Source of the DNA: Halobacterium sp. KA-4
Lineage (GTDB): Archaea; Halobacteriota; Halobacteria; Halobacteriales; Halobacteriaceae
DNA: 64,000 nt
Direction: 5' to 3'
Assembly (NCBI RefSeq): GCF_021028995.1
Contig: NZ_JAJJZG010000002.1
Span: 62,001-126,000, forward strand
Part shown: positions 1-64,000 of the stretch, piece by piece
Layout: the number at the start of each line of letters is the position of its first letter
How positions within the stretch are numbered: position 1 is the first letter of the stretch
The notes under the pieces: model-generated
What the model saw: the letters and a program-made list of their open reading frames with translations, nothing else
Told to the model about the DNA's origin: nothing
Databases searched by the model: none
Position numbers and translations under genes: made by a program

Positions 1-108
1 CACCGTGAGGACGGCACCGTGCACGCCCACGAAGTAGCGTTTCAGCACGAAGAGATACACGCCCCACAGGCCCGCGGCGGCGAGCGCGTAGACTAACCCG
101 GACTCCAT
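1..108 (-). CDS. EamA/DMT-family transporter, N-terminal fragment
   Basis: The 36 visible residues begin at an ATG and run off the left edge of the window, so this is the N-terminus only. It reads as one hydrophobic helix (LVYALAAAGLWGVYLFVLKR) followed by a short basic/aromatic turn and the start of a second helix. This pattern is typical of the first segment of EamA drug/metabolite transporters, which have about 10 membrane helices and sit in the cytoplasmic membrane. The substrate cannot be inferred. The assignment rests on one helix and is therefore tentative. Confidence 0.5.
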   Translation of the reverse strand, partial: MESGLVYALAAAGLWGVYLFVLKRYFVGVHGAVLTV

Positions 109-164
109 TCACGCGAACGGAATCCGCGCCGAGAGAAGAGTGGTTCGATTGCGGAACGGGGGGA

Positions 165-758
165 CTACTCGCGGAGGCCGTGGACGTACGTCTGGTCGTG
201 GTCGGGGAACACTTCGCGAATGGCGTCCTCGCCGTGTTCCGCACGCAGAATCGCGCGCAACTCGGCCTCGTAGTCGGCGCGCGGAATCTCCTCGCTGGGG
301 CCGACCTCGACGTCGAGTTCGGCGTCCACGAGGCGGTCGACGGCACCGCGGCCGAAGCCCGCCAGCGGCGAGAGGTAGTCGACGTCGTGGCGGTCTTCGA
401 GACTCTGAGCTTGCGCCCGCGAGACCGTTGGGACGCGGTCGTCGCGGCGCGTGCCGTCGGCGACGGCGTCGAAGTCGAGGGCAGCGACGGCTTCCAGCGC
501 TTCCTCGTGGACGTGCTGAATGCCGTTGCGTGGGTAGCCGTCCTCGCGCATGCGCTCGACGGCCCCCTCGGCGACCTCGCGGTCGAGTTCCAGCGCGCGG
601 AACTCGAAGCCGGCGGCGTCGGCCGCCCGCTCGGCGTGCTCGTGCTCGTCAGTCACGCCGAAGTGCGCGGTGACGAGCGTGACGTCGTAGAACCGCTCGA
701 CGAGCAGCGCCGCCAGCGTGGAGTCCTTCCCGCCGCTGTAAAGCAAGCCCAGCCGCAT
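165..758 (-). CDS. PP-loop ATP pyrophosphatase-like protein (COG2117/DUF7411 type)
   Basis: A 197-residue soluble protein. Residues 7-13 read YSGGKDS, the PP-loop that binds the pyrophosphate of ATP in adenylating enzymes (tRNA thiolases, NAD synthase, asparagine synthetase, diphthamide synthase). The downstream alpha/beta pattern (LVTAHFGVTDEHEHAERAA) fits an N-type ATP pyrophosphatase fold. I recall the family as COG2117/DUF7411, with no established substrate. It ends 56 bp before the upstream transporter fragment and begins 3 bp after the PDCD5 stop on the same strand, so the two are probably co-transcribed with S19e. That context suggests an RNA or translation role, which is inference only. 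Confidence 0.75.
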   Translation of the reverse strand: MRLGLLYSGGKDSTLAALLVERFYDVTLVTAHFGVTDEHEHAERAADAAGFEFRALELDREVAEGAVERMREDGYPRNGIQHVHEEALEAVAALDFDAVADGTRRDDRVPTVSRAQAQSLEDRHDVDYLSPLAGFGRGAVDRLVDAELDVEVGPSEEIPRADYEAELRAILRAEHGEDAIREVFPDHDQTYVHGLRE

Positions 759-761
759 CGC

Positions 762-1121
762 CTACCGGCGGTTGATGTTGAAGCTCTGGGAGTCGGGCTT
801 GAGTTCGCGGAGCAGGTCTTTCATCTGCTCCTCGTCGATTTGGTCCTGGAGGCGGCCTGACTGGGCGAGCGCGAGAATCTGCTGTTCGGCCTTCTCGGCG
901 AACTCCGGCTTGCTCATCTTGATGGTGTTGAGGCGCTTGCGCGCGCCGTCGGTGAGGTGCTGTTTGAGTAGCGCCTGCTTCTGCTGTTCGGCCTGCTCGC
1001 GCTGGGCCTGCTGGGCCGCGCCGGCGTCACCGCCGCCCTGCTGCTGTTTCTGCTGCTTGAGCTGTTCTTTCTTCTGCTGGCGCAGTTCTTCGAGTCGGTC
1101 GTCGTCCGTGCTCCCACTCAT
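762..1121 (-). CDS. PDCD5/TFAR19-family DNA-binding protein
   Basis: A 119-residue archaeal homologue of programmed cell death protein 5. The N-terminal third is a highly charged, Gln-rich helix (about residues 9-50), followed by the compact helical bundle of the family, with conserved segments [20 protein letters not shown] and the C-terminal FNINRR. The family binds DNA non-specifically in vitro; its role in archaea is not settled. It follows S19e on the same strand with a 96-bp gap, the usual euryarchaeal arrangement, and is followed after 3 bp by the PP-loop gene. Length is normal for the family. Confidence 0.9.
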
Positions 1122-1217
1122 ACGCGACAGTAGTCGGTGAATCCGGATAATTCTGACGCAACGGGGTGGTAGCGCCGCGGCTATGCGGGCGAAAACGGCG
1201 GAAAAGCGGCGGTAGCG

Positions 1218-1673
1218 TTACGCGTAGCGTTCGAGCTCGGGACGGTCGAGCGCTTCGATGACGTCGCCGGCCGTCTCGTCGAGGAGGCTACGACCCTCGG
1301 CGGTGACGACGCGACCACGGTTGTGCTGCTGCTCGACGAGGTCCTCGTCTTCGAGCTGCTGGAGCGCGGTGCGGACGATGTTCCGGGAGCTGGACGTGCT
1401 GTCCGGCGGGGAGACACCGTATCGGTTGGAGCCGTCGGTGGTGTCGCCGTAGGCCGTCGCGAGACGCTTGACGCCGATGGGGCCTTCCATCGCGACCTTG
1501 CGGAGGATGCTGGCGGCGCGGCGCGCCCAGAAGTCTTCCTGTTCAGGGGGGAGTTCGCGGCCAACGCCGGTCTTCGCGAACTGCGCCCAGTCCGGTTCGT
1601 CGAGTCGGTCTTCGAGCTCGCTCGCGAGCTCGTCGACGAGCTCGTCAGCGGGAGCGTCGTAGAGGGTTGCCAT
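1218..1673 (-). CDS. rps19e: 30S ribosomal protein S19e
   Basis: A 151-residue protein of the archaeal/eukaryotic small subunit. It starts MATLYDAPADELVDELASEL and contains the family's winged-helix core (DFWARRAASILRKVAMEGPI, then GPIGVKRLATAYG) and an end segment with VTAEGRSLLD. S19e takes part in 30S head assembly. The ATG at 1673 is chosen because homologues begin exactly there; an in-frame extension upstream would add 33 Arg-rich residues lacking family resemblance and would run into the divergent promoter region shared with thiL. PDCD5 follows on the same strand. Confidence 0.95.
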   Translation of the reverse strand: MATLYDAPADELVDELASELEDRLDEPDWAQFAKTGVGRELPPEQEDFWARRAASILRKVAMEGPIGVKRLATAYGDTTDGSNRYGVSPPDSTSSSRNIVRTALQQLEDEDLVEQQHNRGRVVTAEGRSLLDETAGDVIEALDRPELERYA

Positions 1674-1813
1674 TACGCGGAATTCACGTCGGATTCGTTT
1701 AAAGCCATCGTTAGGGACTCGTGCGGCGTCGTCGGGGCCTTCCAGCCGCCGACCGCGAGAGCGGGCGCGCACGCATCCGGGGCGTTTTAGGCCGCGACTG
1801 CGAACCCGAGGAC

Positions 1814-2674
1814 ATGAACGAACGGGCGGCCCTCGACGTCGTCGGTGGGCTCGTCGCGGGTGCCGGCGACGACGCCGCGGTCGTCGACGAGACGGTGTTC
1901 ACCATCGACATGCTCCACGAGACGACCGACTTCCCGGACGGCACGACCCGGTACACAGCGGGCTGGCGGTCCGTGGGCGCGTCGCTGTCGGACGTCGCCG
2001 CGATGGGCGCAGACGCGACGGCAGCGGTCGGCGTCTACGGCGCGCCCGACTTCGACGAGGACGAACTGCACGCGTACGTCGAGGGCGCGCTGGACGTCTG
2101 CGAGGCAGTCGACGCGGAGTACGTCGGCGGCGACCTCGACGGTCACGACGAGTTCACGGTGGCGACAGCCGCCATCGGACGCACGGACGACCCCGTCCTC
2201 CGGGACGGCGCAAGCCCGGGCGACGCGCTCGTCGTGACGGGGACGCTGGGCCGGACCGCAGCAGCCATGCACCACTTCAACTCCGGGAATGTCGAGCGGG
2301 CGAACGAACTGTTCCGGTTCGAGCCGCGCGTCCGAGCGGGCCGCGCGCTCGCCGGACACGCGACCGCGATGATGGACTCCAGCGACGGCCTCGCGCGCTC
2401 GCTCCACCAACTCGCGGAAGCCAGCGACTGCGGGTTCGCCGTGGATGGCGACAGCGTCCCGGTGGCCGACGAACTCCACAGTGCCGTCGAGGACCCGCTC
2501 GACACGGCCGTGACGTACGGCGAGGACTTCGAACTCGTGGCGACCCTGCCTAATAACGCGGTCGAAGCGGTACGTGACACGGCAGACGTCCCAATTTCGG
2601 TCGTCGGCGAGGTCACGGCGTCGGGCGTGACGCTGGACGGCGAGCCGCTGGCGGACCGCGGCTGGACGCACTAA
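1814..2674 (+). CDS. thiL: Thiamine-monophosphate kinase ThiL
   Basis: A 286-residue ATP-dependent kinase that converts thiamine monophosphate to thiamine pyrophosphate, the last step of cofactor synthesis. It belongs to the AIR synthase/PurM fold. Visible landmarks are AGDDAAVVD (residues 17-25, Mg-ATP site), SLSDVAAMGADATAA, VGGDLDGHDEF, MMDSSDGLARSL and the substrate-side YGEDFELV. The ATG at 1814 gives the family N-terminus; further upstream the frame is Arg-rich and lacks homology. Its stop overlaps the stop of the convergent membrane protease gene by 4 bp. Confidence 0.95.
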   Translation: MNERAALDVVGGLVAGAGDDAAVVDETVFTIDMLHETTDFPDGTTRYTAGWRSVGASLSDVAAMGADATAAVGVYGAPDFDEDELHAYVEGALDVCEAVDAEYVGGDLDGHDEFTVATAAIGRTDDPVLRDGASPGDALVVTGTLGRTAAAMHHFNSGNVERANELFRFEPRVRAGRALAGHATAMMDSSDGLARSLHQLAEASDCGFAVDGDSVPVADELHSAVEDPLDTAVTYGEDFELVATLPNNAVEAVRDTADVPISVVGEVTASGVTLDGEPLADRGWTH

Positions 2675-3786
2675 CCGACAATTTGGATGGGGACAGGCAT
2701 GAAGCAGAGCGCCCCGAGGACGAACGTGAGCACGCCGACGGCGACCCGGCGCGGGTCCAGCGACGAGTCGTCCACGGGGTCGACGCCGCCCGCGAACGTG
2801 ATGACCGTCGCGATGATGCCCCAGACGACCCAGATGCCGGCGGTGTCGCCGGCGTCCGCGACGAGCCACTGGTAGCCCGCGAGCGCGAACAGCGCCGTCG
2901 GGACGAGGGGGGCGACGCGGTCGGCGTGCTCGCCGACCAGCGACCGGAGGACGTGGCCGCCGTCGAGTTGGCCGACCGGGATGAGGTTCAGGAACGTGAC
3001 GAACATCCCGATCCACCCGCCCATCACGACCGGGTTGATGGACTTCGCGGGGTCGCTGTAGGAGAGCGGTTCGCCGAGGACAGCAGCGATGGCCTGCAAG
3101 AGCGGCGGGTACGCGAACTGGACTTCGACGGCGTCCGCGGAGTTGACGAGTTCGGGTGGCACCGTCACGGGCGGCAGCGAGAGCCCGATAGCGGAGACGA
3201 CAACGGCGGCGACGAGCCCGGCGAGCGGGCCGGCAGCGCCGATGTCGAAGAGGGCCTTCCGGGAGGGTATCCGGCCGCGCATGCGGATGACCGCGCCCAT
3301 CGTCCCGAACAGCGACGGGAACGGGATGAAGTACGGGAGGGAGGCGTCGACGTCGTGGTAGCGGCTCATCGCGTAGTGACCGAACTCGTGGACGGCGAGC
3401 ACGCCGACGACCGAGAACATGAACGGGAGCGCCTGCACGACCGCGGGCGAGAACGCGTCGACGTAGTACCAGTTGGCCCCGACGAACAGCGTCGACGCCA
3501 GCGTCGCGACGAACAGCGCGACGTTCGTCCACGGGACACCGCCGTCGTCGCCGGCGGCGTCGTGGGGTTCCGCGACGAGGACGAGTTCGCCCGTGCGGCG
3601 CGCGAGACGGACCTCGTAGCCGTGTTGGCGGAACGCCGGCCAGACGGTCTCCATGAGGGTTTCGCGGTCGGTCGCGGGGTCGCCGAAGTAGAGCACGCGA
3701 CCGTCCTCGCGGCGCACCTCGTAGACGTCGAAGACCGACGCGAACGAATCCGGGCTCGGAGCGCCGTCGGGCGGCTGTGCCGACAT
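2671..3786 (-). CDS. Site-2-type (M50) membrane metalloprotease
   Basis: A 371-residue polytopic membrane protein. After an 85-residue soluble N-domain it has several membrane helices; HEFGH at residues 133-137 supplies two zinc ligands and the catalytic Glu, and GQLDGGH near residues 272-278 supplies the third ligand. This is the intramembrane metalloprotease signature of the S2P family, which cleaves membrane-anchored regulators. The substrate is unknown. The ATG at 3786 lies about 27 nt downstream of a TATA-like GCTTAAAC on the minus strand, so the message is probably leaderless; an in-frame GTG is directly upstream. It is convergent with thiL, with a 4-bp overlap. Confidence 0.85.
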   Translation of the reverse strand: MSAQPPDGAPSPDSFASVFDVYEVRREDGRVLYFGDPATDRETLMETVWPAFRQHGYEVRLARRTGELVLVAEPHDAAGDDGGVPWTNVALFVATLASTLFVGANWYYVDAFSPAVVQALPFMFSVVGVLAVHEFGHYAMSRYHDVDASLPYFIPFPSLFGTMGAVIRMRGRIPSRKALFDIGAAGPLAGLVAAVVVSAIGLSLPPVTVPPELVNSADAVEVQFAYPPLLQAIAAVLGEPLSYSDPAKSINPVVMGGWIGMFVTFLNLIPVGQLDGGHVLRSLVGEHADRVAPLVPTALFALAGYQWLVADAGDTAGIWVVWGIIATVITFAGGVDPVDDSSLDPRRVAVGVLTFVLGALCFMPVPIQIVG

Positions 3787-3809
3787 CACCGGTGCTTACC
3801 GTTCCAGCG

Positions 3810-3817
3810 GTTTAAGC
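3810..3817 (-). promoter_or_regulatory. TATA-like promoter element of the M50 protease gene
   Basis: On the minus strand this reads GCTTAAAC, centred about 27 nt before the ATG at 3786. Archaeal transcription starts about 25 nt after the TATA centre, so the transcript would begin at or next to the start codon (leaderless). Confidence 0.5.
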
Positions 3818-3916
3818 ACTTAGTCGCCGGCACGCGCGGCTACCGGGTGTGAAAAACGGGACGCGAAGGGGGAGGTTGCTGTTGTTCAGGGCGGACGATG
3901 CGAGCGCGAGCGGGGG

Positions 3917-4171
3917 TTATGCGGACTGGACGCGCCAGGTGGTGGCGCTCGTGTACGACCACTTCTCGACTTCGAGGTCGGTCGCGGACTTCGAGAGTTT
4001 CACCATGAGCGCGCCGATTTCCTTCGGGGAGAGGTCGACGTCGTCGGCGATGAACTTGCTCTTGAAGTACACCTCGCCGTCGGCGGCCTTCTCGCGGAGG
4101 TACGCCTTGAGCCGCGTCTCCTTGTCCTGCGGTTCGTCGGCGTCGGCGGAGGGGGATTGGGTTGCGCTCAT
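3917..4171 (-). CDS. Small haloarchaeal protein, DUF7123-like
   Basis: An 84-residue acidic soluble protein with a disordered N-terminus (about 15 residues rich in Ser/Asp/Glu), then a compact helical core with DKETRLKAYLREKAADGEVY, a turn, LSPKEIGALMVKLSKSA, and a Trp-containing strand pair near the end. The core resembles a small winged helix. I recognise it as the conserved haloarchaeal family I recall as DUF7123; no function is established. A strong TATA-like element (CTTTATAAC, minus strand, around 4200-4207) lies about 33 nt before the ATG, so it is transcribed alone. Confidence 0.75.
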   Translation of the reverse strand: MSATQSPSADADEPQDKETRLKAYLREKAADGEVYFKSKFIADDVDLSPKEIGALMVKLSKSATDLEVEKWSYTSATTWRVQSA

Positions 4172-4444
4172 CTTCGATTCAGCCTACTGGCTACGGGAGG
4201 TTATAAAGGGGTGAACGTTCGGGCAGATTCGAGCGATTTCAGCCGTAAACCGAATTCGACGAACAATTTACGACCGTTCGAGAATCGTTTAGACATTTTA
4301 TAGTGGCTGAAGAGAGATTATTTCCTGTCTCTCTTGTCGTTACTAATGTCGGACGCACGGCGGTCGAAATCCGCCGCAGAACCGCGGTTGGGCGGCAGTA
4401 TCGGCGGTGAAATCGTCGGCGCGCGAGAAAGTGGCGGCCGCGGC

Positions 4445-5206
4445 CTACTGCTCGTGCTTCCAGAACTCGTCCTCGACGGTGACCTCCTTCTTGAAAATCG
4501 GGACCTCCGCCTTGAGCCGGTCGATGCCGTCCTCAACCGCGTCGAAGGCCTCGCCGCGGTGGCCGGCGAGCACCGCGACGAAGACGATGTCCTCGCCGGC
4601 TTCGATACGGCCGATGCGGTGGTGGAGGCGGACGTCGAGGACGCCGTCGCGGGCTTCCAGTTCCTCGCGGATGGCCGCGGTGCGCTCGGCGGCGACGGCG
4701 TCGTACTTCTCGAAGGTCAGCGACTCCGTCCACTCGTCGTCCTCGTCTTCGAGCGCGCGGACACGGCCCGTGAACGTCGCGATAGCGCCCGAGTAGTCCG
4801 CACGCGGCGAGCGCTTGAGGTCTGCCACCAGCGAGGCCAACGTCTCGAACGGCTCGGCGGCTTCGACGGCTTCGACGGCGGCGTCGAGGTCCGGATTCTC
4901 GGCGTCCACCCGAAGCGCAGGGTCCTCGACGGCGGCGTCGCCGACGGCAATCTGGGGGACGCGCGCGTCCGGGAAGCCCACCAGGAGCGCGTAGTCGTGG
5001 TCTCGCGCGAGGTCGTCGAGCACGTCGTCGACCGAGCGGTCGCCCCCGGCGCCCGTCCAGCCGTCGCCGACGGTGTACGTGGTTCGATTTGGAGTGTCGG
5101 GGTCGCCGGCGCGAACGATACCGACGCGGCCGCGCTCGGCGAGCCGGTCGGCGAGGCGGTCCGCGACGCCGTCGGCGTCGCCCCCGACGATGCCGTGTAG
5201 TTGCAT
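4445..5206 (-). CDS. moaE: MobB-like/MoaE fusion, molybdopterin synthase catalytic subunit
   Basis: A 253-residue two-domain protein. Residues 1-110 resemble the nucleotide-binding MobB domain (LHGIVGGDADGVADRLADRL, then DDLARDHDYALLVGFP); residues 120-253 are MoaE, the large subunit that transfers sulfur from MoaD-type proteins to precursor Z. Lys232, Lys239 and Lys240 in the VPIFKKEV region correspond to the catalytic lysines. The same fusion is known in Haloferax, where these lysines are sites of SAMP1 conjugation. A canonical Walker A is not obvious in the MobB part. The ATG at 5206 matches the family start (MQLHGIVGG). The small membrane protein gene lies 41 bp upstream on the same strand. 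Confidence 0.88.
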   Translation of the reverse strand: MQLHGIVGGDADGVADRLADRLAERGRVGIVRAGDPDTPNRTTYTVGDGWTGAGGDRSVDDVLDDLARDHDYALLVGFPDARVPQIAVGDAAVEDPALRVDAENPDLDAAVEAVEAAEPFETLASLVADLKRSPRADYSGAIATFTGRVRALEDEDDEWTESLTFEKYDAVAAERTAAIREELEARDGVLDVRLHHRIGRIEAGEDIVFVAVLAGHRGEAFDAVEDGIDRLKAEVPIFKKEVTVEDEFWKHEQ

Positions 5207-5247
5207 ACTCGCACGTGGGGGTGCTCGCGGCTTGTAGGTGTCGCCAG

Positions 5248-5514
5248 CTACCGCGCCCGCCACCACCGCCAGCCCACCGACAGGCCGGCGACGAGGAGGA
5301 CGATTGCGACCACGTCGAGCACGTCGACGTAGGGCGACGAGAGCAGGTCGCCAATCTGGAGCAGTGAGTACGCCAGCCAGAGGAGCGCGGCGGACGTCAG
5401 CACGAGCGCGCGGGTCGGCGGCAGCGAGCCGAACTGGTACCGCCACGCCACCCCGAACAGCACGAGAAGCCACGCGAGAGTCAGGAGGACAGCCGGGTCG
5501 GTGACCGCAACCAT
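5248..5514 (-). CDS. Small haloarchaeal membrane protein
   Basis: An 88-residue hydrophobic protein with three predicted membrane helices: about residues 7-25 (DPAVLLTLAWLLVLFGVAW), 35-53 (ALVLTSAALLWLAYSLLQI) and 64-82 (VLDVVAIVLLVAGLSVGW), ending in a Trp/Arg-rich tail. No enzymatic motif is seen and I do not recognise the family. The ATG at 5514 starts just before the first helix. It lies on the same strand as moaE, 41 bp upstream, and is divergent from pyrH. Confidence 0.6.
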   Translation of the reverse strand: MVAVTDPAVLLTLAWLLVLFGVAWRYQFGSLPPTRALVLTSAALLWLAYSLLQIGDLLSSPYVDVLDVVAIVLLVAGLSVGWRWWRAR

Positions 5515-5617
5515 ACCGGGACGACGAGCGGCGACCGGATAACTGTTCGTCGCGTTCGCAGCCGCTGCTCGGGAGTTGACAACTCTTAAGGACGCAACAG
5601 GGCTATCACGGTGTAGT

Positions 5618-6343
5618 ATGCGTGTCGTTGTTTCTATCGGCGGAAGCGTCCTCGCGCCCGACCTCGCCCACGACCGGGTCGAGGAGCACGCCGCCGCCAT
5701 CGAAGAACTCGCCGACGCCGGCTGCGAAATCGGAGCCGTCGTCGGTGGCGGGGGTGTCGCGCGGGAGTACATTACGACGGCGCGGGAGCTCGGCGCGAAC
5801 GAGATCGAGCTCGACGACATCGGCGTCGACGTCACGCGCCTGAACGCCCGTCTGCTCATCGCGGCCCTCGACGGCATGGCGGCGCCGAGCCCCGCCGAGG
5901 ACTACGAGAAGGCCGGCGAGGCGATTCGCCGCGGCGACGTCGCTGTGATGGGCGGCGTGGTCGCCGGGCAGACCACGGACGCCGTCAGCGCGGCGCTCGC
6001 GGAGTACACGGACGCCGACCTGCTGCTGTACGCGACCAGCGTCCCCGGCGTGTTCAGCGCGGACCCCAACGAGGAGGCCGACGCCGAGCGCTTCGACGAG
6101 ATGACCGCGGGCGAACTCGTGGACATCATCGCGGACATCGAGATGAGCGCCGGGTCGTCGGCGCCCGTCGACCTGCTCGCCGCGAAACTCATCGAGCGCT
6201 CGGGCGTGCGCACCATCGTCCTCGACGGCACCGACCCCTCCCGCATCGTGGACGCCGTGCTGTACGGCGAGCACGACGGGACGGACATCATCCCCGAGGG
6301 CACCACCGACCAGATGACGTACTGGGCGGACAACGAGCGGTAA
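5618..6343 (+). CDS. pyrH: UMP kinase (archaeal type)
   Basis: A 241-residue amino-acid-kinase-fold enzyme that phosphorylates UMP to UDP with ATP. Key motifs are VVVSIGGSVLAP at the N-terminus (nucleotide phosphate binding), AVVGGGGVAREYI, the DIGVDVTRLNARLL segment of archaeal UMPKs, and TSVPGVFSADPNEE. The length is typical of archaeal PyrH. The ATG at 5618 directly precedes the conserved first strand; an upstream in-frame ATG would add 14 unrelated residues. lysS follows after 2 bp, indicating one transcript. Confidence 0.95.
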   Translation: MRVVVSIGGSVLAPDLAHDRVEEHAAAIEELADAGCEIGAVVGGGGVAREYITTARELGANEIELDDIGVDVTRLNARLLIAALDGMAAPSPAEDYEKAGEAIRRGDVAVMGGVVAGQTTDAVSAALAEYTDADLLLYATSVPGVFSADPNEEADAERFDEMTAGELVDIIADIEMSAGSSAPVDLLAAKLIERSGVRTIVLDGTDPSRIVDAVLYGEHDGTDIIPEGTTDQMTYWADNER

Positions 6344-6345
6344 CG

Positions 6346-7992
6346 ATGCACCCCGAAGACGACCCCTACATTCTCGGCGACGAACGCGGCTTCTGGGCGG
6401 ACACCGCCGCCGACCGCGTCCTCGACCGCGACCCCGAGGAGCCAATCGTCATCAAGGGCGGCATCTCGCCGTCGGGCGTCCCGCACCTCGGGAACATGAA
6501 CGAAATCGTCCGCGGCTACTTCGTCGCAGAAGTGCTCCGCGAGCGCGGCTACGACGTCCGCCAGATTTTCACAAGCGACGACCGCGACCCGCTCCGGAAG
6601 CTCCCGCGCAAGCTCGCGGACCTCGACGGCGACCTCGTCGACCTCGGGGACGTGAACGCGGGCGCGCTCGGGCAGAACCTCGGCGCGCCGTACACCGCGA
6701 TTCCGGACCCGTTCGGCTGCTGTGATTCGTACGGCGCGCACTTCTCGAATCTCATCGAGGAGTCCGCGGAACTGCTGGGCATCGACGTGGCGATGGTGTC
6801 GAACACCGAACTGTACGAGGACGGCGACCTCGAAGCCGTCACGGAATTCCTCCTCGAGAACCGGGAGACGGCCCGCGAGGTGCTCGGCGAGTACCAGGAG
6901 AAAGTCGATGCCGACTACGTGCCGTTCCGCCCCATCTGCGAGAACTGCGGGCACGTCACCGAGACCGACGCCATCACCGGCATCGACCTCGACGAGAGCG
7001 TCGTCGAGTACGAGTGCAGCGACGTCGAAGCCGGCGACCGCACCATCGAGGGCTGTGGGCACGAGGGCACCGCGAGCCTGCGCGACGGGAAGCTCCCATG
7101 GCGCTTCGAGTGGCCCGCGCAGTGGCAGGTCCTGGGCGTGGACTTCGAGCCGTTCGGCAAGGACCACGCCGAGGGCTCGTGGCCGTCCGGGACGGACGTC
7201 GCGCGCAACGTGCTCGGCGACGAGCCGCCCGTTCCGATGGTGTACGAGTGGTTCACGCTCGACGGCGAGCCGTTCTCCTCCTCGGAGGGCCACGTCGTCC
7301 TCGTGCAGGACGTGCTCCGGCTGCTGGAGCGCGAAGTGATTCGGTTCTTCTTCAGCAAGGACCCCCAGCGCGCCCGGGACTTCTCCGTCGAACGCCTCGA
7401 CCAGCTCGTCGACGAGTTCGACCGCATGGAAGCCGTCTACTTCGGCGAAATCGACGCCGACGAGGACGAACGCGAGCACGCCGAGCGCGTCTACCCCCTG
7501 ATTGTGGACGAACCCCGCGAGGAGCGCATCCGCATCCCGTACACGTTCGCGGCCGTGCTCGGGATGACCGACGACCCCGCGCTCCGCGAGGAAATCGCGC
7601 GCCGCGAGGGCCACATCCCCGACGACGCCCCGGACTGGGCAATCGAAGCCGCACTCGAACGCGTCGAACGCGCCCGCGAGTGGGCCCGACGCACGGACAA
7701 CGAGTTCAACTACGACCTCAAGCGCACGAAGATGCCCGACCACGACTTCGACGACGCCACCGAAGCCGCCCTCGACGAGGTCGCGGACTTCCTCGAAGCC
7801 GAGGACCCCGACGGCGACGCGCTCCAGGGCGAAATATACGAGGCCGCCAAGCGCCACGACGTCGACATCGGCGCGTTCTTCTCGGCGGGCTACCGGCTGT
7901 TCTTCGACGAGGACCAGGGCCCGAAGCTGGGTCCCTTCCTCGCGAAACTCGACCGCCAGTTCGTGCTCGGGCGGCTCCGCCGGCGGCGCTGA
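6346..7992 (+). CDS. lysS: Lysyl-tRNA synthetase, class I
   Basis: A 548-residue class I LysRS, the archaeal/spirochaete form unrelated to the common class II enzyme. The HIGH-type motif appears as SGVPHLGN (residues 43-50) and the KMSKS-type loop as FSSSEG (about 310-315). A Cys pair (CENCGH) plus a later Cys give a zinc-like site around residues 200-235. The C-terminal helical part binds the anticodon. It lies 2 bp after pyrH, so the pair form an operon. Confidence 0.96.
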   Translation: MHPEDDPYILGDERGFWADTAADRVLDRDPEEPIVIKGGISPSGVPHLGNMNEIVRGYFVAEVLRERGYDVRQIFTSDDRDPLRKLPRKLADLDGDLVDLGDVNAGALGQNLGAPYTAIPDPFGCCDSYGAHFSNLIEESAELLGIDVAMVSNTELYEDGDLEAVTEFLLENRETAREVLGEYQEKVDADYVPFRPICENCGHVTETDAITGIDLDESVVEYECSDVEAGDRTIEGCGHEGTASLRDGKLPWRFEWPAQWQVLGVDFEPFGKDHAEGSWPSGTDVARNVLGDEPPVPMVYEWFTLDGEPFSSSEGHVVLVQDVLRLLEREVIRFFFSKDPQRARDFSVERLDQLVDEFDRMEAVYFGEIDADEDEREHAERVYPLIVDEPREERIRIPYTFAAVLGMTDDPALREEIARREGHIPDDAPDWAIEAALERVERAREWARRTDNEFNYDLKRTKMPDHDFDDATEAALDEVADFLEAEDPDGDALQGEIYEAAKRHDVDIGAFFSAGYRLFFDEDQGPKLGPFLAKLDRQFVLGRLRRRR

Positions 7993-8043
7993 CCCCTTCG
8001 GATACCCAACGGCTTTTGCCGCGCGACCCCTGATTTCCCCGTA

Positions 8044-9834
8044 ATGGATATCTGGACGGTCCTCGGCGTCGCCCTGCTCGCGTACTGGGCCGGCGTGTCG
8101 TGGGCGAAGGCCCGCAACCTACTGCCGTCGTTCGTCTCCGCGACCGGACCGATTCTCACCCTCCACACGAAGCGCGGGAAGCGGCTACTGAAGCGCGCCG
8201 CGGCCCCGAAGCGGTTCTGGCGCGCGTGGGGGAACTTCGGGCTCGGCGTCGCGCTCGTCGTCGCCGCCGGCACGCTGTTCATGCTAATCACGTCGGCCAT
8301 GGGCACGCTCGCGAACCCGCCCGCGCCCTCGGCGGTGAACCAGCCGCGGAACGCGCTGGTCATCCCCGGCGTCAGCGACTTCATGCCGCTGTCGGTCGCC
8401 CCCGAAATCGTCGCCGGCCTCTTCATCGGCATGGTCGTCCACGAATTCGGCCACGGCCTGATGTGCTACGTCGAGGACATCGACGTGGACTCAATGGGCG
8501 CGGTGTTGCTGGCGGTGCTCCCCATCGGCGCGTTCGTCCAGCCCGACGAGGAGAGCCAGCGCCGCGCCGACCGTGGCTCTCGCGCACGGATGTTCGCGGC
8601 GGGCGTGACGAACAACTTCCTCGTCGTCGTCGTGACGTTCGCGCTGCTGTTCGGTCCGGTCGCGGGCGCAGTCGGCGTCGCCAGCGGCGGGCTCGTCGGC
8701 GACGTCCACGAGGACTCGGCGGCCGCCGCGGCCGGCATCGGCGCGGGCGACCGCGTCACCGAGGTCGCCGGCGTGCCGGTCGCGAACAACACGGAGTTCC
8801 AGCAGGCGCTCGCCGACACCGAGAGCCGCGAAGTCACGGTGACACTGGCCGGCGGCGAGCAGGTGCGCGTCGACCGCCACCTCCTCGTGAGCGGGGTCGC
8901 CACGGACTCGCCGCTCGCCGATATTGGTACTGGGAGCGTGCTCACAGAAGTGAACGACACCGCGGTGTACACGCAAGCCGGCCTCGAAGCCGCCGTCCAG
9001 AACCGGACGGTCGCCACCTTCGAGACCGCCAACGGGACGAGCGTCACCGCGCCAGCCGGCGCGTTCGTCACCATCGTCCCGAACGCGCCCGCAGACGAGC
9101 ACGGCCTGCCCGCCGAGGACGACGTCATCGTGACCCGGATGGGCGGCGAGCGCATCGCCACCGGCGCGGACATGCGGGACGCGCTCTCGGCGCGCGAACC
9201 CGGCGAGACGGTCACCGTCGAAGCGTACGTGAACGGGACCGCAGAATCCTACGAGGTCACGCTCGGCGAGCAGGACGACGGCTCCAGTTACTTCGGCGGC
9301 GTCATCGCCCCCGGCGTCAGCGGCCTCACCGCGTCCGGGTTCGGCGCACAGCTCTACCCCGCGGAGGCGTTCCTCACGCTGGTCTCCGGGAACGTCGACG
9401 GCACGGGACTCGGCCTGCTGCTAGGCGGCGCTGCCAGCGGCCTCGTCGGCTTCCTCCAGGGCATCGCGGCTGCGCTGTTCCTCCCGCTGCTGAGCCTCAT
9501 CGACCCCACGCTCGCGTTCAACTTCCCCGGGTTCGCCGGCGTGAACACGAACTTCTACGTCGTCGACGGTCCCGTTCCGGATACTGTGGTGTTCGTGCTG
9601 GCGAACGTCCTGCTGTGGACCGGGTGGATAAACCTCAACCTCGCGTTCTTCAACTGCATCCCCGCGTTCCCGCTGGACGGCGGTCACCTGCTGCGGACGG
9701 TCGCGGAAGCGCTCACGGCGAGACTCCCGATTAGCGACCGGCAGACGGTCACCCGGGCCATCACCACGAGCATCGGGCTGACGATGCTCGCGAGCCTCGT
9801 CATCATGTTCTTCGGGCCGCAGCTACTGAGCTAG
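8044..9834 (+). CDS. Site-2-type (M50) membrane protease with PDZ domains
   Basis: A 596-residue intramembrane metalloprotease. The first membrane helix is near residues 4-20, and HEFGH at 133-137 holds the zinc ligands and catalytic Glu. A long extramembrane region (about 205-430) carries two PDZ-like segments, with signatures GLVGDVHEDSAAAAAGIGAG and a second around residues 335-420. FPLDGGH (542-548) provides the third ligand. The layout matches RseP/S2P proteases that shed membrane-bound regulators; the partner is unknown. A weak TATA-like GCTTTTGC ends 25 nt before the ATG, implying a leaderless transcript. It is the second M50 protease within 6 kb. Confidence 0.88.
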   Translation: MDIWTVLGVALLAYWAGVSWAKARNLLPSFVSATGPILTLHTKRGKRLLKRAAAPKRFWRAWGNFGLGVALVVAAGTLFMLITSAMGTLANPPAPSAVNQPRNALVIPGVSDFMPLSVAPEIVAGLFIGMVVHEFGHGLMCYVEDIDVDSMGAVLLAVLPIGAFVQPDEESQRRADRGSRARMFAAGVTNNFLVVVVTFALLFGPVAGAVGVASGGLVGDVHEDSAAAAAGIGAGDRVTEVAGVPVANNTEFQQALADTESREVTVTLAGGEQVRVDRHLLVSGVATDSPLADIGTGSVLTEVNDTAVYTQAGLEAAVQNRTVATFETANGTSVTAPAGAFVTIVPNAPADEHGLPAEDDVIVTRMGGERIATGADMRDALSAREPGETVTVEAYVNGTAESYEVTLGEQDDGSSYFGGVIAPGVSGLTASGFGAQLYPAEAFLTLVSGNVDGTGLGLLLGGAASGLVGFLQGIAAALFLPLLSLIDPTLAFNFPGFAGVNTNFYVVDGPVPDTVVFVLANVLLWTGWINLNLAFFNCIPAFPLDGGHLLRTVAEALTARLPISDRQTVTRAITTSIGLTMLASLVIMFFGPQLLS

Positions 9835-9848
9835 AACAGGACTGGCGG

Positions 9849-10370
9849 CTACTCCTCGAAGCCCATCCGCTCGGCAAACTCCTCGGGCGTGTCCTCGACG
9901 CGCTCGAACTCGTCGAAGTAGTACTCGTGGTGGCGGATGAGCTGCTCGGCAATCCACGCCGAGAACGCCTCGTCGAAGCGCCACCCGTCGCCCTCCTCGG
10001 GGTTGTCCACGGCGAAGCGCTCGTCGGTCGCCAACACCGCGAACACGTGGTAGAACCCCAGGATGACGTCCGTCACGTCGTCGGCCGTCTGGCCGACCTC
10101 TTCGCGCTTCTCCGCGAGCTTCTCGCGGCCCGCCTCCGTGATTTCGAAGTACTTGCGGTCGGGCTCGTCCTCGACCTCGATGCGCTCGGCGTACCCCTCC
10201 TCCTCGAATTTGTACAGAATCGGGTAGACGGAGCCGTAGGAGGGCTCCCAGTGGCCGCCGCTGAGGTCCGTGATTTCCTTGAGAATCTCGTACCCGTACC
10301 GTGGTTGTTCCTCGAGCAGTTCCAACACGAGATACGAGACGAGCCCTTTCGGCGGACCGCTCTTGCGCAT
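9849..10370 (-). CDS. PadR-family transcriptional regulator
   Basis: A 173-residue winged-helix repressor. It starts MRKSGPPKGLVSYLVLELLE and shows the PadR signature QPRYGYEILKEI, then SYGSVYPILYKFEEEGY (recognition helix and wing) and DRKYFEITEAGREKLAE. The C-terminal half is a helical dimerisation region. PadR proteins usually repress neighbouring efflux or stress genes. Its target here is not clear, since the next gene (pitA) is divergent and 366 bp away. The ATG at 10370 is chosen because homology starts there; an upstream extension would add 31 unrelated residues. Confidence 0.9.
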   Translation of the reverse strand: MRKSGPPKGLVSYLVLELLEEQPRYGYEILKEITDLSGGHWEPSYGSVYPILYKFEEEGYAERIEVEDEPDRKYFEITEAGREKLAEKREEVGQTADDVTDVILGFYHVFAVLATDERFAVDNPEEGDGWRFDEAFSAWIAEQLIRHHEYYFDEFERVEDTPEEFAERMGFEE

Positions 10371-10736
10371 TCGAGCGCACGTTTCGCTGTTCGGCGGGAA
10401 AACGTTTCGGTCGCGGCTATCTGGCGTATTCAACGTTTCTGAACGCGAGAGAAATACCGGCAACGTGTCCTCGAAAGCCCCGGCTGGCTCGACGGCTGCG
10501 CCTCGCTGCGCTCCTCGCTGCGCTGCGGTGCTTGCGTCGGCTCGCTCGTCGACCCAGCCGCCCCTTTCAGTCCCGGAAGACTCACTGCGTTCGTCTTCCG
10601 ACCCTCGCGAACGCGCAGTGTTCGCTCAGTCCCACCCGTCTGCTGGCTGGTCGGTTCTCCACGAGACAGCGGGAGCAACGGCTGCTGACAGGACTGGTTA
10701 GGAAAACCCTTCTACGGCGAAACCGAACACCCGAGT
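10371..10736. other. 366-bp gene-free divergent region between padR and pitA
   Basis: No credible coding sequence or structural RNA is seen. The padR-proximal part should hold its promoter. The middle is Gly/Ala/Arg-codon-like low-complexity DNA rich in CTCGCTGCG words. It contains the 15-base segment at 10469-10483 and the hairpin at 10574-10600, both repeated near 34.75 kb. The pitA-proximal end has a pyrimidine-rich tract (AAAACCCTTCTAC) before the ATG at 10737. Confidence 0.6.
10574..10600. repeat. Hairpin with 11-nt loop TCACTGCGTTC, copy 1
   Basis: CGGAAGAC (10574-10581) pairs perfectly with GTCTTCCG (10593-10600) around the loop TCACTGCGTTC. The same loop and stem, with one G-T wobble, recur at 34755-34783. 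Confidence 0.7.
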
Positions 10737-12209
10737 ATGGTAGACGCGCCGCAGACGGAGGAGGGCTGGTTCACACTCCACGACTTCCGTACCGTGGACT
10801 GGGACGCGTGGCGGGACGCGCCCGAGCGTGACCGCGAGAGCGCACTGGCCGAAGCCGAGTCGTTCCTGCAGCATCGCGAGGCGCTCGCCGACGCCGAGGC
10901 GGGCGACTCCGCGGTGTTCTCGATTACCGGCCACAAGGCCGACCTCCTGTTCGTCCACTTCCGGGAGACGCTGGACGAACTCGACCGCATCGAGCGCCGA
11001 TTCGAGGGGACGGCGTTCGCGGAGTACACGGAGCAGTCGTACTCGTACGTCTCTGTCACGGAGATTTCGGGGTACACGAGCCCCGAGTACTTCGAGGACC
11101 CCGAGAGCGTCGACGCGGGCCTCCGGAACTACATGGAAGGAAAGCTCACGCCCGAGATTCCCGAGGACACGTACGTCTCCTTCTATCCGATGAGCAAGCG
11201 CCGCCAGCCCGAGCAGAACTGGTACGACCTCCCGATGGAGGAGCGCGCGGAGCTCATGGCGGGCCACGGTGAAGTGGGCAAGCAGTACGCGGGCAAAATC
11301 AGTCAGGTCATCGCGTCCTCCGTCGGTCTCGACGACTGGGAGTGGGGCGTCACCCTGTTCGCGGACGACCTCACGGACGTCAAGGACATCGTCTACGAGA
11401 TGCGCTTCGACCCCGCGTCCTCGAAGTACGGCGAGTTCGGCGACTTCTACGTCGGCCGCCGCTTCCCGCCCGAAGACCTCGCGGCGTACATGGACGGCGA
11501 GGAAGTCCCGACGCCCGAGGACGAAGGCCACGCGCACGCCCACGGCGGGAGCGAGCACGCGCACGGCGAAGACGGCCACGAGCACGGCGACGGCCACCAC
11601 GACCACAGCGACGAAGAAGAGGAGAGCGAGGGCATCCGCGGCGAACTCGAAGACCTCGACATCTACGCCGGCCAGCCCCACGGCGAGGACGTCTACGCGA
11701 CAGTCCTCTACTCCGAAGCGGACACCGACGAACTGTTCGAGGAAGTCGAGGGGCTCCGGAGCAACTTCGACCACTACGACACGCACGTCAAGACCGCCGT
11801 CTACGACGGCCGCACGACCGACCGCGCCGCGGTCGTCTCCATCTGGGACACCGCCAGCGCCGCCGACACCGCCGCCGGTTTCCTCTCCGAACTCCCCGAC
11901 GTCGTCTCCCGCGCCGGCGAGGAGTCCGGCTTCGGCACGATGGGGATGTTCTACGAGACCAAGCCCGAGCACACCGACGACTTCGTCGAGAAGTTCGACA
12001 CCGTCGCCGACGTGCTCGAAGAGATGGAGGGCCACTTCGAGACCGACCTCATGGTGAACGTCGAAGACGAGAACGACATGTTCATCGCCAGCCAGTGGGC
12101 CTCCAAGGAGGACGCCATGGCGTTCTTCCGCTCGGACGACTTCGCCGACACCGTCGACTGGGGCCGCGACGTGCTCGCGGACCGGCCGCGGCACGTGTTC
12201 CTGGCCTAG
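10737..12209 (+). CDS. pitA: PitA: chlorite-dismutase/HemQ-like heme protein fused to an ABM domain
   Basis: A 490-residue haloarchaeal fusion. Residues 1-255 are a chlorite dismutase/coproheme decarboxylase-type domain: Tyr150 in FYPMSKRR aligns with the catalytic Tyr of HemQ, and His177 in MAGHGEVGKQYAG is the expected axial heme ligand, followed by WGVTLFADD. Residues about 256-295 form a His/Asp/Glu-rich linker. Residues 300-490 contain antibiotic-biosynthesis-monooxygenase (ABM) ferredoxin-like folds. The architecture is that described as PitA in Haloferax volcanii. Whether it decarboxylates coproheme or only binds heme cannot be told from sequence, but the catalytic Tyr is retained. A T-tract (12214-12218) follows the stop. 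Confidence 0.9.
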   Translation: MVDAPQTEEGWFTLHDFRTVDWDAWRDAPERDRESALAEAESFLQHREALADAEAGDSAVFSITGHKADLLFVHFRETLDELDRIERRFEGTAFAEYTEQSYSYVSVTEISGYTSPEYFEDPESVDAGLRNYMEGKLTPEIPEDTYVSFYPMSKRRQPEQNWYDLPMEERAELMAGHGEVGKQYAGKISQVIASSVGLDDWEWGVTLFADDLTDVKDIVYEMRFDPASSKYGEFGDFYVGRRFPPEDLAAYMDGEEVPTPEDEGHAHAHGGSEHAHGEDGHEHGDGHHDHSDEEEESEGIRGELEDLDIYAGQPHGEDVYATVLYSEADTDELFEEVEGLRSNFDHYDTHVKTAVYDGRTTDRAAVVSIWDTASAADTAAGFLSELPDVVSRAGEESGFGTMGMFYETKPEHTDDFVEKFDTVADVLEEMEGHFETDLMVNVEDENDMFIASQWASKEDAMAFFRSDDFADTVDWGRDVLADRPRHVFLA

Positions 12210-12213
12210 TACC

Positions 12214-12218
12214 TTTTT
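12214..12218 (+). terminator. Oligo-T terminator after pitA
   Basis: A run of five T residues begins 4 nt after the pitA stop codon, in otherwise GC-rich DNA. Archaeal RNA polymerase commonly terminates in such U-tracts without needing a hairpin. Confidence 0.4.
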
Positions 12219-12351
12219 ACTGCGCGGGGTTTCCTCGCTCGCTTCGCTCTCACGGCTCCCTCCGGTCGCCGTTCGAGCAGTCCGAGGTCTCCCTACGGTC
12301 GACCTCACGCTCGCTGCGGGAACCACTCCTCGAAAAAGTCAGATAAAAAGG

Positions 12352-12422
12352 CCGCGCGCCGGAGGCGCGCGGTGGTCACGCGAGCATCAGCGAGCGTGAC
12401 GTCGTCAACGCGAAGCGTTGAC
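12352..12422. repeat. Cluster of three perfect hairpins between convergent genes
   Basis: Three inverted repeats lie back to back: CCGCGCGCC/GGCGCGCGG with loop GGA (12352-12372); GTCACGC/GCGTGAC with a 12-nt loop (12375-12400); and GTCAACGC/GCGTTGAC with loop GAA (12404-12422). The cluster sits in the 268-bp space between pitA and the convergent aldo/keto reductase gene, where no ORF is credible. It may be a bidirectional terminator, a small structured RNA, or a repeat family; the sequence alone does not decide. Confidence 0.7.
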
Positions 12423-12477
12423 GGGAAAACCCCGCACTCCGTTCGCGTATGCTTCTCCGCAGTGGGACTGCTCGCTC

Positions 12478-13536
12478 TTAGTCAGCGGAGCCGATGAGCC
12501 CGGCTTCCTGCAGGTCCTCGCCGTCGACGCTCGTGCGGTAGTCCTCGTGACTCATGCCGTCGAAGCGGTCGACGCCGAAGTTGTCCTCGTAGAGGTCCGC
12601 GACGCGGTCGCGCTCCTCTTCGCTGATAGCGGGCGTGTCGGGCGCAGCGACCCACTCGTCGATGTCGGCCTTCGAGCGGAACGTCGGCGTGACGGTCGCG
12701 ACCTCGTCGAAACTCAGGAGCCACTGGATGGCGGCCTGGCCCATCGTGCGCTCGCCGTTCCGTTCGAGGAAGCGGAGCGCGTCGACCTTCTCCCAGCCCG
12801 TCTCGTACCACTCCTCCGGGCGGAAGCCACGGTGGTCACCCTCGCCGAGTTCTGTCTCCGGAGTGACCTGCTCGTTCAGGAGGCCCGAGGAGTGCGGAAC
12901 GCGCGGAATCAGGGAGGTGGCGGCGTCCTGCTCGCGGACGTACTCCACGAAGTGGTTGTGGACGTCCTGTTCGAGCATGTTCCCGACGTACTGCACGGAG
13001 TCGAACGCCTCCTCGATTGCCTTCTCGCCCTCCGCGAGCCAGCCGATGGAGGGACCGAGCGCGACGCCGATGGCGTCCGCGCGGCCGTCTTCACGGAGTT
13101 CGTCCAGCAGTTCGATGACGTCAGGCGTGAGTTCGGCGACGTCCGGGTTGTGGAGCTGGAGCACGTCGACGTGGTCGACGCCGAGGCGGTCCATGGACTT
13201 CTCGACGGCGTCGCGGAGGTAGTCGACGCTCATCTCCTTCGGGAGTTCGCCGTGGCCCGCCTGGGGGTTGTTGTAGAAGTCGTAGCCGACCTTCGTCGCG
13301 ACGGTCATCTCGTCGCCGTGCTCGGCCAGCACTTCCCCGAGGAGCTCCTCGCTGCGGCCATGGCCGTAGACGTCGCCCGTGTCGAAGTACGTGATACCCT
13401 GGTCGAGCGCGTACTCAACCATCTCGAGGGCGTCGTCCTCGTCGCGGTCGCCCCACCAGTCGGTGCCGACGACCCACGCGCCGAACCCGACTTCGCTGAC
13501 CTCGACCCCGGAGTTCCCGACTTCGCGATGTTGCAT
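12478..13536 (-). CDS. Aldo/keto reductase (TIM-barrel NADPH oxidoreductase)
   Basis: A 352-residue protein starting MQHREVGNSGVEVSEVGFGA. The AKR catalytic tetrad is visible: Asp and Tyr in YFDTGDVYGHG, Lys in MTVATKVGYDF and His in DVLQLHNPD. The C-terminal cofactor-binding part includes PTFRSKADIDEWV. AKRs reduce aldehydes and ketones; the substrate is not predictable. It is convergent with pitA and divergent from the acyltransferase gene. The second AKR in the window (near 20 kb) is from a different subfamily. Confidence 0.9.
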   Translation of the reverse strand: MQHREVGNSGVEVSEVGFGAWVVGTDWWGDRDEDDALEMVEYALDQGITYFDTGDVYGHGRSEELLGEVLAEHGDEMTVATKVGYDFYNNPQAGHGELPKEMSVDYLRDAVEKSMDRLGVDHVDVLQLHNPDVAELTPDVIELLDELREDGRADAIGVALGPSIGWLAEGEKAIEEAFDSVQYVGNMLEQDVHNHFVEYVREQDAATSLIPRVPHSSGLLNEQVTPETELGEGDHRGFRPEEWYETGWEKVDALRFLERNGERTMGQAAIQWLLSFDEVATVTPTFRSKADIDEWVAAPDTPAISEEERDRVADLYEDNFGVDRFDGMSHEDYRTSVDGEDLQEAGLIGSAD

Positions 13537-13688
13537 ACGCGCCAGTTGGGGAGACGCCCACTTAGCGGGTGCGGTTCCCAGCGGGCGGAGTCGGCGTCGA
13601 TACCGGCCCGCGAGCAGGTTCCGTGCCGATTCCGGGGCTTGCCGTCGGGACGGAAACCAATATCAGTGCCCGCGGCCGAGGTAGGGGT

Positions 13689-14600
13689 ATGACCAAGCGC
13701 CACGTCTCCCTCCCGGACGACGCGGAGGCGACCCTCCGCGGGTTCGTCTCGGAGGTGGACGACCGACTCGCGGCCGCGAGCGGGCCCGACGAACTCGCGG
13801 ACGCCGTCACGGAGACGCTCGTGGACCTCCACGGCGCCCGCGACGCCTACGAGAGCTGGCAGAACGACGAACACGTCTCGCCGACCGAGGCCGCGCGGCT
13901 GGCGAACTTCGACCCGCGCAACGCCACGCTCGAATCCGAGTACTACGCCGAGAAGGACGAGGACGCGTTCGCGCGCTCGAAGCCCGTGCAGTGGCTGTGG
14001 CGGCAGTTCGACAACACGCCGCTGGCGGACAACGTGGCCTTCGCGCTGCGGTTCCGCCGGATGCTCGCCGGCCACCTCTTCGAGAGCGTCGGCGACGGCG
14101 TGCGGCTGTTCAAGGGCATCTCGATGACGTACGGGCACAACATCGAGATGGGCGACAACGTCGTCGTCCACGACGACGTCCACCTCGACGACCGCGGCGA
14201 ACTCACCATCGGCGACCGCGCGAGCATCAGCGACGGCGTCCACGTCTACACCCACGACCACGACGTCGTCGACCAGACCGTCGTCGAGAACTACCACACC
14301 ATCGTCGACGACGACGCCCGCGTCACACAGGGCGCGCTCGTCCGCGCCGGCGTCCGCGTCGGCAAGAACGCCATCGTGGGGTCGCGTGCGGTCGTCCAGA
14401 ACGACGTTCCCAACCACCACATCGCGGTCGGGATGCCCGCCAAGAGCATCAAAATCAAGCCCGGCTGGGAGTCCGAAGCCGAGCCGGTCGACGAAGCGGG
14501 CGAGAACCGCCAAGCAGAACGCCGCATCGACTACGACCTCCCCGACGACCTCGATTCGTTCGACGAGTTCCAGCGCGACCTGAACCCGCCGGACGCCTGA
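13689..14600 (+). CDS. Left-handed beta-helix (hexapeptide) acyltransferase
   Basis: A 303-residue protein. Residues about 1-125 are helical and acidic; residues 135-255 form the hexapeptide-repeat helix of maltose/galactoside O-acetyltransferases, with GHNIEMGDNVVVHDDVHLDD, ISDGVHVYTHDHDV and the cap AVVQNDVPNHHIAVGMPAKS. His residues in the HDHD and NHH segments are candidate catalytic bases. The long N-terminal helical domain and acidic tail are haloarchaeal additions. The acceptor is unknown. The ATG at 13689 follows a purine-rich stretch; an in-frame upstream extension lacks homology. Confidence 0.85.
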   Translation: MTKRHVSLPDDAEATLRGFVSEVDDRLAAASGPDELADAVTETLVDLHGARDAYESWQNDEHVSPTEAARLANFDPRNATLESEYYAEKDEDAFARSKPVQWLWRQFDNTPLADNVAFALRFRRMLAGHLFESVGDGVRLFKGISMTYGHNIEMGDNVVVHDDVHLDDRGELTIGDRASISDGVHVYTHDHDVVDQTVVENYHTIVDDDARVTQGALVRAGVRVGKNAIVGSRAVVQNDVPNHHIAVGMPAKSIKIKPGWESEAEPVDEAGENRQAERRIDYDLPDDLDSFDEFQRDLNPPDA

Positions 14601-14657
14601 ATTCTCGCTGTCGGAACGGGCGAAGGGCTGAATAGGCTCGCCGTGTTACGCCAACAC

Positions 14658-14903
14658 ATGGAATGGGGGTTGTTCGTGCTCGCGGTGCTGGTCGTGGCGG
14701 CGCTGCAGTTCGCCGTGTGGCGACGCCTCCAGAGTGAGGACGCCGGGACACCGGGTGAGTCGGGCGTCGGCGACGGCGCTCGCTCGGGGAGCGGGCAGTC
14801 CTCGTCGGACGACGCCTCTAGCCTACTGTGTCCGGCGTGTGGGACCGAGAACGACGCGAGCTACCGCTTCTGCCGCGAGTGCGTCGCGCAACTGCACCCG
14901 TGA
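14658..14903 (+). CDS. Membrane-anchored zinc-ribbon protein (DUF7577-like)
   Basis: An 81-residue protein with one N-terminal membrane helix (residues 3-21), a Gly/Ser-rich linker (28-55) and a C-terminal zinc ribbon with Cys58, Cys61, Cys72 and Cys75 (CPACG...FCREC). It is probably membrane-anchored with the ribbon in the cytoplasm. The function is unknown; I recall this as a haloarchaeal DUF7577 domain. Its TGA stop overlaps the GTG start of the next gene (GTGA), a strong sign of translational coupling. A Met at 14643 would add five residues. Confidence 0.7.
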   Translation: MEWGLFVLAVLVVAALQFAVWRRLQSEDAGTPGESGVGDGARSGSGQSSSDDASSLLCPACGTENDASYRFCRECVAQLHP

Positions 14904-15610
14904 CGCGGGCGGTCGCAATCAACGTCGCGGCGAACACGAACCAGCCGGGGTTCCGCGGGCCGCTGCGCGCGGACGGCTCGTTCGTCTACGTTCCGATTCC
15001 CGAGAGCGAGCCGACCAGCGAGCGCGCCCCGACGTACGCGGACCTCGACCTCCCAATCGAGATTTCCGACGACCTCCGCGAGACGCCCGTGCACCTCGAC
15101 CCGTCGTTCGCGGGGTACCCGTGCTGCGAGCGCTACACCTACGGCGACCCGCACGACTTGAAGGCCCGCCCGCTGCTTGACCTTGACGCCGGCGACCGCG
15201 TCTACTTCTACGCGACGCTCGACGCGCCAGCGGACCCAGCGGCGTGGATGGCCGACGACTGGGGGACCTACGTCATCGGCGACTTCGTGCTCGCCCGCGA
15301 CCCCCTGACGGGCGAAGCGTTCGAGGACCTGCCCGAGCGCGAACGCGCGGCGTTCGCGGGGAACGCGCACCTGAAACGCGACCCATTCGACGCCGCCGTG
15401 CTACTCGCGGGGACCGACGACTCACGGCTCTACGAGCACGCCGTCCCGCTGAGCGGCGCGCGCGGCGTCGACGCCAACCGCGCGGTCACCGAGTGGTCCA
15501 GCGACTCCGGGAAGGGGCCGTGGTGGCGGCGCGCGCTCCGCTACGACGATGCCGGCCATGAGCGCCTCCGCGAGTGGATTCAGCGGGAGTTGTACCCGCC
15601 GGTTCGCTGA
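14900..15610 (+). CDS. Nmad3-like putative nucleotide-modification protein
   Basis: A 236-residue protein starting (GTG) VTRAVAINVAANTNQPGFRG. Motifs that stand out are DGSFVYVPIPESEP, the central LDPSFAGYPCCERYTYGDP and WGTYVIGDFVLARDP. This arrangement matches what I remember of the Nmad3 family (nucleotide modification associated domain 3), proposed from phage and host comparisons to act with modified-base systems. That role is inferred, not shown. The GTG start is supported by the 4-bp overlap with the upstream zinc-ribbon gene and by the family N-terminus. The glutaredoxin gene follows 32 bp downstream. Confidence 0.6.
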   Translation: MTRAVAINVAANTNQPGFRGPLRADGSFVYVPIPESEPTSERAPTYADLDLPIEISDDLRETPVHLDPSFAGYPCCERYTYGDPHDLKARPLLDLDAGDRVYFYATLDAPADPAAWMADDWGTYVIGDFVLARDPLTGEAFEDLPERERAAFAGNAHLKRDPFDAAVLLAGTDDSRLYEHAVPLSGARGVDANRAVTEWSSDSGKGPWWRRALRYDDAGHERLREWIQRELYPPVR

Positions 15611-15642
15611 CGTTTACGTGGGAGGCCCGCCAAACCCCACAC

Positions 15643-15903
15643 ATGCTGGAACTGTACCAGTCCGAAGGCTGCCCGCACTGCGCGAAAGTCCGCGAGAAAC
15701 TCTCCGAGCTCGGCGTCTCCTACGTCACCCACAACCCCCGGCTCCCGGGCGGCGCGGGCGGCGACGTCACGAACGAACAGACCTACGAAGAACTCCAAAA
15801 CGGCGGCGAAGACCAAATTCCATACCTCGTCGACACCGCCCGCGAAGAAGCGCTCTACGAGAGCGACGACATCGTCCAGTACCTCGACGAACACTACGCG
15901 TAA
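15643..15903 (+). CDS. Glutaredoxin/GST-N-type thioredoxin-fold protein
   Basis: An 86-residue thioredoxin-fold protein with the active-site motif CPHC (Cys10, Cys13) in LYQSEGCPHCAKVREKL, a cis-Pro site in QIPYLVDT, and the C-terminal ALYESDDIVQYLDEHY seen in GST N-terminal domains. Haloarchaea use gamma-glutamylcysteine or thioredoxin-like thiols rather than glutathione, so the reducing partner is uncertain. It is on the same strand as the Nmad3-like gene. Its stop codon lies inside a TTTAC (minus strand) that appears to be the target flank of the adjacent insertion element; the reading frame is intact. Confidence 0.88.
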   Translation: MLELYQSEGCPHCAKVREKLSELGVSYVTHNPRLPGGAGGDVTNEQTYEELQNGGEDQIPYLVDTAREEALYESDDIVQYLDEHYA

Positions 15904-15907
15904 ACTA

Positions 15908-15957
15908 CCCCACCCTACTCCCTCGGCGCTACACGCCTCAGTTCGTTGAGGGTGGGG
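15908..15957 (-). ncRNA. Right-end structure, candidate omega/reRNA 3' part of tnpB
   Basis: CCCCACCCT (15908-15916) pairs perfectly with AGGGTGGGG (15949-15957); an inner hairpin GGCG/CGCC (15925-15928 with 15934-15937) lies in the loop. In active TnpB systems the guide RNA is made from the 3' end of tnpB through such right-end structures, with the guide just beyond the element. Here the guide position would fall in the glutaredoxin 3' end. Whether it is still expressed is unknown. Confidence 0.45.
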
Positions 15958-15979
15958 CTTTGATGTGGACTCCCGGTGA

Positions 15980-17237
15980 TCAGCTGTCGGCGGTTGGCCG
16001 ATAGCCGTCACCGTTCAACATCCCACCATGTATACGCACGTCTACTGGTGCGTCTGCGCCCCCCGACGTGGGCGAGGAACGCAGGCTGTGCTGGCGCTTC
16101 CGCATATACCGTAACGCGACGTTTTTCGCGCCGTTGTAATCCGCGTTGATTTCGTACCCACACTTCAGACACTGGAACTGCTCGCCGTCCCGGTTCTCTT
16201 CGTGAGTAAACCCACAATCAGTCCGAGAACACCGCTGACTGGTGTAATCTGGTTCGACCTGCTCAACAGCCACCCCTCGGTCTGGCGCTTTGTATTCGAC
16301 GTATTCGACGAGACGGCGGAATGCCCAAATGTGATGCCAGTCAGCGTGAGGCAGTCGCTCTCGAATATCCGTCAACTCCCCGAACACGATCACATCGCAA
16401 TCGTGGTCAATCGCTTCGGCAACAAGCTCGTTGGCGACCGTGTGGAGTATACTGTTTGCGCCACGCTCGCTCTCGCTTTCCAAGCCGAAGCAAGGCATTA
16501 TGAGCGGCTTGTGTGCCACGCTGTTGCATTTCCGCCCGACGGTTCTCGAACTCGTGGATCCAGTGGTCGTACTCGTCACCACTCCAGAACGTCCCTGTGC
16601 TAGCGACGGCGAGACTGTTCACACCGAGATCGATCCCGAGGACGGTTTCGTGCCCGGTATCGTCCGAACCCTCGATCTCAACAGCCTCCCCATCTTCGTC
16701 TACCTTCCGCGTTTTGACGTGGAAATAAAAATCGTTGGTCGCTTGGTCGTACTGGAGTGTACTCGTCCGAAACTCGTACTCCTCAGACAAGACGTACTCT
16801 TCGTACGGCGTCGGACTATCCGCTGGCAGCTCGAAATCACACTCGATGCGTCCGTTCACCGTGGAGAGTGAGATTTTGTTCCGGTAGAACGTCGCACTGC
16901 GCTTGTCGTAGACCATACTCCAGGAGGTAAACTCTGGTTTGTTCGTCCGCTTGCCGTTTTTCCAGCGGTCAACACCGCTATCGACGGCGTGGACGGCACG
17001 CCGGATGGCTTCCTGGACGAGGTTTGCCGTCAGCTCAGTCTCCTCGCGGAGCCGGTCGTACAGCGCGTCTCTCGCTGTCACGTTCGAGGTGACGCAGTCT
17101 TCGTAGTGGGTGTTGTCCCAGCAGTAGTCACTGGCCTCGTTCGCGCAGTAGAGGGATTGCTCGGCGGTTTCGTGGAGGTCGTCGCGATACTCGTCAGGAA
17201 CGACGAGTTTGACCGGCGCGGTACGCCTGACCTCCAT
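15980..17237 (-). pseudogene. tnpB: TnpB RNA-guided nuclease, frameshifted
   Basis: Read from 17237, the first frame encodes about 260 residues of TnpB with the first RuvC Asp (Asp203 in [12 protein letters not shown]) and then loses register. The homologous continuation ([25 protein letters not shown], the zinc finger CSRTDCGF...[17 protein letters not shown]) is in another frame down to 15980. The minus strand reads CAG TAT A CTC CAC at about 16446-16454, so one extra A near 16448-16450 explains the shift. The second RuvC acidic motif reads [11 protein letters not shown] where relatives I recall have FED or FEE, so the catalytic Glu position also looks altered. The third Asp is intact. No standard start restores the frame. 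Confidence 0.85.
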
Positions 17238-17267
17238 AATTCAGATGCTAGCCTATCGGTACTTAAT

Positions 17268-17300
17268 AATTCGGGACTCGGACAGCTACAGTCCCGAATT
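17268..17300 (-). repeat. 11-bp perfect inverted repeat at the left end of the IS1341-type element
   Basis: AATTCGGGACT (17268-17278) and AGTCCCGAATT (17290-17300) form a perfect 11-bp stem with an 11-nt loop, 31 nt upstream of the tnpB start. Subterminal hairpins of this kind are what TnpA recognises in IS200/IS605 elements. Confidence 0.6.
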
Positions 17301-17495
17301 TGTGTTGTAAAGTGACGTCTTCCTCTCCGGCCTACTCGCCTCGCGCTTCCGACCAGTCGGAACCCCTCCCTCCTTGAGGCCGCAGGCTCCGCCTCAAAAC
17401 TGCTGACGGCCGAACAACGGCCGCCACTCAATATTTTTCGAGCGCACGAACGGACAGAACAGAGTCGTCGCTGGCCGGTTCGAGTATGAGAGGAG
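17301..17495. other. Non-coding stretch between the IS element and tRNA-Gly
   Basis: No gene is seen. It holds a hairpin TTGAGGC/GCCTCAA (17374-17380 with 17391-17397, 10-nt loop) and a second CGGCCG/CGGCCG with 5-nt loop (17407-17423). An AT-rich tract (AATATTTTT, near 17430) follows; it lies downstream of the minus-strand tRNA and could act as its terminator region. Confidence 0.5.
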
Positions 17496-17566
17496 TGCGC
17501 CGTCCGGGAATTGAACCCGGGTCGCGGGCTTGGGAAGCCCGAGTCATACCACTTGACCAACGGCGC
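17496..17566 (-). tRNA. tRNA-Gly (anticodon CCC)
   Basis: On the minus strand a 71-nt cloverleaf is readable: acceptor GCGCCGT/ACGGCGC, anticodon arm CGGGC-TTCCCAA-GCCCG giving anticodon CCC, variable region CGA, T-arm CCGGG-TTCAATT-CCCGG and discriminator A. CCA is not encoded. CCC decodes GGG, a common glycine codon in this GC-rich genome. Confidence 0.95.
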
Positions 17567-17687
17567 GCGCGGCGTCTGCGAGTAACTGACCGCCCCACTT
17601 GAACGTAGCGTTTCGGGGAGTGGACGCGTGTTCACGAATCCAGGGGGTGGAGTGGGTTTTAGTCGGCCGCCGCCGAACGACGAGACG

Positions 17688-18494
17688 ATGACTGCGCCAG
17701 ACACGATTGCGCCACTGGACTTGCGCTTCTCCGAGTCGGAGTTGGCCGCGCGCCGCGACCGCATCCAGTCGTTCCTTCGGGAGACGCTGGAGGCCGCGGG
17801 TGCGGACCGCTGCGTGCTCGGGCTGTCGGGCGGTATCGACTCGACGACGGTCGCGCACCTCGCCGTGGACGAACTCGGGACCGACGCGGTTCACGGGCTC
17901 GTGATGCCGGGCGAGGTGTCCAGCGAGCAGAACATGAGCGACGCCGAGCGCGTCGCCGAGGACCTCGACATCGAGTACGACGTCGTGGGAATCGACCCCG
18001 TCGTCGACCTGCTGACGGACCTCTATCCGCCCGCGGAGGGCGACCAGCTCGCCGTCGGGAACGCCCGAGCGCGGACGCGTGCCGTGCTCAACTACCTCGT
18101 CGCGAACCACGAGAACGCCGTCGTGCTCGGCACCGGCAATCGCACGGAGGCGCTGGCGGGCTACTTCACGAAGTACGGCGACGGCGCGGTCGACTGCCAC
18201 CCAATCGGGAACCTCTACAAGATGCAGGTTCGCCAACTCGCGCGCGACCTCGGCGTCGAGGAGGACCTCGTGACGAAGACGCCGACCGCGGAGTTGTGGG
18301 CCGACCAGACGGACGAGGAGGAACTCGGCGTGGACTACGACACTATCGACGCGGTGCTCGCGCTCCACGTCGACGGGAACGTCCCGGCGAGCGCGACGGC
18401 TGACCACCTCGAAATTCCGGACGGCGTCGTGGAGACGGTGCGCGGGCTCTACGAGCGCAGCAAGCACAAGCGCGCGGTGCCGCCGACGCCCTAG
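17688..18494 (+). CDS. nadE: NH3-dependent NAD+ synthetase
   Basis: A 268-residue enzyme that amidates deamido-NAD+ using ATP and ammonia. The PP-loop is LGLSGGIDST (residues 45-53). GTGNRTEALAGYFTKYGDG and the C-terminal TKTPTAELWADQTDEEELG are hallmark segments. There is no glutaminase domain, so it uses free ammonia. The ATG at 17688 fits the family start and follows the purine-rich CGAACGACGAGACG; an upstream in-frame extension has no homology. Its stop overlaps the stop of the convergent enoyl-CoA hydratase gene by 4 bp. Confidence 0.95.
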   Translation: MTAPDTIAPLDLRFSESELAARRDRIQSFLRETLEAAGADRCVLGLSGGIDSTTVAHLAVDELGTDAVHGLVMPGEVSSEQNMSDAERVAEDLDIEYDVVGIDPVVDLLTDLYPPAEGDQLAVGNARARTRAVLNYLVANHENAVVLGTGNRTEALAGYFTKYGDGAVDCHPIGNLYKMQVRQLARDLGVEEDLVTKTPTAELWADQTDEEELGVDYDTIDAVLALHVDGNVPASATADHLEIPDGVVETVRGLYERSKHKRAVPPTP

Positions 18495-19174
18495 GTCTCG
18501 AACGGCTCGTCGGCCAGGAGGCGCGCGAACGCGTCGGTCTCGGCTCGGTCGGAGTCGTCGCGGTCGTCCTCCGAAGCGAGCAAGCCTGCGAGTTCACCGA
18601 GAGCAGCCGGGTCGTTGGCCGCGATTTCGTCCGCGACCGCACGGGGCTCCTCGGCGATTCTGGAGACGAGGCCGATTTCACGGGCAGTTTCGGCGTCGAT
18701 ACTGCGACCGGACAGCGAGAGGTCTGCAGCGTGCGTGGACCCGACGGCTGCGGGGAGGCGGCGGGTACCGCCCCACGCGCCGAACACGCCGAGTGAGACG
18801 CCGGGTTCGGCGAACGTCGCGTTCGGCGTGCAGACGCGGATGTCGCAGGCGAGCGCGAGTTCGACGCCGCCACCGCGTGCCGCGCCGTCTACGCCCGCGA
18901 CGACGACGCTGTCCGCGTCCTCGATGGCGTTCATCGTGCGCTGGCCACGGCGTGCGAACGCCTCACCGCGAGGGCCGTCGAGGCCCCGGACGGTGTCGAG
19001 GTCGGCACCCGCGCAGAACACGTCCCCAGCGCCGTGGACGTAGACGACCGGCTGAGTGGCGTCTCTCACGGCTTCACGGAGGTCGTCGAGGGCTTGCGAC
19101 GTGAGCGCGTTCCGGGCGGCCGGCCGGTCGAGGGTCACCACGCGGACGGCCTCGTCGTCTTCCACGCGAAGCAT
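18491..19174 (-). CDS. Enoyl-CoA hydratase/isomerase family protein
   Basis: A 227-residue crotonase-fold protein. AGDVFCAGADLDTVRGL and RGGGVELALACDIRVCTPNA form the oxyanion hole and CoA-binding helices. The acid Glu of hydratases would lie near NATFAEPGVSLGVFGAWGG, where EPGVSLG fits. It is slightly shorter than typical (about 255 residues), with a compressed C-terminus. It may hydrate short-chain enoyl-CoA; the substrate is unproven. It stands alone, convergent with nadE and divergent from the DUF7114-like gene. Confidence 0.85.
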   Translation of the reverse strand: MLRVEDDEAVRVVTLDRPAARNALTSQALDDLREAVRDATQPVVYVHGAGDVFCAGADLDTVRGLDGPRGEAFARRGQRTMNAIEDADSVVVAGVDGAARGGGVELALACDIRVCTPNATFAEPGVSLGVFGAWGGTRRLPAAVGSTHAADLSLSGRSIDAETAREIGLVSRIAEEPRAVADEIAANDPAALGELAGLLASEDDRDDSDRAETDAFARLLADEPFET

Positions 19175-19233
19175 ACCGGACCGTGGCGGTGGTTTCCAAA
19201 GGTCTTTGCCGTTCCCGCCGCTACCTTCGGTCG

Positions 19234-19896
19234 ATGGAGGAGGCCGAGCAGGCGCGGACTGCCGCCCGGGACGCCGTCGCGGACATCGAACCCGACGGCC
19301 TCCGGGTGGTCATCGACGACCACGTCGCGTCGTCCTCGATGCTCCCGGGCGTACTCACGGTGCTGAGCGCCCGCGTCGTCGACGGCTCAGTCGACGACGA
19401 CGCGGTGACGCGGCGCGCGGCGGGCGTCCAGCTCATCTACGAGGGACTGCGCACGACGCGCGACCTCGTCGCCGAGGAGCCGTGGGCGGACACCGACGAA
19501 CAGGACCCCAGCGACGACCTCGACGTGCTCGCGGCGGACGTGCTCGTCGCGCGGGGCTTCCGACTGCTCGCGCGCACCGAGGCCGCCGGGCACGCGGTCC
19601 AGACGGTCCGCGAGTTCGGCCGCCAGCAGACCGACGAACAGGAGGGCCGGACGTCGGCGTCGCGCTCGCTGGAGTCGAACGTCTTCGAACTCGCGGCCAT
19701 CGCAGGCGGCACCGCGGCGGGCGGCGAGACGCCGGTCGCGCTCCGCCAGTACGTCGTCGGCCTCGCGGACAACGCGGCCGTCCCGCTGCCGGGCGCGGGC
19801 GACGCGCTCCCCGAGGAAATCGAGGACGTGATGGCAAGAGTCGGCAGCCGGCAGGGGGACGAACGGGTCAGCCCGACGTCGACTGCGGACCGCTGA
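19234..19896 (+). CDS. Haloarchaeal all-helical protein, DUF7114-like
   Basis: A 220-residue soluble, mostly helical acidic protein starting MEEAEQARTAARDAVADIEP. Conserved-looking segments include SSMLPGVLTVLSARVVDG, RRAAGVQLIYEGLRTTRDL and the glycine-rich AAIAGGTAAGG. I recall the family as DUF7114; its helical pattern faintly resembles polyprenyl synthetases, but the DDxxD metal motifs of those enzymes are not present in the expected places, so no activity is proposed. The ATG at 19234 is chosen over an upstream in-frame Met, which would add 17 basic residues. tRNA-Thr follows on the same strand. Confidence 0.65.
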   Translation: MEEAEQARTAARDAVADIEPDGLRVVIDDHVASSSMLPGVLTVLSARVVDGSVDDDAVTRRAAGVQLIYEGLRTTRDLVAEEPWADTDEQDPSDDLDVLAADVLVARGFRLLARTEAAGHAVQTVREFGRQQTDEQEGRTSASRSLESNVFELAAIAGGTAAGGETPVALRQYVVGLADNAAVPLPGAGDALPEEIEDVMARVGSRQGDERVSPTSTADR

Positions 19897-19940
19897 ATCG
19901 AAACGCCTAAAGAAGTCCCCGTGCCTTCTAACGAATGCGT

Positions 19941-20012
19941 GCCTGGGTAGCTTAGCGGTAAAGCGCGTCCTTGGTAAGGACGAGACCCCGGATTCAAATT
20001 CCGGCCTAGGCT
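19941..20012 (+). tRNA. tRNA-Thr (anticodon GGT)
   Basis: A 72-nt cloverleaf: acceptor GCCTGGG/CCTAGGC with one G-T pair, D-arm AGCTTAGCGGTAAAGC, anticodon arm CGTCC-TTGGTAA-GGACG giving anticodon GGT, T-arm CCGGA-TTCAAAT-TCCGG and discriminator T. CCA is not encoded. It decodes ACC and ACT. A T-rich tract (CTCTTTCCTC) follows directly. Confidence 0.95.
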
Positions 20013-20046
20013 CTTTCCTCTCGACCTTAATCGAGTAGCGCTGTGG

Positions 20047-20886
20047 CTACTCGGAGATGCCGTACGTGTCGCCGGTCCAGTCCCGCGCGGGGAAGTCGTA
20101 GACGGGCTGGTGGTGGTCGATGTCGTCGATGCGCGCGTGGTCTTCGTCGTCGAGTTCCCAGTCGAAGACGTCGAGGTTCGCGCGGACGTGCTCGGGCGTC
20201 GAGGACTTGGGGAGCGGGACGACGTCGTTCTCGACGGCCCACCGGAGCACGACCTCCGCGGGCGAGCGCTCGTACTTCTCCGCGACTGCCTGAATCGTGT
20301 CGTCGGCGAATACCTCGGTGCGTGCGAGCGGTGCGGCGGCTTCGACGACGGTGTCAGTCTCCCGGCAGTAGTCGACGACGTCGTCCTGGGTGTTCCAGGG
20401 GTGGTACTCGATTTGGTTGACGGCGATGGGGACGTCGCTGACGTGGTGGGCGCAGCTGAGCTGGTAGGCGCTGAAATTCGAGACGCCGACGTTCCGGATT
20501 TTGCCCTGCTCGTGGAGCGTCGCCATGGCGTCCATGGTCTCACGCAGCGAGATAGCGGGGTTGGGCCAGTGGACGAGGTAGAGGTCGAGGTAGTCGGTGC
20601 CGAGGCGGTCCAGCGTCGCCTCGCAGGACTCGATGACGGACTCGTAGTCGAGGTGTTTCGCGAGGACTTTCGAGGTGAGGAAGACGTCGTCACGGTCGTA
20701 CTCCGCGAGTACGTCCCCGATTTCGGCTTCGTTGCCGTAGCCTTCGGCGGTGTCGACGTGGGCGTAGCCGGTGTCGAGGCCGGCTCGCACGGCGTCGCGG
20801 ACGATGTCGCCGCCGATGTCCCACGTGCCGACGCCGATTGCGGGGAGTTCGTCGCCACTCGGGAGCGTCTTCGTCGGTGGTGTCAT
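20047..20886 (-). CDS. Aldo/keto reductase (2,5-diketo-gluconate reductase-like subfamily)
   Basis: A 279-residue AKR. The tetrad is visible as Asp and Tyr in AHVDTAEGYGNEAEIG, Lys in VFLTSKVLAKHL and His in DLYLVHWPNP. Other marks are IRNVGVSNFSAYQL and the NADPH-binding VVPLPKSSTPEHVRANLDVF. This is the compact AKR subfamily, distinct from the 352-residue AKR near 13 kb. The ATG at 20886 precedes the canonical first strand (LPSGDELPAIGVGTW); the frame continues upstream without homology. Confidence 0.92.
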   Translation of the reverse strand: MTPPTKTLPSGDELPAIGVGTWDIGGDIVRDAVRAGLDTGYAHVDTAEGYGNEAEIGDVLAEYDRDDVFLTSKVLAKHLDYESVIESCEATLDRLGTDYLDLYLVHWPNPAISLRETMDAMATLHEQGKIRNVGVSNFSAYQLSCAHHVSDVPIAVNQIEYHPWNTQDDVVDYCRETDTVVEAAAPLARTEVFADDTIQAVAEKYERSPAEVVLRWAVENDVVPLPKSSTPEHVRANLDVFDWELDDEDHARIDDIDHHQPVYDFPARDWTGDTYGISE

Positions 20887-21010
20887 CGTCGCATCGTTGC
20901 GCAGAAACCCCCAAAGGCGTTTGGCTCGTCGACAGTTTCGCGGAACCACGCCCCCTATCCTAATTGGCATATAACCACATTATACCAAAATAATCTGTAT
21001 ACGGAACAGC

Positions 21011-21018
21011 GTTATATT
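21011..21018 (+). promoter_or_regulatory. TATA-like element for the DUF7501-like zinc protein
   Basis: GTTATATT is centred 26-27 nt before the ATG at 21041, the spacing expected for a leaderless archaeal transcript. The 60 bp before it are unusually AT-rich (multiple TATA/TATAA words around 20965-21000), a likely regulatory region. Confidence 0.6.
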
Positions 21019-21040
21019 TCTTCGCTGCCGAGGCCCGGAC

Positions 21041-21247
21041 ATGGCAACGAAGAACCCCAGCACCGACGCACACGAATCAGACGCCCACGAAACTGACCCC
21101 CACGAGTGCCCGTTCTGCGGGGAGTACGTCGCCTCGCCGGGGAAGGGATTCATGCTGCACGTCGAGGAGAACCCCGAGTGTGACGCGGACTTCGACGCGT
21201 GGCGCGACCGCGTCGCCAACGACGTCCCCGGTGGCTGGGCGGGGTAG
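21041..21247 (+). CDS. Small zinc-finger protein, DUF7501-like
   Basis: A 68-residue acidic protein. A His/Asp-rich N-terminus (HESDAHETDPHE) leads into a CCHC finger: Cys23 and Cys26 in CPFCGEYV, His40 in FMLHVEENPEC and Cys47. It resembles small haloarchaeal zinc-finger proteins that I recall as DUF7501. Function is unknown; nucleic-acid or protein contacts are possible. Transcription is probably leaderless from the TATA at 21011. Its stop is 3 bp from the stop of the convergent membrane gene. Confidence 0.75.
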   Translation: MATKNPSTDAHESDAHETDPHECPFCGEYVASPGKGFMLHVEENPECDADFDAWRDRVANDVPGGWAG

Positions 21248-21250
21248 AAC

Positions 21251-21694
21251 TTAGGCGGAGGGGTCGCCGACCACGTCGGACTGACGCGGGTCGGCGTCCT
21301 CGATGTGTTCCTCGACCTCTTCTTCGACACGTCGCTGTACGGTGTCGTCGACCTCCTCCTCGACGCGCTCCTGGACGCGGTCGTCGACGTGTTCCTCGAC
21401 GTGGTCTTCGACGTGCGTCTCCACTTCGTCGGCCACGGCACCCGACACCTGGTCGTCGACCTCCGCGGCGACCTTCGTCTCCGCGGCCTGTGCGACCTGC
21501 TCTTCGAGAATCTGCTCGTAGATGCTCATGTTCTCCCAGACGCGCAGGAAGTAGCCGAGCACGAGCCCGCCCTGGAGCGCGGCGACGCGGGCGTCCATCC
21601 CGAAGACGAGCAGGTAGCCGAAGCCCAGGCTGAACGCGACACCGTAGACGACGTCGATGTAGAACTGCGTCTGTCGTCCACTGAGCGGTGGCAT
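21251..21694 (-). CDS. Two-helix membrane protein with a 4-residue-period valine tail
   Basis: A 147-residue protein. Two membrane helices (about residues 10-32 and 37-52) are followed by a long charged helix (about 56-135). In that tail a Val, or a final Ile, sits at exactly every fourth residue from Val75 to Ile131: 15 in a row, with acidic/basic residues between (for example HVEDHVEEHVDDRVQERV). Val67 (in EEQVAQAAE) and Leu63 extend the register. I do not recognise the family. The period differs from the alternating 3-4 spacing of normal coiled coils. It may be a membrane-anchored oligomeric stalk or scaffold. The ATG at 21694 is preferred to the GTG immediately before it. Confidence 0.7.
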   Translation of the reverse strand: MPPLSGRQTQFYIDVVYGVAFSLGFGYLLVFGMDARVAALQGGLVLGYFLRVWENMSIYEQILEEQVAQAAETKVAAEVDDQVSGAVADEVETHVEDHVEEHVDDRVQERVEEEVDDTVQRRVEEEVEEHIEDADPRQSDVVGDPSA

Positions 21695-21749
21695 CACCTG
21701 TAGGTTCGGTCCGGCGCGTACAAAGGCCCTGTGCCCGGTTGAGGCGTCG

Positions 21750-22955
21750 TCAGCCGAAGAAGACCAGCTCGAACGCGAGGAACGACCCGACCGTGGCGAC
21801 GACGGGGACGAGGTTCTGCATCGCGACGACGCGGACGGTCGTCGACGGGTCGAACAATTCGGAGCTCTCGGGGAGGTCCTCGGGGGAGGGCTCGCCGATG
21901 TCGCGGGTCGTGTCCTCGCCGTCGAGCTCCGGGTCGCCGACGGTCGGCGCGTCCTCGTCGGTCGCGAGCGCGCCGACGGACATCCGGGGGGTGGCCTGGC
22001 CGCGGACGGCGTCCACGATTGCGAACGTCCGGGTCGCCTGCCCCCAGCCGAGGCCGACGATAGACATGGTGGCGATGACGACGAAACTCGCTGGGATGCC
22101 GGCAGCCGACAGTGCGACCACGATGGTGGAGCTGATGACGGCGACGACGATGGCCGCGGTCAGCGGGAGGTCGGTGATGTCGTTGCCGAGCGTCTCCATC
22201 GTGCGGCGCGCGATGGTGAACGCGCCGACCGCGACGGCCGCCGAGCCGACGAGGATGCCGACGTTCATCCCGAGTTCGCCGCTGCCAACGAGCGGTGCGA
22301 TGGCGTTGGCGACGTTACTCGTCCCCGAACTGAACGCCATCAGGCAGCCGATGGCGACGACGACGACCGTCCCGACGAACTCGCGGCGGGTCGTGTTCGG
22401 GCCGAGCACGGGCCGCGGGACCGCGCCGTCGCGCTCGAGAGCGAGCAGCGGGCCGTCGCTCTGGTCGATGGCGAACACGTTGTCGATGCGCGGGTAGAAG
22501 TACCGCCCCACCATTACCGACACCCAGAAGCCGATTGCGGGGGAGACGAGCCACCAGCTCGCGATTTCGCCGACCACCGCCCAATTCACGCTGTCGGACG
22601 CGAGCCCGAGCCCGACGATAGCGCCGACCGCGGTCATCGACGTCGACGCGGGCGCGCCCGAGAGGTTGCCGACGAGGAGCGCCCCGCCGACGAAGAACAG
22701 GACGGTGATGCTGACCGGGAGCGTGAACACGCCGGGGTCCGCGAGAAGGCCCTCGCCGAGCGTGTCCACGACGCGGCGGCCGAGCGTCCACGCGCCCACG
22801 AAGAAACACACCGACATGAGCGCGGCGGCGGTCACCTTCGTGATGGCGCCGGCACCGACTGCGGGCCCGAACGCCGGGCCGGTCGTCGCGCCGCCGATGT
22901 TGTACGCGACGAAACACGCGATGAGCACGCCGACGGCGAGCAGTGTCTCGGTCAC
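21750..22955 (-). CDS. Inorganic phosphate transporter, PiT family (first copy)
   Basis: A 401-residue membrane protein with about 10-11 helices and the two inverted PiT signature repeats: FVAYNIGGATTGPAFGPAVG near the N-terminus and FSSGTSNVANAIAPLVG in the second half. GAPASTSMTAVGAIVGLG also matches. PiT permeases import phosphate with Na+ or H+. The C-terminal hydrophilic loop is acidic (about residues 320-380). The GTG at 22955 is chosen because a strong TATA (GTTATAAT, minus strand) lies about 31 nt upstream; an in-frame GTG at 23000 would be upstream of that TATA. A paralogue lies near 46 kb. Confidence 0.88.
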   Translation of the reverse strand: MTETLLAVGVLIACFVAYNIGGATTGPAFGPAVGAGAITKVTAAALMSVCFFVGAWTLGRRVVDTLGEGLLADPGVFTLPVSITVLFFVGGALLVGNLSGAPASTSMTAVGAIVGLGLASDSVNWAVVGEIASWWLVSPAIGFWVSVMVGRYFYPRIDNVFAIDQSDGPLLALERDGAVPRPVLGPNTTRREFVGTVVVVAIGCLMAFSSGTSNVANAIAPLVGSGELGMNVGILVGSAAVAVGAFTIARRTMETLGNDITDLPLTAAIVVAVISSTIVVALSAAGIPASFVVIATMSIVGLGWGQATRTFAIVDAVRGQATPRMSVGALATDEDAPTVGDPELDGEDTTRDIGEPSPEDLPESSELFDPSTTVRVVAMQNLVPVVATVGSFLAFELVFFG

Positions 22956-22982
22956 AGTCGCCGGGACGGTAGGAACGAGTCG

Positions 22983-22990
22983 ATTATAAC
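22983..22990 (-). promoter_or_regulatory. TATA box of the first PiT permease gene
   Basis: On the minus strand it reads GTTATAAT, about 31 nt before the GTG at 22955. It decides the start codon, since the longer frame would begin upstream of this promoter. Confidence 0.55.
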
Positions 22991-23162
22991 GTCTTCTCAC
23001 TCGGTGTCCGAAAGCGGGAGTGGGGAGTGCCGGACGCGCGGGGGGAGAGTGGGGGAGAGTCGAACGCGCGTCCAGATGATGGGTCCCCCTCGTGCGTAAT
23101 AAAGATTCGTCAGACGCGACGCGGCACGAAAGGCTACGGGGCAGGGCTCCGTCGGGTCACAC

Positions 23163-24035
23163 ATGAACGGACTCGGTGTGCCACTGGTGACGCCCTTCGA
23201 CGGAACCGGTAGCGTCGACCACGACGCGCTGGCGGACCTCGCGGCGTGGGTGACCGACGAGGGTGCGGACTTCCTCGTGCCCTGCGGGTCGAACAGCGAG
23301 GCCGAACTGCTCACCGCCGGCGAGCGCGCGGCGGTCGTGGAGACCGTCGTCGAGGCCGTACCAGCCGACGTGCCCGTGCTCGCTGGCACGGGGAGTCCCG
23401 GGCTTCGGGAGACGCTGGACGCGACCGTACGAGCGGCCGACGCGGGCGCGGACGGCGCGCTCGTCGTGACGCCGTTCTACTACGACCACGACCAGGCGGA
23501 CTTCGCGGCGTACTACCGGGAGGTCGCCGAGCAGTCGCCGCTCCCGGTGTACCTCTACAGCGTCCCCGCGTACACGGACGTGCGCCTCGACCCGCGGACC
23601 GTCGAATCGCTGGCGACCCACCCGAATATTGCGGGCATGAAAGACTCTGCGGGCGACCTCGCGGCGTTCCAGCGTACTCGCGAGTACACCGCCGACGCCG
23701 ACTTCGAGCTCTTCGTGGGGAGTGGCGGCGTGTTCGCGGCCGCACTCGACGCGGGCGCTGACGGCGGCATCCTCGCGGTATCGAACGTCGTCCCCGAGCG
23801 CGCCGACGAAATCGCGGAACTCCACACCGCCGGCAAGGACGAGGCGGCGCGCGACGTGAACCGCCGCATCCTCGACCTCGACCACGCGGTCACCGCGGAG
23901 TACGGCGTCCCCGGGCTGAAGGCCGCGATGCGCTCCCGAGACCGGCCCGCGGGTATCGTCCGGTCGCCCCACCGACCCGTCGACGACGACGCCGCGGCGG
24001 AACTCGCGGCGCTCGTCGACGAAGCGTTGCCGTAG
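23163..24035 (+). CDS. Dihydrodipicolinate synthase/KDG aldolase family protein
   Basis: A 290-residue class I aldolase of the DapA/NAL superfamily. The Schiff-base Lys is Lys160 in IAGMKDSAGD and the catalytic Tyr is Tyr132 in VYLYSVPAYT. The phosphate/carboxylate-binding loop reads CGSNSEAELLT where DapA has GTTGE, so true dihydrodipicolinate synthase activity is less likely than a keto-deoxy sugar acid aldolase. There are no lysine-pathway genes nearby. It is divergent from the phosphate permease gene and stands alone. Confidence 0.82.
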   Translation: MNGLGVPLVTPFDGTGSVDHDALADLAAWVTDEGADFLVPCGSNSEAELLTAGERAAVVETVVEAVPADVPVLAGTGSPGLRETLDATVRAADAGADGALVVTPFYYDHDQADFAAYYREVAEQSPLPVYLYSVPAYTDVRLDPRTVESLATHPNIAGMKDSAGDLAAFQRTREYTADADFELFVGSGGVFAAALDAGADGGILAVSNVVPERADEIAELHTAGKDEAARDVNRRILDLDHAVTAEYGVPGLKAAMRSRDRPAGIVRSPHRPVDDDAAAELAALVDEALP

Positions 24036-24090
24036 CTCGGGGTTGCGGGCGTCGGAAGACCCTTTAGCGGGGAGCGACCGATGTTGTGGC

Positions 24091-24858
24091 ATGAACCGAC
24101 GCAGATTCCTCGGTGCCGCCGGCGTGGTCGGACTCGGCGCGCTCGCGGGCTGTTCGAGTGCAGTCGGCTCCGTCGCGCCGCCGAACGTCTCGGAGGACCA
24201 GCTCTCCGAAGGCGGGTGGACGAAGACCGACGAGAGCGAGCAGACCGTCTTCGAGCAGAGCTACGGCCCCGTGACGGTCACCGCGAAGTCCACGACCGTG
24301 GCCTACGAGGACGAGGCGCTCGCCGCCGCCGTCCGAGAGAAGACCCTCGGCCAAATCGACGGCACGCTGGCCATCTACTCGGCCTCGCACATCAACTTCT
24401 CCCCGGACCTCAACAACCTCCCGGGCGGCGTCGGCCGCTCGGAGGTGCTCTCGGAGGTCGAGTCCGCCGCCAAGTCCCAATTCGAGCAGCGGATGCGGGA
24501 CAACGGCCTAGAGAACGTCACGAAGACCGGCGAGACGGAGTTCCAGACGGATTCGGGAGCCAGCCCCGGCATCAGCACGTTCCGCGGCGAGTTCCCGGTC
24601 GGCACGATGGAGTACGAAGCCAGTGGGGAGACGTTCACCATCGACGCGGGTTCCATCGAGGTCGCGGGCGACCTCGCGGTGTGGAACGAGGGCGACTACA
24701 TGGTCGTCGCGGGCGGCGCGTACCCCGGTGAGAACTTCACGACGACGACCGAGAAGGAGCTCTCCGAGGCCATCTCGGTGACCGTCGACGTCGACCTCGA
24801 GCTCACCCCCAGCGAGTACCAGAGTGAGGTCCGCGGGCTGATGGCGGCGACAGAATGA
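24091..24858 (+). CDS. Tat-exported lipoprotein, DUF6517-like
   Basis: A 255-residue protein with a twin-arginine signal and lipobox at the start (MNRRRFLGAAGVVGLGALAG then Cys21), so it is exported folded and anchored to the outer face of the membrane. The mature part is beta-rich and acidic, with EQSYGPVTVTAKSTTVAYED and ELTPSEYQSEVRGLM. I recall it as the haloarchaeal DUF6517 family, function unknown. The ATG at 24091 directly precedes the RR motif. Its stop overlaps the next small gene (ATGA), so the three genes to 25419 look like one operon. Confidence 0.8.
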   Translation: MNRRRFLGAAGVVGLGALAGCSSAVGSVAPPNVSEDQLSEGGWTKTDESEQTVFEQSYGPVTVTAKSTTVAYEDEALAAAVREKTLGQIDGTLAIYSASHINFSPDLNNLPGGVGRSEVLSEVESAAKSQFEQRMRDNGLENVTKTGETEFQTDSGASPGISTFRGEFPVGTMEYEASGETFTIDAGSIEVAGDLAVWNEGDYMVVAGGAYPGENFTTTTEKELSEAISVTVDVDLELTPSEYQSEVRGLMAATE

Positions 24859-24956
24859 CCACGTGGCGAGACCTCTTCGACCGCGCCGCCTACCACGATG
24901 CCGACGTGGCCGACGTGCGCGCGGCGCTGGCCGAACGCCGGGAGGACGATGAGTGA
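24855..24956 (+). CDS. 33-residue small protein between DUF6517 and PIN-like genes
   Basis: ATG at 24855 overlaps the previous stop (ATGA). The peptide is MTTWRDLFDRAAYHDADVAD followed by a helical VRAALAERREDDE, and its stop overlaps the start of the next gene by 8 bp. The compact amphipathic helix-turn-helix look, the overlaps on both sides and the acidic composition all argue that it is translated. No family is recognised with certainty. Confidence 0.5.
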   Translation: MTTWRDLFDRAAYHDADVADVRAALAERREDDE

Positions 24957-25419
24957 CGTGAGTCCCGCACGGGTCGCCGCGGACGCGGACGTGCTCGCTT
25001 CCGACCTCTTCGTGGACGGCGACGCGCGTGCCGCCCTCGACCACGTGCGCTCGCACTCGTGGGTCGACCTCGTCGCCAGCGAGCCGTTGCTTGACGACGC
25101 CGAAGCCGTGATTGCGGCGCTCGGCGACCCCGCCCTCGCCGCCGACTGGCGCGAGCGCATCGAGGCCGAGGCGACGCTCGTGAGCCACCCAGAGGGCGAC
25201 CAGCCCGCGCTCGGTGCCGCGCACGCCGGCGACGCTGCACACGTCCTCACGTACGACGAGACGCTGCGCTCGGCGCGCACCGGCATGGAACTGAAGGGGC
25301 GCGTGGACGTCAGCGTGAAGGCCCCGGACGCGTTCGCGCGGCTGTTCGGCCCGGAGAAACTGTATCCGACGGTCGTCGGCGGCGACTACCCCGGTCCGGA
25401 CCGCGACCCCCGCGAATAA
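24949..25419 (+). CDS. PIN-like haloarchaeal protein, DUF7384-like
   Basis: A 156-residue protein whose layout resembles a PIN nuclease domain: an early Asp pair in RVAADADVLASDLF, a middle acidic DDAEAVIAAL, and a late HVLTYDETLRSA in the position of the third acidic cluster. The C-terminus carries the conserved VVGGDYPGPDRDPR. I recall this family as DUF7384. PIN fold is an inference; the first acidic motif is close to but not a classic D-x-N/S. It begins inside the preceding small gene and ends 1 bp from the convergent ITPase stop. Confidence 0.65.
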   Translation: MSDVSPARVAADADVLASDLFVDGDARAALDHVRSHSWVDLVASEPLLDDAEAVIAALGDPALAADWRERIEAEATLVSHPEGDQPALGAAHAGDAAHVLTYDETLRSARTGMELKGRVDVSVKAPDAFARLFGPEKLYPTVVGGDYPGPDRDPRE

Positions 25420-25420
25420 C

Positions 25421-25975
25421 TCAGTGCTGCCGTTCTGCGAGCCAGTCGGCGAGTTTCGCGAGCGCGCGACCGCGGTGGCTGAGCGCGTTCTTCCGCTCGG
25501 TGTCCATCTCCGCGAACGTCTCGCCGTCATGCTCGAAAATCGGGTCATAGCCGAACCCGCCTTCGCCGCGCGGCGCGACGATGGTGCCCTGCACGGCCCC
25601 GGAGAACGTTTCGGTCACGTCACCGTCCGTGTACGCGACCGTACAGCGGAACGCGCCACGGCGGTCCTCTAGGTCTTCGGCGAGGTCCCAGACCCGCTCG
25701 ATACCGAGCGTGTCCTCGACGTACGAAGAGTACGGGCCCGGGAACCCGTCGAGCGCGCGAACGAAGAGCCCAGCGTCGTCGACGATGATGGGAACGTCGG
25801 CGTCCTGCGACTCGTAGGCGTCCTCCGCGCCGCGGGCCGCGATATCGGCGAGCTCGTCGCTCTGAATCTCGGTGTAGTCGTAGTCGTGCTGAGCGACGTC
25901 GTAGACGTCGGCGAGGTACTGTTCGGCCTCCCGGACCTTCCCGGGGTTCGTCGTCACGAACCGGAGCGTGCGCAT
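25421..25975 (-). CDS. rdgB: Non-canonical purine NTP pyrophosphatase (RdgB/HAM1)
   Basis: A 184-residue house-cleaning enzyme that hydrolyses XTP, dITP and ITP to monophosphates. Family marks are FVTTNPGKVREAEQYL (substrate phosphate binding), IIVDDAGLFVRALDGFPGPY (metal-binding Asp residues), GEGGFGYDPIFEHDGETFAE and the terminal LSHRGRALAKLADWL. The length is normal. It is convergent with the PIN-like gene and shares its strand with DUF5808 and kae1-bud32 upstream. Confidence 0.94.
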   Translation of the reverse strand: MRTLRFVTTNPGKVREAEQYLADVYDVAQHDYDYTEIQSDELADIAARGAEDAYESQDADVPIIVDDAGLFVRALDGFPGPYSSYVEDTLGIERVWDLAEDLEDRRGAFRCTVAYTDGDVTETFSGAVQGTIVAPRGEGGFGYDPIFEHDGETFAEMDTERKNALSHRGRALAKLADWLAERQH

Positions 25976-26012
25976 ACCGAAGCATCGGCGCGCACCGAGT
26001 TGGATGCGTCGG

Positions 26013-26288
26013 TTAGTCGTCGACGACGACTTCCACGGCTTCCTCGACGGCGCCCTCCTCGTCGTCGCCCTCGCTCTGCTGTTGCTGCCAGAGCAGCACG
26101 CCAGCGACCGCCAGCACGACCCACGACCGCCAATTCGCGAGGTTCAGCGTGTAGCCGATGCCGAACGGCTTCTCCACGAGCATCCCTTCGCCGGGCTGCC
26201 AGTACGACTGCAGCATCCGGCTGAGCTTCGGGCGCTCGAAGTTGTAGGGGACGCCGAACAGTTCGCCGCTGGACGGTTTCTCGACCAT
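26013..26288 (-). CDS. Small membrane protein, DUF5808-like
   Basis: A 91-residue protein. The N-terminal half reads LFGVPYNFERPKLSRMLQSY, then PGEGMLVEKPFGIGYTLNLA, matching what I recall of the DUF5808 domain. One membrane helix follows (about residues 54-68, SWVVLAVAGVLLW) with an acidic tail. Function is unknown. The ATG at 26288 gives the family start. It lies on the same strand between kae1-bud32 (40 bp upstream) and rdgB, probably co-transcribed. Confidence 0.75.
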   Translation of the reverse strand: MVEKPSSGELFGVPYNFERPKLSRMLQSYWQPGEGMLVEKPFGIGYTLNLANWRSWVVLAVAGVLLWQQQQSEGDDEEGAVEEAVEVVVDD

Positions 26289-26328
26289 GCTCGTTGGTTC
26301 GGCGCCAGCCCCCAAATCAGTTTGGGGA

Positions 26329-27900
26329 CTACTGGTAGCGCCCGCGCCCCTCGATGGCGCGCAGTTGGTCGAGGACCGACTCGTCGCCCGCCTCCCGGTA
26401 CGCGGCCTCGAACGCCGCCGTCAGCGGCTCGGGGTCATCGGCGGTGCCCGCGAGGCTCTGCTCGAAGACGTGGCAGTCCATCGCGTAGTCCTCCACGTCG
26501 TCCGTGTTGTAGCCGAGCCCGAAGTCGATGAGGAACGTGCGGTCGTCGCCGTCTGCCACTCGAACATTTCGCGTCGTCGGGTCCCCATGCACGAACCCGG
26601 CGTCGTGAATCGTCGCGAGGTGGCGGCCCACGTCCCGGACGCGGGACTCGGTGAGTGCGTCCCGGAGGTCGGTATCGCCGACGTGCTGGAGCGTGAGCGT
26701 TGACTCGGGTACGTCGACGTCCCAGACCAGGGGCGTGGGGACGCCGTGGCGGCGCGCTTCGCTCGTGAGGCGGGCTTCGAGGACGGTACGGTCGCGGCGC
26801 AGGCGCGAGTCCAGGGAGGGGTGGCGGTACGCTTTCGGGAGGCGCGCCTTCGTCACGTGGTCGTTCTTGAACGTGACGGTGGCCTCGGCGCCCTGGAGGA
26901 CATCGCTGTCGGGGCGCGCGGGCGGCTCGGGCTCGCGCCACGTCACCGGCACCTCGTCGGGTCGGAAGTTCGAGTCGATGGCCGAATCCTCAATTTCGAG
27001 GGTGTCGCCGGCGCGCGCCATCTTCTCGCCGAGCACCGCAATCATCCCCGCGTTGTCCCGGAGGAAGCGCGGTTCGGGCGCGAAAAAGTCCGCGCTGCGC
27101 TGCTCGCACATCGCTTCGAGCATCCCGCGCAGCCGGTCGTTCTGCGCGACGCCACCCCCCAAGACGAGTTCGTCGCGGCCGGTCAGCGAGAGCGCGCGCT
27201 CGGCGACCTCCGCGAGCATCGCGAATACTGTCTCCTCGAGGCCGCGGCAGACGTCCTCGACGGGCGTACCGCTGTCATACTCCTGCTTGGCGGCGCTCAT
27301 AATGCCCGAGAAGGAGAAGTCCATCCCCTTGACGACGTACGGCAGGTCCGTGTACTCGCCGTCCTTCGCGTGGGCTTCGACCTTCGGGCCGCCGGGGTGC
27401 GACCAGCCGACGTGGCGCGTGAACTTGTCGAGGGCGTTCCCGACGCCCGTGTCCATCGTCTCTCCGAGCACGCGATAGCGGCCGTTCCGATATGCGAGCA
27501 CGTGGGCGTTCGCGCCGCTGGCGTTCAGGCAGACAGGCGCGTCGAACCCGGAGCGGTGGCGGCCGATTTCGAGGTGCGCGACCATGTGGTTGACGCCCAC
27601 GAGAGGGACGTCTAAGGTCTGGGCGAGCGCGCGCGCCGCGGAGCCGACGATGCGCAGGCACGGGCCGAGGCCGGGGCCACGCGAGAACGAGACTGCGTCT
27701 ATCTGGCCGTCGCTCTCGTCGAGGATCGTTTCGACGACCGCAGGAATCGCCGACCGCATGTGCTCGGCGGCCTCGCGCGGGTGGATGCCGCCGCTCTCTG
27801 GCGCGTACGCGTCGGATTTGATGACGACAGAATCAGTCTCGGAATCGTACAGCGCCGCGCTCGCACACCACGCAGTGCCCTCGATTCCGAGAACCCGCAT
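26329..27900 (-). CDS. Kae1-Bud32 fusion: tRNA t6A synthase and KEOPS kinase
   Basis: A 523-residue bifunctional protein. Residues 1-325 are Kae1 (TsaD type), with metal ligands His105 and His109 in NHMVAHLEIG, ASGANAHVLAYRNG, and VLGGGVAQNDRLRGML. Residues about 345-523 are the Bud32 kinase, with the catalytic loop HGDPTTRNVR and the metal site FLIDFGLGYN. Together they act in KEOPS to add threonylcarbamoyl to A37 of ANN-decoding tRNAs. The fusion is known in several euryarchaea, including haloarchaea. It follows S27ae by 8 bp on the same strand, at the end of the translation-gene block. Confidence 0.95.
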   Translation of the reverse strand: MRVLGIEGTAWCASAALYDSETDSVVIKSDAYAPESGGIHPREAAEHMRSAIPAVVETILDESDGQIDAVSFSRGPGLGPCLRIVGSAARALAQTLDVPLVGVNHMVAHLEIGRHRSGFDAPVCLNASGANAHVLAYRNGRYRVLGETMDTGVGNALDKFTRHVGWSHPGGPKVEAHAKDGEYTDLPYVVKGMDFSFSGIMSAAKQEYDSGTPVEDVCRGLEETVFAMLAEVAERALSLTGRDELVLGGGVAQNDRLRGMLEAMCEQRSADFFAPEPRFLRDNAGMIAVLGEKMARAGDTLEIEDSAIDSNFRPDEVPVTWREPEPPARPDSDVLQGAEATVTFKNDHVTKARLPKAYRHPSLDSRLRRDRTVLEARLTSEARRHGVPTPLVWDVDVPESTLTLQHVGDTDLRDALTESRVRDVGRHLATIHDAGFVHGDPTTRNVRVADGDDRTFLIDFGLGYNTDDVEDYAMDCHVFEQSLAGTADDPEPLTAAFEAAYREAGDESVLDQLRAIEGRGRYQ

Positions 27901-27908
27901 CTACCGGG

Positions 27909-28043
27909 TCAGTCCCACTCGGTGTAGCCGCACTTCCCGCAGTACTGCCGGTCGCCGTGGTCCGCTAGGAAGGTGTCACCGCAGCGCGGGCACATCTCCT
28001 TGTCCGTCGTGCCGTCGTCGTTGTAGTAGTCGCTCCGGGGCAT
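27909..28043 (-). CDS. rps27ae: 30S ribosomal protein S27ae
   Basis: A 44-residue zinc-ribbon ribosomal protein: [20 protein letters not shown], with Cys18, Cys21, Cys35 and Cys38, ending CGYTEWD. The ATG follows the S24e stop with no gap (TAG then ATG), so the two are translated from one message. Confidence 0.92.
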
Positions 28044-28355
28044 CTATTCGGCCTCCTCCGCCTCGGCTTCCTCCTCGGCACCGATTTTGTTGCGGTCGAG
28101 CATGTGCTCGTGTTCGACTTCCGCGGCGTCCTCCGGGGAGTCGTAAGTCTTCGCGCGGCCGACGGTCTTGCGCATCCCGAACTTCGTGTCGAGTTCGTGA
28201 ACGACGACCTCCTCGGAGTCCTTGTCGAGTTTCGCCGCGAGGCTGTCCCGCACGGAGAGCCGCGACGGCGTGGCGTCCTCGTGTTCTATCTCGAATTTGA
28301 CCTCAGTCCGGTGAAGCAGGGGGTTGTCCTCCTGCTCCAGAATCTCGATTTCCAT
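28044..28355 (-). CDS. rps24e: 30S ribosomal protein S24e
   Basis: A 103-residue ribosomal protein of the archaeal/eukaryotic small subunit. It starts MEIEILEQEDNPLLHRTEVK and contains SRLSVRDSLAAKL, HELDTKFGMRKTVGRAKTY and a very acidic C-terminal tail (residues 92-103), a haloarchaeal extension. It directly precedes S27ae and lies 78 bp after the dephospho-CoA kinase gene on the same strand. Confidence 0.94.
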   Translation of the reverse strand: MEIEILEQEDNPLLHRTEVKFEIEHEDATPSRLSVRDSLAAKLDKDSEEVVVHELDTKFGMRKTVGRAKTYDSPEDAAEVEHEHMLDRNKIGAEEEAEAEEAE

Positions 28356-28433
28356 GGTCAGTTGTTCCTATATGAACGCGAAATCAGTAAAAGCATTTCG
28401 AAGGGCTGATTGCGGCCGCGAGCGCGTTCGGAC

Positions 28434-28967
28434 TCACTCCAGCAGCGCCCAGAACGCCTCGGTCGTCTCCAGGAGTTCGCAGAGTTCGTGGGCCTGCTCT
28501 TCGAGCGCGCTCGTCACGTTCGCCAGCACCATCCCCTCGCCGGGCTGCCCGTAGACGACGCTCGCACCGATGGGGGCGGCGACGACGGCCGGCAGCGTCG
28601 CGAGGTCCTCCTCGCCGTCCACGGACAACAAGGTCGAACCCTCGGCGTGGATTGCCTCGACGAGCGCTTCGAGGAGTTCCTCCGAGATGGTCCCCGGGTC
28701 GCTGGCGACCTCGACGGTGCGGTCGGCGTCGGGTCGGCCGCCCGCGACCTCCGCGGTGACCGCCTCGCGTTCGGTCTTCCCGTCGACGACCGCGACTTTC
28801 GGCGGCGCTCCCGCCGCGACTAAGTGGTAGGTGACGACGTCGCCGACCGCGATGATGGGGTCGCCGGCGTCCGCCAGCAGTCGCTGGGCGTCCTCGTAGA
28901 CGGGGCCCAGAGGCTCCTTGAACGCCCCGCGGGCGTCCGGTGGGAGCGTCGCGGCCGCGCGAGCCAC
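28434..28967 (-). CDS. GTP-dependent dephospho-CoA kinase (archaeal type)
   Basis: A 177-residue protein of the archaeal DPCK family (former DUF359) that phosphorylates dephospho-CoA with GTP as the last step of CoA synthesis. Segments that match are FKEPLGPVYEDAQRL, IIAVGDVVTYHLVAAGAPPK, VAVVDGKTEREAV, SVDGEEDLATLPAVV and VVYGQPGEGMVLANVT. The start is GTG at 28967, 1 bp after the Spt4 stop, so it is translated from the transcription-factor operon. Membership of a CoA enzyme in this block is a conserved euryarchaeal arrangement as I recall. Confidence 0.92.
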   Translation of the reverse strand: MARAAATLPPDARGAFKEPLGPVYEDAQRLLADAGDPIIAVGDVVTYHLVAAGAPPKVAVVDGKTEREAVTAEVAGGRPDADRTVEVASDPGTISEELLEALVEAIHAEGSTLLSVDGEEDLATLPAVVAAPIGASVVYGQPGEGMVLANVTSALEEQAHELCELLETTEAFWALLE

Positions 28968-28968
28968 G

Positions 28969-29166
28969 CTACCGGACCTTCAGCGCGTACTCGCCCGGCT
29001 CCGAGACCTCCATCTTCTCCGCGATTTCGGACTCCTCGGGGTGCGTGATGACCACGTACCCCGCCCAGTCCTCCGTGAGGCTCGTCGACGAGCAGTACGG
29101 ACACATCTCCTCGTCCGGCTCGACGATGCGGTGGCAATCGTGACAGGCCAGGCGATTCGACGCCAT
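28969..29166 (-). CDS. spt4: Transcription elongation factor Spt4 (RpoE'')
   Basis: A 65-residue zinc protein with Cys8, Cys11, Cys22 and Cys25 (ACHDCHRIVEPDEEMCPYC), then LTEDWAGYVVITHPEES and GEYALKVR. Spt4 pairs with Spt5 on RNA polymerase to promote processivity. It is directly downstream of the Rpo7 gene (stop of Rpo7 at 29167, start of Spt4 at 29166) and 1 bp upstream of the DPCK start. Confidence 0.95.
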   Translation of the reverse strand: MASNRLACHDCHRIVEPDEEMCPYCSSTSLTEDWAGYVVITHPEESEIAEKMEVSEPGEYALKVR

Positions 29167-29730
29167 CTACTCGGCCTCCTCGCTCTGCTCGCGCTCCTCG
29201 CGGAGCCAGCCGTGCTTCCCGAGGCCGGGCTGTTTCGCCGTGAGCCCGATTTTGGACTCGCGGGGGTTGCGCTCGTCGATGCTCTTCGTGACGATGCGGG
29301 CCCGCACCGAATCGCCAGTGCCGATGACGCTGTTGGACTCCCGGGAGGCGAGTTGCTGGTTCTCCTCGTCGAACGCGAGGTACTCGTCGGAAATCTGGGA
29401 GACGTGCAGGAGCCCGTCGACGGGGCCGATACCGACGAACGCGCCGAAGCTCACGACTTCGACGATTTCACCGTCGACGACTTCCTGCATCTCGGGGTCG
29501 AACGTGACGGCGTCGAACTCCGCTTTGAAGTAGACGCCAGGACGGTTCGGCAACACCGCACCCTCGCCGAGGTCGTGGACCTCAGTGACGGTGACGATGC
29601 TCCCGATGTCCTCGTCCATTCGCCCTTCCAGTTTGTCCTGCAGCAGCCGCTTCACGAGGTCCGGACTCACGTCCCCGAGGTGCTCGGGCGGAACCTCTAT
29701 CGTGTCTTTCAGCCGTGCTCGCTTGTACAT
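29167..29730 (-). CDS. rpo7: RNA polymerase subunit Rpo7 (RpoE')
   Basis: A 187-residue stalk subunit. The N-terminal RNP-like domain starts MYKRARLKDTIEVPPEHLGD; an S1 RNA-binding domain spans about residues 80-160 (VDGEIVEVVSFGAFVGIGPV, DGLLHVSQISDEYL). Paired with Rpo4 it forms the stalk that guides RNA and aids open-complex formation. The C-terminus ends in an acidic stretch. It abuts the PIN gene upstream with no gap and Spt4 downstream. Confidence 0.95.
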   Translation of the reverse strand: MYKRARLKDTIEVPPEHLGDVSPDLVKRLLQDKLEGRMDEDIGSIVTVTEVHDLGEGAVLPNRPGVYFKAEFDAVTFDPEMQEVVDGEIVEVVSFGAFVGIGPVDGLLHVSQISDEYLAFDEENQQLASRESNSVIGTGDSVRARIVTKSIDERNPRESKIGLTAKQPGLGKHGWLREEREQSEEAE

Positions 29731-30108
29731 TTATGGTCGAGTGATAGTCATTTGATTCCGGCCCCTTAAATGAATTACCGGCACGCCCGCGTCGAGCAGG
29801 CGCTCACGGAGGGGACCGTCGTTCGTGACGACCGCGTCGGCGTCGCCGTCGACGGCGAGCGCGTACAGCGCGTCGTCTGCGTACGATTCCTCGGTCTCCA
29901 CGGTCTCACAGCGGTCTGCCAGGTCCGCCGCCACGCTCGCAGCCGTCGCTTCCTCCCCGCTGCCCGCGCCGAGCTTCTCCAGCTCCACGAGGACCGTCTC
30001 GGGGACGACGGCGTCGTAATCGTCGATGATGCGGTCGAGTTCGTCGAAGACTCGCACTCCGGCCTCGACCGGCATCATCAGCGCGTTGGCGTCCATGGCG
30101 ACCCGCAT
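29731..30108 (-). CDS. PIN-domain protein (FCF1/UTP24-like, COG1412 type)
   Basis: A 125-residue PIN nuclease-fold protein. Acidic residues are placed as expected: Asp6 in VAMDANALMMP, Glu residues in ETVLVELEKLG, Asp residues in YADDALYALA and VVTNDGPLRERLL. Archaeal relatives resemble the rRNA-processing nuclease FCF1/UTP24, and the gene sits between aIF2-gamma and Rpo7 in many euryarchaea, so ribosome maturation is a fair inference. There is no antitoxin partner, arguing against VapC. The start overlaps the aIF2-gamma stop by one base (TGATG). Confidence 0.88.
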   Translation of the reverse strand: MRVAMDANALMMPVEAGVRVFDELDRIIDDYDAVVPETVLVELEKLGAGSGEEATAASVAADLADRCETVETEESYADDALYALAVDGDADAVVTNDGPLRERLLDAGVPVIHLRGRNQMTITRP

Positions 30109-31346
30109 CACTCCGTGAGCGTACCCACGCCGATGAGGCGCCAGCGCGCGCCGACGCGGCGGTTGATGGCGATTTTCGAGCCCTCGGGCGCGCACACGGG
30201 CCGCTTGAGCTGGACGTCGCACTCGCCGTCGCGAGCGCTCGTCACGGAGCCGACGGTGGTCGCGGTCCCGACGGTCAACATCAGCGGTTCGCCGGTGTTG
30301 ATTTCGTCGATGGTCTCGCCCTCCTCGGCGCCGACGAGGCGTTCGAGCAGGTCGACGTCCATCGTGAAGGAGTCCCACGTCGGCGGGAGCGTCTCCGGCG
30401 GACCGGCGACCTGCCCGGCGAGCGCGTCACCCTTCGTGAGGCTCGGGTCCAGGCCGGTCCCGACGCCGAGCAGGCCACCGGGCGAGGCCGCGTCGACGTC
30501 CTCGCCGCCGGCCTGGAGGCTGCGGACGGTGGTGGACACCGACCGCCACTCCGTCTTGCCGCCCTCCTCGACCTCGCGGCCGGGGCGGAGCTCGATGTCC
30601 TCATCGACGTCGAGTTCGCCCTGCACGAGACTGCCGCCGAGCACGCCGCCCAGCAGACCGTCCCACGTGGTGCCGGGGCGGTTGATGTCGAACGAACGCG
30701 CGACGTACATCCGGGGGTCGGCGTCCGGGTCGCGGTCCGGCGTCGGAATCTCGGACTCGAGCGCGTCGATGACGAGGTCGATGTTGATCTCCTGTTCGGC
30801 GGAGATGGGGACGATGGGCGCGCCCTCGGCGACCGTGCCCTCGACGAAGTCCTGAATCTCCTCGTAGTTCTGTCGGGCCTGCTCGCCGTCCACGAGGTCG
30901 ACCTTGTTCTGCGCGATGACGATGTTCTCGATGCCGATGATGTCCAGCGCCATCAGGTGTTCCTCCGTCTGGGGCTGGGGGACGGGCTCGTTGGCGCTGA
31001 CGACCAGCACCGCGCCGTCCATGATTGCCGCGCCCGAGAGCATCGTCGCCATCAGGGTCTCGTGGCCGGGAGCGTCCACGAACGAGACCGTGCGCAGCAC
31101 CTCCGTCTCGGTGCCGTGCTCGGGACACTCCTCGGCGACGGTGTAACACTCGGGTTCGTCGCAGTCCGGACACCGCCGCAGCGTCGCGTCGGCGTACCCG
31201 AGGCGAATGGAGATGCCGCGTTTCATCTCCTCGGAGTGCTGGTCCGTCCACTCGCCGCTGAGCGCCCGGACGAGCGTGGTCTTTCCGTGGTCGACGTGAC
31301 CGACCAGTCCGATGTTCACCTCCGGTTGTCGGTGATTGTCTGCCAT
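30108..31346 (-). CDS. eif2g: Translation initiation factor aIF2, gamma subunit
   Basis: A 412-residue GTPase that, with aIF2-alpha and -beta, brings initiator Met-tRNA to the ribosome. The P-loop is [10 protein letters not shown], switch I lies in [12 protein letters not shown], followed by a Cys-rich zinc knuckle ([17 protein letters not shown]), DAPGHETL (G3) and NKVDL (G4). Domains II and III carry [11 protein letters not shown] and [15 protein letters not shown]. The ATG at 31346 gives the family start; a GTG two codons earlier is possible. It opens the block that runs to Rpo7. Confidence 0.96.
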
Positions 31347-31482
31347 GTTCACAGAGTAATCTTGCGTGAATTTCGCCCCGAACGACTGATAAACCTACTG
31401 TTACAGAGGCGCCGGGTCAGCGAGCGTCAAAACGCCGTTCGTTGGCGCGATACAGCGGCGCGTACGCCGCGACCGAACCGGG

Positions 31483-31490
31483 CGTTTAAC
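31483..31490 (+). promoter_or_regulatory. TATA-like element for the DUF5787 gene
   Basis: CGTTTAAC is centred about 28 nt before the GTG at 31515, supporting that GTG as the start of a leaderless transcript and excluding longer upstream frames. Confidence 0.5.
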
Positions 31491-31514
31491 CCCGTCAACG
31501 ACGAACGGAGAGGC

Positions 31515-32501
31515 GTGCGAGAGTTCGGATTCGAACTCCGGCTGTGCGCCCACCTCGAAGCCAGCGGCGTCCCGAGCGTCGGCGACGCGGGAATCGTCGC
31601 CCGGCAACTCGGGACGAGCGTCCACGCCGCGGGCGGCCGCATCGTCGACACTGTCTGCGTACTCCCAGGCCCGGAGTTCGACGCCCGCACCGAACTCACC
31701 AGCGAGACGATTCCTCCTGCAGTACTCGACGCCGACGTCCCAGTCGGCGAGTACGAGCGCGTCACGCGGGTCTTCGACGGCCCGCCGGAGCGCGCCCGCA
31801 GCCTCGCCGAACGGGGTGCCGACACCGGCTTTATAGACCTCGACCGCCACGGCGGCCAGACGGTCGTCCGCCAGCACGCCCGCTATCCGGACTGGGTGGG
31901 GGGGCTAGTCGGCATCGAGAACAAGCCCGACCTCGGGCGGCCGGGCGACCTCGAAACCCAGATGCGCCACGACGCCAGCCTCGGCGTCCTCGACTACGCA
32001 GTCGTCGCGACCGCCTCCCACGTCACGCGCGCCCACCTGAACCGCCTCCCCGACGCGGTCGGCGTCTGGCGTGTGGACTTTGATTCCGACGAGCCGATCG
32101 ACGTGATACGGGAGCCCGAGCCCCTGGATTCGGCGGGCCCCGGGCTGGAAGTGCTCGACTCGGAACCCGGAAAGACGGACGTGCGACCAGTGACGGCCGC
32201 CGAGAAGGCGCGCCAGCGCCGTCGTGTCGCCGAGCGCGCGTACGGCAAGGGCTGGCGGACGTACGACCTCCCGGACTGTGCACGGGTCGCTCGCGGCGAG
32301 GCAGGCGATACTGCCACGCTCCCGTTCTGCGCGTACAAGGCCCGGCTCGTCGACCCCGCCAGCGAGTGCGGCGCCGACTGCCCGGGATACGAGCCGGCAG
32401 ACGCACCCGAAGCGGACCTCGACACCGAACGCGAGCGGAATACGCCGTGGAACGCGGACGCGGGCGGCCGCCGGCGGCAGTCCGGGCTCGACCAGTTCTG
32501 A
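31515..32501 (+). CDS. DUF5787-like protein, possible PD-(D/E)XK nuclease with Fe-S cysteines
   Basis: A 328-residue haloarchaeal protein starting (GTG) VREFGFELRLCAHLEA. I recall it as DUF5787, with no assigned function. The layout resembles RecB/Cas4 nucleases: Glu7 in a first helix, a Glu-x-Lys at residues 135-137 (LVGIENKPDLG), a Gln149 helix (DLETQMRHDASLG) as in the Q-motif, and a Cys-rich C-terminus with Cys255, Cys272, Cys285 and Cys289, plus an early Cys11. Cas4 uses one early and three late Cys for a 4Fe-4S cluster. This is inference from spacing. A TATA 28 nt upstream supports the GTG. It is divergent from aIF2-gamma. Confidence 0.65.
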   Translation: MREFGFELRLCAHLEASGVPSVGDAGIVARQLGTSVHAAGGRIVDTVCVLPGPEFDARTELTSETIPPAVLDADVPVGEYERVTRVFDGPPERARSLAERGADTGFIDLDRHGGQTVVRQHARYPDWVGGLVGIENKPDLGRPGDLETQMRHDASLGVLDYAVVATASHVTRAHLNRLPDAVGVWRVDFDSDEPIDVIREPEPLDSAGPGLEVLDSEPGKTDVRPVTAAEKARQRRRVAERAYGKGWRTYDLPDCARVARGEAGDTATLPFCAYKARLVDPASECGADCPGYEPADAPEADLDTERERNTPWNADAGGRRRQSGLDQF

Positions 32502-32514
32502 GAGTGGTGGCCGG

Positions 32515-33333
32515 TCAGAGGTCGAACGTCTCGCCGTCGACGGCGAGCGCGTCGTCGAACGCCTCGTCGGCCGGGTAGAAGTGTGAGACGTGGACGACGC
32601 GCGTCTCCTCGGCGTCGAGTTCGTCGCCGAGCGCGAGCGCGCCTTCCTTCGTCATGTGCTTCGTGCCGAACGTCCGCGGCACGCCGTCGGCGTCCTCGTG
32701 GCGGCCGCCGACGGGGTGGTGGTCGGCGAGGTGCGCGGGGACGATGCCGTCCGAGAGCAGGAGGTCCGGGACCCGCATCGCGGCCAGCGACTCGTCGGGG
32801 ATGTCGTACGTCGTGTCCCCGGAGAGTGAGAGTTTCGCGCCGTCCCGTTCGACGACCACGCCGTAGCACAAAAGCGGCGGGTGGTCGACGGGCACAAGCG
32901 TCACGTCGAAGCCCGCGGCCTCGAAGGTCTCGTGCGGCGTGACCGCTCGCGGGTCGACGTTGTCGAGGTAGTCGTACTTCCGAGCGACGGTCTCGGCGAC
33001 GCTCTCGTCGGTCTTGGGGTCGGTCTCGTCGGCGGCGTACACCGGGAGCTCGTCGAACAGCCGGTAGGAGTTCCCGAGGCCGTCCAAGTGGTCGAAGTGG
33101 ATGTGGGAGACGACGCCCGCGTCGGGCAGCGGGACGTCCTCGCGGAGGAACTGCGTGCGGAAGTCGGGGCTGAAGTCGAGGAGGAGCGCGTCGCCGCTGG
33201 CTTCGTCCTCGACGTGGACGGCGAACCGCGTGCGTTCGACGCCGCGGTCGCGGGCTGCCTGGCACGTCTCGCAGTCACACCCGGGCGTCGGCGTGCCCGT
33301 GGTGTCACCCGTGCCGAGCAGCGTGACCCTCAT
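32515..33333 (-). CDS. Metallo-beta-lactamase-fold hydrolase, PhnP/RNase Z-like
   Basis: A 272-residue MBL enzyme. It begins MRVTLLGTGDTTGTPTPGC with a Cys cluster (CDCETC) as in PhnP, the cyclic phosphodiesterase; the metal motif is HIHFDHLDG, followed by SLSGDTTYDIPDESL, LADHHPVGG and VHVSHFYP for the remaining ligands. Substrates of this subfamily are cyclic or phosphodiester compounds; which one is unknown. Its start overlaps the stop of the AAA ATPase gene (ATGA), so the two are translationally coupled. Confidence 0.85.
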   Translation of the reverse strand: MRVTLLGTGDTTGTPTPGCDCETCQAARDRGVERTRFAVHVEDEASGDALLLDFSPDFRTQFLREDVPLPDAGVVSHIHFDHLDGLGNSYRLFDELPVYAADETDPKTDESVAETVARKYDYLDNVDPRAVTPHETFEAAGFDVTLVPVDHPPLLCYGVVVERDGAKLSLSGDTTYDIPDESLAAMRVPDLLLSDGIVPAHLADHHPVGGRHEDADGVPRTFGTKHMTKEGALALGDELDAEETRVVHVSHFYPADEAFDDALAVDGETFDL

Positions 33334-34652
33334 GCGTGGTCGTGGCCGGCGTGTGCAGCGTCGTCGTCGGGTTCGTCCGGGTCGTCGATGGCCTCCTCGA
33401 GCGTGTCGAGGTTGCGGAGGTGGTCGCGGTCCTCGAAGTCCGAGACGGCGGCCACGAGGTCGTCCTGCGTGAGCGTCCGGCGGTCCTCCATGAGCGCGTC
33501 GAGGACGGCCTCGCGGAGCACGAGCCGGAGGTCGCTCCCCGTCAGGCCCTCGGTCTCGGCGGCGAGCGCCTCGGCGTCGAGGTCGTCGACCGCGAGTTCG
33601 CGGGTGACGATTTCCAGGATTTCGGCGCGCATCCCCTCGTCGGGCCGCGGGAACGACAGAATCTCGTCGAAACGTCGCCACGCCGCGGCGTCGAGTTCGT
33701 CGGGGTGGTTGGTCGCGCCGATGAGCAACACGTCGTCGTTGACGAGGCTCACCTCGTCGATGCTCTTCAGGAGCGTGTTCACCGCGCGCTTGATGGCGTT
33801 GTGCTCGTCGCCCGTCCGCGTGGTGGCGACGAAGTCGAACTCGTCCATGAAGAGGATACACGGCGAGAGCCGCTTGGCCACCTCGAAGACCTTCTCGACG
33901 TTCTTCGCCGTCTCGCCGAGGTACTGGCTCGTAATCATCGAGAGTTTCACCTCCACGAATGGCAGGTCGAGTTGGTGGGCGAGCCCCCGGGCCGTCGACG
34001 TCTTCCCGGTTCCGGGTGGGCCGACGAATAGGAGCTTCCCGATTTCGCTGAGCCCGATGGTCGCGAGGTAGTCGCGGTGCTCGATGGCCTTCGCGACCTT
34101 CGTAATCTCGGCCTCCTGCTCGTCCGTGAGCACGATGTCGTCGAGGGTCACGTCGATTTCTGCGGGCGAGCGCACTTCCACGAGGTCCAGCATCTCCTCG
34201 TCGTCCTCGTCGAAGTACTCCGAGAGCAGGCCGTCGATCCACTGCGGATCGGCCTGCACGGGTCGGTTGTCCTCGCGGACCTCCTCGTAGTCCACGCCGA
34301 ACTCGTCGCCGACGGCGTACGCCAGCACGGGGTTCTCGCGGACGCGGTCGGCGTCGGCGTTGTCGACGAACCAGTCGACGGCCATCTCGTCGTCCACGAG
34401 GCTCATGCTCCCCGCGAACGTGTCGCGGTCCGTGAACATCAGCCCGGAGATGGCTTCCCAGGGCTCGTCCACGCCGGAGCCCTCGCTGACGGCTGTCTCC
34501 GTGGTCTTCGGCGGTCGCGGGACGCCGTCGTCCCCCCAGAGCACGGTGCGGTACGCGGGCGGCAGGTCGTTCTCGTCGAGTTCCCGGTGCTTGTCGTAGA
34601 TGCGGGCCGACAACAGGAATTCGACGACGTCGAGCGCCTCAGTCACTACCAC
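33330..34652 (-). CDS. AAA-family ATPase
   Basis: A 440-residue protein. Residues 1-165 form an unfamiliar acidic helical N-domain. The AAA module follows with Walker A GPPGTGKT (211-218), Walker B CILFMDEFD (265-273), sensor 1 LIGATNHPDEL and an arginine-finger region AAWRRFDEILSFPRP, then a helical lid. It resembles proteasome-type and spastin-like single-AAA ATPases. The C-terminus is acidic with HAGHDHA. It starts with GTG at 34652 and is coupled to the PhnP-like hydrolase. The pairing of an AAA remodeller with an MBL hydrolase is unexplained. Confidence 0.85.
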   Translation of the reverse strand: MVVTEALDVVEFLLSARIYDKHRELDENDLPPAYRTVLWGDDGVPRPPKTTETAVSEGSGVDEPWEAISGLMFTDRDTFAGSMSLVDDEMAVDWFVDNADADRVRENPVLAYAVGDEFGVDYEEVREDNRPVQADPQWIDGLLSEYFDEDDEEMLDLVEVRSPAEIDVTLDDIVLTDEQEAEITKVAKAIEHRDYLATIGLSEIGKLLFVGPPGTGKTSTARGLAHQLDLPFVEVKLSMITSQYLGETAKNVEKVFEVAKRLSPCILFMDEFDFVATTRTGDEHNAIKRAVNTLLKSIDEVSLVNDDVLLIGATNHPDELDAAAWRRFDEILSFPRPDEGMRAEILEIVTRELAVDDLDAEALAAETEGLTGSDLRLVLREAVLDALMEDRRTLTQDDLVAAVSDFEDRDHLRNLDTLEEAIDDPDEPDDDAAHAGHDHA

Positions 34653-34754
34653 TAACCTACCACCTCAGGGCGCATAAGCGCGTCGCAGTCGTCCTGAAAG
34701 GAGAACAGTTCGGAAGTGGTTTGCGTTGGTTGCGTCGGAGACGCCTCGAAAGCC

Positions 34755-34783
34755 CCGGAGGACTCACTGCGTTCGTCTTCCGG
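34755..34783. repeat. Hairpin with 11-nt loop TCACTGCGTTC, copy 2
   Basis: CCGGAGGAC pairs with GTCTTCCGG (one G-T wobble) around TCACTGCGTTC, the same loop as the copy at 10574-10600. A 15-base segment shared with 10469-10483 lies directly upstream (34744-34758). Confidence 0.7.
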
Positions 34784-34794
34784 CCCGTCCGCTT

Positions 34795-36477
34795 TCAGGC
34801 CGTCGCGTTCGCGCGGATGTAGAACACGACCGGGCGGCTGTGCTGGTAGCCCTGGTGGACGGTGCGGGTGTAGCCGCGTTCGGTGAGCGTGTCTTCGAGG
34901 GCTTCGTCCTCGTCGTCGAGCGCGATGACGACCGGCGGCTCGTGTTCGAACACCGTCTCGTTGTGGAGCGTGCTGGAGGCGTTCGTGCCGTACTGGTCGA
35001 AGTACCACGGCAGCGGCAGGCGCTCGAACCAGCCCGTGTAGCCGCCGCGCGTGATGTTCAACTCGGGCTTCTCCGTGAGGTCGTCGGGGTGGTGGAACTC
35101 GTCGCCGTAGTACATCACGTCGACGCCGTCGTTGGTCGCGGAGATGTCGCGAATGTCCTGTAGCGTCGGCTGCATCTCGCCGGCGGGCTGGGCGTACTGG
35201 ACGAGCGTGTTGTCCGGCCCCTGCGGGTTCGCGTACGTCGTCTGCGCGGCGACCGCGCCCGTGCCGGCGGCGGCGACGAGGAGCGCGAGCGCGACGGCGC
35301 GAGCACCGGCGGAGTTCCCGGACGCGGCGGCCGCGCGGCCGCGCTCGTAGACGAGCGCGACGCCGACGCCAGCAGGCACCGCCAGCGGCACGATGGCGTT
35401 AATCATCGTCCACGCGGCAGAGATGTCCGCGACCGCGGGGTAGCCGAACACCGAGAACAGCCCCCAGTAGAAACAGACCTCGACGACCGGCCGCGGCTCC
35501 ACCGTGGCGTACCGCTCGTAGAGGAAGCCGAGCACGGCGAACACGACGAGCGCGGTGGCGCCGACGCCGAGCACGGTGAGGTCGTGTTTCAGGAACGCGA
35601 CGTAGGAGTGCTCCTGCATTCCCGTCGACCCCCACAGGCCCATGAACTCGTTCCACGACCCGAGCGTCGCGTCGCGGAGCACGCCGGGCAGCAGCGCGGG
35701 GTCGCGCAGCGCCTCGTAGAGGTCAGGCTTGGGCGCGTAGAACGCCACGACGACGACCGCGCCCTCGGCGAGCGCGGCGCCGAGGTGGAGTTTGTACTGC
35801 CACGCGGCGCGCGCAGCACGCCGGACGTGCGACCGCGCGACCGCCCAGCGCGACGTCTCGTCGTCGGCTTTCGCGAGCACGAGCCGGCCGTCGAGGACGA
35901 GCGCGAGCGCGCCCAGCCAGCAGACCGGGTAGAGGAGCGCGTTCTCCTTGGTCGTGAACGCGAGCGCGAACGGGAGCGCCGCGGCGTAGAGGTAGCGCGC
36001 CTTCCCTGTGTCGAGCGCGCGGACGAACAGCCCGAACGCGGTGAACATGAACGCCGCGAGCAGCAGGTCGTTGCGCATGAACCGCGAGTAGTACAGCAAC
36101 ACGGGATTGGCGGCGAAGAAGAGGCTCGTCGCGACGAGTGCGGGCTGCGAGAGCCGCTCGCGGAGCAGCCACGGCGTCACCACGAGCAGCGCGCCGGCGA
36201 CCGCGACGACCAGCCGCATCGTGAAGTCCGACGGCCCGAGCAGGTCGAAGACGACGCCGTTGACGTGCGGGAGGAACGGTCCGTGGATGATGGGGCGGTA
36301 CGTCCACGCGCCGACCTCCATGTAGTGGAGAATCCAGTCGGCGACCCGGGCTTCGTCCTGGTGGGCGACCCGCCAGCCGAGGTTCCAGAGTCGCGCGAGG
36401 AGGGCGAGGGCGGCGACGGCGACGAGCGCGGCGGCGACGCGGCGACGCGACGTCTGGCCGCCACTGGACCGAGACAT
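34795..36477 (-). CDS. Flippase activity-associated membrane protein, Agl23-like (TIGR03663)
   Basis: A 560-residue multispanning membrane protein with about 10-12 helices, starting MSRSSGGQTSRRRVAAALVA. The first extracytoplasmic loop has the family's acidic motif WRVAHQDEARVADWIL and IIHGPFLPHVNG, resembling GT-C glycosyltransferases (Asp/Glu in the first loop). This family was named Agl23 for its link to lipid-linked oligosaccharide flipping in haloarchaeal N-glycosylation; the biochemical role is not proven. The tail (about residues 430-560) is a soluble extracytoplasmic domain. The ATG at 36477 precedes the first helix; a longer frame adds 19 unrelated residues. Confidence 0.8.
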   Translation of the reverse strand: MSRSSGGQTSRRRVAAALVAVAALALLARLWNLGWRVAHQDEARVADWILHYMEVGAWTYRPIIHGPFLPHVNGVVFDLLGPSDFTMRLVVAVAGALLVVTPWLLRERLSQPALVATSLFFAANPVLLYYSRFMRNDLLLAAFMFTAFGLFVRALDTGKARYLYAAALPFALAFTTKENALLYPVCWLGALALVLDGRLVLAKADDETSRWAVARSHVRRAARAAWQYKLHLGAALAEGAVVVVAFYAPKPDLYEALRDPALLPGVLRDATLGSWNEFMGLWGSTGMQEHSYVAFLKHDLTVLGVGATALVVFAVLGFLYERYATVEPRPVVEVCFYWGLFSVFGYPAVADISAAWTMINAIVPLAVPAGVGVALVYERGRAAAASGNSAGARAVALALLVAAAGTGAVAAQTTYANPQGPDNTLVQYAQPAGEMQPTLQDIRDISATNDGVDVMYYGDEFHHPDDLTEKPELNITRGGYTGWFERLPLPWYFDQYGTNASSTLHNETVFEHEPPVVIALDDEDEALEDTLTERGYTRTVHQGYQHSRPVVFYIRANATA

Positions 36478-36658
36478 ACCACGCGATTGCGACGGGGTCG
36501 ATAAACGCTTTCCGGATGGCGGGGAGCGCCGCATAGCGGCGGTCCCCGAAAACGCGAACGCGGAGCGAAGCGATGCGTGAGCAGCGAGAGCCCGAGCAAC
36601 GCGAGGGGTCTCCTAATGCGAACGGCGACCGTCGGAGCCGCGAACAGCGACGCCCGAA

Positions 36659-37264
36659 TTACGACCCGTGCAGCCGTTCGGCGACGGCTTCGATAGGATG
36701 AGGTGGAATGTCGTCGGCGTCGTCGCGGTCGCCGAGTTGGGAGCGACAGGAGCCACCGGAGGCGACGACGCGGTCGGCGGGACTGTCCTCGACTTGCTCG
36801 AACAGCCGGCTACCGATGGCCTGCGAGAGGTCGTAGTGTTCGTCGTGGTAGCCGAAGCTCCCGGCCATCCCGCAGCACGTGGTGTCGAGGGGGTCTACGT
36901 CGTAGCCGACGCGCCGGAGGACGCCGACCGTGTGGTGGTCCTTGTTGGTGACTTTCTGGTTGCAGTGGCCGTGGTAGCTGAACGCGCCGGCGGCACCGGG
37001 CGAGCGGTCGGGGATGGAGAGGTTCTCGTCGAGGCGGAAGGCGTCGAGGTACTCGCAGACGCCGTAGGCGCTGTCGGCGACGCGTTCGACCGGTGCGCGG
37101 GAGCCGCCGTCCGCGGCGCGAGAGGCGTCGCCGAGTAGATCCAGATATTCGTCTTGGAACATCACGGCGTCCGAGGGCTCGACGAAGACGACGTCCCAGC
37201 CGTCGGCGACGCGCGAGCGGAGGTCATCCGCCAATTCGCGGTATTCGGCGGCGTCCGGCCGGTC
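36659..37264 (-). pseudogene. 5'-truncated CCG-domain protein (FAD/Fe-S oxidoreductase C-terminus)
   Basis: About 200 residues match the C-terminal part of haloarchaeal FAD-linked oxidase/Fe-S proteins (D-lactate dehydrogenase or glycerol-3-phosphate dehydrogenase C type): GWDVVFVEPSDAVMFQDEYL, YHGHCNQK, DTTCCGMAGSFGYHDEHYD and VASGGSCRSQ are cysteine-rich CCG motifs. These proteins normally have 400-1000 residues with FAD and ferredoxin domains that are absent here. Homology begins abruptly near 37249 with no good start codon; the open frame extends to 37387 with unrelated sequence. A recent deletion remnant is the simplest reading. Confidence 0.65.
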
Positions 37265-37407
37265 GGCGTCGAGTTCCTGCGTGGACCACGTCGCGTGCGT
37301 TCCCTCGGAAGTCACGTTCCGGAATCCACACGGTCGATAATTAAAGTTAGTCGTCGCGTCAAAACCAGCGCGGTAAACCGCGAGCACCGTGCGACGCGTT
37401 GTCGGAG

Positions 37408-37415
37408 GTTTATGG
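37408..37415 (+). promoter_or_regulatory. TATA-like element of the thiolase gene
   Basis: GTTTATGG is centred 26-27 nt before the ATG at 37438, fitting a leaderless transcript. Confidence 0.5.
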
Positions 37416-37437
37416 TCCGTCGCGCGTCAGTACCAGT

Positions 37438-38583
37438 ATGGCAAGCGACACCACTCCGGTCATCGCGGCGGCCTACCGAACCCCCCAGGGCAAGGAAGGC
37501 GGCGTGTTCGCGGACACCCGCAGCGAGGACCTCTCGATTCCGCTAATCGACCACATCCTCGACGAACACGACCTGACGAGCGACGACATCGACGACCTCC
37601 AGTGGGGCGTCGCCCAGCAACGCAAGGAACAGGACAACAACGTCGCGCGCGTCATCGCGCTCCTCTCCGAATTGGGCGAGGACGTGCCCGCGGCGACCGT
37701 GAACCGCTGGTGTGCCTCCTCGATGGAGGCCATCATGCGCGCGGCGGACTCCATCAGCGCGGGCCAGCGCCAGGCCATCATCGCGGGCGGCGTCGAGAAC
37801 ATGTCCCGCGTGCCGATGGACGGCGACTCCTACCAGTACCTCCACCCCGAACTCGCCGAGCACTATAACGTGCCCGAGCTCCAGATGGGGATGACCGCCG
37901 AGGAGGTCGCCGAGCGCCACGACATCAGCCGCGAGCAGCAGGACGAGTACGCGCTCCAGAGCCAGCAACGCGCCGCCGAAGCCACCGACTCCGGGCGCTT
38001 CGACGACGAAATCGTCCCCATCGAGACAGAAGAGGGGCTCGTCGAGGAGGACGAGGGCATCCGCCGCGACACCTCGTTGGAAGCCCTGAGCCAACTCCCG
38101 ACCGTCTTCAAGGGCGACGGCACGGTGACGCCGGGGAACGCCAGCCAGATTTCGGACGGCGCGGCCGCGACGCTCGTCACGAGCGAGCAGTTCGCCGAGG
38201 ACCACGATCTCGACGTGCTCGCGTACGTCGGCGACCACAACGTCACGGGCGTCGACCCGCGCGTCATGGGCATCGGTCCCGTTCCGGCCACCCGGGAACT
38301 CTTGGAGCGCACCGGCGAGGACGTCGACGACTTCGACCTCGTGGAGCTCAACGAGGCGTTCGCGTCCCAGACCGTCTACGCGCGCGACGAACTCGGCATC
38401 GACAACGAGAACTTCAACGTCAACGGCGGCGCTATCGCCATCGGCCACCCGCTCGGGGCCAGCGGCGCACGCCTCCCCGTCACGCTGATTCACGAGATGA
38501 ACAAGCGCGACGCCGAGAAGGGGCTGGCGACGCTCTGCGTCGGCTTCGGGCAGGGCGCGGCGATTACGTTCGAGCGGAAGTAA
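37438..38583 (+). CDS. Thiolase (acetyl-CoA C-acetyltransferase family)
   Basis: A 381-residue thiolase. The nucleophilic Cys92 is in [11 protein letters not shown], the catalytic His is in [14 protein letters not shown] and the second Cys in [14 protein letters not shown]. The full-length two-domain fold is present, with the loop [20 protein letters not shown]. It either condenses two acetyl-CoA (mevalonate or PHA pathway) or acts in fatty-acid breakdown. No operon partner is adjacent: the glycosyltransferase gene begins 66 bp downstream. Confidence 0.92.
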
Positions 38584-38649
38584 TCTACTGGCCCGTCGCC
38601 CGCGCCGAAACCACGAAACTGATACCGGAGCCTCGTTTCTCTCGGCGTA

Positions 38650-39414
38650 ATGCGTTCCGTCGGCATCGTCGTCCCCGCGTACGACCCGAACGTCGAGGTG
38701 CTCGTGTCGTACCTCGACTCCCTCCAGGAGACCCTCCAACCCGAGCGCCTGCACGTGGAACTGGATGCGGCTACCGCGGAGACGGCCGCCGCGATTCGTG
38801 AAACCGGAGCGACTGTCAACGACGCGGCCGAGCGCCGCGGCAAAGGGGCCGCCATCACCGCGGGGTTCGAGACGCTGGAGACGGACGTGCTCGCGTTCGC
38901 GGACGCCGACGGCGCGACGCCCGCGCCGTCGCTCGCGGAAGTCGTCGCACCAGTTCGCGACGGCGACGCCGACCTCGCGGTGGGGTCGCGGCGCCACCCC
39001 AACGCGACCGTCGCCAGCCACCAGACGTTCGCGCGCCGGTTCCTCGGCGACGCGTTCGCGTGGCTGGCGCGCCGGCTCCTCGACGTCGACCTCTACGACT
39101 ACCAGTGCGGCGCGAAAGCCATCACCAGCGAGGGCTGGGAACAGGTACGGGACCACCTCTACGAGCCCGGGTTCGCGTGGGACGTCGAACTCGTCGCGAT
39201 GGCGGGCGCGCTCGACCTCCGGGTGCGGGAAGTCCCCATCGAGTGGGAGGACCAGCCGGGGTCGACGGTGTCGCCGGTGGAGACGTCGATAGCGCTGTTC
39301 CGCGCGCTGCTGGCGTCCCGCCACCGGTCGAAACTCCTGCGGGACAGCCAGCTACACGAAGCCATCGCGGCGCGCCGCGACGACCCCGCCGCGCTCGTGG
39401 AGCGACACCGATGA
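38650..39414 (+). CDS. Glycosyltransferase family 2 (dolichyl-phosphate-sugar synthase-like)
   Basis: A 254-residue soluble GT-A enzyme. The N-terminal strand VGIVVPAYDPN binds the nucleotide, the metal-binding motif is VLAFADADGATP, and VGSRRHPNATV with DYQCGAKAI are typical of dolichol-phosphate glucose/mannose synthases. The acceptor is probably a polyprenyl phosphate. The first half is shorter than in canonical enzymes (LHVELDAATAETAA replaces the usual VVDDGSTD). Its stop overlaps the GtrA start (ATGA), which supports a sugar-lipid role. Confidence 0.85.
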   Translation: MRSVGIVVPAYDPNVEVLVSYLDSLQETLQPERLHVELDAATAETAAAIRETGATVNDAAERRGKGAAITAGFETLETDVLAFADADGATPAPSLAEVVAPVRDGDADLAVGSRRHPNATVASHQTFARRFLGDAFAWLARRLLDVDLYDYQCGAKAITSEGWEQVRDHLYEPGFAWDVELVAMAGALDLRVREVPIEWEDQPGSTVSPVETSIALFRALLASRHRSKLLRDSQLHEAIAARRDDPAALVERHR

Positions 39415-39893
39415 GCCGTTCCGACCGCCTGCGGGAGGCGCTCCCCGAGCGGCTCGCGGCGCTCGTCTCGACGGTGCGGTTCGGGCAGTTCGTCTCCGTC
39501 GGCGCCATCGGCGCCGTCTTCGACGTCACGACGCTCGTCCTGCTCACCGAGCTGTTCGGCGTGCCGGCGGCCGTCGCGAACGTCGTCAGCATCGAGACGG
39601 CGATTCTCGTGATGTTCACGGTCAACGAGCGCTGGACGTTCGCGGAGCACGGCGCGACCGACCTGCGCTCGATTGGCCGGCGGCTCGTGCGCTCGCACGT
39701 CGTCCGCGCTGGCGGGTCGACGCTGCAGTACGTGCTGTTCGTCGCGGTGTTCTACAACGTCGCCGTCGACCTCTCGGTCGCGGGCGTGGACCTCTGGCTG
39801 GTCGTCGTGAAAGGCGGCGCCATCGGCGTGGCGATGCTCGTGAATTACGTCTTCGAGAGCCTGTTCACGTGGCGCGTCCACGCAGAAGAGTAG
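39411..39893 (+). CDS. GtrA-family membrane protein
   Basis: A 160-residue membrane protein with four helices, starting at about residue 25 with FGQFVSVGAIGAVFDVTTLV and ending with the family motif ANVVSIETAILVMFTVNERW in the middle and NYVFESLFTWRV at the end. GtrA proteins are thought to move polyprenyl-linked sugars across the membrane and are often coupled to a GT2, as here (4-bp overlap). Convergent with the antiporter gene. Confidence 0.9.
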   Translation: MSRSDRLREALPERLAALVSTVRFGQFVSVGAIGAVFDVTTLVLLTELFGVPAAVANVVSIETAILVMFTVNERWTFAEHGATDLRSIGRRLVRSHVVRAGGSTLQYVLFVAVFYNVAVDLSVAGVDLWLVVVKGGAIGVAMLVNYVFESLFTWRVHAEE

Positions 39894-39899
39894 GAGAAG

Positions 39900-41762
39900 T
39901 CAGTCGTGGGGGTGACACCAGTCCAGCGCCTCGCGGACCGCTTCCTTCCGGCCGAGGAACGTGAGGTGGTCGCCCTGCTGGAGCGTGAAGTCGCCCGACG
40001 GCACCTGATTCTCGTCGTCGCGGCCGACGAGGGCGATGATGCAGCCGTTCGGGAGCTCCGCGTCGAGTTCGTCGATGGTCTTCCCGACGAGGTCCTCGGA
40101 GGTGACTTCGACCTCCTGAACGTCACCGGAGCGCCCGATTTCGGTCATCCAGTTGGCGAGCGCGGGGCGCTCGATGATGTTGTCGATGCCCCACGCGGTC
40201 GCCAGCGACGAGGAGACCGTGCGGACGCCGAGGTCCTCGAAGGCGTCGACGTTGTCCGGGTTGTTCGCCCGGGCGATGATGGTGTCGACGTCGAATTTCG
40301 AGTCCGCGAGCTGAGAGACGAGCAGGTTGGCGTCGTCGTCACCGGTCGCAGCGACGACGATGCGGGCGTTCTCCGCGCCCGCGGAGCGTAGCTCGTCGGT
40401 GTCCGTGCCGTCACCGTGGTGGACGGTGAACCCCTCGTTCCGCGTTCGTTCGACCATCTCTACGTCCTTCTCGATGAGGACGACGTTCTCACCGCGGTCT
40501 TCGAGGCGCTCACCGAGCGCCCGACCGACGGTGCCGCCGCCGACGATGATGACACGCATAGGTATGACCTCAAGTGCTTGCGCGATGTGTCTTGCGAACC
40601 CCCCTTCGAAGACGACAGTCAGCAGGATGACGAGGAAGACGACGCCGACCAGGAGGCTGGCTGCTTCCTCCATCCCGTTGCTCTGGAGCTGGACGGCGAA
40701 CAGCGTCGCGACCGACGCGGGGATGATGCCGCGCGGCCCGACGACGCTCATGAACGTCCGCTCGGAGAGCGTGTAGCGCTCCCCCCGGGTGGAGAGGAAG
40801 ACGCCCAGTGGCCGGATGACGAGCGCGACGAGCGCGACGACCGCGAGTCCGGCGACGCCGAGCTGGATGAGGTTGTCGAACGACAACAGCGCAGCGAGCC
40901 CGATGAACACGAACGAGAGGACGACCAGCGTCACGTCGCCCTTGAAGGCCTCTATCTCCTCCTCGTAGGGGAGGTCGGCGTTCCCCAGCACCATGCCGGC
41001 GGTCGCGACCGCGGCGATGCCCGCTTCGCCGCGGAGGAAGTCGGCCGCGCCGTACGCGACGAGCGCGCCGGCGAGCACGATGAGGCGGGCGTTCTGCGGG
41101 GCGTTCCCCCGCGAGAGGTCGACGTGCCGCAGCAGGTACCAGACGGCGCCCGCGACGGCGAGCCCGAAGAGGACGCCGATGCCCAGTCGGACCGTGAATT
41201 CCTCGATAATCTGCATCCGGGTGAGCCCTGGATTGTTCACGACCTCGAAGACGACGATTGCGAGGATGGCCGCGGTGACGTCGTTGACGACGCCCTCGGT
41301 TTCGAGCGCGGCGGCGACGCGGTTGCGCACGGGCACGATGTCCAGAATCGGCGTGATGACCGTCGGGCCGGTGGCGACCAGCAGGCTGCCGACGAGGAAC
41401 GCCATGTCCCAATTCGCGCCGAGCAGGTAGTGCACCGACAGCGCGGTCCCGACCAGCGAGATGGCGGCCCCGACTGTCGTGAGCCTGACCACCGCGCCCG
41501 GGGCTTCCCGGAGCTTCGGGAGCTTCAGGTGGAACGCGCCCTCGAAGACGATGATGGCGACGGAGAGCCCGACGATGCTAGACAGCGTCTCCGCGCCGCC
41601 GAACGTCTCCAAGGTGACGACGCCCAGCACTTCCGGGCCGACGAGAATCCCTGCGATGACGAGGAACAGCACGCTCGGCACTTGGAGGCGGTCCGCGATG
41701 ACTTGCGACGCCACTCCGAGGGCGATTATCGTGGCGACCAGTGGAATGAGTTCGGAGCTCAC
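39900..41762 (-). CDS. CPA-type cation/proton antiporter with TrkA regulatory domains
   Basis: A 620-residue protein. Residues 1-390 are a Na+(K+)/H+ exchanger core of about 12-13 helices (LFLVIAGILVGPEVLG, TGPTVITPILDIVPVRNRV). Residues about 392-510 are a TrkA-N Rossmann domain (VIIVGGGTVGRALGERL, HHGDGTDTDELRSAG) that binds NAD or nucleotides. Residues about 530-615 are a TrkA-C domain (GDFTLQQGDHLTFLG). It likely regulates ion homeostasis in response to a ligand. The acyl-CoA ligase gene lies 91 bp upstream on the same strand. Confidence 0.92.
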   Translation of the reverse strand: MSSELIPLVATIIALGVASQVIADRLQVPSVLFLVIAGILVGPEVLGVVTLETFGGAETLSSIVGLSVAIIVFEGAFHLKLPKLREAPGAVVRLTTVGAAISLVGTALSVHYLLGANWDMAFLVGSLLVATGPTVITPILDIVPVRNRVAAALETEGVVNDVTAAILAIVVFEVVNNPGLTRMQIIEEFTVRLGIGVLFGLAVAGAVWYLLRHVDLSRGNAPQNARLIVLAGALVAYGAADFLRGEAGIAAVATAGMVLGNADLPYEEEIEAFKGDVTLVVLSFVFIGLAALLSFDNLIQLGVAGLAVVALVALVIRPLGVFLSTRGERYTLSERTFMSVVGPRGIIPASVATLFAVQLQSNGMEEAASLLVGVVFLVILLTVVFEGGFARHIAQALEVIPMRVIIVGGGTVGRALGERLEDRGENVVLIEKDVEMVERTRNEGFTVHHGDGTDTDELRSAGAENARIVVAATGDDDANLLVSQLADSKFDVDTIIARANNPDNVDAFEDLGVRTVSSSLATAWGIDNIIERPALANWMTEIGRSGDVQEVEVTSEDLVGKTIDELDAELPNGCIIALVGRDDENQVPSGDFTLQQGDHLTFLGRKEAVREALDWCHPHD

Positions 41763-41853
41763 AGGAGCACCTCCAGTGCCGACATCGTCCCGTGATTCAG
41801 TGCCGCTACCCTTAAACCGCCCGGATGCCGGCAGCCACCCCCGGCAGTGCGAG

Positions 41854-43791
41854 CTACTCCGCGTAGATGTCGCCGATTTCGTCGGCGAACGCTTCGAGGA
41901 TGTTGCGGCGCTTCTTCTTCATCGTCGGCGTGAGCAGGTCGTTTTCCTCGGTGAATTCGGTGGGGACGAGGCGGAAACGCTTGATTTGCTCGTAGTCCTC
42001 GAAGTTCTCGTTGACGGCGTCGACCTCCCGCTGGATGCGGGCTTCGACGCGGTCGTCCCGGCAGATGGCGGCCTTGTCGTCGGGCAGGTCGACGCCCTCG
42101 CTGTCCGCCCACGTCCGGAGGCCGTCGAAATTCGGGACGATGACCGCGGAGACGAACTTCCGGTTGTCGCCGACGACCATCGCCTGCTCGACCAGCGGGC
42201 TCGCCGCGAAGGCGTCCTCGATGGGACCGGGCGCGACGTTCTTCCCGGTCGACAGCGTGAGAATCTGTTTCGCGCGTTCGAGGAACGTGACGTAGCCGTC
42301 GTCCCGGAGTTCGACGACGTCGCCGGTGCGGAACCACTCCTGGCCCTCGATTTCGGTGAACGCCTGCTCGGTGGCGTCGTCGAGCCCCCAGTAGCCGTCG
42401 AAGACCTGCGGGCCGCGTACGAGCAGCTCGCCGACCTCGCCGTCGCTGGCGTCGCGCTGCTCGGGGCTGACGATGGTCTCGTCGACGCGGAGCTCGGTGT
42501 CCACGACCGGCGGGCCGATGGTGCCGGGCTTGGGGTCCTCGGGCGGGTTCACGCAGAGCACGGGGCTGGTCTCGGTGAGGCCGTACCCCTCCAGAATCGG
42601 GAGGCCCATGCCGTGGTAGAGCGCGCACAACTCCGGCGACAGCGACCCGCCGCCGGAGATGAAGAAGTCGACGTTCCCGCCGAGCGCGTCTCGCACTTGC
42701 TCGAAGATGAGTTTGTCCGCGACGGCGTGCTTCGCGCGGAGTGCCAGCCCCGGGTCGTCGGCCTCGTGGTAGTCGCGGCCGATGCCGGTCGCCCACTCGA
42801 AAATCCGCTCCTTGGTGGGCGATTCGGCGGCCTGCTCGCGGACGGCGTCGAAAATCTTCTCGTAGACGCGGGGGACGCTCGTGCCGACGGAGGGCTCGCA
42901 GAGCGCGAAGTCCTCGCGGAGCGTGTCCGGGGACTCGGCGTAACAGACGTGCGCGCCCGAGGCGAACAGCAAGAAGTGGCCGGCGAGCCGTTCGAGGACG
43001 TGCGCCAGCGGGAGGAACGAGACGACTCGGGTCTCCTCGGTGATGGCGGGGAGGTCGGGCTTGTCGGGTCGCGGGCCGAAGCGCTTCCGGCACTGGTTGA
43101 CGTTCTCCCGGAAGTTCGCGTGCGTGAGCGCGACGCCCTTCGGCTGGCCGGTAGTGCCGGACGTGTAGATGAGGCTCGCGAGGTCGTCGTAGTCGGCCCC
43201 GTCGACCCACTCCTCATAGGTGTCGCGGTCGAATACGGCCTTCCCGCGCTCGTACACCTCCGAGAGCGCGATGGCGTCGTCGTCGGCGACGTGGTCCATC
43301 GTGACGACGAACTCCACGTCGAGGTCGTCCTCGACCTCGCGGACGCGCTCGACTTCAGCCTCGCCCTCGACGACGACGCCGACCGCGCCGCTGTCGCCGA
43401 GGAGGTGTTTCACTTGCCGCGGGCTGGAACTAGGGTAGACGGTGGTGACTGCGCCGCCAGCCGCGAGAATCCCGAAGTCGCTCTGCGCCCACTCCATGCG
43501 GGTGTGCGCGAAGATACCGACCCGCTCCCCGGCTTCGACGCCGAGGTCGCGGAACCCGGCCGCGAGGTTGCGGACGATATCCCGCATCTCACCGTACGTG
43601 ACGTCGGCGAACTCGCCGTCGGGCGCGGGCGGGAGCACGTCCGGCGTGAACGTGCGGTCGTGGATGCCGCCCTTGTAGCCCTGTGCGGGGCGGTCGGCGT
43701 GTCGCTCCGCGGCGTCCTCGAACGTGCGGGCGAGGGTGGTCTCGCCGGTGACCTCGTCCTCGTAGTCGCGTTCCGCCTCGCGGAAGTTCAT
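41854..43791 (-). CDS. Long-chain fatty-acid-CoA ligase/AMP-dependent synthetase
   Basis: A 645-residue adenylate-forming enzyme. The P-loop is SLIYTSGTTGQPKGV, then FISGGGSLSPELCALYHGMG, EGYGLTETSPVLCV (adenine site), EWFRTGDVVELRDDGY and the terminal Lys in TLSTGKNVAPGPIEDAF. The N-domain spans about 1-510. Size and motif set match AMP-forming long-chain acyl-CoA synthetases. It follows an MBL hydrolase gene by 5 bp on the same strand, so they form one transcript. Confidence 0.93.
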   Translation of the reverse strand: MNFREAERDYEDEVTGETTLARTFEDAAERHADRPAQGYKGGIHDRTFTPDVLPPAPDGEFADVTYGEMRDIVRNLAAGFRDLGVEAGERVGIFAHTRMEWAQSDFGILAAGGAVTTVYPSSSPRQVKHLLGDSGAVGVVVEGEAEVERVREVEDDLDVEFVVTMDHVADDDAIALSEVYERGKAVFDRDTYEEWVDGADYDDLASLIYTSGTTGQPKGVALTHANFRENVNQCRKRFGPRPDKPDLPAITEETRVVSFLPLAHVLERLAGHFLLFASGAHVCYAESPDTLREDFALCEPSVGTSVPRVYEKIFDAVREQAAESPTKERIFEWATGIGRDYHEADDPGLALRAKHAVADKLIFEQVRDALGGNVDFFISGGGSLSPELCALYHGMGLPILEGYGLTETSPVLCVNPPEDPKPGTIGPPVVDTELRVDETIVSPEQRDASDGEVGELLVRGPQVFDGYWGLDDATEQAFTEIEGQEWFRTGDVVELRDDGYVTFLERAKQILTLSTGKNVAPGPIEDAFAASPLVEQAMVVGDNRKFVSAVIVPNFDGLRTWADSEGVDLPDDKAAICRDDRVEARIQREVDAVNENFEDYEQIKRFRLVPTEFTEENDLLTPTMKKKRRNILEAFADEIGDIYAE

Positions 43792-43796
43792 ACGGC

Positions 43797-44711
43797 CTAG
43801 TGGGTCTCCCGGGTCTTAAGGTAGTGGAGAACTCCACGAACGTTCATTGCAGTTTCCGCGCGGGCCTTGTGGTCGCCCCAGACCTGCCAGACCTCGTTGG
43901 TGCTGGCGAGGTGGTCGATGGCGGCTTCCTCGCTGCCGCGCTCGATTACCTCCTGCTCGACGGTCTCCACCCAGCCGCGCAGCACTTGCTCGTACTGGCG
44001 GAGCACGGCGTCGACGTCGTCCGGGCCCGGTCCGAAGTGCGCGTACAGCAGGACGTCGGGGTCGAGGCGCCGAATCAGTTCGGCGTCAGTGATGCACTGT
44101 TCGAGGTCGAAGTTCGGTGGCGGGCTCGTCTCCCGGACGCGGTCCTGCTCGGGAATCCAGATGCCGGCGGCGTCCGCGGTGAAGACCGCGTCGTCGGCGT
44201 GGTCCTCGAAGACGACCTGGTGGGGAGCGTGCCCGGGCGCGTGGTGGGCGGTCAGTTCCCGACTCCCGAGGTCGACGGTGTCGCCGTCTTCGAGTTCGAC
44301 GATGCGCTCCTCGGGAACGGGCTCGGGTTCAACGTAGTACTGCCACTGGTCGCCCACTGCTTCCTTGGTGCCCTCCACGAGCCGCGAGGGGTCCACGAGG
44401 TGGCGCGCGCCGATTTCGTGGACGTAGACGTCCGCGTTCGGACACTCCTCGGCGAGGAAGCCCGCCCCGCCCGCGTGGTCGAGGTGGACGTGCGTGACCA
44501 GAATCGCTTCGAGGTCCGCGGGCGCGATGCCGCACTCGTCGAGCGCGGCGAGGATTCGTTCGTAGTTCGTGCCGATGCCGGTGTCGACGATTGCCGGCCG
44601 GTCGGCGTCGACGACGTAGACGGAGCCGTACTCGGCGGTGTCGTACATGCCGGTGTCGACGTACGAGATGTCGGTACACTGTTCGACGTCGAAGACGTCG
44701 CCGGGTGCCAT
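43797..44711 (-). CDS. Metallo-beta-lactamase-fold hydrolase
   Basis: A 304-residue MBL enzyme with the metal motif VTHVHLDHAGGAGFL, HEIGARHLVDPSR, HAPGHAPHQVVF and ADAAGIWIPEQ in the expected order for glyoxalase II-type folds. The C-terminal 100 residues are helical. It lies 5 bp upstream of the acyl-CoA ligase, so a role in thioester or lipid metabolism is plausible (inference). Confidence 0.88.
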   Translation of the reverse strand: MAPGDVFDVEQCTDISYVDTGMYDTAEYGSVYVVDADRPAIVDTGIGTNYERILAALDECGIAPADLEAILVTHVHLDHAGGAGFLAEECPNADVYVHEIGARHLVDPSRLVEGTKEAVGDQWQYYVEPEPVPEERIVELEDGDTVDLGSRELTAHHAPGHAPHQVVFEDHADDAVFTADAAGIWIPEQDRVRETSPPPNFDLEQCITDAELIRRLDPDVLLYAHFGPGPDDVDAVLRQYEQVLRGWVETVEQEVIERGSEEAAIDHLASTNEVWQVWGDHKARAETAMNVRGVLHYLKTRETH

Positions 44712-44788
44712 ACCGGGAGTGGGGTGGCCGCACGCAAAAGATTTCGCGTGCAGGAACGCTTATGCGGGGCTACGCCGTCGGAGCAGAC

Positions 44789-45244
44789 ATGCCTATGTCA
44801 CGCCGTCACACACTCGCCGTCGCAGTGGGCGGGCTCGCAGTCCTGGCCGGCTGTTCGGGCTCCTCGTCGTCGCCGACCACGACCCAGCAGGACGGGGGCA
44901 CGACGACGCAGACGACCGCGGAGCCGACCGCCGAACAGGTGCCGACAACCGACAGCGGGCCGGTCGTCCGCGTCGTCAACAACGGCGTGCAGATTCACAC
45001 CGTGCGCGTGGAGGGCGTCCCGGACGCGGGCTCGGCGTCGCTCCCTCCGGGGGGCACTTCGGACATCGGCACGCTGTACGCGCCCGTGAACGGCGAAATA
45101 GCCTACCACCTCGTCGTCTACGTGGACGTCGAGGAAGTCGGCAAGCGGGACGTCAACGTCGCCGCGGACACCGACCTCACGCGCATCGAGGTCAGCGTCG
45201 ACGGCGACGACATCTCGTGGAACGAGGTTCGGGGCACGGCCTGA
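44789..45244 (+). CDS. Small Tat-exported lipoprotein
   Basis: A 151-residue protein: MPMSRRHTLAVAVGGLAVLA and a lipobox Cys, then a Ser/Thr-rich linker (about residues 24-60) and a beta-sandwich-like domain (VVRVVNNGVQIHTVRVEGVP to SVDGDDISWNEV). The domain resembles small haloarchaeal copper-binding or Ig-like domains, but no metal ligands stand out. A TATA-like CTTATG lies about 27 nt upstream. ATGs at 44762 and 44795 are alternatives. It overlaps no gene and is convergent with the second PiT permease. Confidence 0.7.
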   Translation: MPMSRRHTLAVAVGGLAVLAGCSGSSSSPTTTQQDGGTTTQTTAEPTAEQVPTTDSGPVVRVVNNGVQIHTVRVEGVPDAGSASLPPGGTSDIGTLYAPVNGEIAYHLVVYVDVEEVGKRDVNVAADTDLTRIEVSVDGDDISWNEVRGTA

Positions 45245-45247
45245 CCG

Positions 45248-46420
45248 TCAGGGCGTCCCCGCCACGGGCAGCGCGAGGAACGCCAGATACGAGAACAGGG
45301 TCGCGGCGCTCGGCCCGAGAATCCAGAAGGAGACGAACCGCGCGACGGTCGACGGGTCGAACAGCGCCGCCGCGTCCTGCAGGTCGTCGTCGCGTGCCCC
45401 GCCGATTTCGGCGACGCCCTCGTCGACTCCGGCGGCGACCGCGCTCACGGAGACGCCGCCCTCGACGTCGCCTCGCGCGAGTTCCGCCGCCGTCGCCGTC
45501 CGGGACGCGCGCCCCCAGCCGAGCCCGACGATGGTCATCACCGTCGAGAGCGCGAGACTGATGGGGATGCCGAGCCACGACGCGGCGGTCGTAATCGTCG
45601 CCGCAACCACCGTCACGACCATCGCGGCCAGCAGCGGAAGGTCCGTGAGTTCGCTCCCGACGGACGCCATCGTGCGGCGCGCGATGGTGAACGCGCCGAC
45701 GCCGATGGCCGCCGCCGCGAGCACGACCGCCGGCCCCGGGTCGAGGAGCCCGCCGCCGACCAGCGGCGCGACCGCGTTCGCGACGTTGCTCGCGCCCGCC
45801 GAGAACGACATGTAGCACGCGACGACGACGACGAGCGCGGTGCTGACGAACTCCCGAAGCGACGTCCCCGGACCGAGCGCCGGCCTGGGGACGAACGACG
45901 ACCAATCGAGCGTGACCAGCGGGCCATCGGACTGCTCGATTTCGACGACGCGCTGCAGGTGGACGTAGAGGTAGCGCCCGACGACCGCGCCACACCAGAA
46001 GCCGACGACGGGCGCGACCAGCCACCAGACGACGATTTCGCCGAGCACCGCCCAGTCGAGCGTGCCCGTCGCGAGCCCGAGGCCCGCGATAGCACCGACC
46101 GCCGTCATCGACGTCGAGATGGGGACGCCGTAGGCGTTCGCGACCACCATCCCGAGCCCGATGAACACGAGCACGACGATACTCGCTTCGACGGTGAACG
46201 CGCCGGGCGCGACGACCCCGCTGCCCAGCGTCTCGACGACGTTCCGGCCGACCGTCCAGCCGCCCAGCAGGACGAACACCGTCATCAGCGCCGCCGCGGT
46301 CGTCTTCTTCGTGACGCCCGCGCCGACCGACGGCCCCCACGCGACACCCGTCGACGACCCGCCGACGTTGAAGCCGACGAACGCCGCGGCGGCGACGGCG
46401 ACGACCAACAGGACCTCCAT
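45248..46420 (-). CDS. Inorganic phosphate transporter, PiT family (second copy)
   Basis: A 390-residue PiT permease, paralogous to the copy near 22 kb: FVGFNVGGSSTGVAWGPSVG and FSAGASNVANAVAPLVGGG are its signature repeats, with GVPISTSMTAVGAIAGLG and 10-11 helices. Compared with the first copy it has a shorter acidic hydrophilic loop before the last helix. The pair presumably differ in affinity or coupling ion. It starts at ATG 46420 and is divergent from serS. Confidence 0.88.
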   Translation of the reverse strand: MEVLLVVAVAAAAFVGFNVGGSSTGVAWGPSVGAGVTKKTTAAALMTVFVLLGGWTVGRNVVETLGSGVVAPGAFTVEASIVVLVFIGLGMVVANAYGVPISTSMTAVGAIAGLGLATGTLDWAVLGEIVVWWLVAPVVGFWCGAVVGRYLYVHLQRVVEIEQSDGPLVTLDWSSFVPRPALGPGTSLREFVSTALVVVVACYMSFSAGASNVANAVAPLVGGGLLDPGPAVVLAAAAIGVGAFTIARRTMASVGSELTDLPLLAAMVVTVVAATITTAASWLGIPISLALSTVMTIVGLGWGRASRTATAAELARGDVEGGVSVSAVAAGVDEGVAEIGGARDDDLQDAAALFDPSTVARFVSFWILGPSAATLFSYLAFLALPVAGTP

Positions 46421-46538
46421 GTGTCGCGGCGTACACGATTCCGCGTGGTATAGATTCTGGGTGTCGCCCGGTTCGGGTTCGTGACCGGTTGACGGGGATG
46501 CGATACGTTCTTGCCGGCGCCCCCGCAAACTCCGGCAA

Positions 46539-47918
46539 ATGCTGAGCAGACAGTACGTCCGCGAACACCCCGAGGAGGTCCGCGACGCCCTGCGGAAGAA
46601 GGGCGTGGACGCGGACCTCGACCGAATCCTGGAAGTCGACGAGGAGTGGCGTGACCTCAAGGCCCGCGGCGACGAACTCCGCCACGAGCGCAACGAGGTC
46701 TCCTCGAAAATCGGCGAGCTCAAGCAGGAAGGCAAGGAGGAGAAAGCCCAGGAAGCCATCGAGCGCTCGCAGGAACTCAAGGAGGAGCTCGAGGAAATCG
46801 AAGCGCGAGCGGACGAACTCGAAACCGAACTGGAGCGCAAACTTCTCACGCTCCCGATGGTCCCCCACGAGGAGGTGCCGGTCGGCGAGGACGAGTCCGA
46901 CAACGTCGAGCGCCGTCGCGAGGGCTTCGACGACCTGCGCGACCTCCCCGACGAGGTGACGCCGCACTACGACCTCGGCGAGGAACTGGACATCCTGGAC
47001 TTCGAGCGCGGCGCGAAGGTGTCGGGCGGCGGCTTCTACTTCGCGAAGGGCGCGGGCGCCCGCCTCGAGCACGCGCTCGTCCAATTCATGCTCGACGTCC
47101 ACCGCGAGCAGGGCTACGAGGACGTCTTCCCGCCGATTCCCGTGAATTCGAAGTCGATGGAGGGGACCGGACAGTTCCCGAAGTTCGTCGAGGACGCCTA
47201 CCGCATCGGCGACGTCAACGACGCCGACTACGACGAGGACGACCTCTGGCTGCTCCCCACGGCGGAGGTCCCGGTGACGAACATGTACCGCGACGAGATT
47301 CTGCTCAGCGACGACCTCCCCCTGAAGCACCAGGCGTACTCGCCGAATTTCCGGCGGGAGGCCGGCGAGCACGGCACCGAGACCCGCGGCATCGTGCGCG
47401 TCCACCAATTCAACAAGGTGGAGATGGTGAATTTCGTCGAACCCGAGGAGAGTTACGAGCGCTTCGACGGCCTCGTCGACGAAGCCGAGTCGGTGCTGCG
47501 CCGCCTCGGCCTCCCCTACCGGATTCTGGAGATGTGCACGGGCGACCTCGGGTTCACGCAGGCGAAGAAGTACGACATCGAGGTGTGGGCGCCCGGCGAC
47601 GACATGCCCGAGGGCCCCGAGGAAGGCGGGCGCTGGCTCGAAGTCTCCAGCGTCTCGAACTTCGAGGACTTCCAGGCGCGGCGCGCGGGCATCCAGTACC
47701 GCCCCGAGCGCCACGAGAGCGCGGAGTACCTCCACACACTGAACGGTTCGGGGCTGGCCGTTCCACGCGTGCTCGTCGCCATCCTCGAGTACTACCAGAA
47801 CGACGACGGCACCGTCGACGTGCCCGAGGCGCTCCAGCCGTACATGAACGGCCAGGAAGTCGTCGAGGGCTCGGCGAAAGTCGGCGAGTCCGCGCTCGGC
47901 GCGGGCGAACGCGAGTAG
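46539..47918 (+). CDS. serS: Seryl-tRNA synthetase, class II
   Basis: A 459-residue enzyme of the standard (bacterial-type) form. The N-terminal coiled-coil arm is residues about 30-105 (EIEARADELETELERKL), which binds the long variable arm of tRNA-Ser. Class II motifs are seen: motif 2 as FRREAGEHGTETRGIVRVHQ, then VSSVSNFEDFQARR, and motif 3 as LNGSGLAVPRVLVAILE. It is monocistronic, divergent from the PiT permease. Confidence 0.96.
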   Translation: MLSRQYVREHPEEVRDALRKKGVDADLDRILEVDEEWRDLKARGDELRHERNEVSSKIGELKQEGKEEKAQEAIERSQELKEELEEIEARADELETELERKLLTLPMVPHEEVPVGEDESDNVERRREGFDDLRDLPDEVTPHYDLGEELDILDFERGAKVSGGGFYFAKGAGARLEHALVQFMLDVHREQGYEDVFPPIPVNSKSMEGTGQFPKFVEDAYRIGDVNDADYDEDDLWLLPTAEVPVTNMYRDEILLSDDLPLKHQAYSPNFRREAGEHGTETRGIVRVHQFNKVEMVNFVEPEESYERFDGLVDEAESVLRRLGLPYRILEMCTGDLGFTQAKKYDIEVWAPGDDMPEGPEEGGRWLEVSSVSNFEDFQARRAGIQYRPERHESAEYLHTLNGSGLAVPRVLVAILEYYQNDDGTVDVPEALQPYMNGQEVVEGSAKVGESALGAGERE

Positions 47919-47990
47919 TCGGCGAGTAGGCTTTTCCTCGCTCGCTGCGACCCGCCCCACATGAACGCGAGCGCACGGAGGTGTGGGTGA

Positions 47991-48959
47991 ATGGTGGAAC
48001 TCGGCTACACGCTCTCCAGCGAGGAGCACGAACCGAACGACCTCGTGGAGTACGCCGCCCGCGCGGAGGACGTGGGGTTCGACTTCCTCTCGATTTCGGA
48101 CCACTTCCACCCGTGGGTGAGCCAGCAGGGCGAGAGCGGCTTCGTCTGGTCGACGCTCGGCGGCGTCGCGCACGCCACCGACGACATCCCGGTGGGCATC
48201 GGCGTCGTCTGCCCAATCACGCGATACCACCCTGCTATCGTCGCGCAGGCGTCGGCGTCGGTGGCGTCGATGCTCGACGGCCGGTTCTTCCTCGGCGTCG
48301 GCACGGGCGAACTGCTCAACGAGCATATTGTGGGCGAACACTGGCCCGAGCACGCGATCCGCCTCGAGATGCTCGAAGAGGCGGTCGAAATCATCCGCAA
48401 ACTCTGGGCGGGCGGCCAGCAGAGCCACCACGGGAAACACTACACCGTCCAGAACGCGCGGCTGTTCACGCGCCCCGAGGAGACGCCGCCCATCATCGTC
48501 TCCGCGTACGGCCCGGCCGCTGCGAAGAGCGCCGCCGAAATCGGGGACGGCTTCTGGTCGGTCGGCCCGCAGGACACCGTCCAGACGTGGGCGGAGTACG
48601 GCGGTGAGGGACCGCGGTACACGCAGTTGAGCGTCTGTTACGCCGAGACCGAGGAGGAAGCAGTCGAGACGGCCTACGAGTGGTGGCCCAATACTGCGCT
48701 CCCGGGCGAACTCGCCTCCCAGTTGCCGACGACCGCGCACTTCGAGCAGGCCTGCGAGATGGTCTCGAGGGAGGACATCGCCGAATCGGGACTCGTCACC
48801 AGTCCTGACCCTGAGGCGCACGTCGCAGCCGTCGAGAACGCCGTCGACGCGGGCTACGACCGCGTCTACGTCCACCAGGTCGGCCCGAACCAAGAGGGGT
48901 TCTTCGAGTTCTACGAGGACGAGGTGCTGCCCGCCGTCGAGTCGATAGCGCCGGTGTAA
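47991..48959 (+). CDS. F420-type LLM-class oxidoreductase (TIGR03557-like)
   Basis: A 322-residue bacterial-luciferase-fold enzyme: LSISDHFHPWVSQQGESGFV, GIGVVCPITRYHPAIVAQAS, LDGRFFLGVGTGELLNEHIV, and C-terminal HQVGPNQEGFFEFYEDEVLP. These features match F420-dependent glucose-6-phosphate dehydrogenase-like proteins that I recall as TIGR03557. It uses F420 to oxidise or reduce an unknown substrate. Its last 49 bp overlap, on the opposite strand, the end of the SnoaL-like gene. Confidence 0.88.
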   Translation: MVELGYTLSSEEHEPNDLVEYAARAEDVGFDFLSISDHFHPWVSQQGESGFVWSTLGGVAHATDDIPVGIGVVCPITRYHPAIVAQASASVASMLDGRFFLGVGTGELLNEHIVGEHWPEHAIRLEMLEEAVEIIRKLWAGGQQSHHGKHYTVQNARLFTRPEETPPIIVSAYGPAAAKSAAEIGDGFWSVGPQDTVQTWAEYGGEGPRYTQLSVCYAETEEEAVETAYEWWPNTALPGELASQLPTTAHFEQACEMVSREDIAESGLVTSPDPEAHVAAVENAVDAGYDRVYVHQVGPNQEGFFEFYEDEVLPAVESIAPV

Positions 48960-49276
48960 GTCGCCAGTCCGCGGATTTTGCCGTCGGCAGTGTCGAAGGC
49001 GTCCACGAACGTGAACAGTTCGCGGCCGTCGTCGACGGCGAGCAAGCGCCCGTGGACCGCCACGCCCTCGGCGCCGTCGTAGATGGCGTCGACGACGTGG
49101 CGGGTGTCGGTGCGCGGACGGTCGTCGCGCATGAACGCGACGAACTCCTCGCGCCCCGAGAGCGTCATATCCGGGCGGACGTGCTCGAATTCGGGCGCGA
49201 GCACTCCACGGAGGGCGTCGTAGTCCCCGGCGTCGATGGCGTCGTAGTAGGCTCGCGCGAGCGAAGCGTCGTCCAT
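48911..49276 (-). CDS. SnoaL/NTF2-like small protein
   Basis: A 121-residue protein with the cone fold of the NTF2 superfamily: MDDASLARAYYDAIDAGDYD, RPDMTLSGREEFVAFMRDDR and ELFTFVDAFDTADGKIRGLA. These domains act as isomerases, or as ligand-binding regulators; the ligand is unknown. The ATG at 49276 fits the family start. Its 3' end overlaps the antisense LLM gene by 49 bp, unusual in this compact but mostly tail-to-tail region. Confidence 0.78.
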   Translation of the reverse strand: MDDASLARAYYDAIDAGDYDALRGVLAPEFEHVRPDMTLSGREEFVAFMRDDRPRTDTRHVVDAIYDGAEGVAVHGRLLAVDDGRELFTFVDAFDTADGKIRGLATYTGAIDSTAGSTSSS

Positions 49277-49329
49277 GCATCGACAGTCGCCAGCGACGCC
49301 CAAGAAACCGCGGACTCCGGTGGACTGGG

Positions 49330-50739
49330 CTACTGCCGCGGGTAGGCGTATTCGAGGACCGTGTTCCCGTCGGCGTCGCGGACCAGAATCGTGTCGCCGC
49401 CGTCGTTCCACACCGACTGGCTCGCGCCCCAGTAGAGGTCGGTGTCAGTGCGCTCGCCATCGCCCGTGTGCAGGTGGACCTCCTGACCCGCGTCGAGCGT
49501 GAAGCCGTCGGGGACGCGGAACTCGCGGCCGCTCTCGTCGCTGACGACGTAGCTGGACATGTCGAGGGGCGCGTCGCCGTCGTTCGTGAACGCGACGAAC
49601 TCGTCGGCGAGCGCGTCCCCCTCGGGAGCGACGTCGAGGTCGCTGACGACGAGGTCCACCTCGCCCGAAGCGGTGTTGTCGAAGCCACCGGGCTGGACGG
49701 TGTCCTTCCCGCGGAACCACACCGAGTCGCTGACCTTCCCGACGACGAAGCCGTGCGCAGCGGAGAGGTCGAACTGGGCCGCGCGCGTCGTGTATTCGAG
49801 GTGGAGCGCGCCGTCCTCACGGGCGTACGACTGGGGCTGTACGCCGTTCCCGCCGGCGAGGTACGACCGGCTGCCGAAATTCACCGAGTAGTTCCCGGGG
49901 TCGACGTCCGCGGGGTCGACCCAGTCGCCGTCGGCGGTCTCGGGCGGCGAGCGAATCGCGACCGTGATGCGGTCCTCGACGTACGGGTCGAACTCGTTGG
50001 GGTCCTCGCCGGGCATGATTTCGACGTTCGCGCGCTTCACCTGCCGCCCCTTCGCGGGCTTGAGCTGTGCCGGGCGGTCCTCGACGAGGTCGATACGGCG
50101 CGGGTCGGCCGGGTCCCCGGCGAGGAACCGCCACGCGTCCACGCCGTTGAGGGTCTTCGGCGTGACCGAGATGGTGAAGTCCTCGCGGTCGAGGCCGCCC
50201 CAGAACGCGCCGCCGTCGGTCTTCCCGGCGCCCCACTGCCACTCCACGACGCTGTTGCCGCCCTCCCAGGGCTCGAAGTCGTCGTCGACGTTCACGGGGT
50301 CGTCGCGGACCGCCCACTCGCCGCTGTCCCGGGAGAGCCCCGAGAACGAGAAGCGCGCGGTACCGCCGTGCGGGACGTCGGGGCTCCCGTGGAGGAACGC
50401 CAGCGACGACCCGACCGGGCCGTCGTAGACGAACGTCCGCGCGACCTCGTCGTCCGCGAGGAGGTCGGTCGCGGGATTCGCGGACGTCCCCTCGGACTGG
50501 TAGTCGTAGAACTCCTCGACGGTGTCGTCGCCGTGGGACAGCGCCGTCACCGTCCACCGGAGTTTGCCCTGCCGGAGGAGGAACGTCCGCTGGTCGTCGC
50601 CGTCGTTCTGGAGGGTCTGGTAGACGCCCGCGCCGCCGAGCGCGAGCGCGCCGAGGCCGACGGCGCCAGCCGTGAACCCGCGTCGCGACAGCCCTCGCGT
50701 CGAGTCGCTGTCGGACGCGGTGTCGCTCCCGTCAGTCAT
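49330..50739 (-). CDS. Tat-exported protein with C-terminal lamin-tail-like domain
   Basis: A 469-residue exported protein. The twin-Arg signal is LSRRGFTAGAVGLGALALGG (about residues 17-36) without a lipobox Cys. The middle (60-350) is a beta-rich domain of unknown kind (GVDAWRFLAGDPADPRRIDL). The C-terminal ~110 residues form a lamin-tail-domain-like fold: DEFVAFTNDGDAPLDMSSYV, VSDESGREFRVPDGFTLDAG and GDTILVRDADGNTVLEY. Such domains occur on surface proteins and nucleases. No catalytic residues are evident. It is divergent from tsr3. Confidence 0.8.
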   Translation of the reverse strand: MTDGSDTASDSDSTRGLSRRGFTAGAVGLGALALGGAGVYQTLQNDGDDQRTFLLRQGKLRWTVTALSHGDDTVEEFYDYQSEGTSANPATDLLADDEVARTFVYDGPVGSSLAFLHGSPDVPHGGTARFSFSGLSRDSGEWAVRDDPVNVDDDFEPWEGGNSVVEWQWGAGKTDGGAFWGGLDREDFTISVTPKTLNGVDAWRFLAGDPADPRRIDLVEDRPAQLKPAKGRQVKRANVEIMPGEDPNEFDPYVEDRITVAIRSPPETADGDWVDPADVDPGNYSVNFGSRSYLAGGNGVQPQSYAREDGALHLEYTTRAAQFDLSAAHGFVVGKVSDSVWFRGKDTVQPGGFDNTASGEVDLVVSDLDVAPEGDALADEFVAFTNDGDAPLDMSSYVVSDESGREFRVPDGFTLDAGQEVHLHTGDGERTDTDLYWGASQSVWNDGGDTILVRDADGNTVLEYAYPRQ

Positions 50740-50879
50740 CTTAGCGGAGTGGTTGGTAGTTTGGTCGGAAAAGGTCGGTGGCCAGCACTGCAGAAATCGT
50801 GCGCGTGCGAGTGTCTACCGTGTCTGAGGGGTGGCTGGCCGAGCGGGGCGCTTTTGAGCGGCCGCGGCCTACGAGCGGT

Positions 50880-51377
50880 GTGGACCTGCACGTCCGGTAC
50901 GAGGGCGACGACGACCCGAAGAAGTGCACGGCGCGCAAGCTCGCGCGCTTCGACGAGGCCGTCCTCCACGAAACGGCACGCGCGACGCCGTACGGCGTCG
51001 TCCTGAACCCGCACGCCGACACCGCGCTGTCGCCCGCGGACGCCGACCACGGGCGGCTGGTGGCGCTGGATTGCTCGTGGGAGACCGCCGGCGAAGCGAT
51101 GTTCGAAATCGACGGCGAGCACCGCGCGCTCCCGTTCCTCGTCGCCGCCAACCCCGTGAATTACGGGCAGCCGTTCCAGCTCAACACCGTAGAGGCGTTC
51201 GCGGCCGGGCTGTGCATCCTCGGCGAGCGCGAGCACGCCGAGCGCATCCTCTCGAAATTCACGTGGGGGCACACGTTCCTCGAGCTCAACGAGGAGCCGC
51301 TCCGCCGGTACAGCGAGTGCGCGGACTCCGCCGAAGTCGTCGCGGTGCAGGACGACTATCTCGCCGACGAGGACTGA
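50880..51377 (+). CDS. tsr3: Tsr3-like rRNA aminocarboxypropyltransferase (DUF367)
   Basis: A 165-residue protein that transfers the 3-amino-3-carboxypropyl group of SAM to a hypermodified pseudouridine in small-subunit rRNA. It reads [20 protein letters not shown] (with GTG start), [51 protein letters not shown] (the SAM-binding core) and [18 protein letters not shown]. The GTG at 50880 is chosen because homology starts there and a TATA-like GCTTTTGA is centred 26-27 nt upstream; the longer frame adds 34 unrelated residues. Confidence 0.88.
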
Positions 51378-51454
51378 TTTTCCGGCATCCTTGCGGCAGA
51401 TTGGACACCCAGTATCCTGATGCAAGATTCGTCAGCCGGTAGCCTGGCGGTCGC

Positions 51455-51556
51455 CGGGAGAGCATAGCTCTCCCGAGACGCCGAAAATCGCGGAGCGATT
51501 TTCGGAAGAATCTTCAAGGGCGAGCGAACGAGCACAGCGAGGCGCGGAGCGCCTCG
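51455..51556. repeat. Second cluster of perfect intergenic hairpins
   Basis: In the 275-bp gene-free stretch between tsr3 and L40e three perfect inverted repeats occur: CGGGAGAGC/GCTCTCCCG with loop ATA (51455-51475), CCGAAAATCGC/GCGATTTTCGG with loop GGA (51481-51505), and CGAGGCGC/GCGCCTCG with loop GGA (51538-51556). Stem lengths are 9, 11 and 8 bp. The tiny GGA loop recurs in the cluster at 12352. The rest of the stretch is AGCGAGCG-rich and non-coding. Confidence 0.7.
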
Positions 51557-51621
51557 GAGTGAGCGAACGGCGACTGTCAGGAGGCGTGAACAGCGAGCGA
51601 GGGAGGGCTTGGTTTCGAACA

Positions 51622-51629
51622 GCTTAAAC
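51622..51629 (+). promoter_or_regulatory. TATA-like element of the L40e gene
   Basis: GCTTAAAC centred about 27 nt before the ATG at 51653, the same octamer as before the M50 protease gene at 3.8 kb (minus strand). Confidence 0.55.
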
Positions 51630-51652
51630 GCACCCCGAGCGAACGAGAGCGC

Positions 51653-51796
51653 ATGAGCGAGACTATCGAGAAACGCCTGCTCGAGAAGCAGATTTGCATG
51701 CGCTGTAACGCCCGGAACCCGAAGCGCGCCTCCGAGTGCCGCAAGTGCGGGTACAAGAACCTGCGCCCGAAGGCCAAGGAGTCCCGCTCGACGTAA
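51653..51796 (+). CDS. rpl40e: 50S ribosomal protein L40e
   Basis: A 47-residue zinc-ribbon ribosomal protein: [20 protein letters not shown], then Cys29 and Cys32 with [16 protein letters not shown]. The four Cys (15, 18, 29, 32) bind zinc. This is the archaeal L40e, without the ubiquitin fusion of eukaryotes. Its stop is immediately followed by the stop of the convergent acetyltransferase gene. Confidence 0.93.
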
Positions 51797-52339
51797 TCAG
51801 TCCTTTTCGCCGTTCCACTCGTCTTCGAGCACCGAGTAGTAGCGCACGTCCCGGTACTCGCCGTCAACGAAGGCTTCGTCGCGGTGGGTGCCCTCCAACT
51901 CGAAGCCGAGTTTCTCCCAGATGCGCGCGGAGGCGTCGTTGTGCTCGAAGACGCGCGCGACGACGCGGTGGCGGCGGTGCTGGGCGAACGCGTACTGCGT
52001 GACGAGACGGCCGGCTTCGGTGCCGTAGCCGTTCCCCCAGAACTCCTCGGCGAGGAAGAGGCCGACTTCGGCGCTGCCGTTCACGTCGTCGGCGTCGTTG
52101 ACGCCGACGCTGCCGATTGGCTGGTCGTCCACTGCGACGACGAAGTCCACGCTCCCGTTGTCGGCGCTGGCGTGTTCCTCGTACCACTCTCGCTCCTGTT
52201 TCGCGGTCAGCGGCGTGCGCGCGGACAGCGACGGCCAGACGGCGGGGTCGTTGAGCGTCTCGCGGAGGAACTCCAGGTCGTCCTCGGCGACCGCACAGAG
52301 GTCGACGGCGTCGCCCTCGAGGAATGGTCTCCCGGGCAT
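51797..52339 (-). CDS. GNAT-family N-acetyltransferase (RimJ/RimL type)
   Basis: A 180-residue acetyl-CoA-dependent acetyltransferase. Start MPGRPFLEGDAVDLCAVAED; core strands in VDFVVAVDDQPIGSVGVNDA; pyrophosphate-binding loop EEFWGNGYGTEAGRLVTQYA (Q/RxxGxG/A) and ARVFEHNDASARIWEKLGFE as in RimJ/RimL. The acceptor may be an N-terminus, a tRNA or a metabolite. The ATG at 52339 fits the family. It is convergent with L40e with no intervening base. Confidence 0.9.
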   Translation of the reverse strand: MPGRPFLEGDAVDLCAVAEDDLEFLRETLNDPAVWPSLSARTPLTAKQEREWYEEHASADNGSVDFVVAVDDQPIGSVGVNDADDVNGSAEVGLFLAEEFWGNGYGTEAGRLVTQYAFAQHRRHRVVARVFEHNDASARIWEKLGFELEGTHRDEAFVDGEYRDVRYYSVLEDEWNGEKD

Positions 52340-52408
52340 ACGCGAGAGCACTACCTCCGTGGGAAAAAGGGTTCCTCGGGTGTGTCAGACAGTCTCATTC
52401 TCGAGGTT

Positions 52409-53017
52409 CTACTCGTCGTACTTGGGTTCGCGGCGCTCGGCGCGTTCGAGCGCGCGCTCGACGACCTCGCGGACGTCGCCGTGGAAGACGCTGCCGTGGC
52501 CCGCGTACATGTGCTCGACAGAATCGGGCATGCGCTGGAGGAGTTCGCGGATGCTCCCGATGAGGCGCTCGCGGGACTGGCCGGTCATGTCGGTGCGGCC
52601 GAAGCTCCCGTCGTCGAACGCGCCGTCGTCGTGGACGACGACGTCCCCGGAGAACAGCGCGGCGTCGGAGACCAGCGAGACGTGGTCGGGGGCGTGGCCG
52701 GGCGTGAATACCACGTCGAAGTCGTCGTCGCCGATTCGGACGGTGTCGCCGTCGCCGACTTCGTGCGTTCGGAGGCGGTGGTCGGCGAACGCGTACACGT
52801 CGGGGTCGAAGGCCTCCACGACCGCATCCAGTTGTTCGACGTGGTCGCCGTGCTGGTGGGTGAGGACGACGCGTTCGAGGTCGTCGACGTGCCGCCGAAC
52901 CTCGTCGACGACGCCGTCGTAGGCACCGGCGTCCACGAGCGTCGGCTCGTCGCCGGGCACGAGGTAGGCGTTGCACGTGAACGTCTCGGCGTCGCGGGTG
53001 ACGTGGACTACGTCCAT
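52409..53017 (-). CDS. Metallo-beta-lactamase-fold hydrolase (glyoxalase II-like)
   Basis: A 202-residue compact MBL enzyme: CNAYLVPGDEPTLVDAGAYD, VVLTHQHGDHVEQLDAVVEA (metal-binding HxHxDH), FTPGHAPDHVSLVSD, ALFSGDVVVHDDGAFDDG and EHMYAGHGSVFHGD. All ligands are present. It may hydrolyse thioesters (glyoxalase II type); the substrate is not known. The ATG at 53017 marks the family start. Monocistronic, divergent from the DUF5786-like gene. Confidence 0.88.
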   Translation of the reverse strand: MDVVHVTRDAETFTCNAYLVPGDEPTLVDAGAYDGVVDEVRRHVDDLERVVLTHQHGDHVEQLDAVVEAFDPDVYAFADHRLRTHEVGDGDTVRIGDDDFDVVFTPGHAPDHVSLVSDAALFSGDVVVHDDGAFDDGSFGRTDMTGQSRERLIGSIRELLQRMPDSVEHMYAGHGSVFHGDVREVVERALERAERREPKYDE

Positions 53018-53123
53018 GCCGACACCCAGGCCCGCGTGCGTGGTAAAACGGCCGGGTTTTTGACGGCCGCCCACCTACTCGGCGGGGAACTTTTGGGGGA
53101 GGAATCCGTATGTGTACACGAAC

Positions 53124-53303
53124 ATGGGTTTCGGGAGTTACGACGAATCCGAACAGGAGAACCAGTCTCTGGACTCGGATGACATCGACGCAGAGGAGGG
53201 GCTCGACACCGCGGAGTTCGAGCACAGCGGGGACGTGAATTACGAAATCGGGGCGTCGAACGACGAACTGCTCGACCGGCTGCAGGACATCAAAGGCGAG
53301 TAG
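53124..53303 (+). CDS. Small acidic protein, DUF5786-like
   Basis: A 59-residue, strongly acidic protein starting MGFGSYDESEQENQSLDSDD, with a terminal helix (SNDELLDRLQDIKGE). I recall it as the haloarchaeal DUF5786 family, function unknown. A GTG four codons upstream is possible, but homologues start at MGFGSYD. It ends 33 bp before the DUF99 gene on the same strand. Confidence 0.7.
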   Translation: MGFGSYDESEQENQSLDSDDIDAEEGLDTAEFEHSGDVNYEIGASNDELLDRLQDIKGE

Positions 53304-53336
53304 CGTGGACGACCGCAGTGAGCTGCGAGTAGAGCA

Positions 53337-53888
53337 GTGAAGTCCGGGACGCGAGCGCTCGGCGTCGCGGAGTCCTATCAGGGGGATGCGTCGACGTTCG
53401 CCGGTGCGGTCGTGCGGGCGTCCCGCGTCGCGGACGGCTTTTCGTTTACTTCGTGTACGGTCGGTGGCCTCGACAGCACCGCGGCCGTCGTCGACTGCTA
53501 CCAGCAGTTGGACCGCGAGGACGTCCAATACGTCCTCGTGTCGGGCATCGCGCCCGCGTGGTTCAACATCGTCGACCTCCACGCCGTCCACGACGCCGTC
53601 TCGCGGCCCGTGCTCTCCGTCTCCTTCGAGGAGAGCGAGGGACTCGAAGCCGCCATCCGGCGGGAGTTCTCGGGCGACGAACGCGACCGGCGCCTCGCAG
53701 TCTACGAGCGCCAACCCGACCGCGAGCCCGTGACCGTGAACGACGAACAGGTGTTCGTGCGCGCGGTCGGCTGCGAGAATCCCAAAGAAGTCGTTCGGGC
53801 GTTCACGCCCGAAGGCGGCCGTCCCGAGCCGTTGCGGGTGGCACGGCTAGCGGCACGTGCGGCCGACCGAAGGGAGGCCGCAGACTGA
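53337..53888 (+). CDS. DUF99-family protein (endonuclease V-like fold)
   Basis: A 183-residue archaeal protein starting (GTG) VKSGTRALGVAESYQGDA. DUF99 proteins share the endonuclease V fold: an acidic/strand core with DVQYVLVSGIAPAWFNIVDL and RPVLSVSFEESEGLEAAIRR is visible. Biochemical activity is not established. The GTG start is 33 bp after the DUF5786-like stop; both probably share a transcript. Confidence 0.85.
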   Translation: MKSGTRALGVAESYQGDASTFAGAVVRASRVADGFSFTSCTVGGLDSTAAVVDCYQQLDREDVQYVLVSGIAPAWFNIVDLHAVHDAVSRPVLSVSFEESEGLEAAIRREFSGDERDRRLAVYERQPDREPVTVNDEQVFVRAVGCENPKEVVRAFTPEGGRPEPLRVARLAARAADRREAAD

Positions 53889-54025
53889 GCGAGCGGAGAG
53901 CGCGTGCTCGACCGGATGGGAGAGCACGAAGCGACCCGTGAGCCGCGCGGCCGACGAGTACATGAGACCGCAGGCGACGACTCGGGTCTGTAACGCTTAA
54001 CCCGGCGGCCGTGGTCGGCACACGC

Positions 54026-54622
54026 ATGAGCGACATCGACGGCATGGAGGGCGTGGAAGTCACGGAGTGCACGCGCTGTGCGGACCTCGTGGAGTCCCGC
54101 AGCCAAATCGTGAACGGGGACGGTCCCGAGGACGCCGGCGTGCTGTTCGTCGGGGAGGCGCCCGGCGAGTCCGAAGACGAGGAGGGCGTGCCGTTCGTCG
54201 GGCGCAGCGGCGACGTGCTCGACGACGAGCTCCGGGACGCGGGGCTGCCGCGCGCGGACGTCCGCATCACGAACTGCGTGCGGTGTCGACCGCCCGAGAA
54301 CCGCGACCCCAGTCAGGAGGAGTTAGCGAACTGCCGGCCGTACCTCGAACGCGAAATCGAGCTCGTCGACCCCGAGGTCGTCGTCACGCTCGGGAAGGTG
54401 CCCGGCGAACACCTGCTCGGGCGGGACATCGCGGTGACGAACGAAGCCGGTAGCGTCGAGCGCGTCGAACTCGGCGGCGAGCCCCGTGAAGTGTTGATTT
54501 GTCTGCATCCGGCGGCGACGCTGTACGACGCGAGCCAGCGCGAGACGTTCACGAAGACGATAGAGAAAGCGGCGACGATAGCGGGCGGGAACAGCGGGCA
54601 GGCCCAGTTGGGGGACTACTGA
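54026..54622 (+). CDS. udg: Uracil-DNA glycosylase, family 4 (Fe-S)
   Basis: A 198-residue DNA-repair enzyme that removes uracil arising from cytosine deamination, a frequent event in GC-rich hot or radiation-exposed genomes. Catalytic/substrate motifs: VLFVGEAPGESEDEEGVPFV (GEAPGxxE), ITNCVRCRPPENR, VVVTLGKVPGEHLL and LHPAATLYDASQR. Cysteines 15, 18, 87 and 103 fit the 4Fe-4S cluster of family 4; Cys84 is additional. The ATG at 54026 is chosen over an upstream Met that adds five residues. Convergent with phnE. Confidence 0.94.
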   Translation: MSDIDGMEGVEVTECTRCADLVESRSQIVNGDGPEDAGVLFVGEAPGESEDEEGVPFVGRSGDVLDDELRDAGLPRADVRITNCVRCRPPENRDPSQEELANCRPYLEREIELVDPEVVVTLGKVPGEHLLGRDIAVTNEAGSVERVELGGEPREVLICLHPAATLYDASQRETFTKTIEKAATIAGGNSGQAQLGDY

Positions 54623-54623
54623 G

Positions 54624-55634
54624 CTACTGCCAGAGCGTGCGGACCATCCGCTGGGGGAACTCCACGATGAGCGCGATGAGTCCCTGCGACTCCTCGGTGC
54701 CGCGGATGTACGCGCGGACGCGCTGGCTGACGACTTCCACGGAGATGACGAGCACGAAGATGACCAGAATCGTCGCCATCATGTTCGTGTACTTGAACAG
54801 GCCGCGCTGGACCTGGAGGACGTACCCCAGACCGCCGCCGCCGATGAGCCCCATGGTGACGGCGATGCGCGTGTTGATTTCAAGGATGTACATCGTCCAC
54901 GCGATGAACGGCGAGAACACCTGGCTCAGCATCCCGAAGACGACGCGCTGGGGGCCGCTGGCCCCGGTCGAACCGATGGCCTCGATGGGGCCGTCCTCGA
55001 CCTCTTCGAGGGCGTCGGTGAACAGCCGGCCGAGGTTCCCCATGGTGTCGGTGCCGATGGCGAGCGTCGCCGTGAACGGCGTGACGCCGCCCAGCGGGAT
55101 GTAGATGAGCGCCCAGACGAGCGCGGGAATCGCGCGGATGACGCTCATCGTGCCGCGGAAGATGAAGTTGAACGGGTACGGCGTGACGCGCTCGGATCCG
55201 AGCACGCCCAGCAGGAGCGCGCCCGGCAGGCCGAGCACGGTGCCCGCGAACCCCATCGCGAGCGTGATGAACATCTGGCCGGGGACGAACGTCCAATTCC
55301 AGAACGCGACGCCCGCGCCGTTGGTCTGGAGCTCGAAGAGGAGGTTGTTCTGCTGGATGAACGACCAGTACGCGCCCGTGTCCACGAACGGGATGCCGAA
55401 TATCTCGCCGGGCGGGAAGAACTGTCCGAGCGCGTCCCGGAAGTCCGGCCAGTACTCCATGATTTCGGCGATGGAGAAGCCGACCTGACCGAGCGCCAGC
55501 GAGAACAGCCAGCCGAACACGACCAGCGCGAACAGGCCGAAGACCTGTCGCGCGCGCTTGTTGATGCGGAGTCGCGTGAATTGCTCCTGGACGGCGCCCG
55601 ATACGGACTGCTCGGACTCTGGCTCCGTGCTCAT
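54624..55634 (-). CDS. phnE: Phosphonate-type ABC transporter permease
   Basis: A 336-residue permease with six or seven helices. The binding-protein-dependent permease motif region reads AIPALVWALIYIPLGGVTPF and EVEDGPIEAIGSTGASGPQR (EAA-like loop contacting the ATPase). It begins with a soluble ~35-residue N-terminus. Its start overlaps the phnC stop (ATGA at 55631-55634), so both are co-translated. It resembles PhnE of phosphonate/phosphite importers. Confidence 0.9.
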   Translation of the reverse strand: MSTEPESEQSVSGAVQEQFTRLRINKRARQVFGLFALVVFGWLFSLALGQVGFSIAEIMEYWPDFRDALGQFFPPGEIFGIPFVDTGAYWSFIQQNNLLFELQTNGAGVAFWNWTFVPGQMFITLAMGFAGTVLGLPGALLLGVLGSERVTPYPFNFIFRGTMSVIRAIPALVWALIYIPLGGVTPFTATLAIGTDTMGNLGRLFTDALEEVEDGPIEAIGSTGASGPQRVVFGMLSQVFSPFIAWTMYILEINTRIAVTMGLIGGGGLGYVLQVQRGLFKYTNMMATILVIFVLVISVEVVSQRVRAYIRGTEESQGLIALIVEFPQRMVRTLWQ

Positions 55635-56374
55635 GCTTCGGCCTCCGTGCGGATGGCTTCGGTCTCGATCGTCCCGTATATCTCGTCGATGACGTCGACA
55701 GTGAGGTCGTCGCGGTAGCCGTCGAAGATGACTTCGCCGTCTTTCATGCCGAGGAAGCGCTCCCCGAATTCGCGGGCGATGTTTACCTGGTGGAGGCTCG
55801 CGAGCGTCGACAGGCCGCGCTCGTCGGCCGCCGCACGGATGTAGGCCATCACCTGTTCGGCCGACGCCGGGTCGAGGCTCGCGACCGGCTCGTCGGCGAG
55901 CAGGAGGTTCGGTTTCTGGACGAGCGCGCGAGCGATGCCGACGCGTTGCTGTTGGCCGCCGCTCATCTGCCCGACCGACTGCCCGGACTCCTCGAGCAGG
56001 CCGACGGTTTCGAGGGCGCGCAGCGCCTCGTACTTGTCCTCCTCGGGGTACCGACCGAGGAGGCTGTTGAAGAAGGACGTGCGGCCGAGTGCACCCGTGA
56101 GGGCGTTGTTGTACGCGCTCATCTCCTCGATGAGGTAGTGCTGCTGGAACACCATCGCGACGTCGTCCCGCGGCCCCTGCACGGGGTCGCCGTTGATGGT
56201 GATCGACCCCTCCGTCGGCTCGGTGATGCCGTTGAGACAGCGCAGAAGCGTCGACTTCCCCGCGCCGGACTCGCCGAGCACGACGACGAACTCACCGTCG
56301 GGAATCGTGAACGAGACGTCGTCGACAGCTTGAATCTCGCCGTAGGATTTGCTCAGGTTTGAGACTTCAATCAT
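55631..56374 (-). CDS. phnC: Phosphonate-type ABC transporter ATPase
   Basis: A 247-residue ATPase that drives import. Walker A VVLGESGAGKSTLLRCLNG, Q-loop near MVFQQHYLIEEMSAYNNALT, ABC signature VGQMSGGQQQRVGIARALVQ, Walker B LLLADEPVASLDP and H-loop STLASLHQVNIAREF are all present. It overlaps phnE by 4 bp and follows phnD by 87 bp on the same strand, forming phnDCE. Confidence 0.93.
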   Translation of the reverse strand: MIEVSNLSKSYGEIQAVDDVSFTIPDGEFVVVLGESGAGKSTLLRCLNGITEPTEGSITINGDPVQGPRDDVAMVFQQHYLIEEMSAYNNALTGALGRTSFFNSLLGRYPEEDKYEALRALETVGLLEESGQSVGQMSGGQQQRVGIARALVQKPNLLLADEPVASLDPASAEQVMAYIRAAADERGLSTLASLHQVNIAREFGERFLGMKDGEVIFDGYRDDLTVDVIDEIYGTIETEAIRTEAEA

Positions 56375-56461
56375 TACTTGTACGGCCGCCTGACCCGACT
56401 GGCGGGCTTGTAGGGGGTCATCACGGGTAACAAATAGGTTAATCGATTAGGCGCGTCGGCG

Positions 56462-57496
56462 TTACGCGTTCCCGAGCTCGACGCCGAGCTCCTCGAAGGC
56501 GTCCCGGACCGGCTGGTAGTCCTCGACGGAGCCCTCGCTGAGTCCCGTGAACCAGAGCTGCTGGTCGTCCGAGAGGTCCTCGTTGATGAGGTCCTCCTCG
56601 GTGGCGTTCAGCAGCGCGTCGGTGACGTCGGACTTGACCGTCTCGTCGAGCCCCGAGCGGATGAGGATGGGCGCGCGCGGAATCGGGTTCGAGCACTGCA
56701 GCAACTGGAGTTCCGGGCTCTCGGTGCCGAGGTCGCCGTCGTTCTCGGCGGACATGTCCAGGAACTGCTGCGGGAACTGGTCTTTGGGGACGTGCGGGGC
56801 CGTGGAGAACGCGCCGGTGCCGGCGGCCTTCACGGGGTCGCGGTTGATGAGCGTCTCGCGGGCCTGCGAGTGGTCCGACCACTGGCCCTCGAAGTCGTTC
56901 GGCGTGCCGTTGGGCGCGCCGCCGGTGTCGAGGCCGGCCTGCTTGAGCATGTACAGCGGGAAGATGGAGCCGCTCGTGGAGAGCCGGTCGGCGAAGGCGA
57001 CCGTCTCGCCTTCGAGGTCCGAGAGCTGCTCGATGTCGCTGTCCGGCGTCGTCGTGAGGAGCGAGAAGTACTTCGCGGCGCCGTAGGCGATGCGGATGCC
57101 CGCGACTTCCGCGACGTCGTTGTCCGCGCTCTGGATGGCGATGGCCGGCGCGGCGTCGGCGACGTCCGTCTGGCCGGACTCCAGCGAGGAGTACACCGCC
57201 GCGTAGTCCGCGGCGACGCTCGACGTGATGGAGACGTCCGCCTCGGATTCGAGGTAGTCGAACATCGGCTGGTACTGCTGCTGGACGTCGACGTCGGATT
57301 CGGCCGGCGTCAGCGTGAATGTGAGGTCCGTCGGGCCGCTCTCGGTCGTGCCGGCCGTCGTGCCCGAAGTCGTCCCGGAACCGCCGCTCTCGGTGCCGTC
57401 GCCGTCGCCGCCGTCACCGGTGCAGCCAGCGAGTCCCGTGAGTCCAGCGATACCTGTCGCACCTGCGATTTTGAGGAATTTGCGTCGTCCCGCCAT
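56462..57496 (-). CDS. phnD: Phosphonate-type ABC transporter substrate-binding lipoprotein
   Basis: A 344-residue periplasmic-type binding protein anchored outside the membrane. It has a basic n-region, a hydrophobic stretch and a lipobox Cys (MAGRRKFLKIAGATGIAGLT then LAGCTG), a Gly/Ser/Thr-rich linker and then LTFTLTPAESDVDVQQQYQP typical of PhnD. LSTSGSIFPLYMLKQAGLD and TGAFSTAPHVPKDQ belong to the binding cleft. The ligand may be phosphonate, phosphite or another small phosphorus compound; C-P lyase genes are absent from the window. The ATG at 57496 precedes the signal; a longer frame adds 17 residues. Confidence 0.9.
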   Translation of the reverse strand: MAGRRKFLKIAGATGIAGLTGLAGCTGDGGDGDGTESGGSGTTSGTTAGTTESGPTDLTFTLTPAESDVDVQQQYQPMFDYLESEADVSITSSVAADYAAVYSSLESGQTDVADAAPAIAIQSADNDVAEVAGIRIAYGAAKYFSLLTTTPDSDIEQLSDLEGETVAFADRLSTSGSIFPLYMLKQAGLDTGGAPNGTPNDFEGQWSDHSQARETLINRDPVKAAGTGAFSTAPHVPKDQFPQQFLDMSAENDGDLGTESPELQLLQCSNPIPRAPILIRSGLDETVKSDVTDALLNATEEDLINEDLSDDQQLWFTGLSEGSVEDYQPVRDAFEELGVELGNA

Positions 57497-57626
57497 GGGA
57501 AATTCGTTTGTGAATACGAGAGATGGTTCAAAAGGTTTGTCCTTCAACTATATCGAACAGTAACCACCACTATGTAACAAACGGCGGAGGGAAACCCACT
57601 TGCAACTGGGGGGCGAAGGCACGAAC

Positions 57627-58283
57627 ATGAGTATCTCGTCGACCGACCAGACGACGGCCTCGGTCGTCGTCGTGGACTACGGGCTGGGGAACCTCCGGAG
57701 TGTCACGCGCGGGCTCGAACGCGCGAACGCGGACGTGACAATCTCTGACGACCCCGGCGCACTCGACGACGCCGACGGCATCGTGCTCCCGGGCGTCGGC
57801 GCGTTCGGCGACGGCATGGAGAACGCCGGCCCGTTCCGCGACGCGCTCGTCGACGCCGCCGACGAGGGCCGCCCGCTGTTCGGCATCTGTCTCGGGATGC
57901 AGATGTTGCTCACGGAGAGCGAGGAAGCCGAACGCGAGGGGCAAGGCGACGTGAAGGGCCTGGACCTGATTCCGGGGCGCAACCGTCGATTCACGGGCGA
58001 CGTGAAGGTCCCGCACATGGGATGGAACGAACTCGACGTCGTCCGCGACCACCCGCTTGTCGAGGGCGTCGACGGCGAGTATGCGTACTTCGTGCACTCC
58101 TACTACGCCGAGCCGGACAGCGACGACCACGTGGTCGCCGAGACCGACTACGGCGAGGCGTTCCCGTCCATCGTCGCCAACGACGAGGGCAACGTCTTCG
58201 GCACCCAGTTCCACCCCGAGAAATCCGGCGAGACCGGGCTCCAGATTCTCCGGAACTTCGTGGACATCTGCGCCGACCAGTAG
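57627..58283 (+). CDS. hisH: Imidazole glycerol phosphate synthase subunit HisH
   Basis: A 218-residue glutamine amidotransferase that supplies ammonia to HisF in histidine synthesis. Catalytic Cys88 is in LFGICLGMQMLLT; the His/Glu pair is in GTQFHPEKSGETGL. VVVDYGLGNLRSVTRGLERA and VKVPHMGWNELD are family marks. HisF and other his genes are not in the window, as usual for dispersed haloarchaeal his genes. The ATG at 57627 fits homologues. It is divergent from phnD and followed by a hairpin terminator. Confidence 0.95.
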   Translation: MSISSTDQTTASVVVVDYGLGNLRSVTRGLERANADVTISDDPGALDDADGIVLPGVGAFGDGMENAGPFRDALVDAADEGRPLFGICLGMQMLLTESEEAEREGQGDVKGLDLIPGRNRRFTGDVKVPHMGWNELDVVRDHPLVEGVDGEYAYFVHSYYAEPDSDDHVVAETDYGEAFPSIVANDEGNVFGTQFHPEKSGETGLQILRNFVDICADQ

Positions 58284-58290
58284 CCCGTCA

Positions 58291-58318
58291 GCTGTTCTCG
58301 GTCCCAAACAGCATTTTT
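58291..58318 (+). terminator. Hairpin plus U-tract after hisH
   Basis: GCTGTT (58291-58296) pairs with AACAGC (58307-58312), followed by ATTTTT (58313-58318). It lies 8-35 nt after the hisH stop. The rest of the 295-bp gap to 58578 is AGCGAGCG-rich DNA without a gene; a minus-strand T-tract (58567-58571) may end the SWIM transcript. Confidence 0.6.
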
Positions 58319-58578
58319 CTCCCGTTCCGTCGACAACGAGCGTACGACCACCGTAGCGTAGGTTCGTGAGGCAGAGGAGGACGGCGTACTGACCAACCGA
58401 CAACGAGCATCCGCGAGCGAGCGGCTCGAAAAGCCCGAACGAAGCGGTTCACCGCGCGACCGCAGGGAGCGCGGGCCGACGACTGACCAGAGCGAGCGTC
58501 GGGAAGAAGGAGTGCTTTTTCCGCAAGTTTTTGCCAGCGAGCGGCACGTAGCACCGCGAGCGCAGCAAAAAGTGTGTC

Positions 58579-58917
58579 TTAGAGAAAATCCCTAACTTCG
58601 CTGTAGAACATGTCGTGGTGGTCGACTTCGCCGACGCGTTCGGCGATGTCGGTGGCGATGGCGTGCCAGCAGGATTCGTCGTGGTCGAGGTTGTACTGGC
58701 TGTCTTGGCAGTTGCAGTTGCCTTCTTCGACGATGTATTCGTCTTCGTGGCCGACGACGACGGTGAAGTCGTTGTACTGTTTGACGCGGCCTTCGCTGGC
58801 GGCTTCGATGGCGCGTTGGCCGCGGTCGCCGTGTTCGGCGAGGATGCGTTCGGTGATGGGGGCGGTGAGTTCGCCGGTGTCGGCGAGTGCGGCCCGCCAG
58901 TCGTCGACCTCGGGCAC
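58579..58917 (-). CDS. SWIM zinc-finger protein
   Basis: A 112-residue protein. A helical N-domain (about 1-45) is followed by the SWIM motif: Cys68, Cys70, Cys83 and His85 (CNCQDSQYNLDHDESCWH), the CxC-x12-CxH pattern. SWIM domains mediate DNA or protein contacts and occur on recombination and regulatory proteins. It is divergent from the glyoxylate operon, sharing the AT-rich region at 58985-59050, so a regulatory link is possible but unproven. Confidence 0.8.
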   Translation of the reverse strand: MPEVDDWRAALADTGELTAPITERILAEHGDRGQRAIEAASEGRVKQYNDFTVVVGHEDEYIVEEGNCNCQDSQYNLDHDESCWHAIATDIAERVGEVDHHDMFYSEVRDFL

Positions 58918-58987
58918 GACCCGCTGTTGGGTGGCGCGTGGTTTAGCAGGTTCGGTCGCGCGTCCGTGGTACGAGTTGGCGTATCAA

Positions 58988-59046
58988 AATAATTCCTTAA
59001 TTATTGTTAATGCCATTCGAGCCATATAACATTATTATTCATTAAC
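58988..59046. promoter_or_regulatory. AT-rich inverted repeats upstream of aceA operon (candidate operator)
   Basis: Within GC-rich DNA a run of about 65 bases is strongly AT-rich. It contains AATAATT/AATTATT (58988-58994 with 58999-59005, 4-nt spacer) and GTTAATG/CATTAAC (59006-59012 with 59040-59046, 27-nt spacer), the latter ending just before the TATA box. Such pairs suit a dimeric regulator; the SWIM gene is the nearest candidate neighbour. Confidence 0.5.
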
Positions 59047-59053
59047 TTTATGC
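59046..59053 (+). promoter_or_regulatory. TATA-like element of the aceA operon
   Basis: CTTTATGC is centred about 30 nt before an ATG at 59080 and about 104 nt before the first probable gene start at 59154, leaving a leader of roughly 75 nt if transcription begins about 25 nt downstream. Confidence 0.5.
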
Positions 59054-59153
59054 GGTTGGTCGTCCCGTCACCAGTTGCGATGCCCGTAGTACGCCACCGC
59101 ACGACCGCTCGCACCGACTATCGACCGCCACAACGACCCACAGAGACCCCACC

Positions 59154-59285
59154 ATGCCCACCTACACGGACATAGAGAACACCGGCGCGCCGGTCGTCCC
59201 GGACCTCCGGGGCGACGCCGACGAGGAAGAATCGCTATCCGAGACCGTCTGGAGCCACCGACACACGGAGCCTACTGATGAGTGA
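59154..59285 (+). CDS. 43-residue small protein coupled to aceA
   Basis: ATG at 59154 encodes [20 protein letters not shown] then [23 protein letters not shown], and its stop overlaps the aceA start by 8 bp (GATGAGTGA). It is acidic with codon use like its neighbours. No domain is recognised. Possibly a translated leader that couples ribosomes to aceA, or a small regulatory partner. It could also be non-functional; expression is not known. Confidence 0.5.
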
Positions 59286-60330
59286 CGACTACCCTGACTA
59301 CACGCACCGAGACATCGACAATGCCGCCGCGCGCGAATTCCGCGAGCTGCTCGCGGACGACGACCCCTACGTGTTCGCGCCCGGCCTCTACCACGCCCTC
59401 GACGCGCGGCTCGCCGAACGCGCCGGCCACGACGCCGTCTACATGAGCGGCTACTCGACGGTCCTCGGGCAGTTCGGCTTCCCGGACCTCGAGATGGTGT
59501 CGATTACCGAGATGGTCGAGAATGCCAAGCGCATCGTCGACGCCACCAGCCTCCCGGTCGTCGCCGACGCCGACACGGGCTACGGCGGCGTCCACAACGT
59601 CCGGCGCGCCGTCCGCGAGTACGAGAAGGCCGGCGTCGCCGCGATTCACATCGAGGACCAGACGACGCCCAAGCGCTGTGGCCACATCGCCGGGAAGGAA
59701 ATCGTCTCCCGGGAGAAGGCCCAGGCGCGCTTCGAGGCCGCCGTCGACGCCAAGCAGTCCGAGGACACCGTCATCATCGCGCGCACCGACGCGTACGGCT
59801 CCGCGAACGGTGACTGGGAGGAACACCTCGAACGCGGCCGCATCTACGCCGACGCCGGCGTCGACCTCGTCTGGCCGGAGATGCCCGACCCGTCCCGCGA
59901 GGACGCCGTCGAGTACGCCGAGACCATCCACGAGACCCACCCGGACCTCGACCTCGCGTTCAACTACTCGTCGTCGTTCGCGTGGAGCGAGGAAGACGAC
60001 CCGCTGACGTTCGAGGAGCTCGGCGACCTCGGCTACGAGTACATCTTCATCACCCTCTACGGCCTCCACTCGGGCGCCCACGCCGTCTACGAGGACATGG
60101 AGAACATCGCGAACAACGCCGAGCAGGCGCAGTTCGACCTCGAAGACCGCTACCTCGGCCACGAGACCGAGAGCCACCACGACCTCTCGCTGGTCAGTCG
60201 CTACCAGGACATCGAGACCCAGTTCGACCCCGAGGCCCGTCGCCGCATCGAGGAGTCCGAGGGGTACAGCGAGGACGAGAGCGACCCGATTACGGCCGAC
60301 GACGAGGCCGCGGCGACGCAGGATGACTGA
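59278..60330 (+). CDS. aceA: Isocitrate lyase
   Basis: A 350-residue glyoxylate-cycle enzyme that cleaves isocitrate to succinate and glyoxylate. The catalytic Cys loop is [13 protein letters not shown] (KRCGH). [20 protein letters not shown] and the acidic/His-rich active-site segments HIEDQTT and ARTDAYGS also match. The length is that of the compact archaeal form. It overlaps the upstream 43-residue gene and its own stop overlaps the aceB start by 8 bp, so the three genes are one operon for growth on acetate or fatty acids. Confidence 0.95.
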
Positions 60331-61633
60331 CCCGACCGCGCGCCACTACGATCGCGAGTTCGTGCGGACGTTCTTCACATCCCCGGCTGCCGTCGAGGGC
60401 GAGGACGACTCCGCCAAAATGATCCAGAGCGCGGCACAGCTGCGCGGCATCGAGGCACCGGACGTCTGGGTGCCGGACAACGAGGACGCCACCGCGCCCT
60501 CCATGCGCGCCGAAGGCGCACAAAACATCGTGGACGTGGTGAGCGACCACGGGAGCGAGTTCCCGGGGGAAATCCACCCGCGGGTAGTCTGGCACCACGA
60601 AAGTCCGTCCACCCGCTACCGCGGCTTCCAGCAGATGCTCACCATCGCCAACCCCGACGCCGGCGCCGTCGACCACATCGACGGCTTCGTCATCCCGGAA
60701 GTCGGCGACATCGACGACTGGAAGAAAGCCGACGAAGCCATCACCGTCGTCGAAGCAGAGCACGGCCTCGACGAAGGCAGCCTCTCAATGTCCGTCATCG
60801 TCGAGAGCGGCGAAGCCGAACTCGCCATGGCCGACCTCCGCGAGGAAATGGGCAACCCCTCGAACAACCTCGAACGCATGTTCCTGCTCGTCGACGGCGA
60901 AGTCGACTACACCAAAGACATGCGCGCGATGACCCCGACTGGGGAACTCCCGCCATGGCCCGAACTCCGCCACAACACCTCCCGCGGCGCCAGCGCCGCC
61001 GGCCTCGTCGCCGTCGACGGTCCTTACGACGACATCCGCGACGTCGAGGGCTACCGCCAGCGCATGCAGGACAACCGCGCGAAGGGGATGACCGGCATCT
61101 GGTCGCTCACACCCGAGCAGGTCGAAGTTGCGAATACTGCGCCACTCCCGCCCGAAACCGGGAGCTGGCTGCTCGACGTCGACGGCCGCGAGGTCGAACT
61201 CGACGCCGAGGACGGCCGCCAGGTCTACGACGGCGACCACCTCTCCCTGGAGCAAACAGAGGGCGGCTACGTGCTCGGTGTCGGCGGCGACGAGCGCGAA
61301 CTCTCCGAGGAGGAACTCCGTGAGGAACTGCTCGACCGCACCTCATACGTCCCCAGTATGGGTGACATCGTGGACTCCATGGAGGAGTTCGAAGCCGCCA
61401 AGGAAGCCGGCAAGGGCGCCATCGCGATGACCCAGGCCGCAACCCTCGACCTCGACGGCGTCACCGTCGAACTCAGCAAGGACCGCATGTGGGACGAAGC
61501 CACTTACCAAGCGGCCCAGACGCCGATTACCCTCTTCCAGGACGTCTACCACCACCGCCCCGACCAGCACGACGACCTCCAAGCCAGGTACGGCAAAGAC
61601 GTCGTCGAACGCGCAACCAACGTCGGGAACTAA
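60323..61633 (+). CDS. aceB: Malate synthase, haloarchaeal type
   Basis: A 436-residue enzyme that condenses glyoxylate and acetyl-CoA to malate. It is the short haloarchaeal isoform (MSH), similar to CitE-like aldolases rather than the A or G forms: [40 protein letters not shown] and a C-terminal [20 protein letters not shown] are visible. It overlaps aceA by 8 bp and thus completes the glyoxylate bypass. A hairpin and T-tract follow downstream at 61811-61847. Confidence 0.94.
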
Positions 61634-61810
61634 CGACGCGCGGCCGCACGCGGACGTGCTCAGCCCGCCCGCGGCCGTTCCGTCGGCATCCAGAATCTCG
61701 TAGCTCGGGAGGTTCTCGCCTCCCACTTCTCACGACCCACAGTGCTGCACAACTCGGGAAACTACGTCTCCCGCTGCTCGCGCCTCGCTACGCTCAGCGC
61801 TCGCTTGACC

Positions 61811-61847
61811 CGAGAGACTTCGTCTCTCGCAACCGTCGGCCTTTTTT
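61811..61847 (+). terminator. Hairpin plus T-tract between aceB and trm1
   Basis: CGAGAGAC/GTCTCTCG with loop TTC (61811-61829) is a perfect 8-bp hairpin, followed by a T6 run at 61842-61847. It lies in a 236-bp gene-free gap. The T-run ends 23 nt before the trm1 ATG and may also work as its promoter element. Confidence 0.5.
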
Positions 61848-61869
61848 CCGCGTCGCACCGAGAAGCGGT

Positions 61870-62988
61870 ATGCTCGTCGAGGAAGGCGGCGTGACCGTCG
61901 AAGTACCCGGGGAGGCTGGCGGCGGCGAGGGCGCCGGCGACGGCGTGTTCTTCAACCCCACGCAGGAACTCAACCGGGACCTGACGGTCGCGGCGCTGTC
62001 GGCGTACCGCGAGCGCGAGCCGCGCGCGGAGACGTACCTCGACGCGATGGCCGCCAGCGGTATCCGGGGCGTCCGCGCGGCCGCAAACGACTGGACGACG
62101 ACGCTCGCGGACCTCGACCCTGATTCGGTCGAACTCGCGCGGGCGAACCTCGCGCGCAACGACCTCGACGGCGAGGTCGTCCAGCGCAACGTCAACAGCC
62201 TCCTCCACGAGGACGGCCAGTTCTTCGACGTGGTGGACCTCGACCCGTTCGGGACGCCGATTCCGTTCGCGGACGCGGCGTTCGCGAACGCCCGCAACCT
62301 CGTCTGCGTCACGGCCACCGACACCGCGCCGCTGTGTGGCGCGCACTTCGAGTCCGGCGTCCGGAAGTACTCCGCCGTCCCCCGGAACACCGAGTACCAC
62401 GCCGAGATGGGGCTGCGCGTGCTGCTGTCCGCGCTCGCCCGGACCGCCGCGCGCTACGACGTCGGCGTCACGCCCATCCTCAGCCACGTCAGCGACCACT
62501 ACGTCCGCACGTATCTGGACCTCTCGCACACCGCGACCGAGGCCAACGAAGCCATCGACGAACTCGGCTACGTCTACCACTGCCAGGAGTGTCTCCACCG
62601 CGAGCACGAGTACGGCCTGATTGCGGACCCACCGGAGACGTGCGCGCACTGCGGCGGCCGACAAGTGCTGCCCGCGGGCCCGCTGTGGCTCGGGGCCGCC
62701 CACGACCGGCAGTTCGTCGCCGAGGTCCGCGAGCACGTCACTGATTACATGGGCACCGCCAAACGCGCGCGCAAACTACTCGATACTGTCGCGGGCGAAC
62801 TCCACGAACCCACGCACTTCGACCAGCACCGCCTCTACAAGCAGTGGGGAGAGCCCGCCGTGGGCATGGACGAGTTCCTCGACGAACTCCACGAGGCGGG
62901 GCTGGCGGCCTCGCGCACGCAGTACGGCGGCACGACGTTCAAGACCGACGGCACGCTCGCCGACGTCGAGGCCGCGGTCCGCGAGTAG
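61870..62988 (+). CDS. trm1: tRNA (guanine26-N2)-dimethyltransferase Trm1
   Basis: A 372-residue SAM-dependent enzyme that makes m2,2G26 in tRNA. N-terminal substrate-recognition segment [23 protein letters not shown]-binding [15 protein letters not shown], catalytic [15 protein letters not shown], and a zinc-binding [12 protein letters not shown] with CAHCGG in the C-terminal domain. The ATG at 61870 fits the family start ([13 protein letters not shown]); the open frame continues upstream without homology. Confidence 0.94.
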
Positions 62989-63006
62989 GCGTCGCGCAGT
63001 AGCCCG

Positions 63007-63014
63007 ATTTATGA
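63007..63014 (+). promoter_or_regulatory. TATA-like element for the BrkB-family gene
   Basis: ATTTATGA is centred about 27 nt before the GTG at 63038. It includes the ATG at 63011, which would be upstream of the predicted transcription start; this favours GTG 63038 as the true start. Confidence 0.45.
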
Positions 63015-63037
63015 CCCACCACGTCGAAGTCCGTGAC

Positions 63038-64000
63038 GTGACACGAATCGGGTCCGCCGTCGGGGTCGCGCGCCGCGTGGTCGGGACGGCCCAGGACGAG
63101 CAAGTGACGTTCCTCTCCGCGGCTGTCGCCTACTACGCGTTCGTCTCCCTGATTCCGCTGCTAGTGTTGTCAGTCGCAGTCGGGACCGTGCTCGGCGGCG
63201 TCGAACTCGTCGACGCCATCGTCGGCGCGCTCGGGCCGTTCCTCACCGAGTCCGGCGAGACAGCGCTCCGGGACGCGATGACGGACGGCCGCGGGCGGAC
63301 GAGCGCGACCGTCGTCAGTCTCCTCCTGTTGACGTGGTCCGCGCTCAAACTGTTCCGCGGCCTCGACGTCGCGTTCTCGCAGGTGTACGGCGTCCAGGAG
63401 CCCGAGTCGCTGCTCGAACAGGTCGTCGACGGACTCGTCGTCCTGCTGACGCTGCCGCTGGCGGTCGGCGCGGCAATCGTCGTGACGGTGCTCGTGCCCT
63501 ACCTCGACGTCCTGCCGTACCTCGACCTCGCCAGCGCGCTGACGCTGCCGGTCGCGCTCACGCTGGTGTTTCTGCCGTCGTACTACGTCTTCCCGGACGT
63601 CGAGATGTCCGTCCGGGAAGCGGTGCCGGGCGCAGCGTTCGCCGCGGTCGGGTGGACGCTCCTCGCGCAGGGGTTCCGCGTGTACGCCGCGTACGTCGGC
63701 GGCGGCGAACTGTACGGGATTCTGGGCGGCGCGCTCCTCCTCGTGACGTGGCTGTACTTCGGCGGCATCGTTATCACCCTCGGTGCGGTACTCAACGCCG
63801 TGCTGTCGGGACGACCTGACGACGACGAGAAGCCGGAGCCCGAGCCACCGAACGAGGCGCCGGACGTCGCCGAACTCGGCGCGGAAGTCGAAGCGCTGCG
63901 CGCCGAGTTGGACGCCAAGACCGTGCGCAAGTCCGAGCTGGAGGCGGACCTCAAGCAGTACGTCCGCCAGCGCCTGCGCCGCGGGAAAGCCCGCGGCTGG
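63038..64000 (+). CDS. YihY/BrkB-family membrane protein, 3' end outside the window
   Basis: At least 321 residues, with no stop before the window end. It begins (GTG) VTRIGSAVGVARRVVGTAQD and has about six helices; VTFLSAAVAYYAFVSLIPLL and GVQEPESLLEQVVDGLVVLL, GGGELYGILGGALLLVTWLY match the YihY/virulence factor BrkB family, of unclear function (once wrongly named RNase BN). The C-terminal visible part is a charged coiled-coil-like helix (EALRAELDAKTVRKSELEAD). An ATG at 63011 would add nine residues but sits on the TATA element. Confidence 0.85.
   Translation, partial: MTRIGSAVGVARRVVGTAQDEQVTFLSAAVAYYAFVSLIPLLVLSVAVGTVLGGVELVDAIVGALGPFLTESGETALRDAMTDGRGRTSATVVSLLLLTWSALKLFRGLDVAFSQVYGVQEPESLLEQVVDGLVVLLTLPLAVGAAIVVTVLVPYLDVLPYLDLASALTLPVALTLVFLPSYYVFPDVEMSVREAVPGAAFAAVGWTLLAQGFRVYAAYVGGGELYGILGGALLLVTWLYFGGIVITLGAVLNAVLSGRPDDDEKPEPEPPNEAPDVAELGAEVEALRAELDAKTVRKSELEADLKQYVRQRLRRGKARGW

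Follow-up and report, generated by a model that had tools for sequence, protein, structure and literature searches.

A haloarchaeal membrane protein family with a four-residue hydrophobic repeat and its linkage to PiT transporters

Analysis of a 64,000-nucleotide stretch of DNA from Halobacterium sp. KA-4 (referred to as the window) revealed a gene for a small membrane protein whose tail carries a valine at every fourth residue. This tetrad pattern is real, conserved, and selected, and the family that displays it has no name. The linkage of the family to PiT (PHO4) transporters is well supported by comparative genomics. Judging from these comparisons, we lean towards the view that the protein is a dedicated accessory subunit of one haloarchaeal PiT clade, whose cytoplasmic helical tail would cluster or regulate the transporter.

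The tetrad-tail gene and its product

The gene, the segments of its product, and the neighboring transporter gene are located in the window as follows:

21251..21694, minus strand: gene of the tetrad-tail membrane protein (ORF of 147 aa, with homologues in other genomes)
21605..21679, minus strand: helix 1 of the membrane hairpin, residues 6-30 (AlphaFold2 helix; conserved in family alignments A1 and A2)
21524..21592, minus strand: membrane helix 2, about residues 35-57 (AlphaFold2 helix from residue 35; the membrane boundary is an estimate)
21302..21472, minus strand: tetrad array, residues 75-131, V-x-x-x fourteen times, then I (sequence pattern; purifying selection at the V position)
21254..21301, minus strand: C-terminal end, residues 132-147 (in AlphaFold2 a low-confidence coil, non-helical from residue 133, pLDDT ~50)
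21750..23000, minus strand: PHO4/PiT-family transporter of 416 aa (PF01384, E 2.4e-40), 52 bp upstream of the tetrad gene

An alternative GTG start is found at 21697, one codon upstream of the start of the 147-aa ORF. The opposite strand was considered as coding, as it too has an open frame across the array, yet the minus strand is the correct one, being fixed by homologues at 30% identity and by the selection pattern. A small DUF7501 zinc-finger-like protein is encoded convergently with the tetrad gene (21041-21247, plus strand). The window also holds a gene for a TnpB-like transposon protein (16407-17237, minus strand; motif recognized by eye), the C-terminal part of which looks truncated or frameshifted.

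A first-pass annotation of the sequence had described a tail with valine at every fourth residue behind two N-terminal membrane helices. Both descriptions held. V75, V79, and so on to V127, followed by I131, form 15 unbroken tetrads, and the register does extend back, as had been proposed, to V67 and L63, with A71 standing between V67 and V75. The sole off-register hydrophobic residue (V, I, L, M, or F) within residues 59-132 is I62. When this tail segment was shuffled 200,000 times, the longest run of V or I at spacing 4 was 9, compared with the observed 15. At the DNA level, ten GTN codons spaced by 12 nt occurred at two loci of the 3.34 Mb genome, i.e. in the window gene and in its C18 paralogue (L002), which encodes 285 aa with 38 unbroken tetrads and immediately adjoins a PiT gene. 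A control pattern (the ten-fold GTN-N9 read backwards) had no match in the 3.34 Mb genome.

AlphaFold2 supports the two membrane helices by predicting an N-terminal helical hairpin (residues 6-30 and from 35 onward; pLDDT ~84), from which helix 2 continues unbroken to residue 132, with a pLDDT of ~50-65 in the tail. Membrane helix 2 is followed by the juxtamembrane motif RVWENMSIYE; W53, E54, M56, I58, Y59, and E60 were invariant in an alignment of 16 homologues of the same subfamily (type a, see below). Both termini are probably cytoplasmic because R, K, or H residues precede helix 1 and follow helix 2 of the hairpin (assessed by eye). The window tail has a net charge of -22, and tails of the family carry about -0.26 to -0.31 per residue.

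Family and distribution

The first-pass annotation had named no family with this strict tetrad period, and indeed the window protein scored below the cut-off of every Pfam and NCBIfam model; Pfam, NCBIfam, and PDB sequence searches returned no relative of it. Long tetrad tails score by composition against the Pfam models DUF445 (PF04286) and CdrL_M, and one member of 397 aa exceeds both cut-offs. For DUF445, only this member passes (41.1 bits, over its repeat tail), while shorter members miss and the window protein reaches 14.8 bits against a gathering cut-off of 33.8. For CdrL_M, no single stretch of the 397-aa member passes alone, and the window protein is below the cut-off. Together with hits to GvpQ and others, these long-tail matches were rejected as compositional.

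The family was defined by its two-helix membrane anchor and searched with the anchor alignment A1. Anchor relatives were detected in 278 of 391 haloarchaeal genomes, covering 71 of 86 genera. In a phylum-wide sample, all 41 positive genomes were haloarchaea, and none of the ~240 non-haloarchaeal genomes of the phylum had a family member. Named genomes with members belong to Halobacterium, Halobellus, Halorubrum, Halorussus, and Natrinema, as well as to three Salinibacteraceae (Bacteria), namely Salinibacter altiplanensis, Salinivenus iranica, and S. lutea; these bacteria must have gained the gene by lateral transfer. In these searches, only halophiles carried the family: archaea, plus a bacterium with the salt-in strategy. 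Two subfamilies were distinguished: (i) type a, as in the window, with GRQTQF...RVWENMSIYE; and (ii) type b, with MNPxRVD...WKMARFDP. In Salinivenus/Salinibacter, a type-a gene is paired with a PiT gene (L068, L069, L070), and this pair apparently came jointly from haloarchaea by lateral transfer.

Members are labeled 'hypothetical protein' in public records. A phage or mobile origin of the family was considered and set aside: a phage search gave no match, and type-b members were found in eight plasmid records. One short ORF (L031:1495-1659, genome G020) encodes a tail of tetrads resembling the L012 tail, lacks a membrane anchor, and is probably a remnant.

Period, length, and selection

Period statistics were pooled over 93 family members. 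The pooled hydrophobic spectrum had 4.0 as its only peak (power 26.7, compared with 1.4 at 3.75 and 0.6 at 3.5). Of about 3000 spacings between successive hydrophobic residues, 2627 were 4, 172 were 3, and 25 were 2. The mean spacing per protein, taken over the 3s and 4s, had a median of 3.96 in type a and 3.94 in type b, and was exactly 4.0 in 24 of 80 proteins. Protein length ranged from 115 to 397 aa and the longest unbroken tetrad run from 3 to 81. The first-pass annotation had suggested checking whether the period is kept while the repeat number varies, and this is what the 93 homologues do; rather than cleanly lacking the period, they keep it at four. The register starts at residue 64 in most type-b and at 75 or 79 in many type-a proteins, so that the tetrad tail begins at a set distance from the membrane and differs in length at its free end. 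The longest member (L111:5772-6965; 397 aa, 81 unbroken tetrads) contains tandem DNA repeats of 24 and 84 nt. The tail of the H. bonnevillei member counts 33 tetrads.

Pairwise, non-independent counts from four close Halobacterium orthologues gave 28 synonymous vs 4 non-synonymous differences at the V position. The corresponding values from the same pairwise, non-independent counts were 20/14, 24/18, and 15/28 at the other three tetrad positions, the last being the fourth position. By these counts, the tetrad V position is under purifying selection. In Salinivenus tails, A, L, I, and M stand in for many of the valines, and the spacing of four is retained. The second tetrad position admits G and P, and the window array comprises 14 distinct 12-nt units among 15. 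The synonymous excess at the V position and the replacements in Salinivenus indicate that selection targets a hydrophobic residue at every fourth position, not the DNA repeat.

Linkage to PiT transporters

The tetrad gene and the PiT gene at 21750..23000 are probably co-transcribed. For the product of the latter, the nearest NCBIfam model is a sulfate permease, far under its cut-off, and phosphate is the putative substrate. The first-pass annotation had missed this linkage, the chief pointer to what the protein does. The window contains a further PHO4/PiT gene (45248-46750, minus strand), which is of the full-length type, is ~52% identical to the first, and has no tetrad neighbor.

A PiT homologue was located at most 1.5 kb away at 23 of 30 family loci; among another 20 loci, drawn from across genera, 15 had one nearby. 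A survey of 30 genomes (24 genera) placed 27 of 39 family genes no more than 2 kb from a PHO4 gene, as against a chance expectation of ~0.7% each, derived from 4.7 PHO4 genes per genome. For type a, the PiT gene is upstream on the same strand; for type b of Halobacterium, it lies some tens of bases downstream; and at many other loci it is divergent. Of 47 PiTs matching at most the first 340 profile positions, 25 had a partner, compared with 5 of 95 full-length PiTs. The same arrangement is seen in public plasmid records, where a 'hypothetical protein' adjoins an 'inorganic phosphate transporter'. At four loci (L084, L086, L090, and L106), a PiT gene stands on either side of the type-b gene, the upstream one divergent and the downstream one convergent at a distance of ~500-600 bp.

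About 30% of members are without a nearby PiT gene. Two of these adjoin genes for TrkA potassium uptake (L113:4981-8617 and L117:5127-6992; one also a TrkH gene), and others adjoin Usp or SecY genes. Such neighbors rule out a strict fixed partnership with PiT, so that some members may have a different partner. The two Trk-linked members give a hint that the module may serve further ion transporters.

The association extends to the presence of a particular PiT clade. With the window's own family left out of the comparison, a PiT sharing at least 63% identity with that of the window was present in 21 of 23 carriers and in 0 of 14 non-carriers (Fisher 2e-8; Mann-Whitney on best identity 2e-6), where the 63% threshold was chosen post hoc and the genomes are related, not phylogenetically independent. 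This clade was also present in six of the seven carriers whose family gene adjoins no PiT. In the PiT tree, window-like type-a PiTs group with type-b PiTs (support 100/100), and other type-a PiTs branch outside even the second, unpaired PiT of the window; the anchors of both type-a groups join. As PiT and anchor trees disagree, the gene pairs were re-formed during evolution.

At the sequence level, family gene and PiT decay together in two genomes. In G013, a TAG codon interrupts the type-a reading frame, and a frameshift disrupts the PiT gene beside it. In G011, the PiT is missing between the aldo/keto-reductase and dihydrodipicolinate-synthase-like genes that also flank the window pair, and the tail is reduced. 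Caution is advised, as a PiT beside an intact family gene (L076) also appears frameshifted.

Tail shape and coiled-coil limits

Coiled coils are expected to access a range of ~3.3-3.9 residues per turn, with an upper limit near 3.9 and 4.0 outside the range; YadA, with 3.8, is the most extreme example named (Hartmann et al. 2016, PMC4786415). Apart from that study, the literature searches made here yielded nothing directly relevant to four-residue helical periods. Since the pooled family peak at 4.0 falls outside the published range, an ordinary coiled coil does not explain the tails. They resemble right-handed coiled coils (hendecad, 11/3; pentadecad, 15/4; YadA stalk, 19/5), which also have periods above 3.63 and include membrane-anchored stalks, but those periods stop at ~3.8 (YadA), whereas the family has values of 3.94-4.0 and as many as 81 tetrads without a break.

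In a Crick-type calculation with approximate geometry, a 4.0 dimer had a pitch of 51 Å, a pitch angle of 31 degrees, and a curvature radius of 18 Å, compared with a curvature radius of 113 Å for a heptad dimer. This geometry and the published limit make a simple continuous right-handed superhelix unlikely. Of the rod with a right-handed superhelix envisaged in the first-pass annotation, the strict four-residue period was borne out and the simple continuous rod was not. A single ordinary helix had been named there as the contrary outcome; the monomer model is one long helix, but of low confidence, and hence not a clean case of it. In the AlphaFold model of a longer homologue, helices are interrupted at prolines. 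A Foldseek fold search against the PDB gave no match (best E 0.97). An ER/K-type single alpha-helix was set aside, since residues i and i+4 are mostly of the same type and salt-bridge pairing would not be favored. Either the helix is locally underwound, or the valines meet different neighbors along the tail, or the tail adopts another fold.

Proposed function and alternatives

In the mechanism that we propose, the two-helix hairpin would anchor the protein in the membrane beside PiT, presumably in physical contact with it. Membrane helix 2 would extend into the acidic cytoplasmic tail, and the tails of several copies may associate via their valine positions. Because a period of 4.0 winds the valine stripe round the helix about every nine tetrads, each tail would be expected either to be locally underwound or to touch several neighbors in turn within a bundle or network; an assembly other than the classic two- to four-stranded rod would result. 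The associated tails might cluster or stabilize PiT units, or gate or regulate uptake, as PitR does for PitA.

In bacteria, small accessory proteins encoded next to PitA have been described, namely PitR and the SCO1846 protein (PMC13170248). Like the tetrad gene, the PitR gene is a non-transporter gene that adjoins a PiT gene and is tied to its cognate transporter, and the same role is proposed here; both adjacency (27/39 within 2 kb) and co-occurrence (21/23 vs 0/14) were found for the tetrad family. In contrast to PitR, which is PhoU-related and for which neither anchor nor tetrad tail is described, the window protein is membrane-anchored and tetrad-tailed, and it has no Pfam or NCBIfam match to PhoU or a related domain. 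SCO1846, compared with the window protein by description only, is likewise a small uncharacterized membrane protein beside a pitA gene (actinobacterial) and without PhoU similarity; it is one third the size of PhoU, and no tetrad tail is reported for it.

A membrane-anchored rod or spacer, formed as a homo-oligomeric right-handed superhelix and found near PiT merely through shared regulation with no joint machine, appears rather unlikely. It would agree with the predicted long helix, with selection at the V position, and with a register that begins at a constant distance from the membrane while length varies distally. It conflicts with the limit of ~3.9 residues per turn, 4.0 being named as inaccessible (PMC4786415), and with the computed curvature radius of at most 18 Å for a 4.0 coil, and it leaves the co-occurrence with one PiT clade unexplained where the genes stand apart.

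We regard it as unlikely that the protein is a general partner of ion transporters (PiT, Trk), in which the acidic tail would form a brush at the cytoplasmic mouth, binding ions or acting electrostatically, and the valines would serve only solubility and helicity. PiT proteins elsewhere import metal-phosphate complexes, which counts in favor of such a brush, as do the tail charge and the two loci with TrkA/TrkH genes. Haloarchaeal proteins are, however, acidic in any case, and a brush would have no need for purifying selection at the valine position.

It is very unlikely that the tail is non-alpha, i.e. a beta-type multi-chain fiber or a segment disordered until assembled, even though V and T are beta-branched, G and P are allowed at the second tetrad position, and AlphaFold confidence in the tail is low. 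A PDB profile search gave as its best match the pentameric Orsay virus delta fiber (5w82, E 0.013), which is likewise periodic and V/E-rich and whose shaft folds as beta-bracelets (PMC7565637), but this match is weak and compositional. Unlike the tetrad sequence, the delta fiber follows an eight-residue strand-loop pattern, and the beta-bracelet consensus (V/L-x-V-x-V strands, three-residue loops, period 8) is absent from the tails, in which spacing 2 is rare (25 vs 2627). A very high content of E, K, Q, R, and A and the helix in both AlphaFold models also speak against a beta fiber or disorder.

Finally, a functionless by-product of 12-nt slippage in GC-rich DNA, which would preserve the register automatically and could call on the 24- and 84-nt tandem repeats of the longest member, was rejected as highly improbable, given the synonymous changes at V codons, the residue replacements in Salinivenus, the diversity of the 12-nt units in the window array, the restriction of the pattern to the family within the genome, and the PiT link, which it leaves unexplained.

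Significance

Beyond an accessory subunit of PiT in general terms, a more far-reaching and doubtful possibility is that the tails form an ordered alpha-type helix assembly with a true 4.0 repeat. This would be a packing class beyond the known coiled-coil range, possibly stable only in multimolar KCl, and could provide a length-tunable PiT scaffold or regulator across haloarchaea and, laterally, in Salinibacter. Coiled-coil theory allows no sustained period of 4.0 residues per turn; nevertheless, a family present in ~70% of the searched haloarchaeal genomes keeps this value over up to 81 tetrads. As a selected tetrad family, it offers a ready natural test of the coiled-coil limit.

To our knowledge, haloarchaeal PiT transporters have no known regulator. 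The family, annotated as hypothetical and going with one PiT clade, is a candidate for this role, which would be testable in a tractable haloarchaeon.
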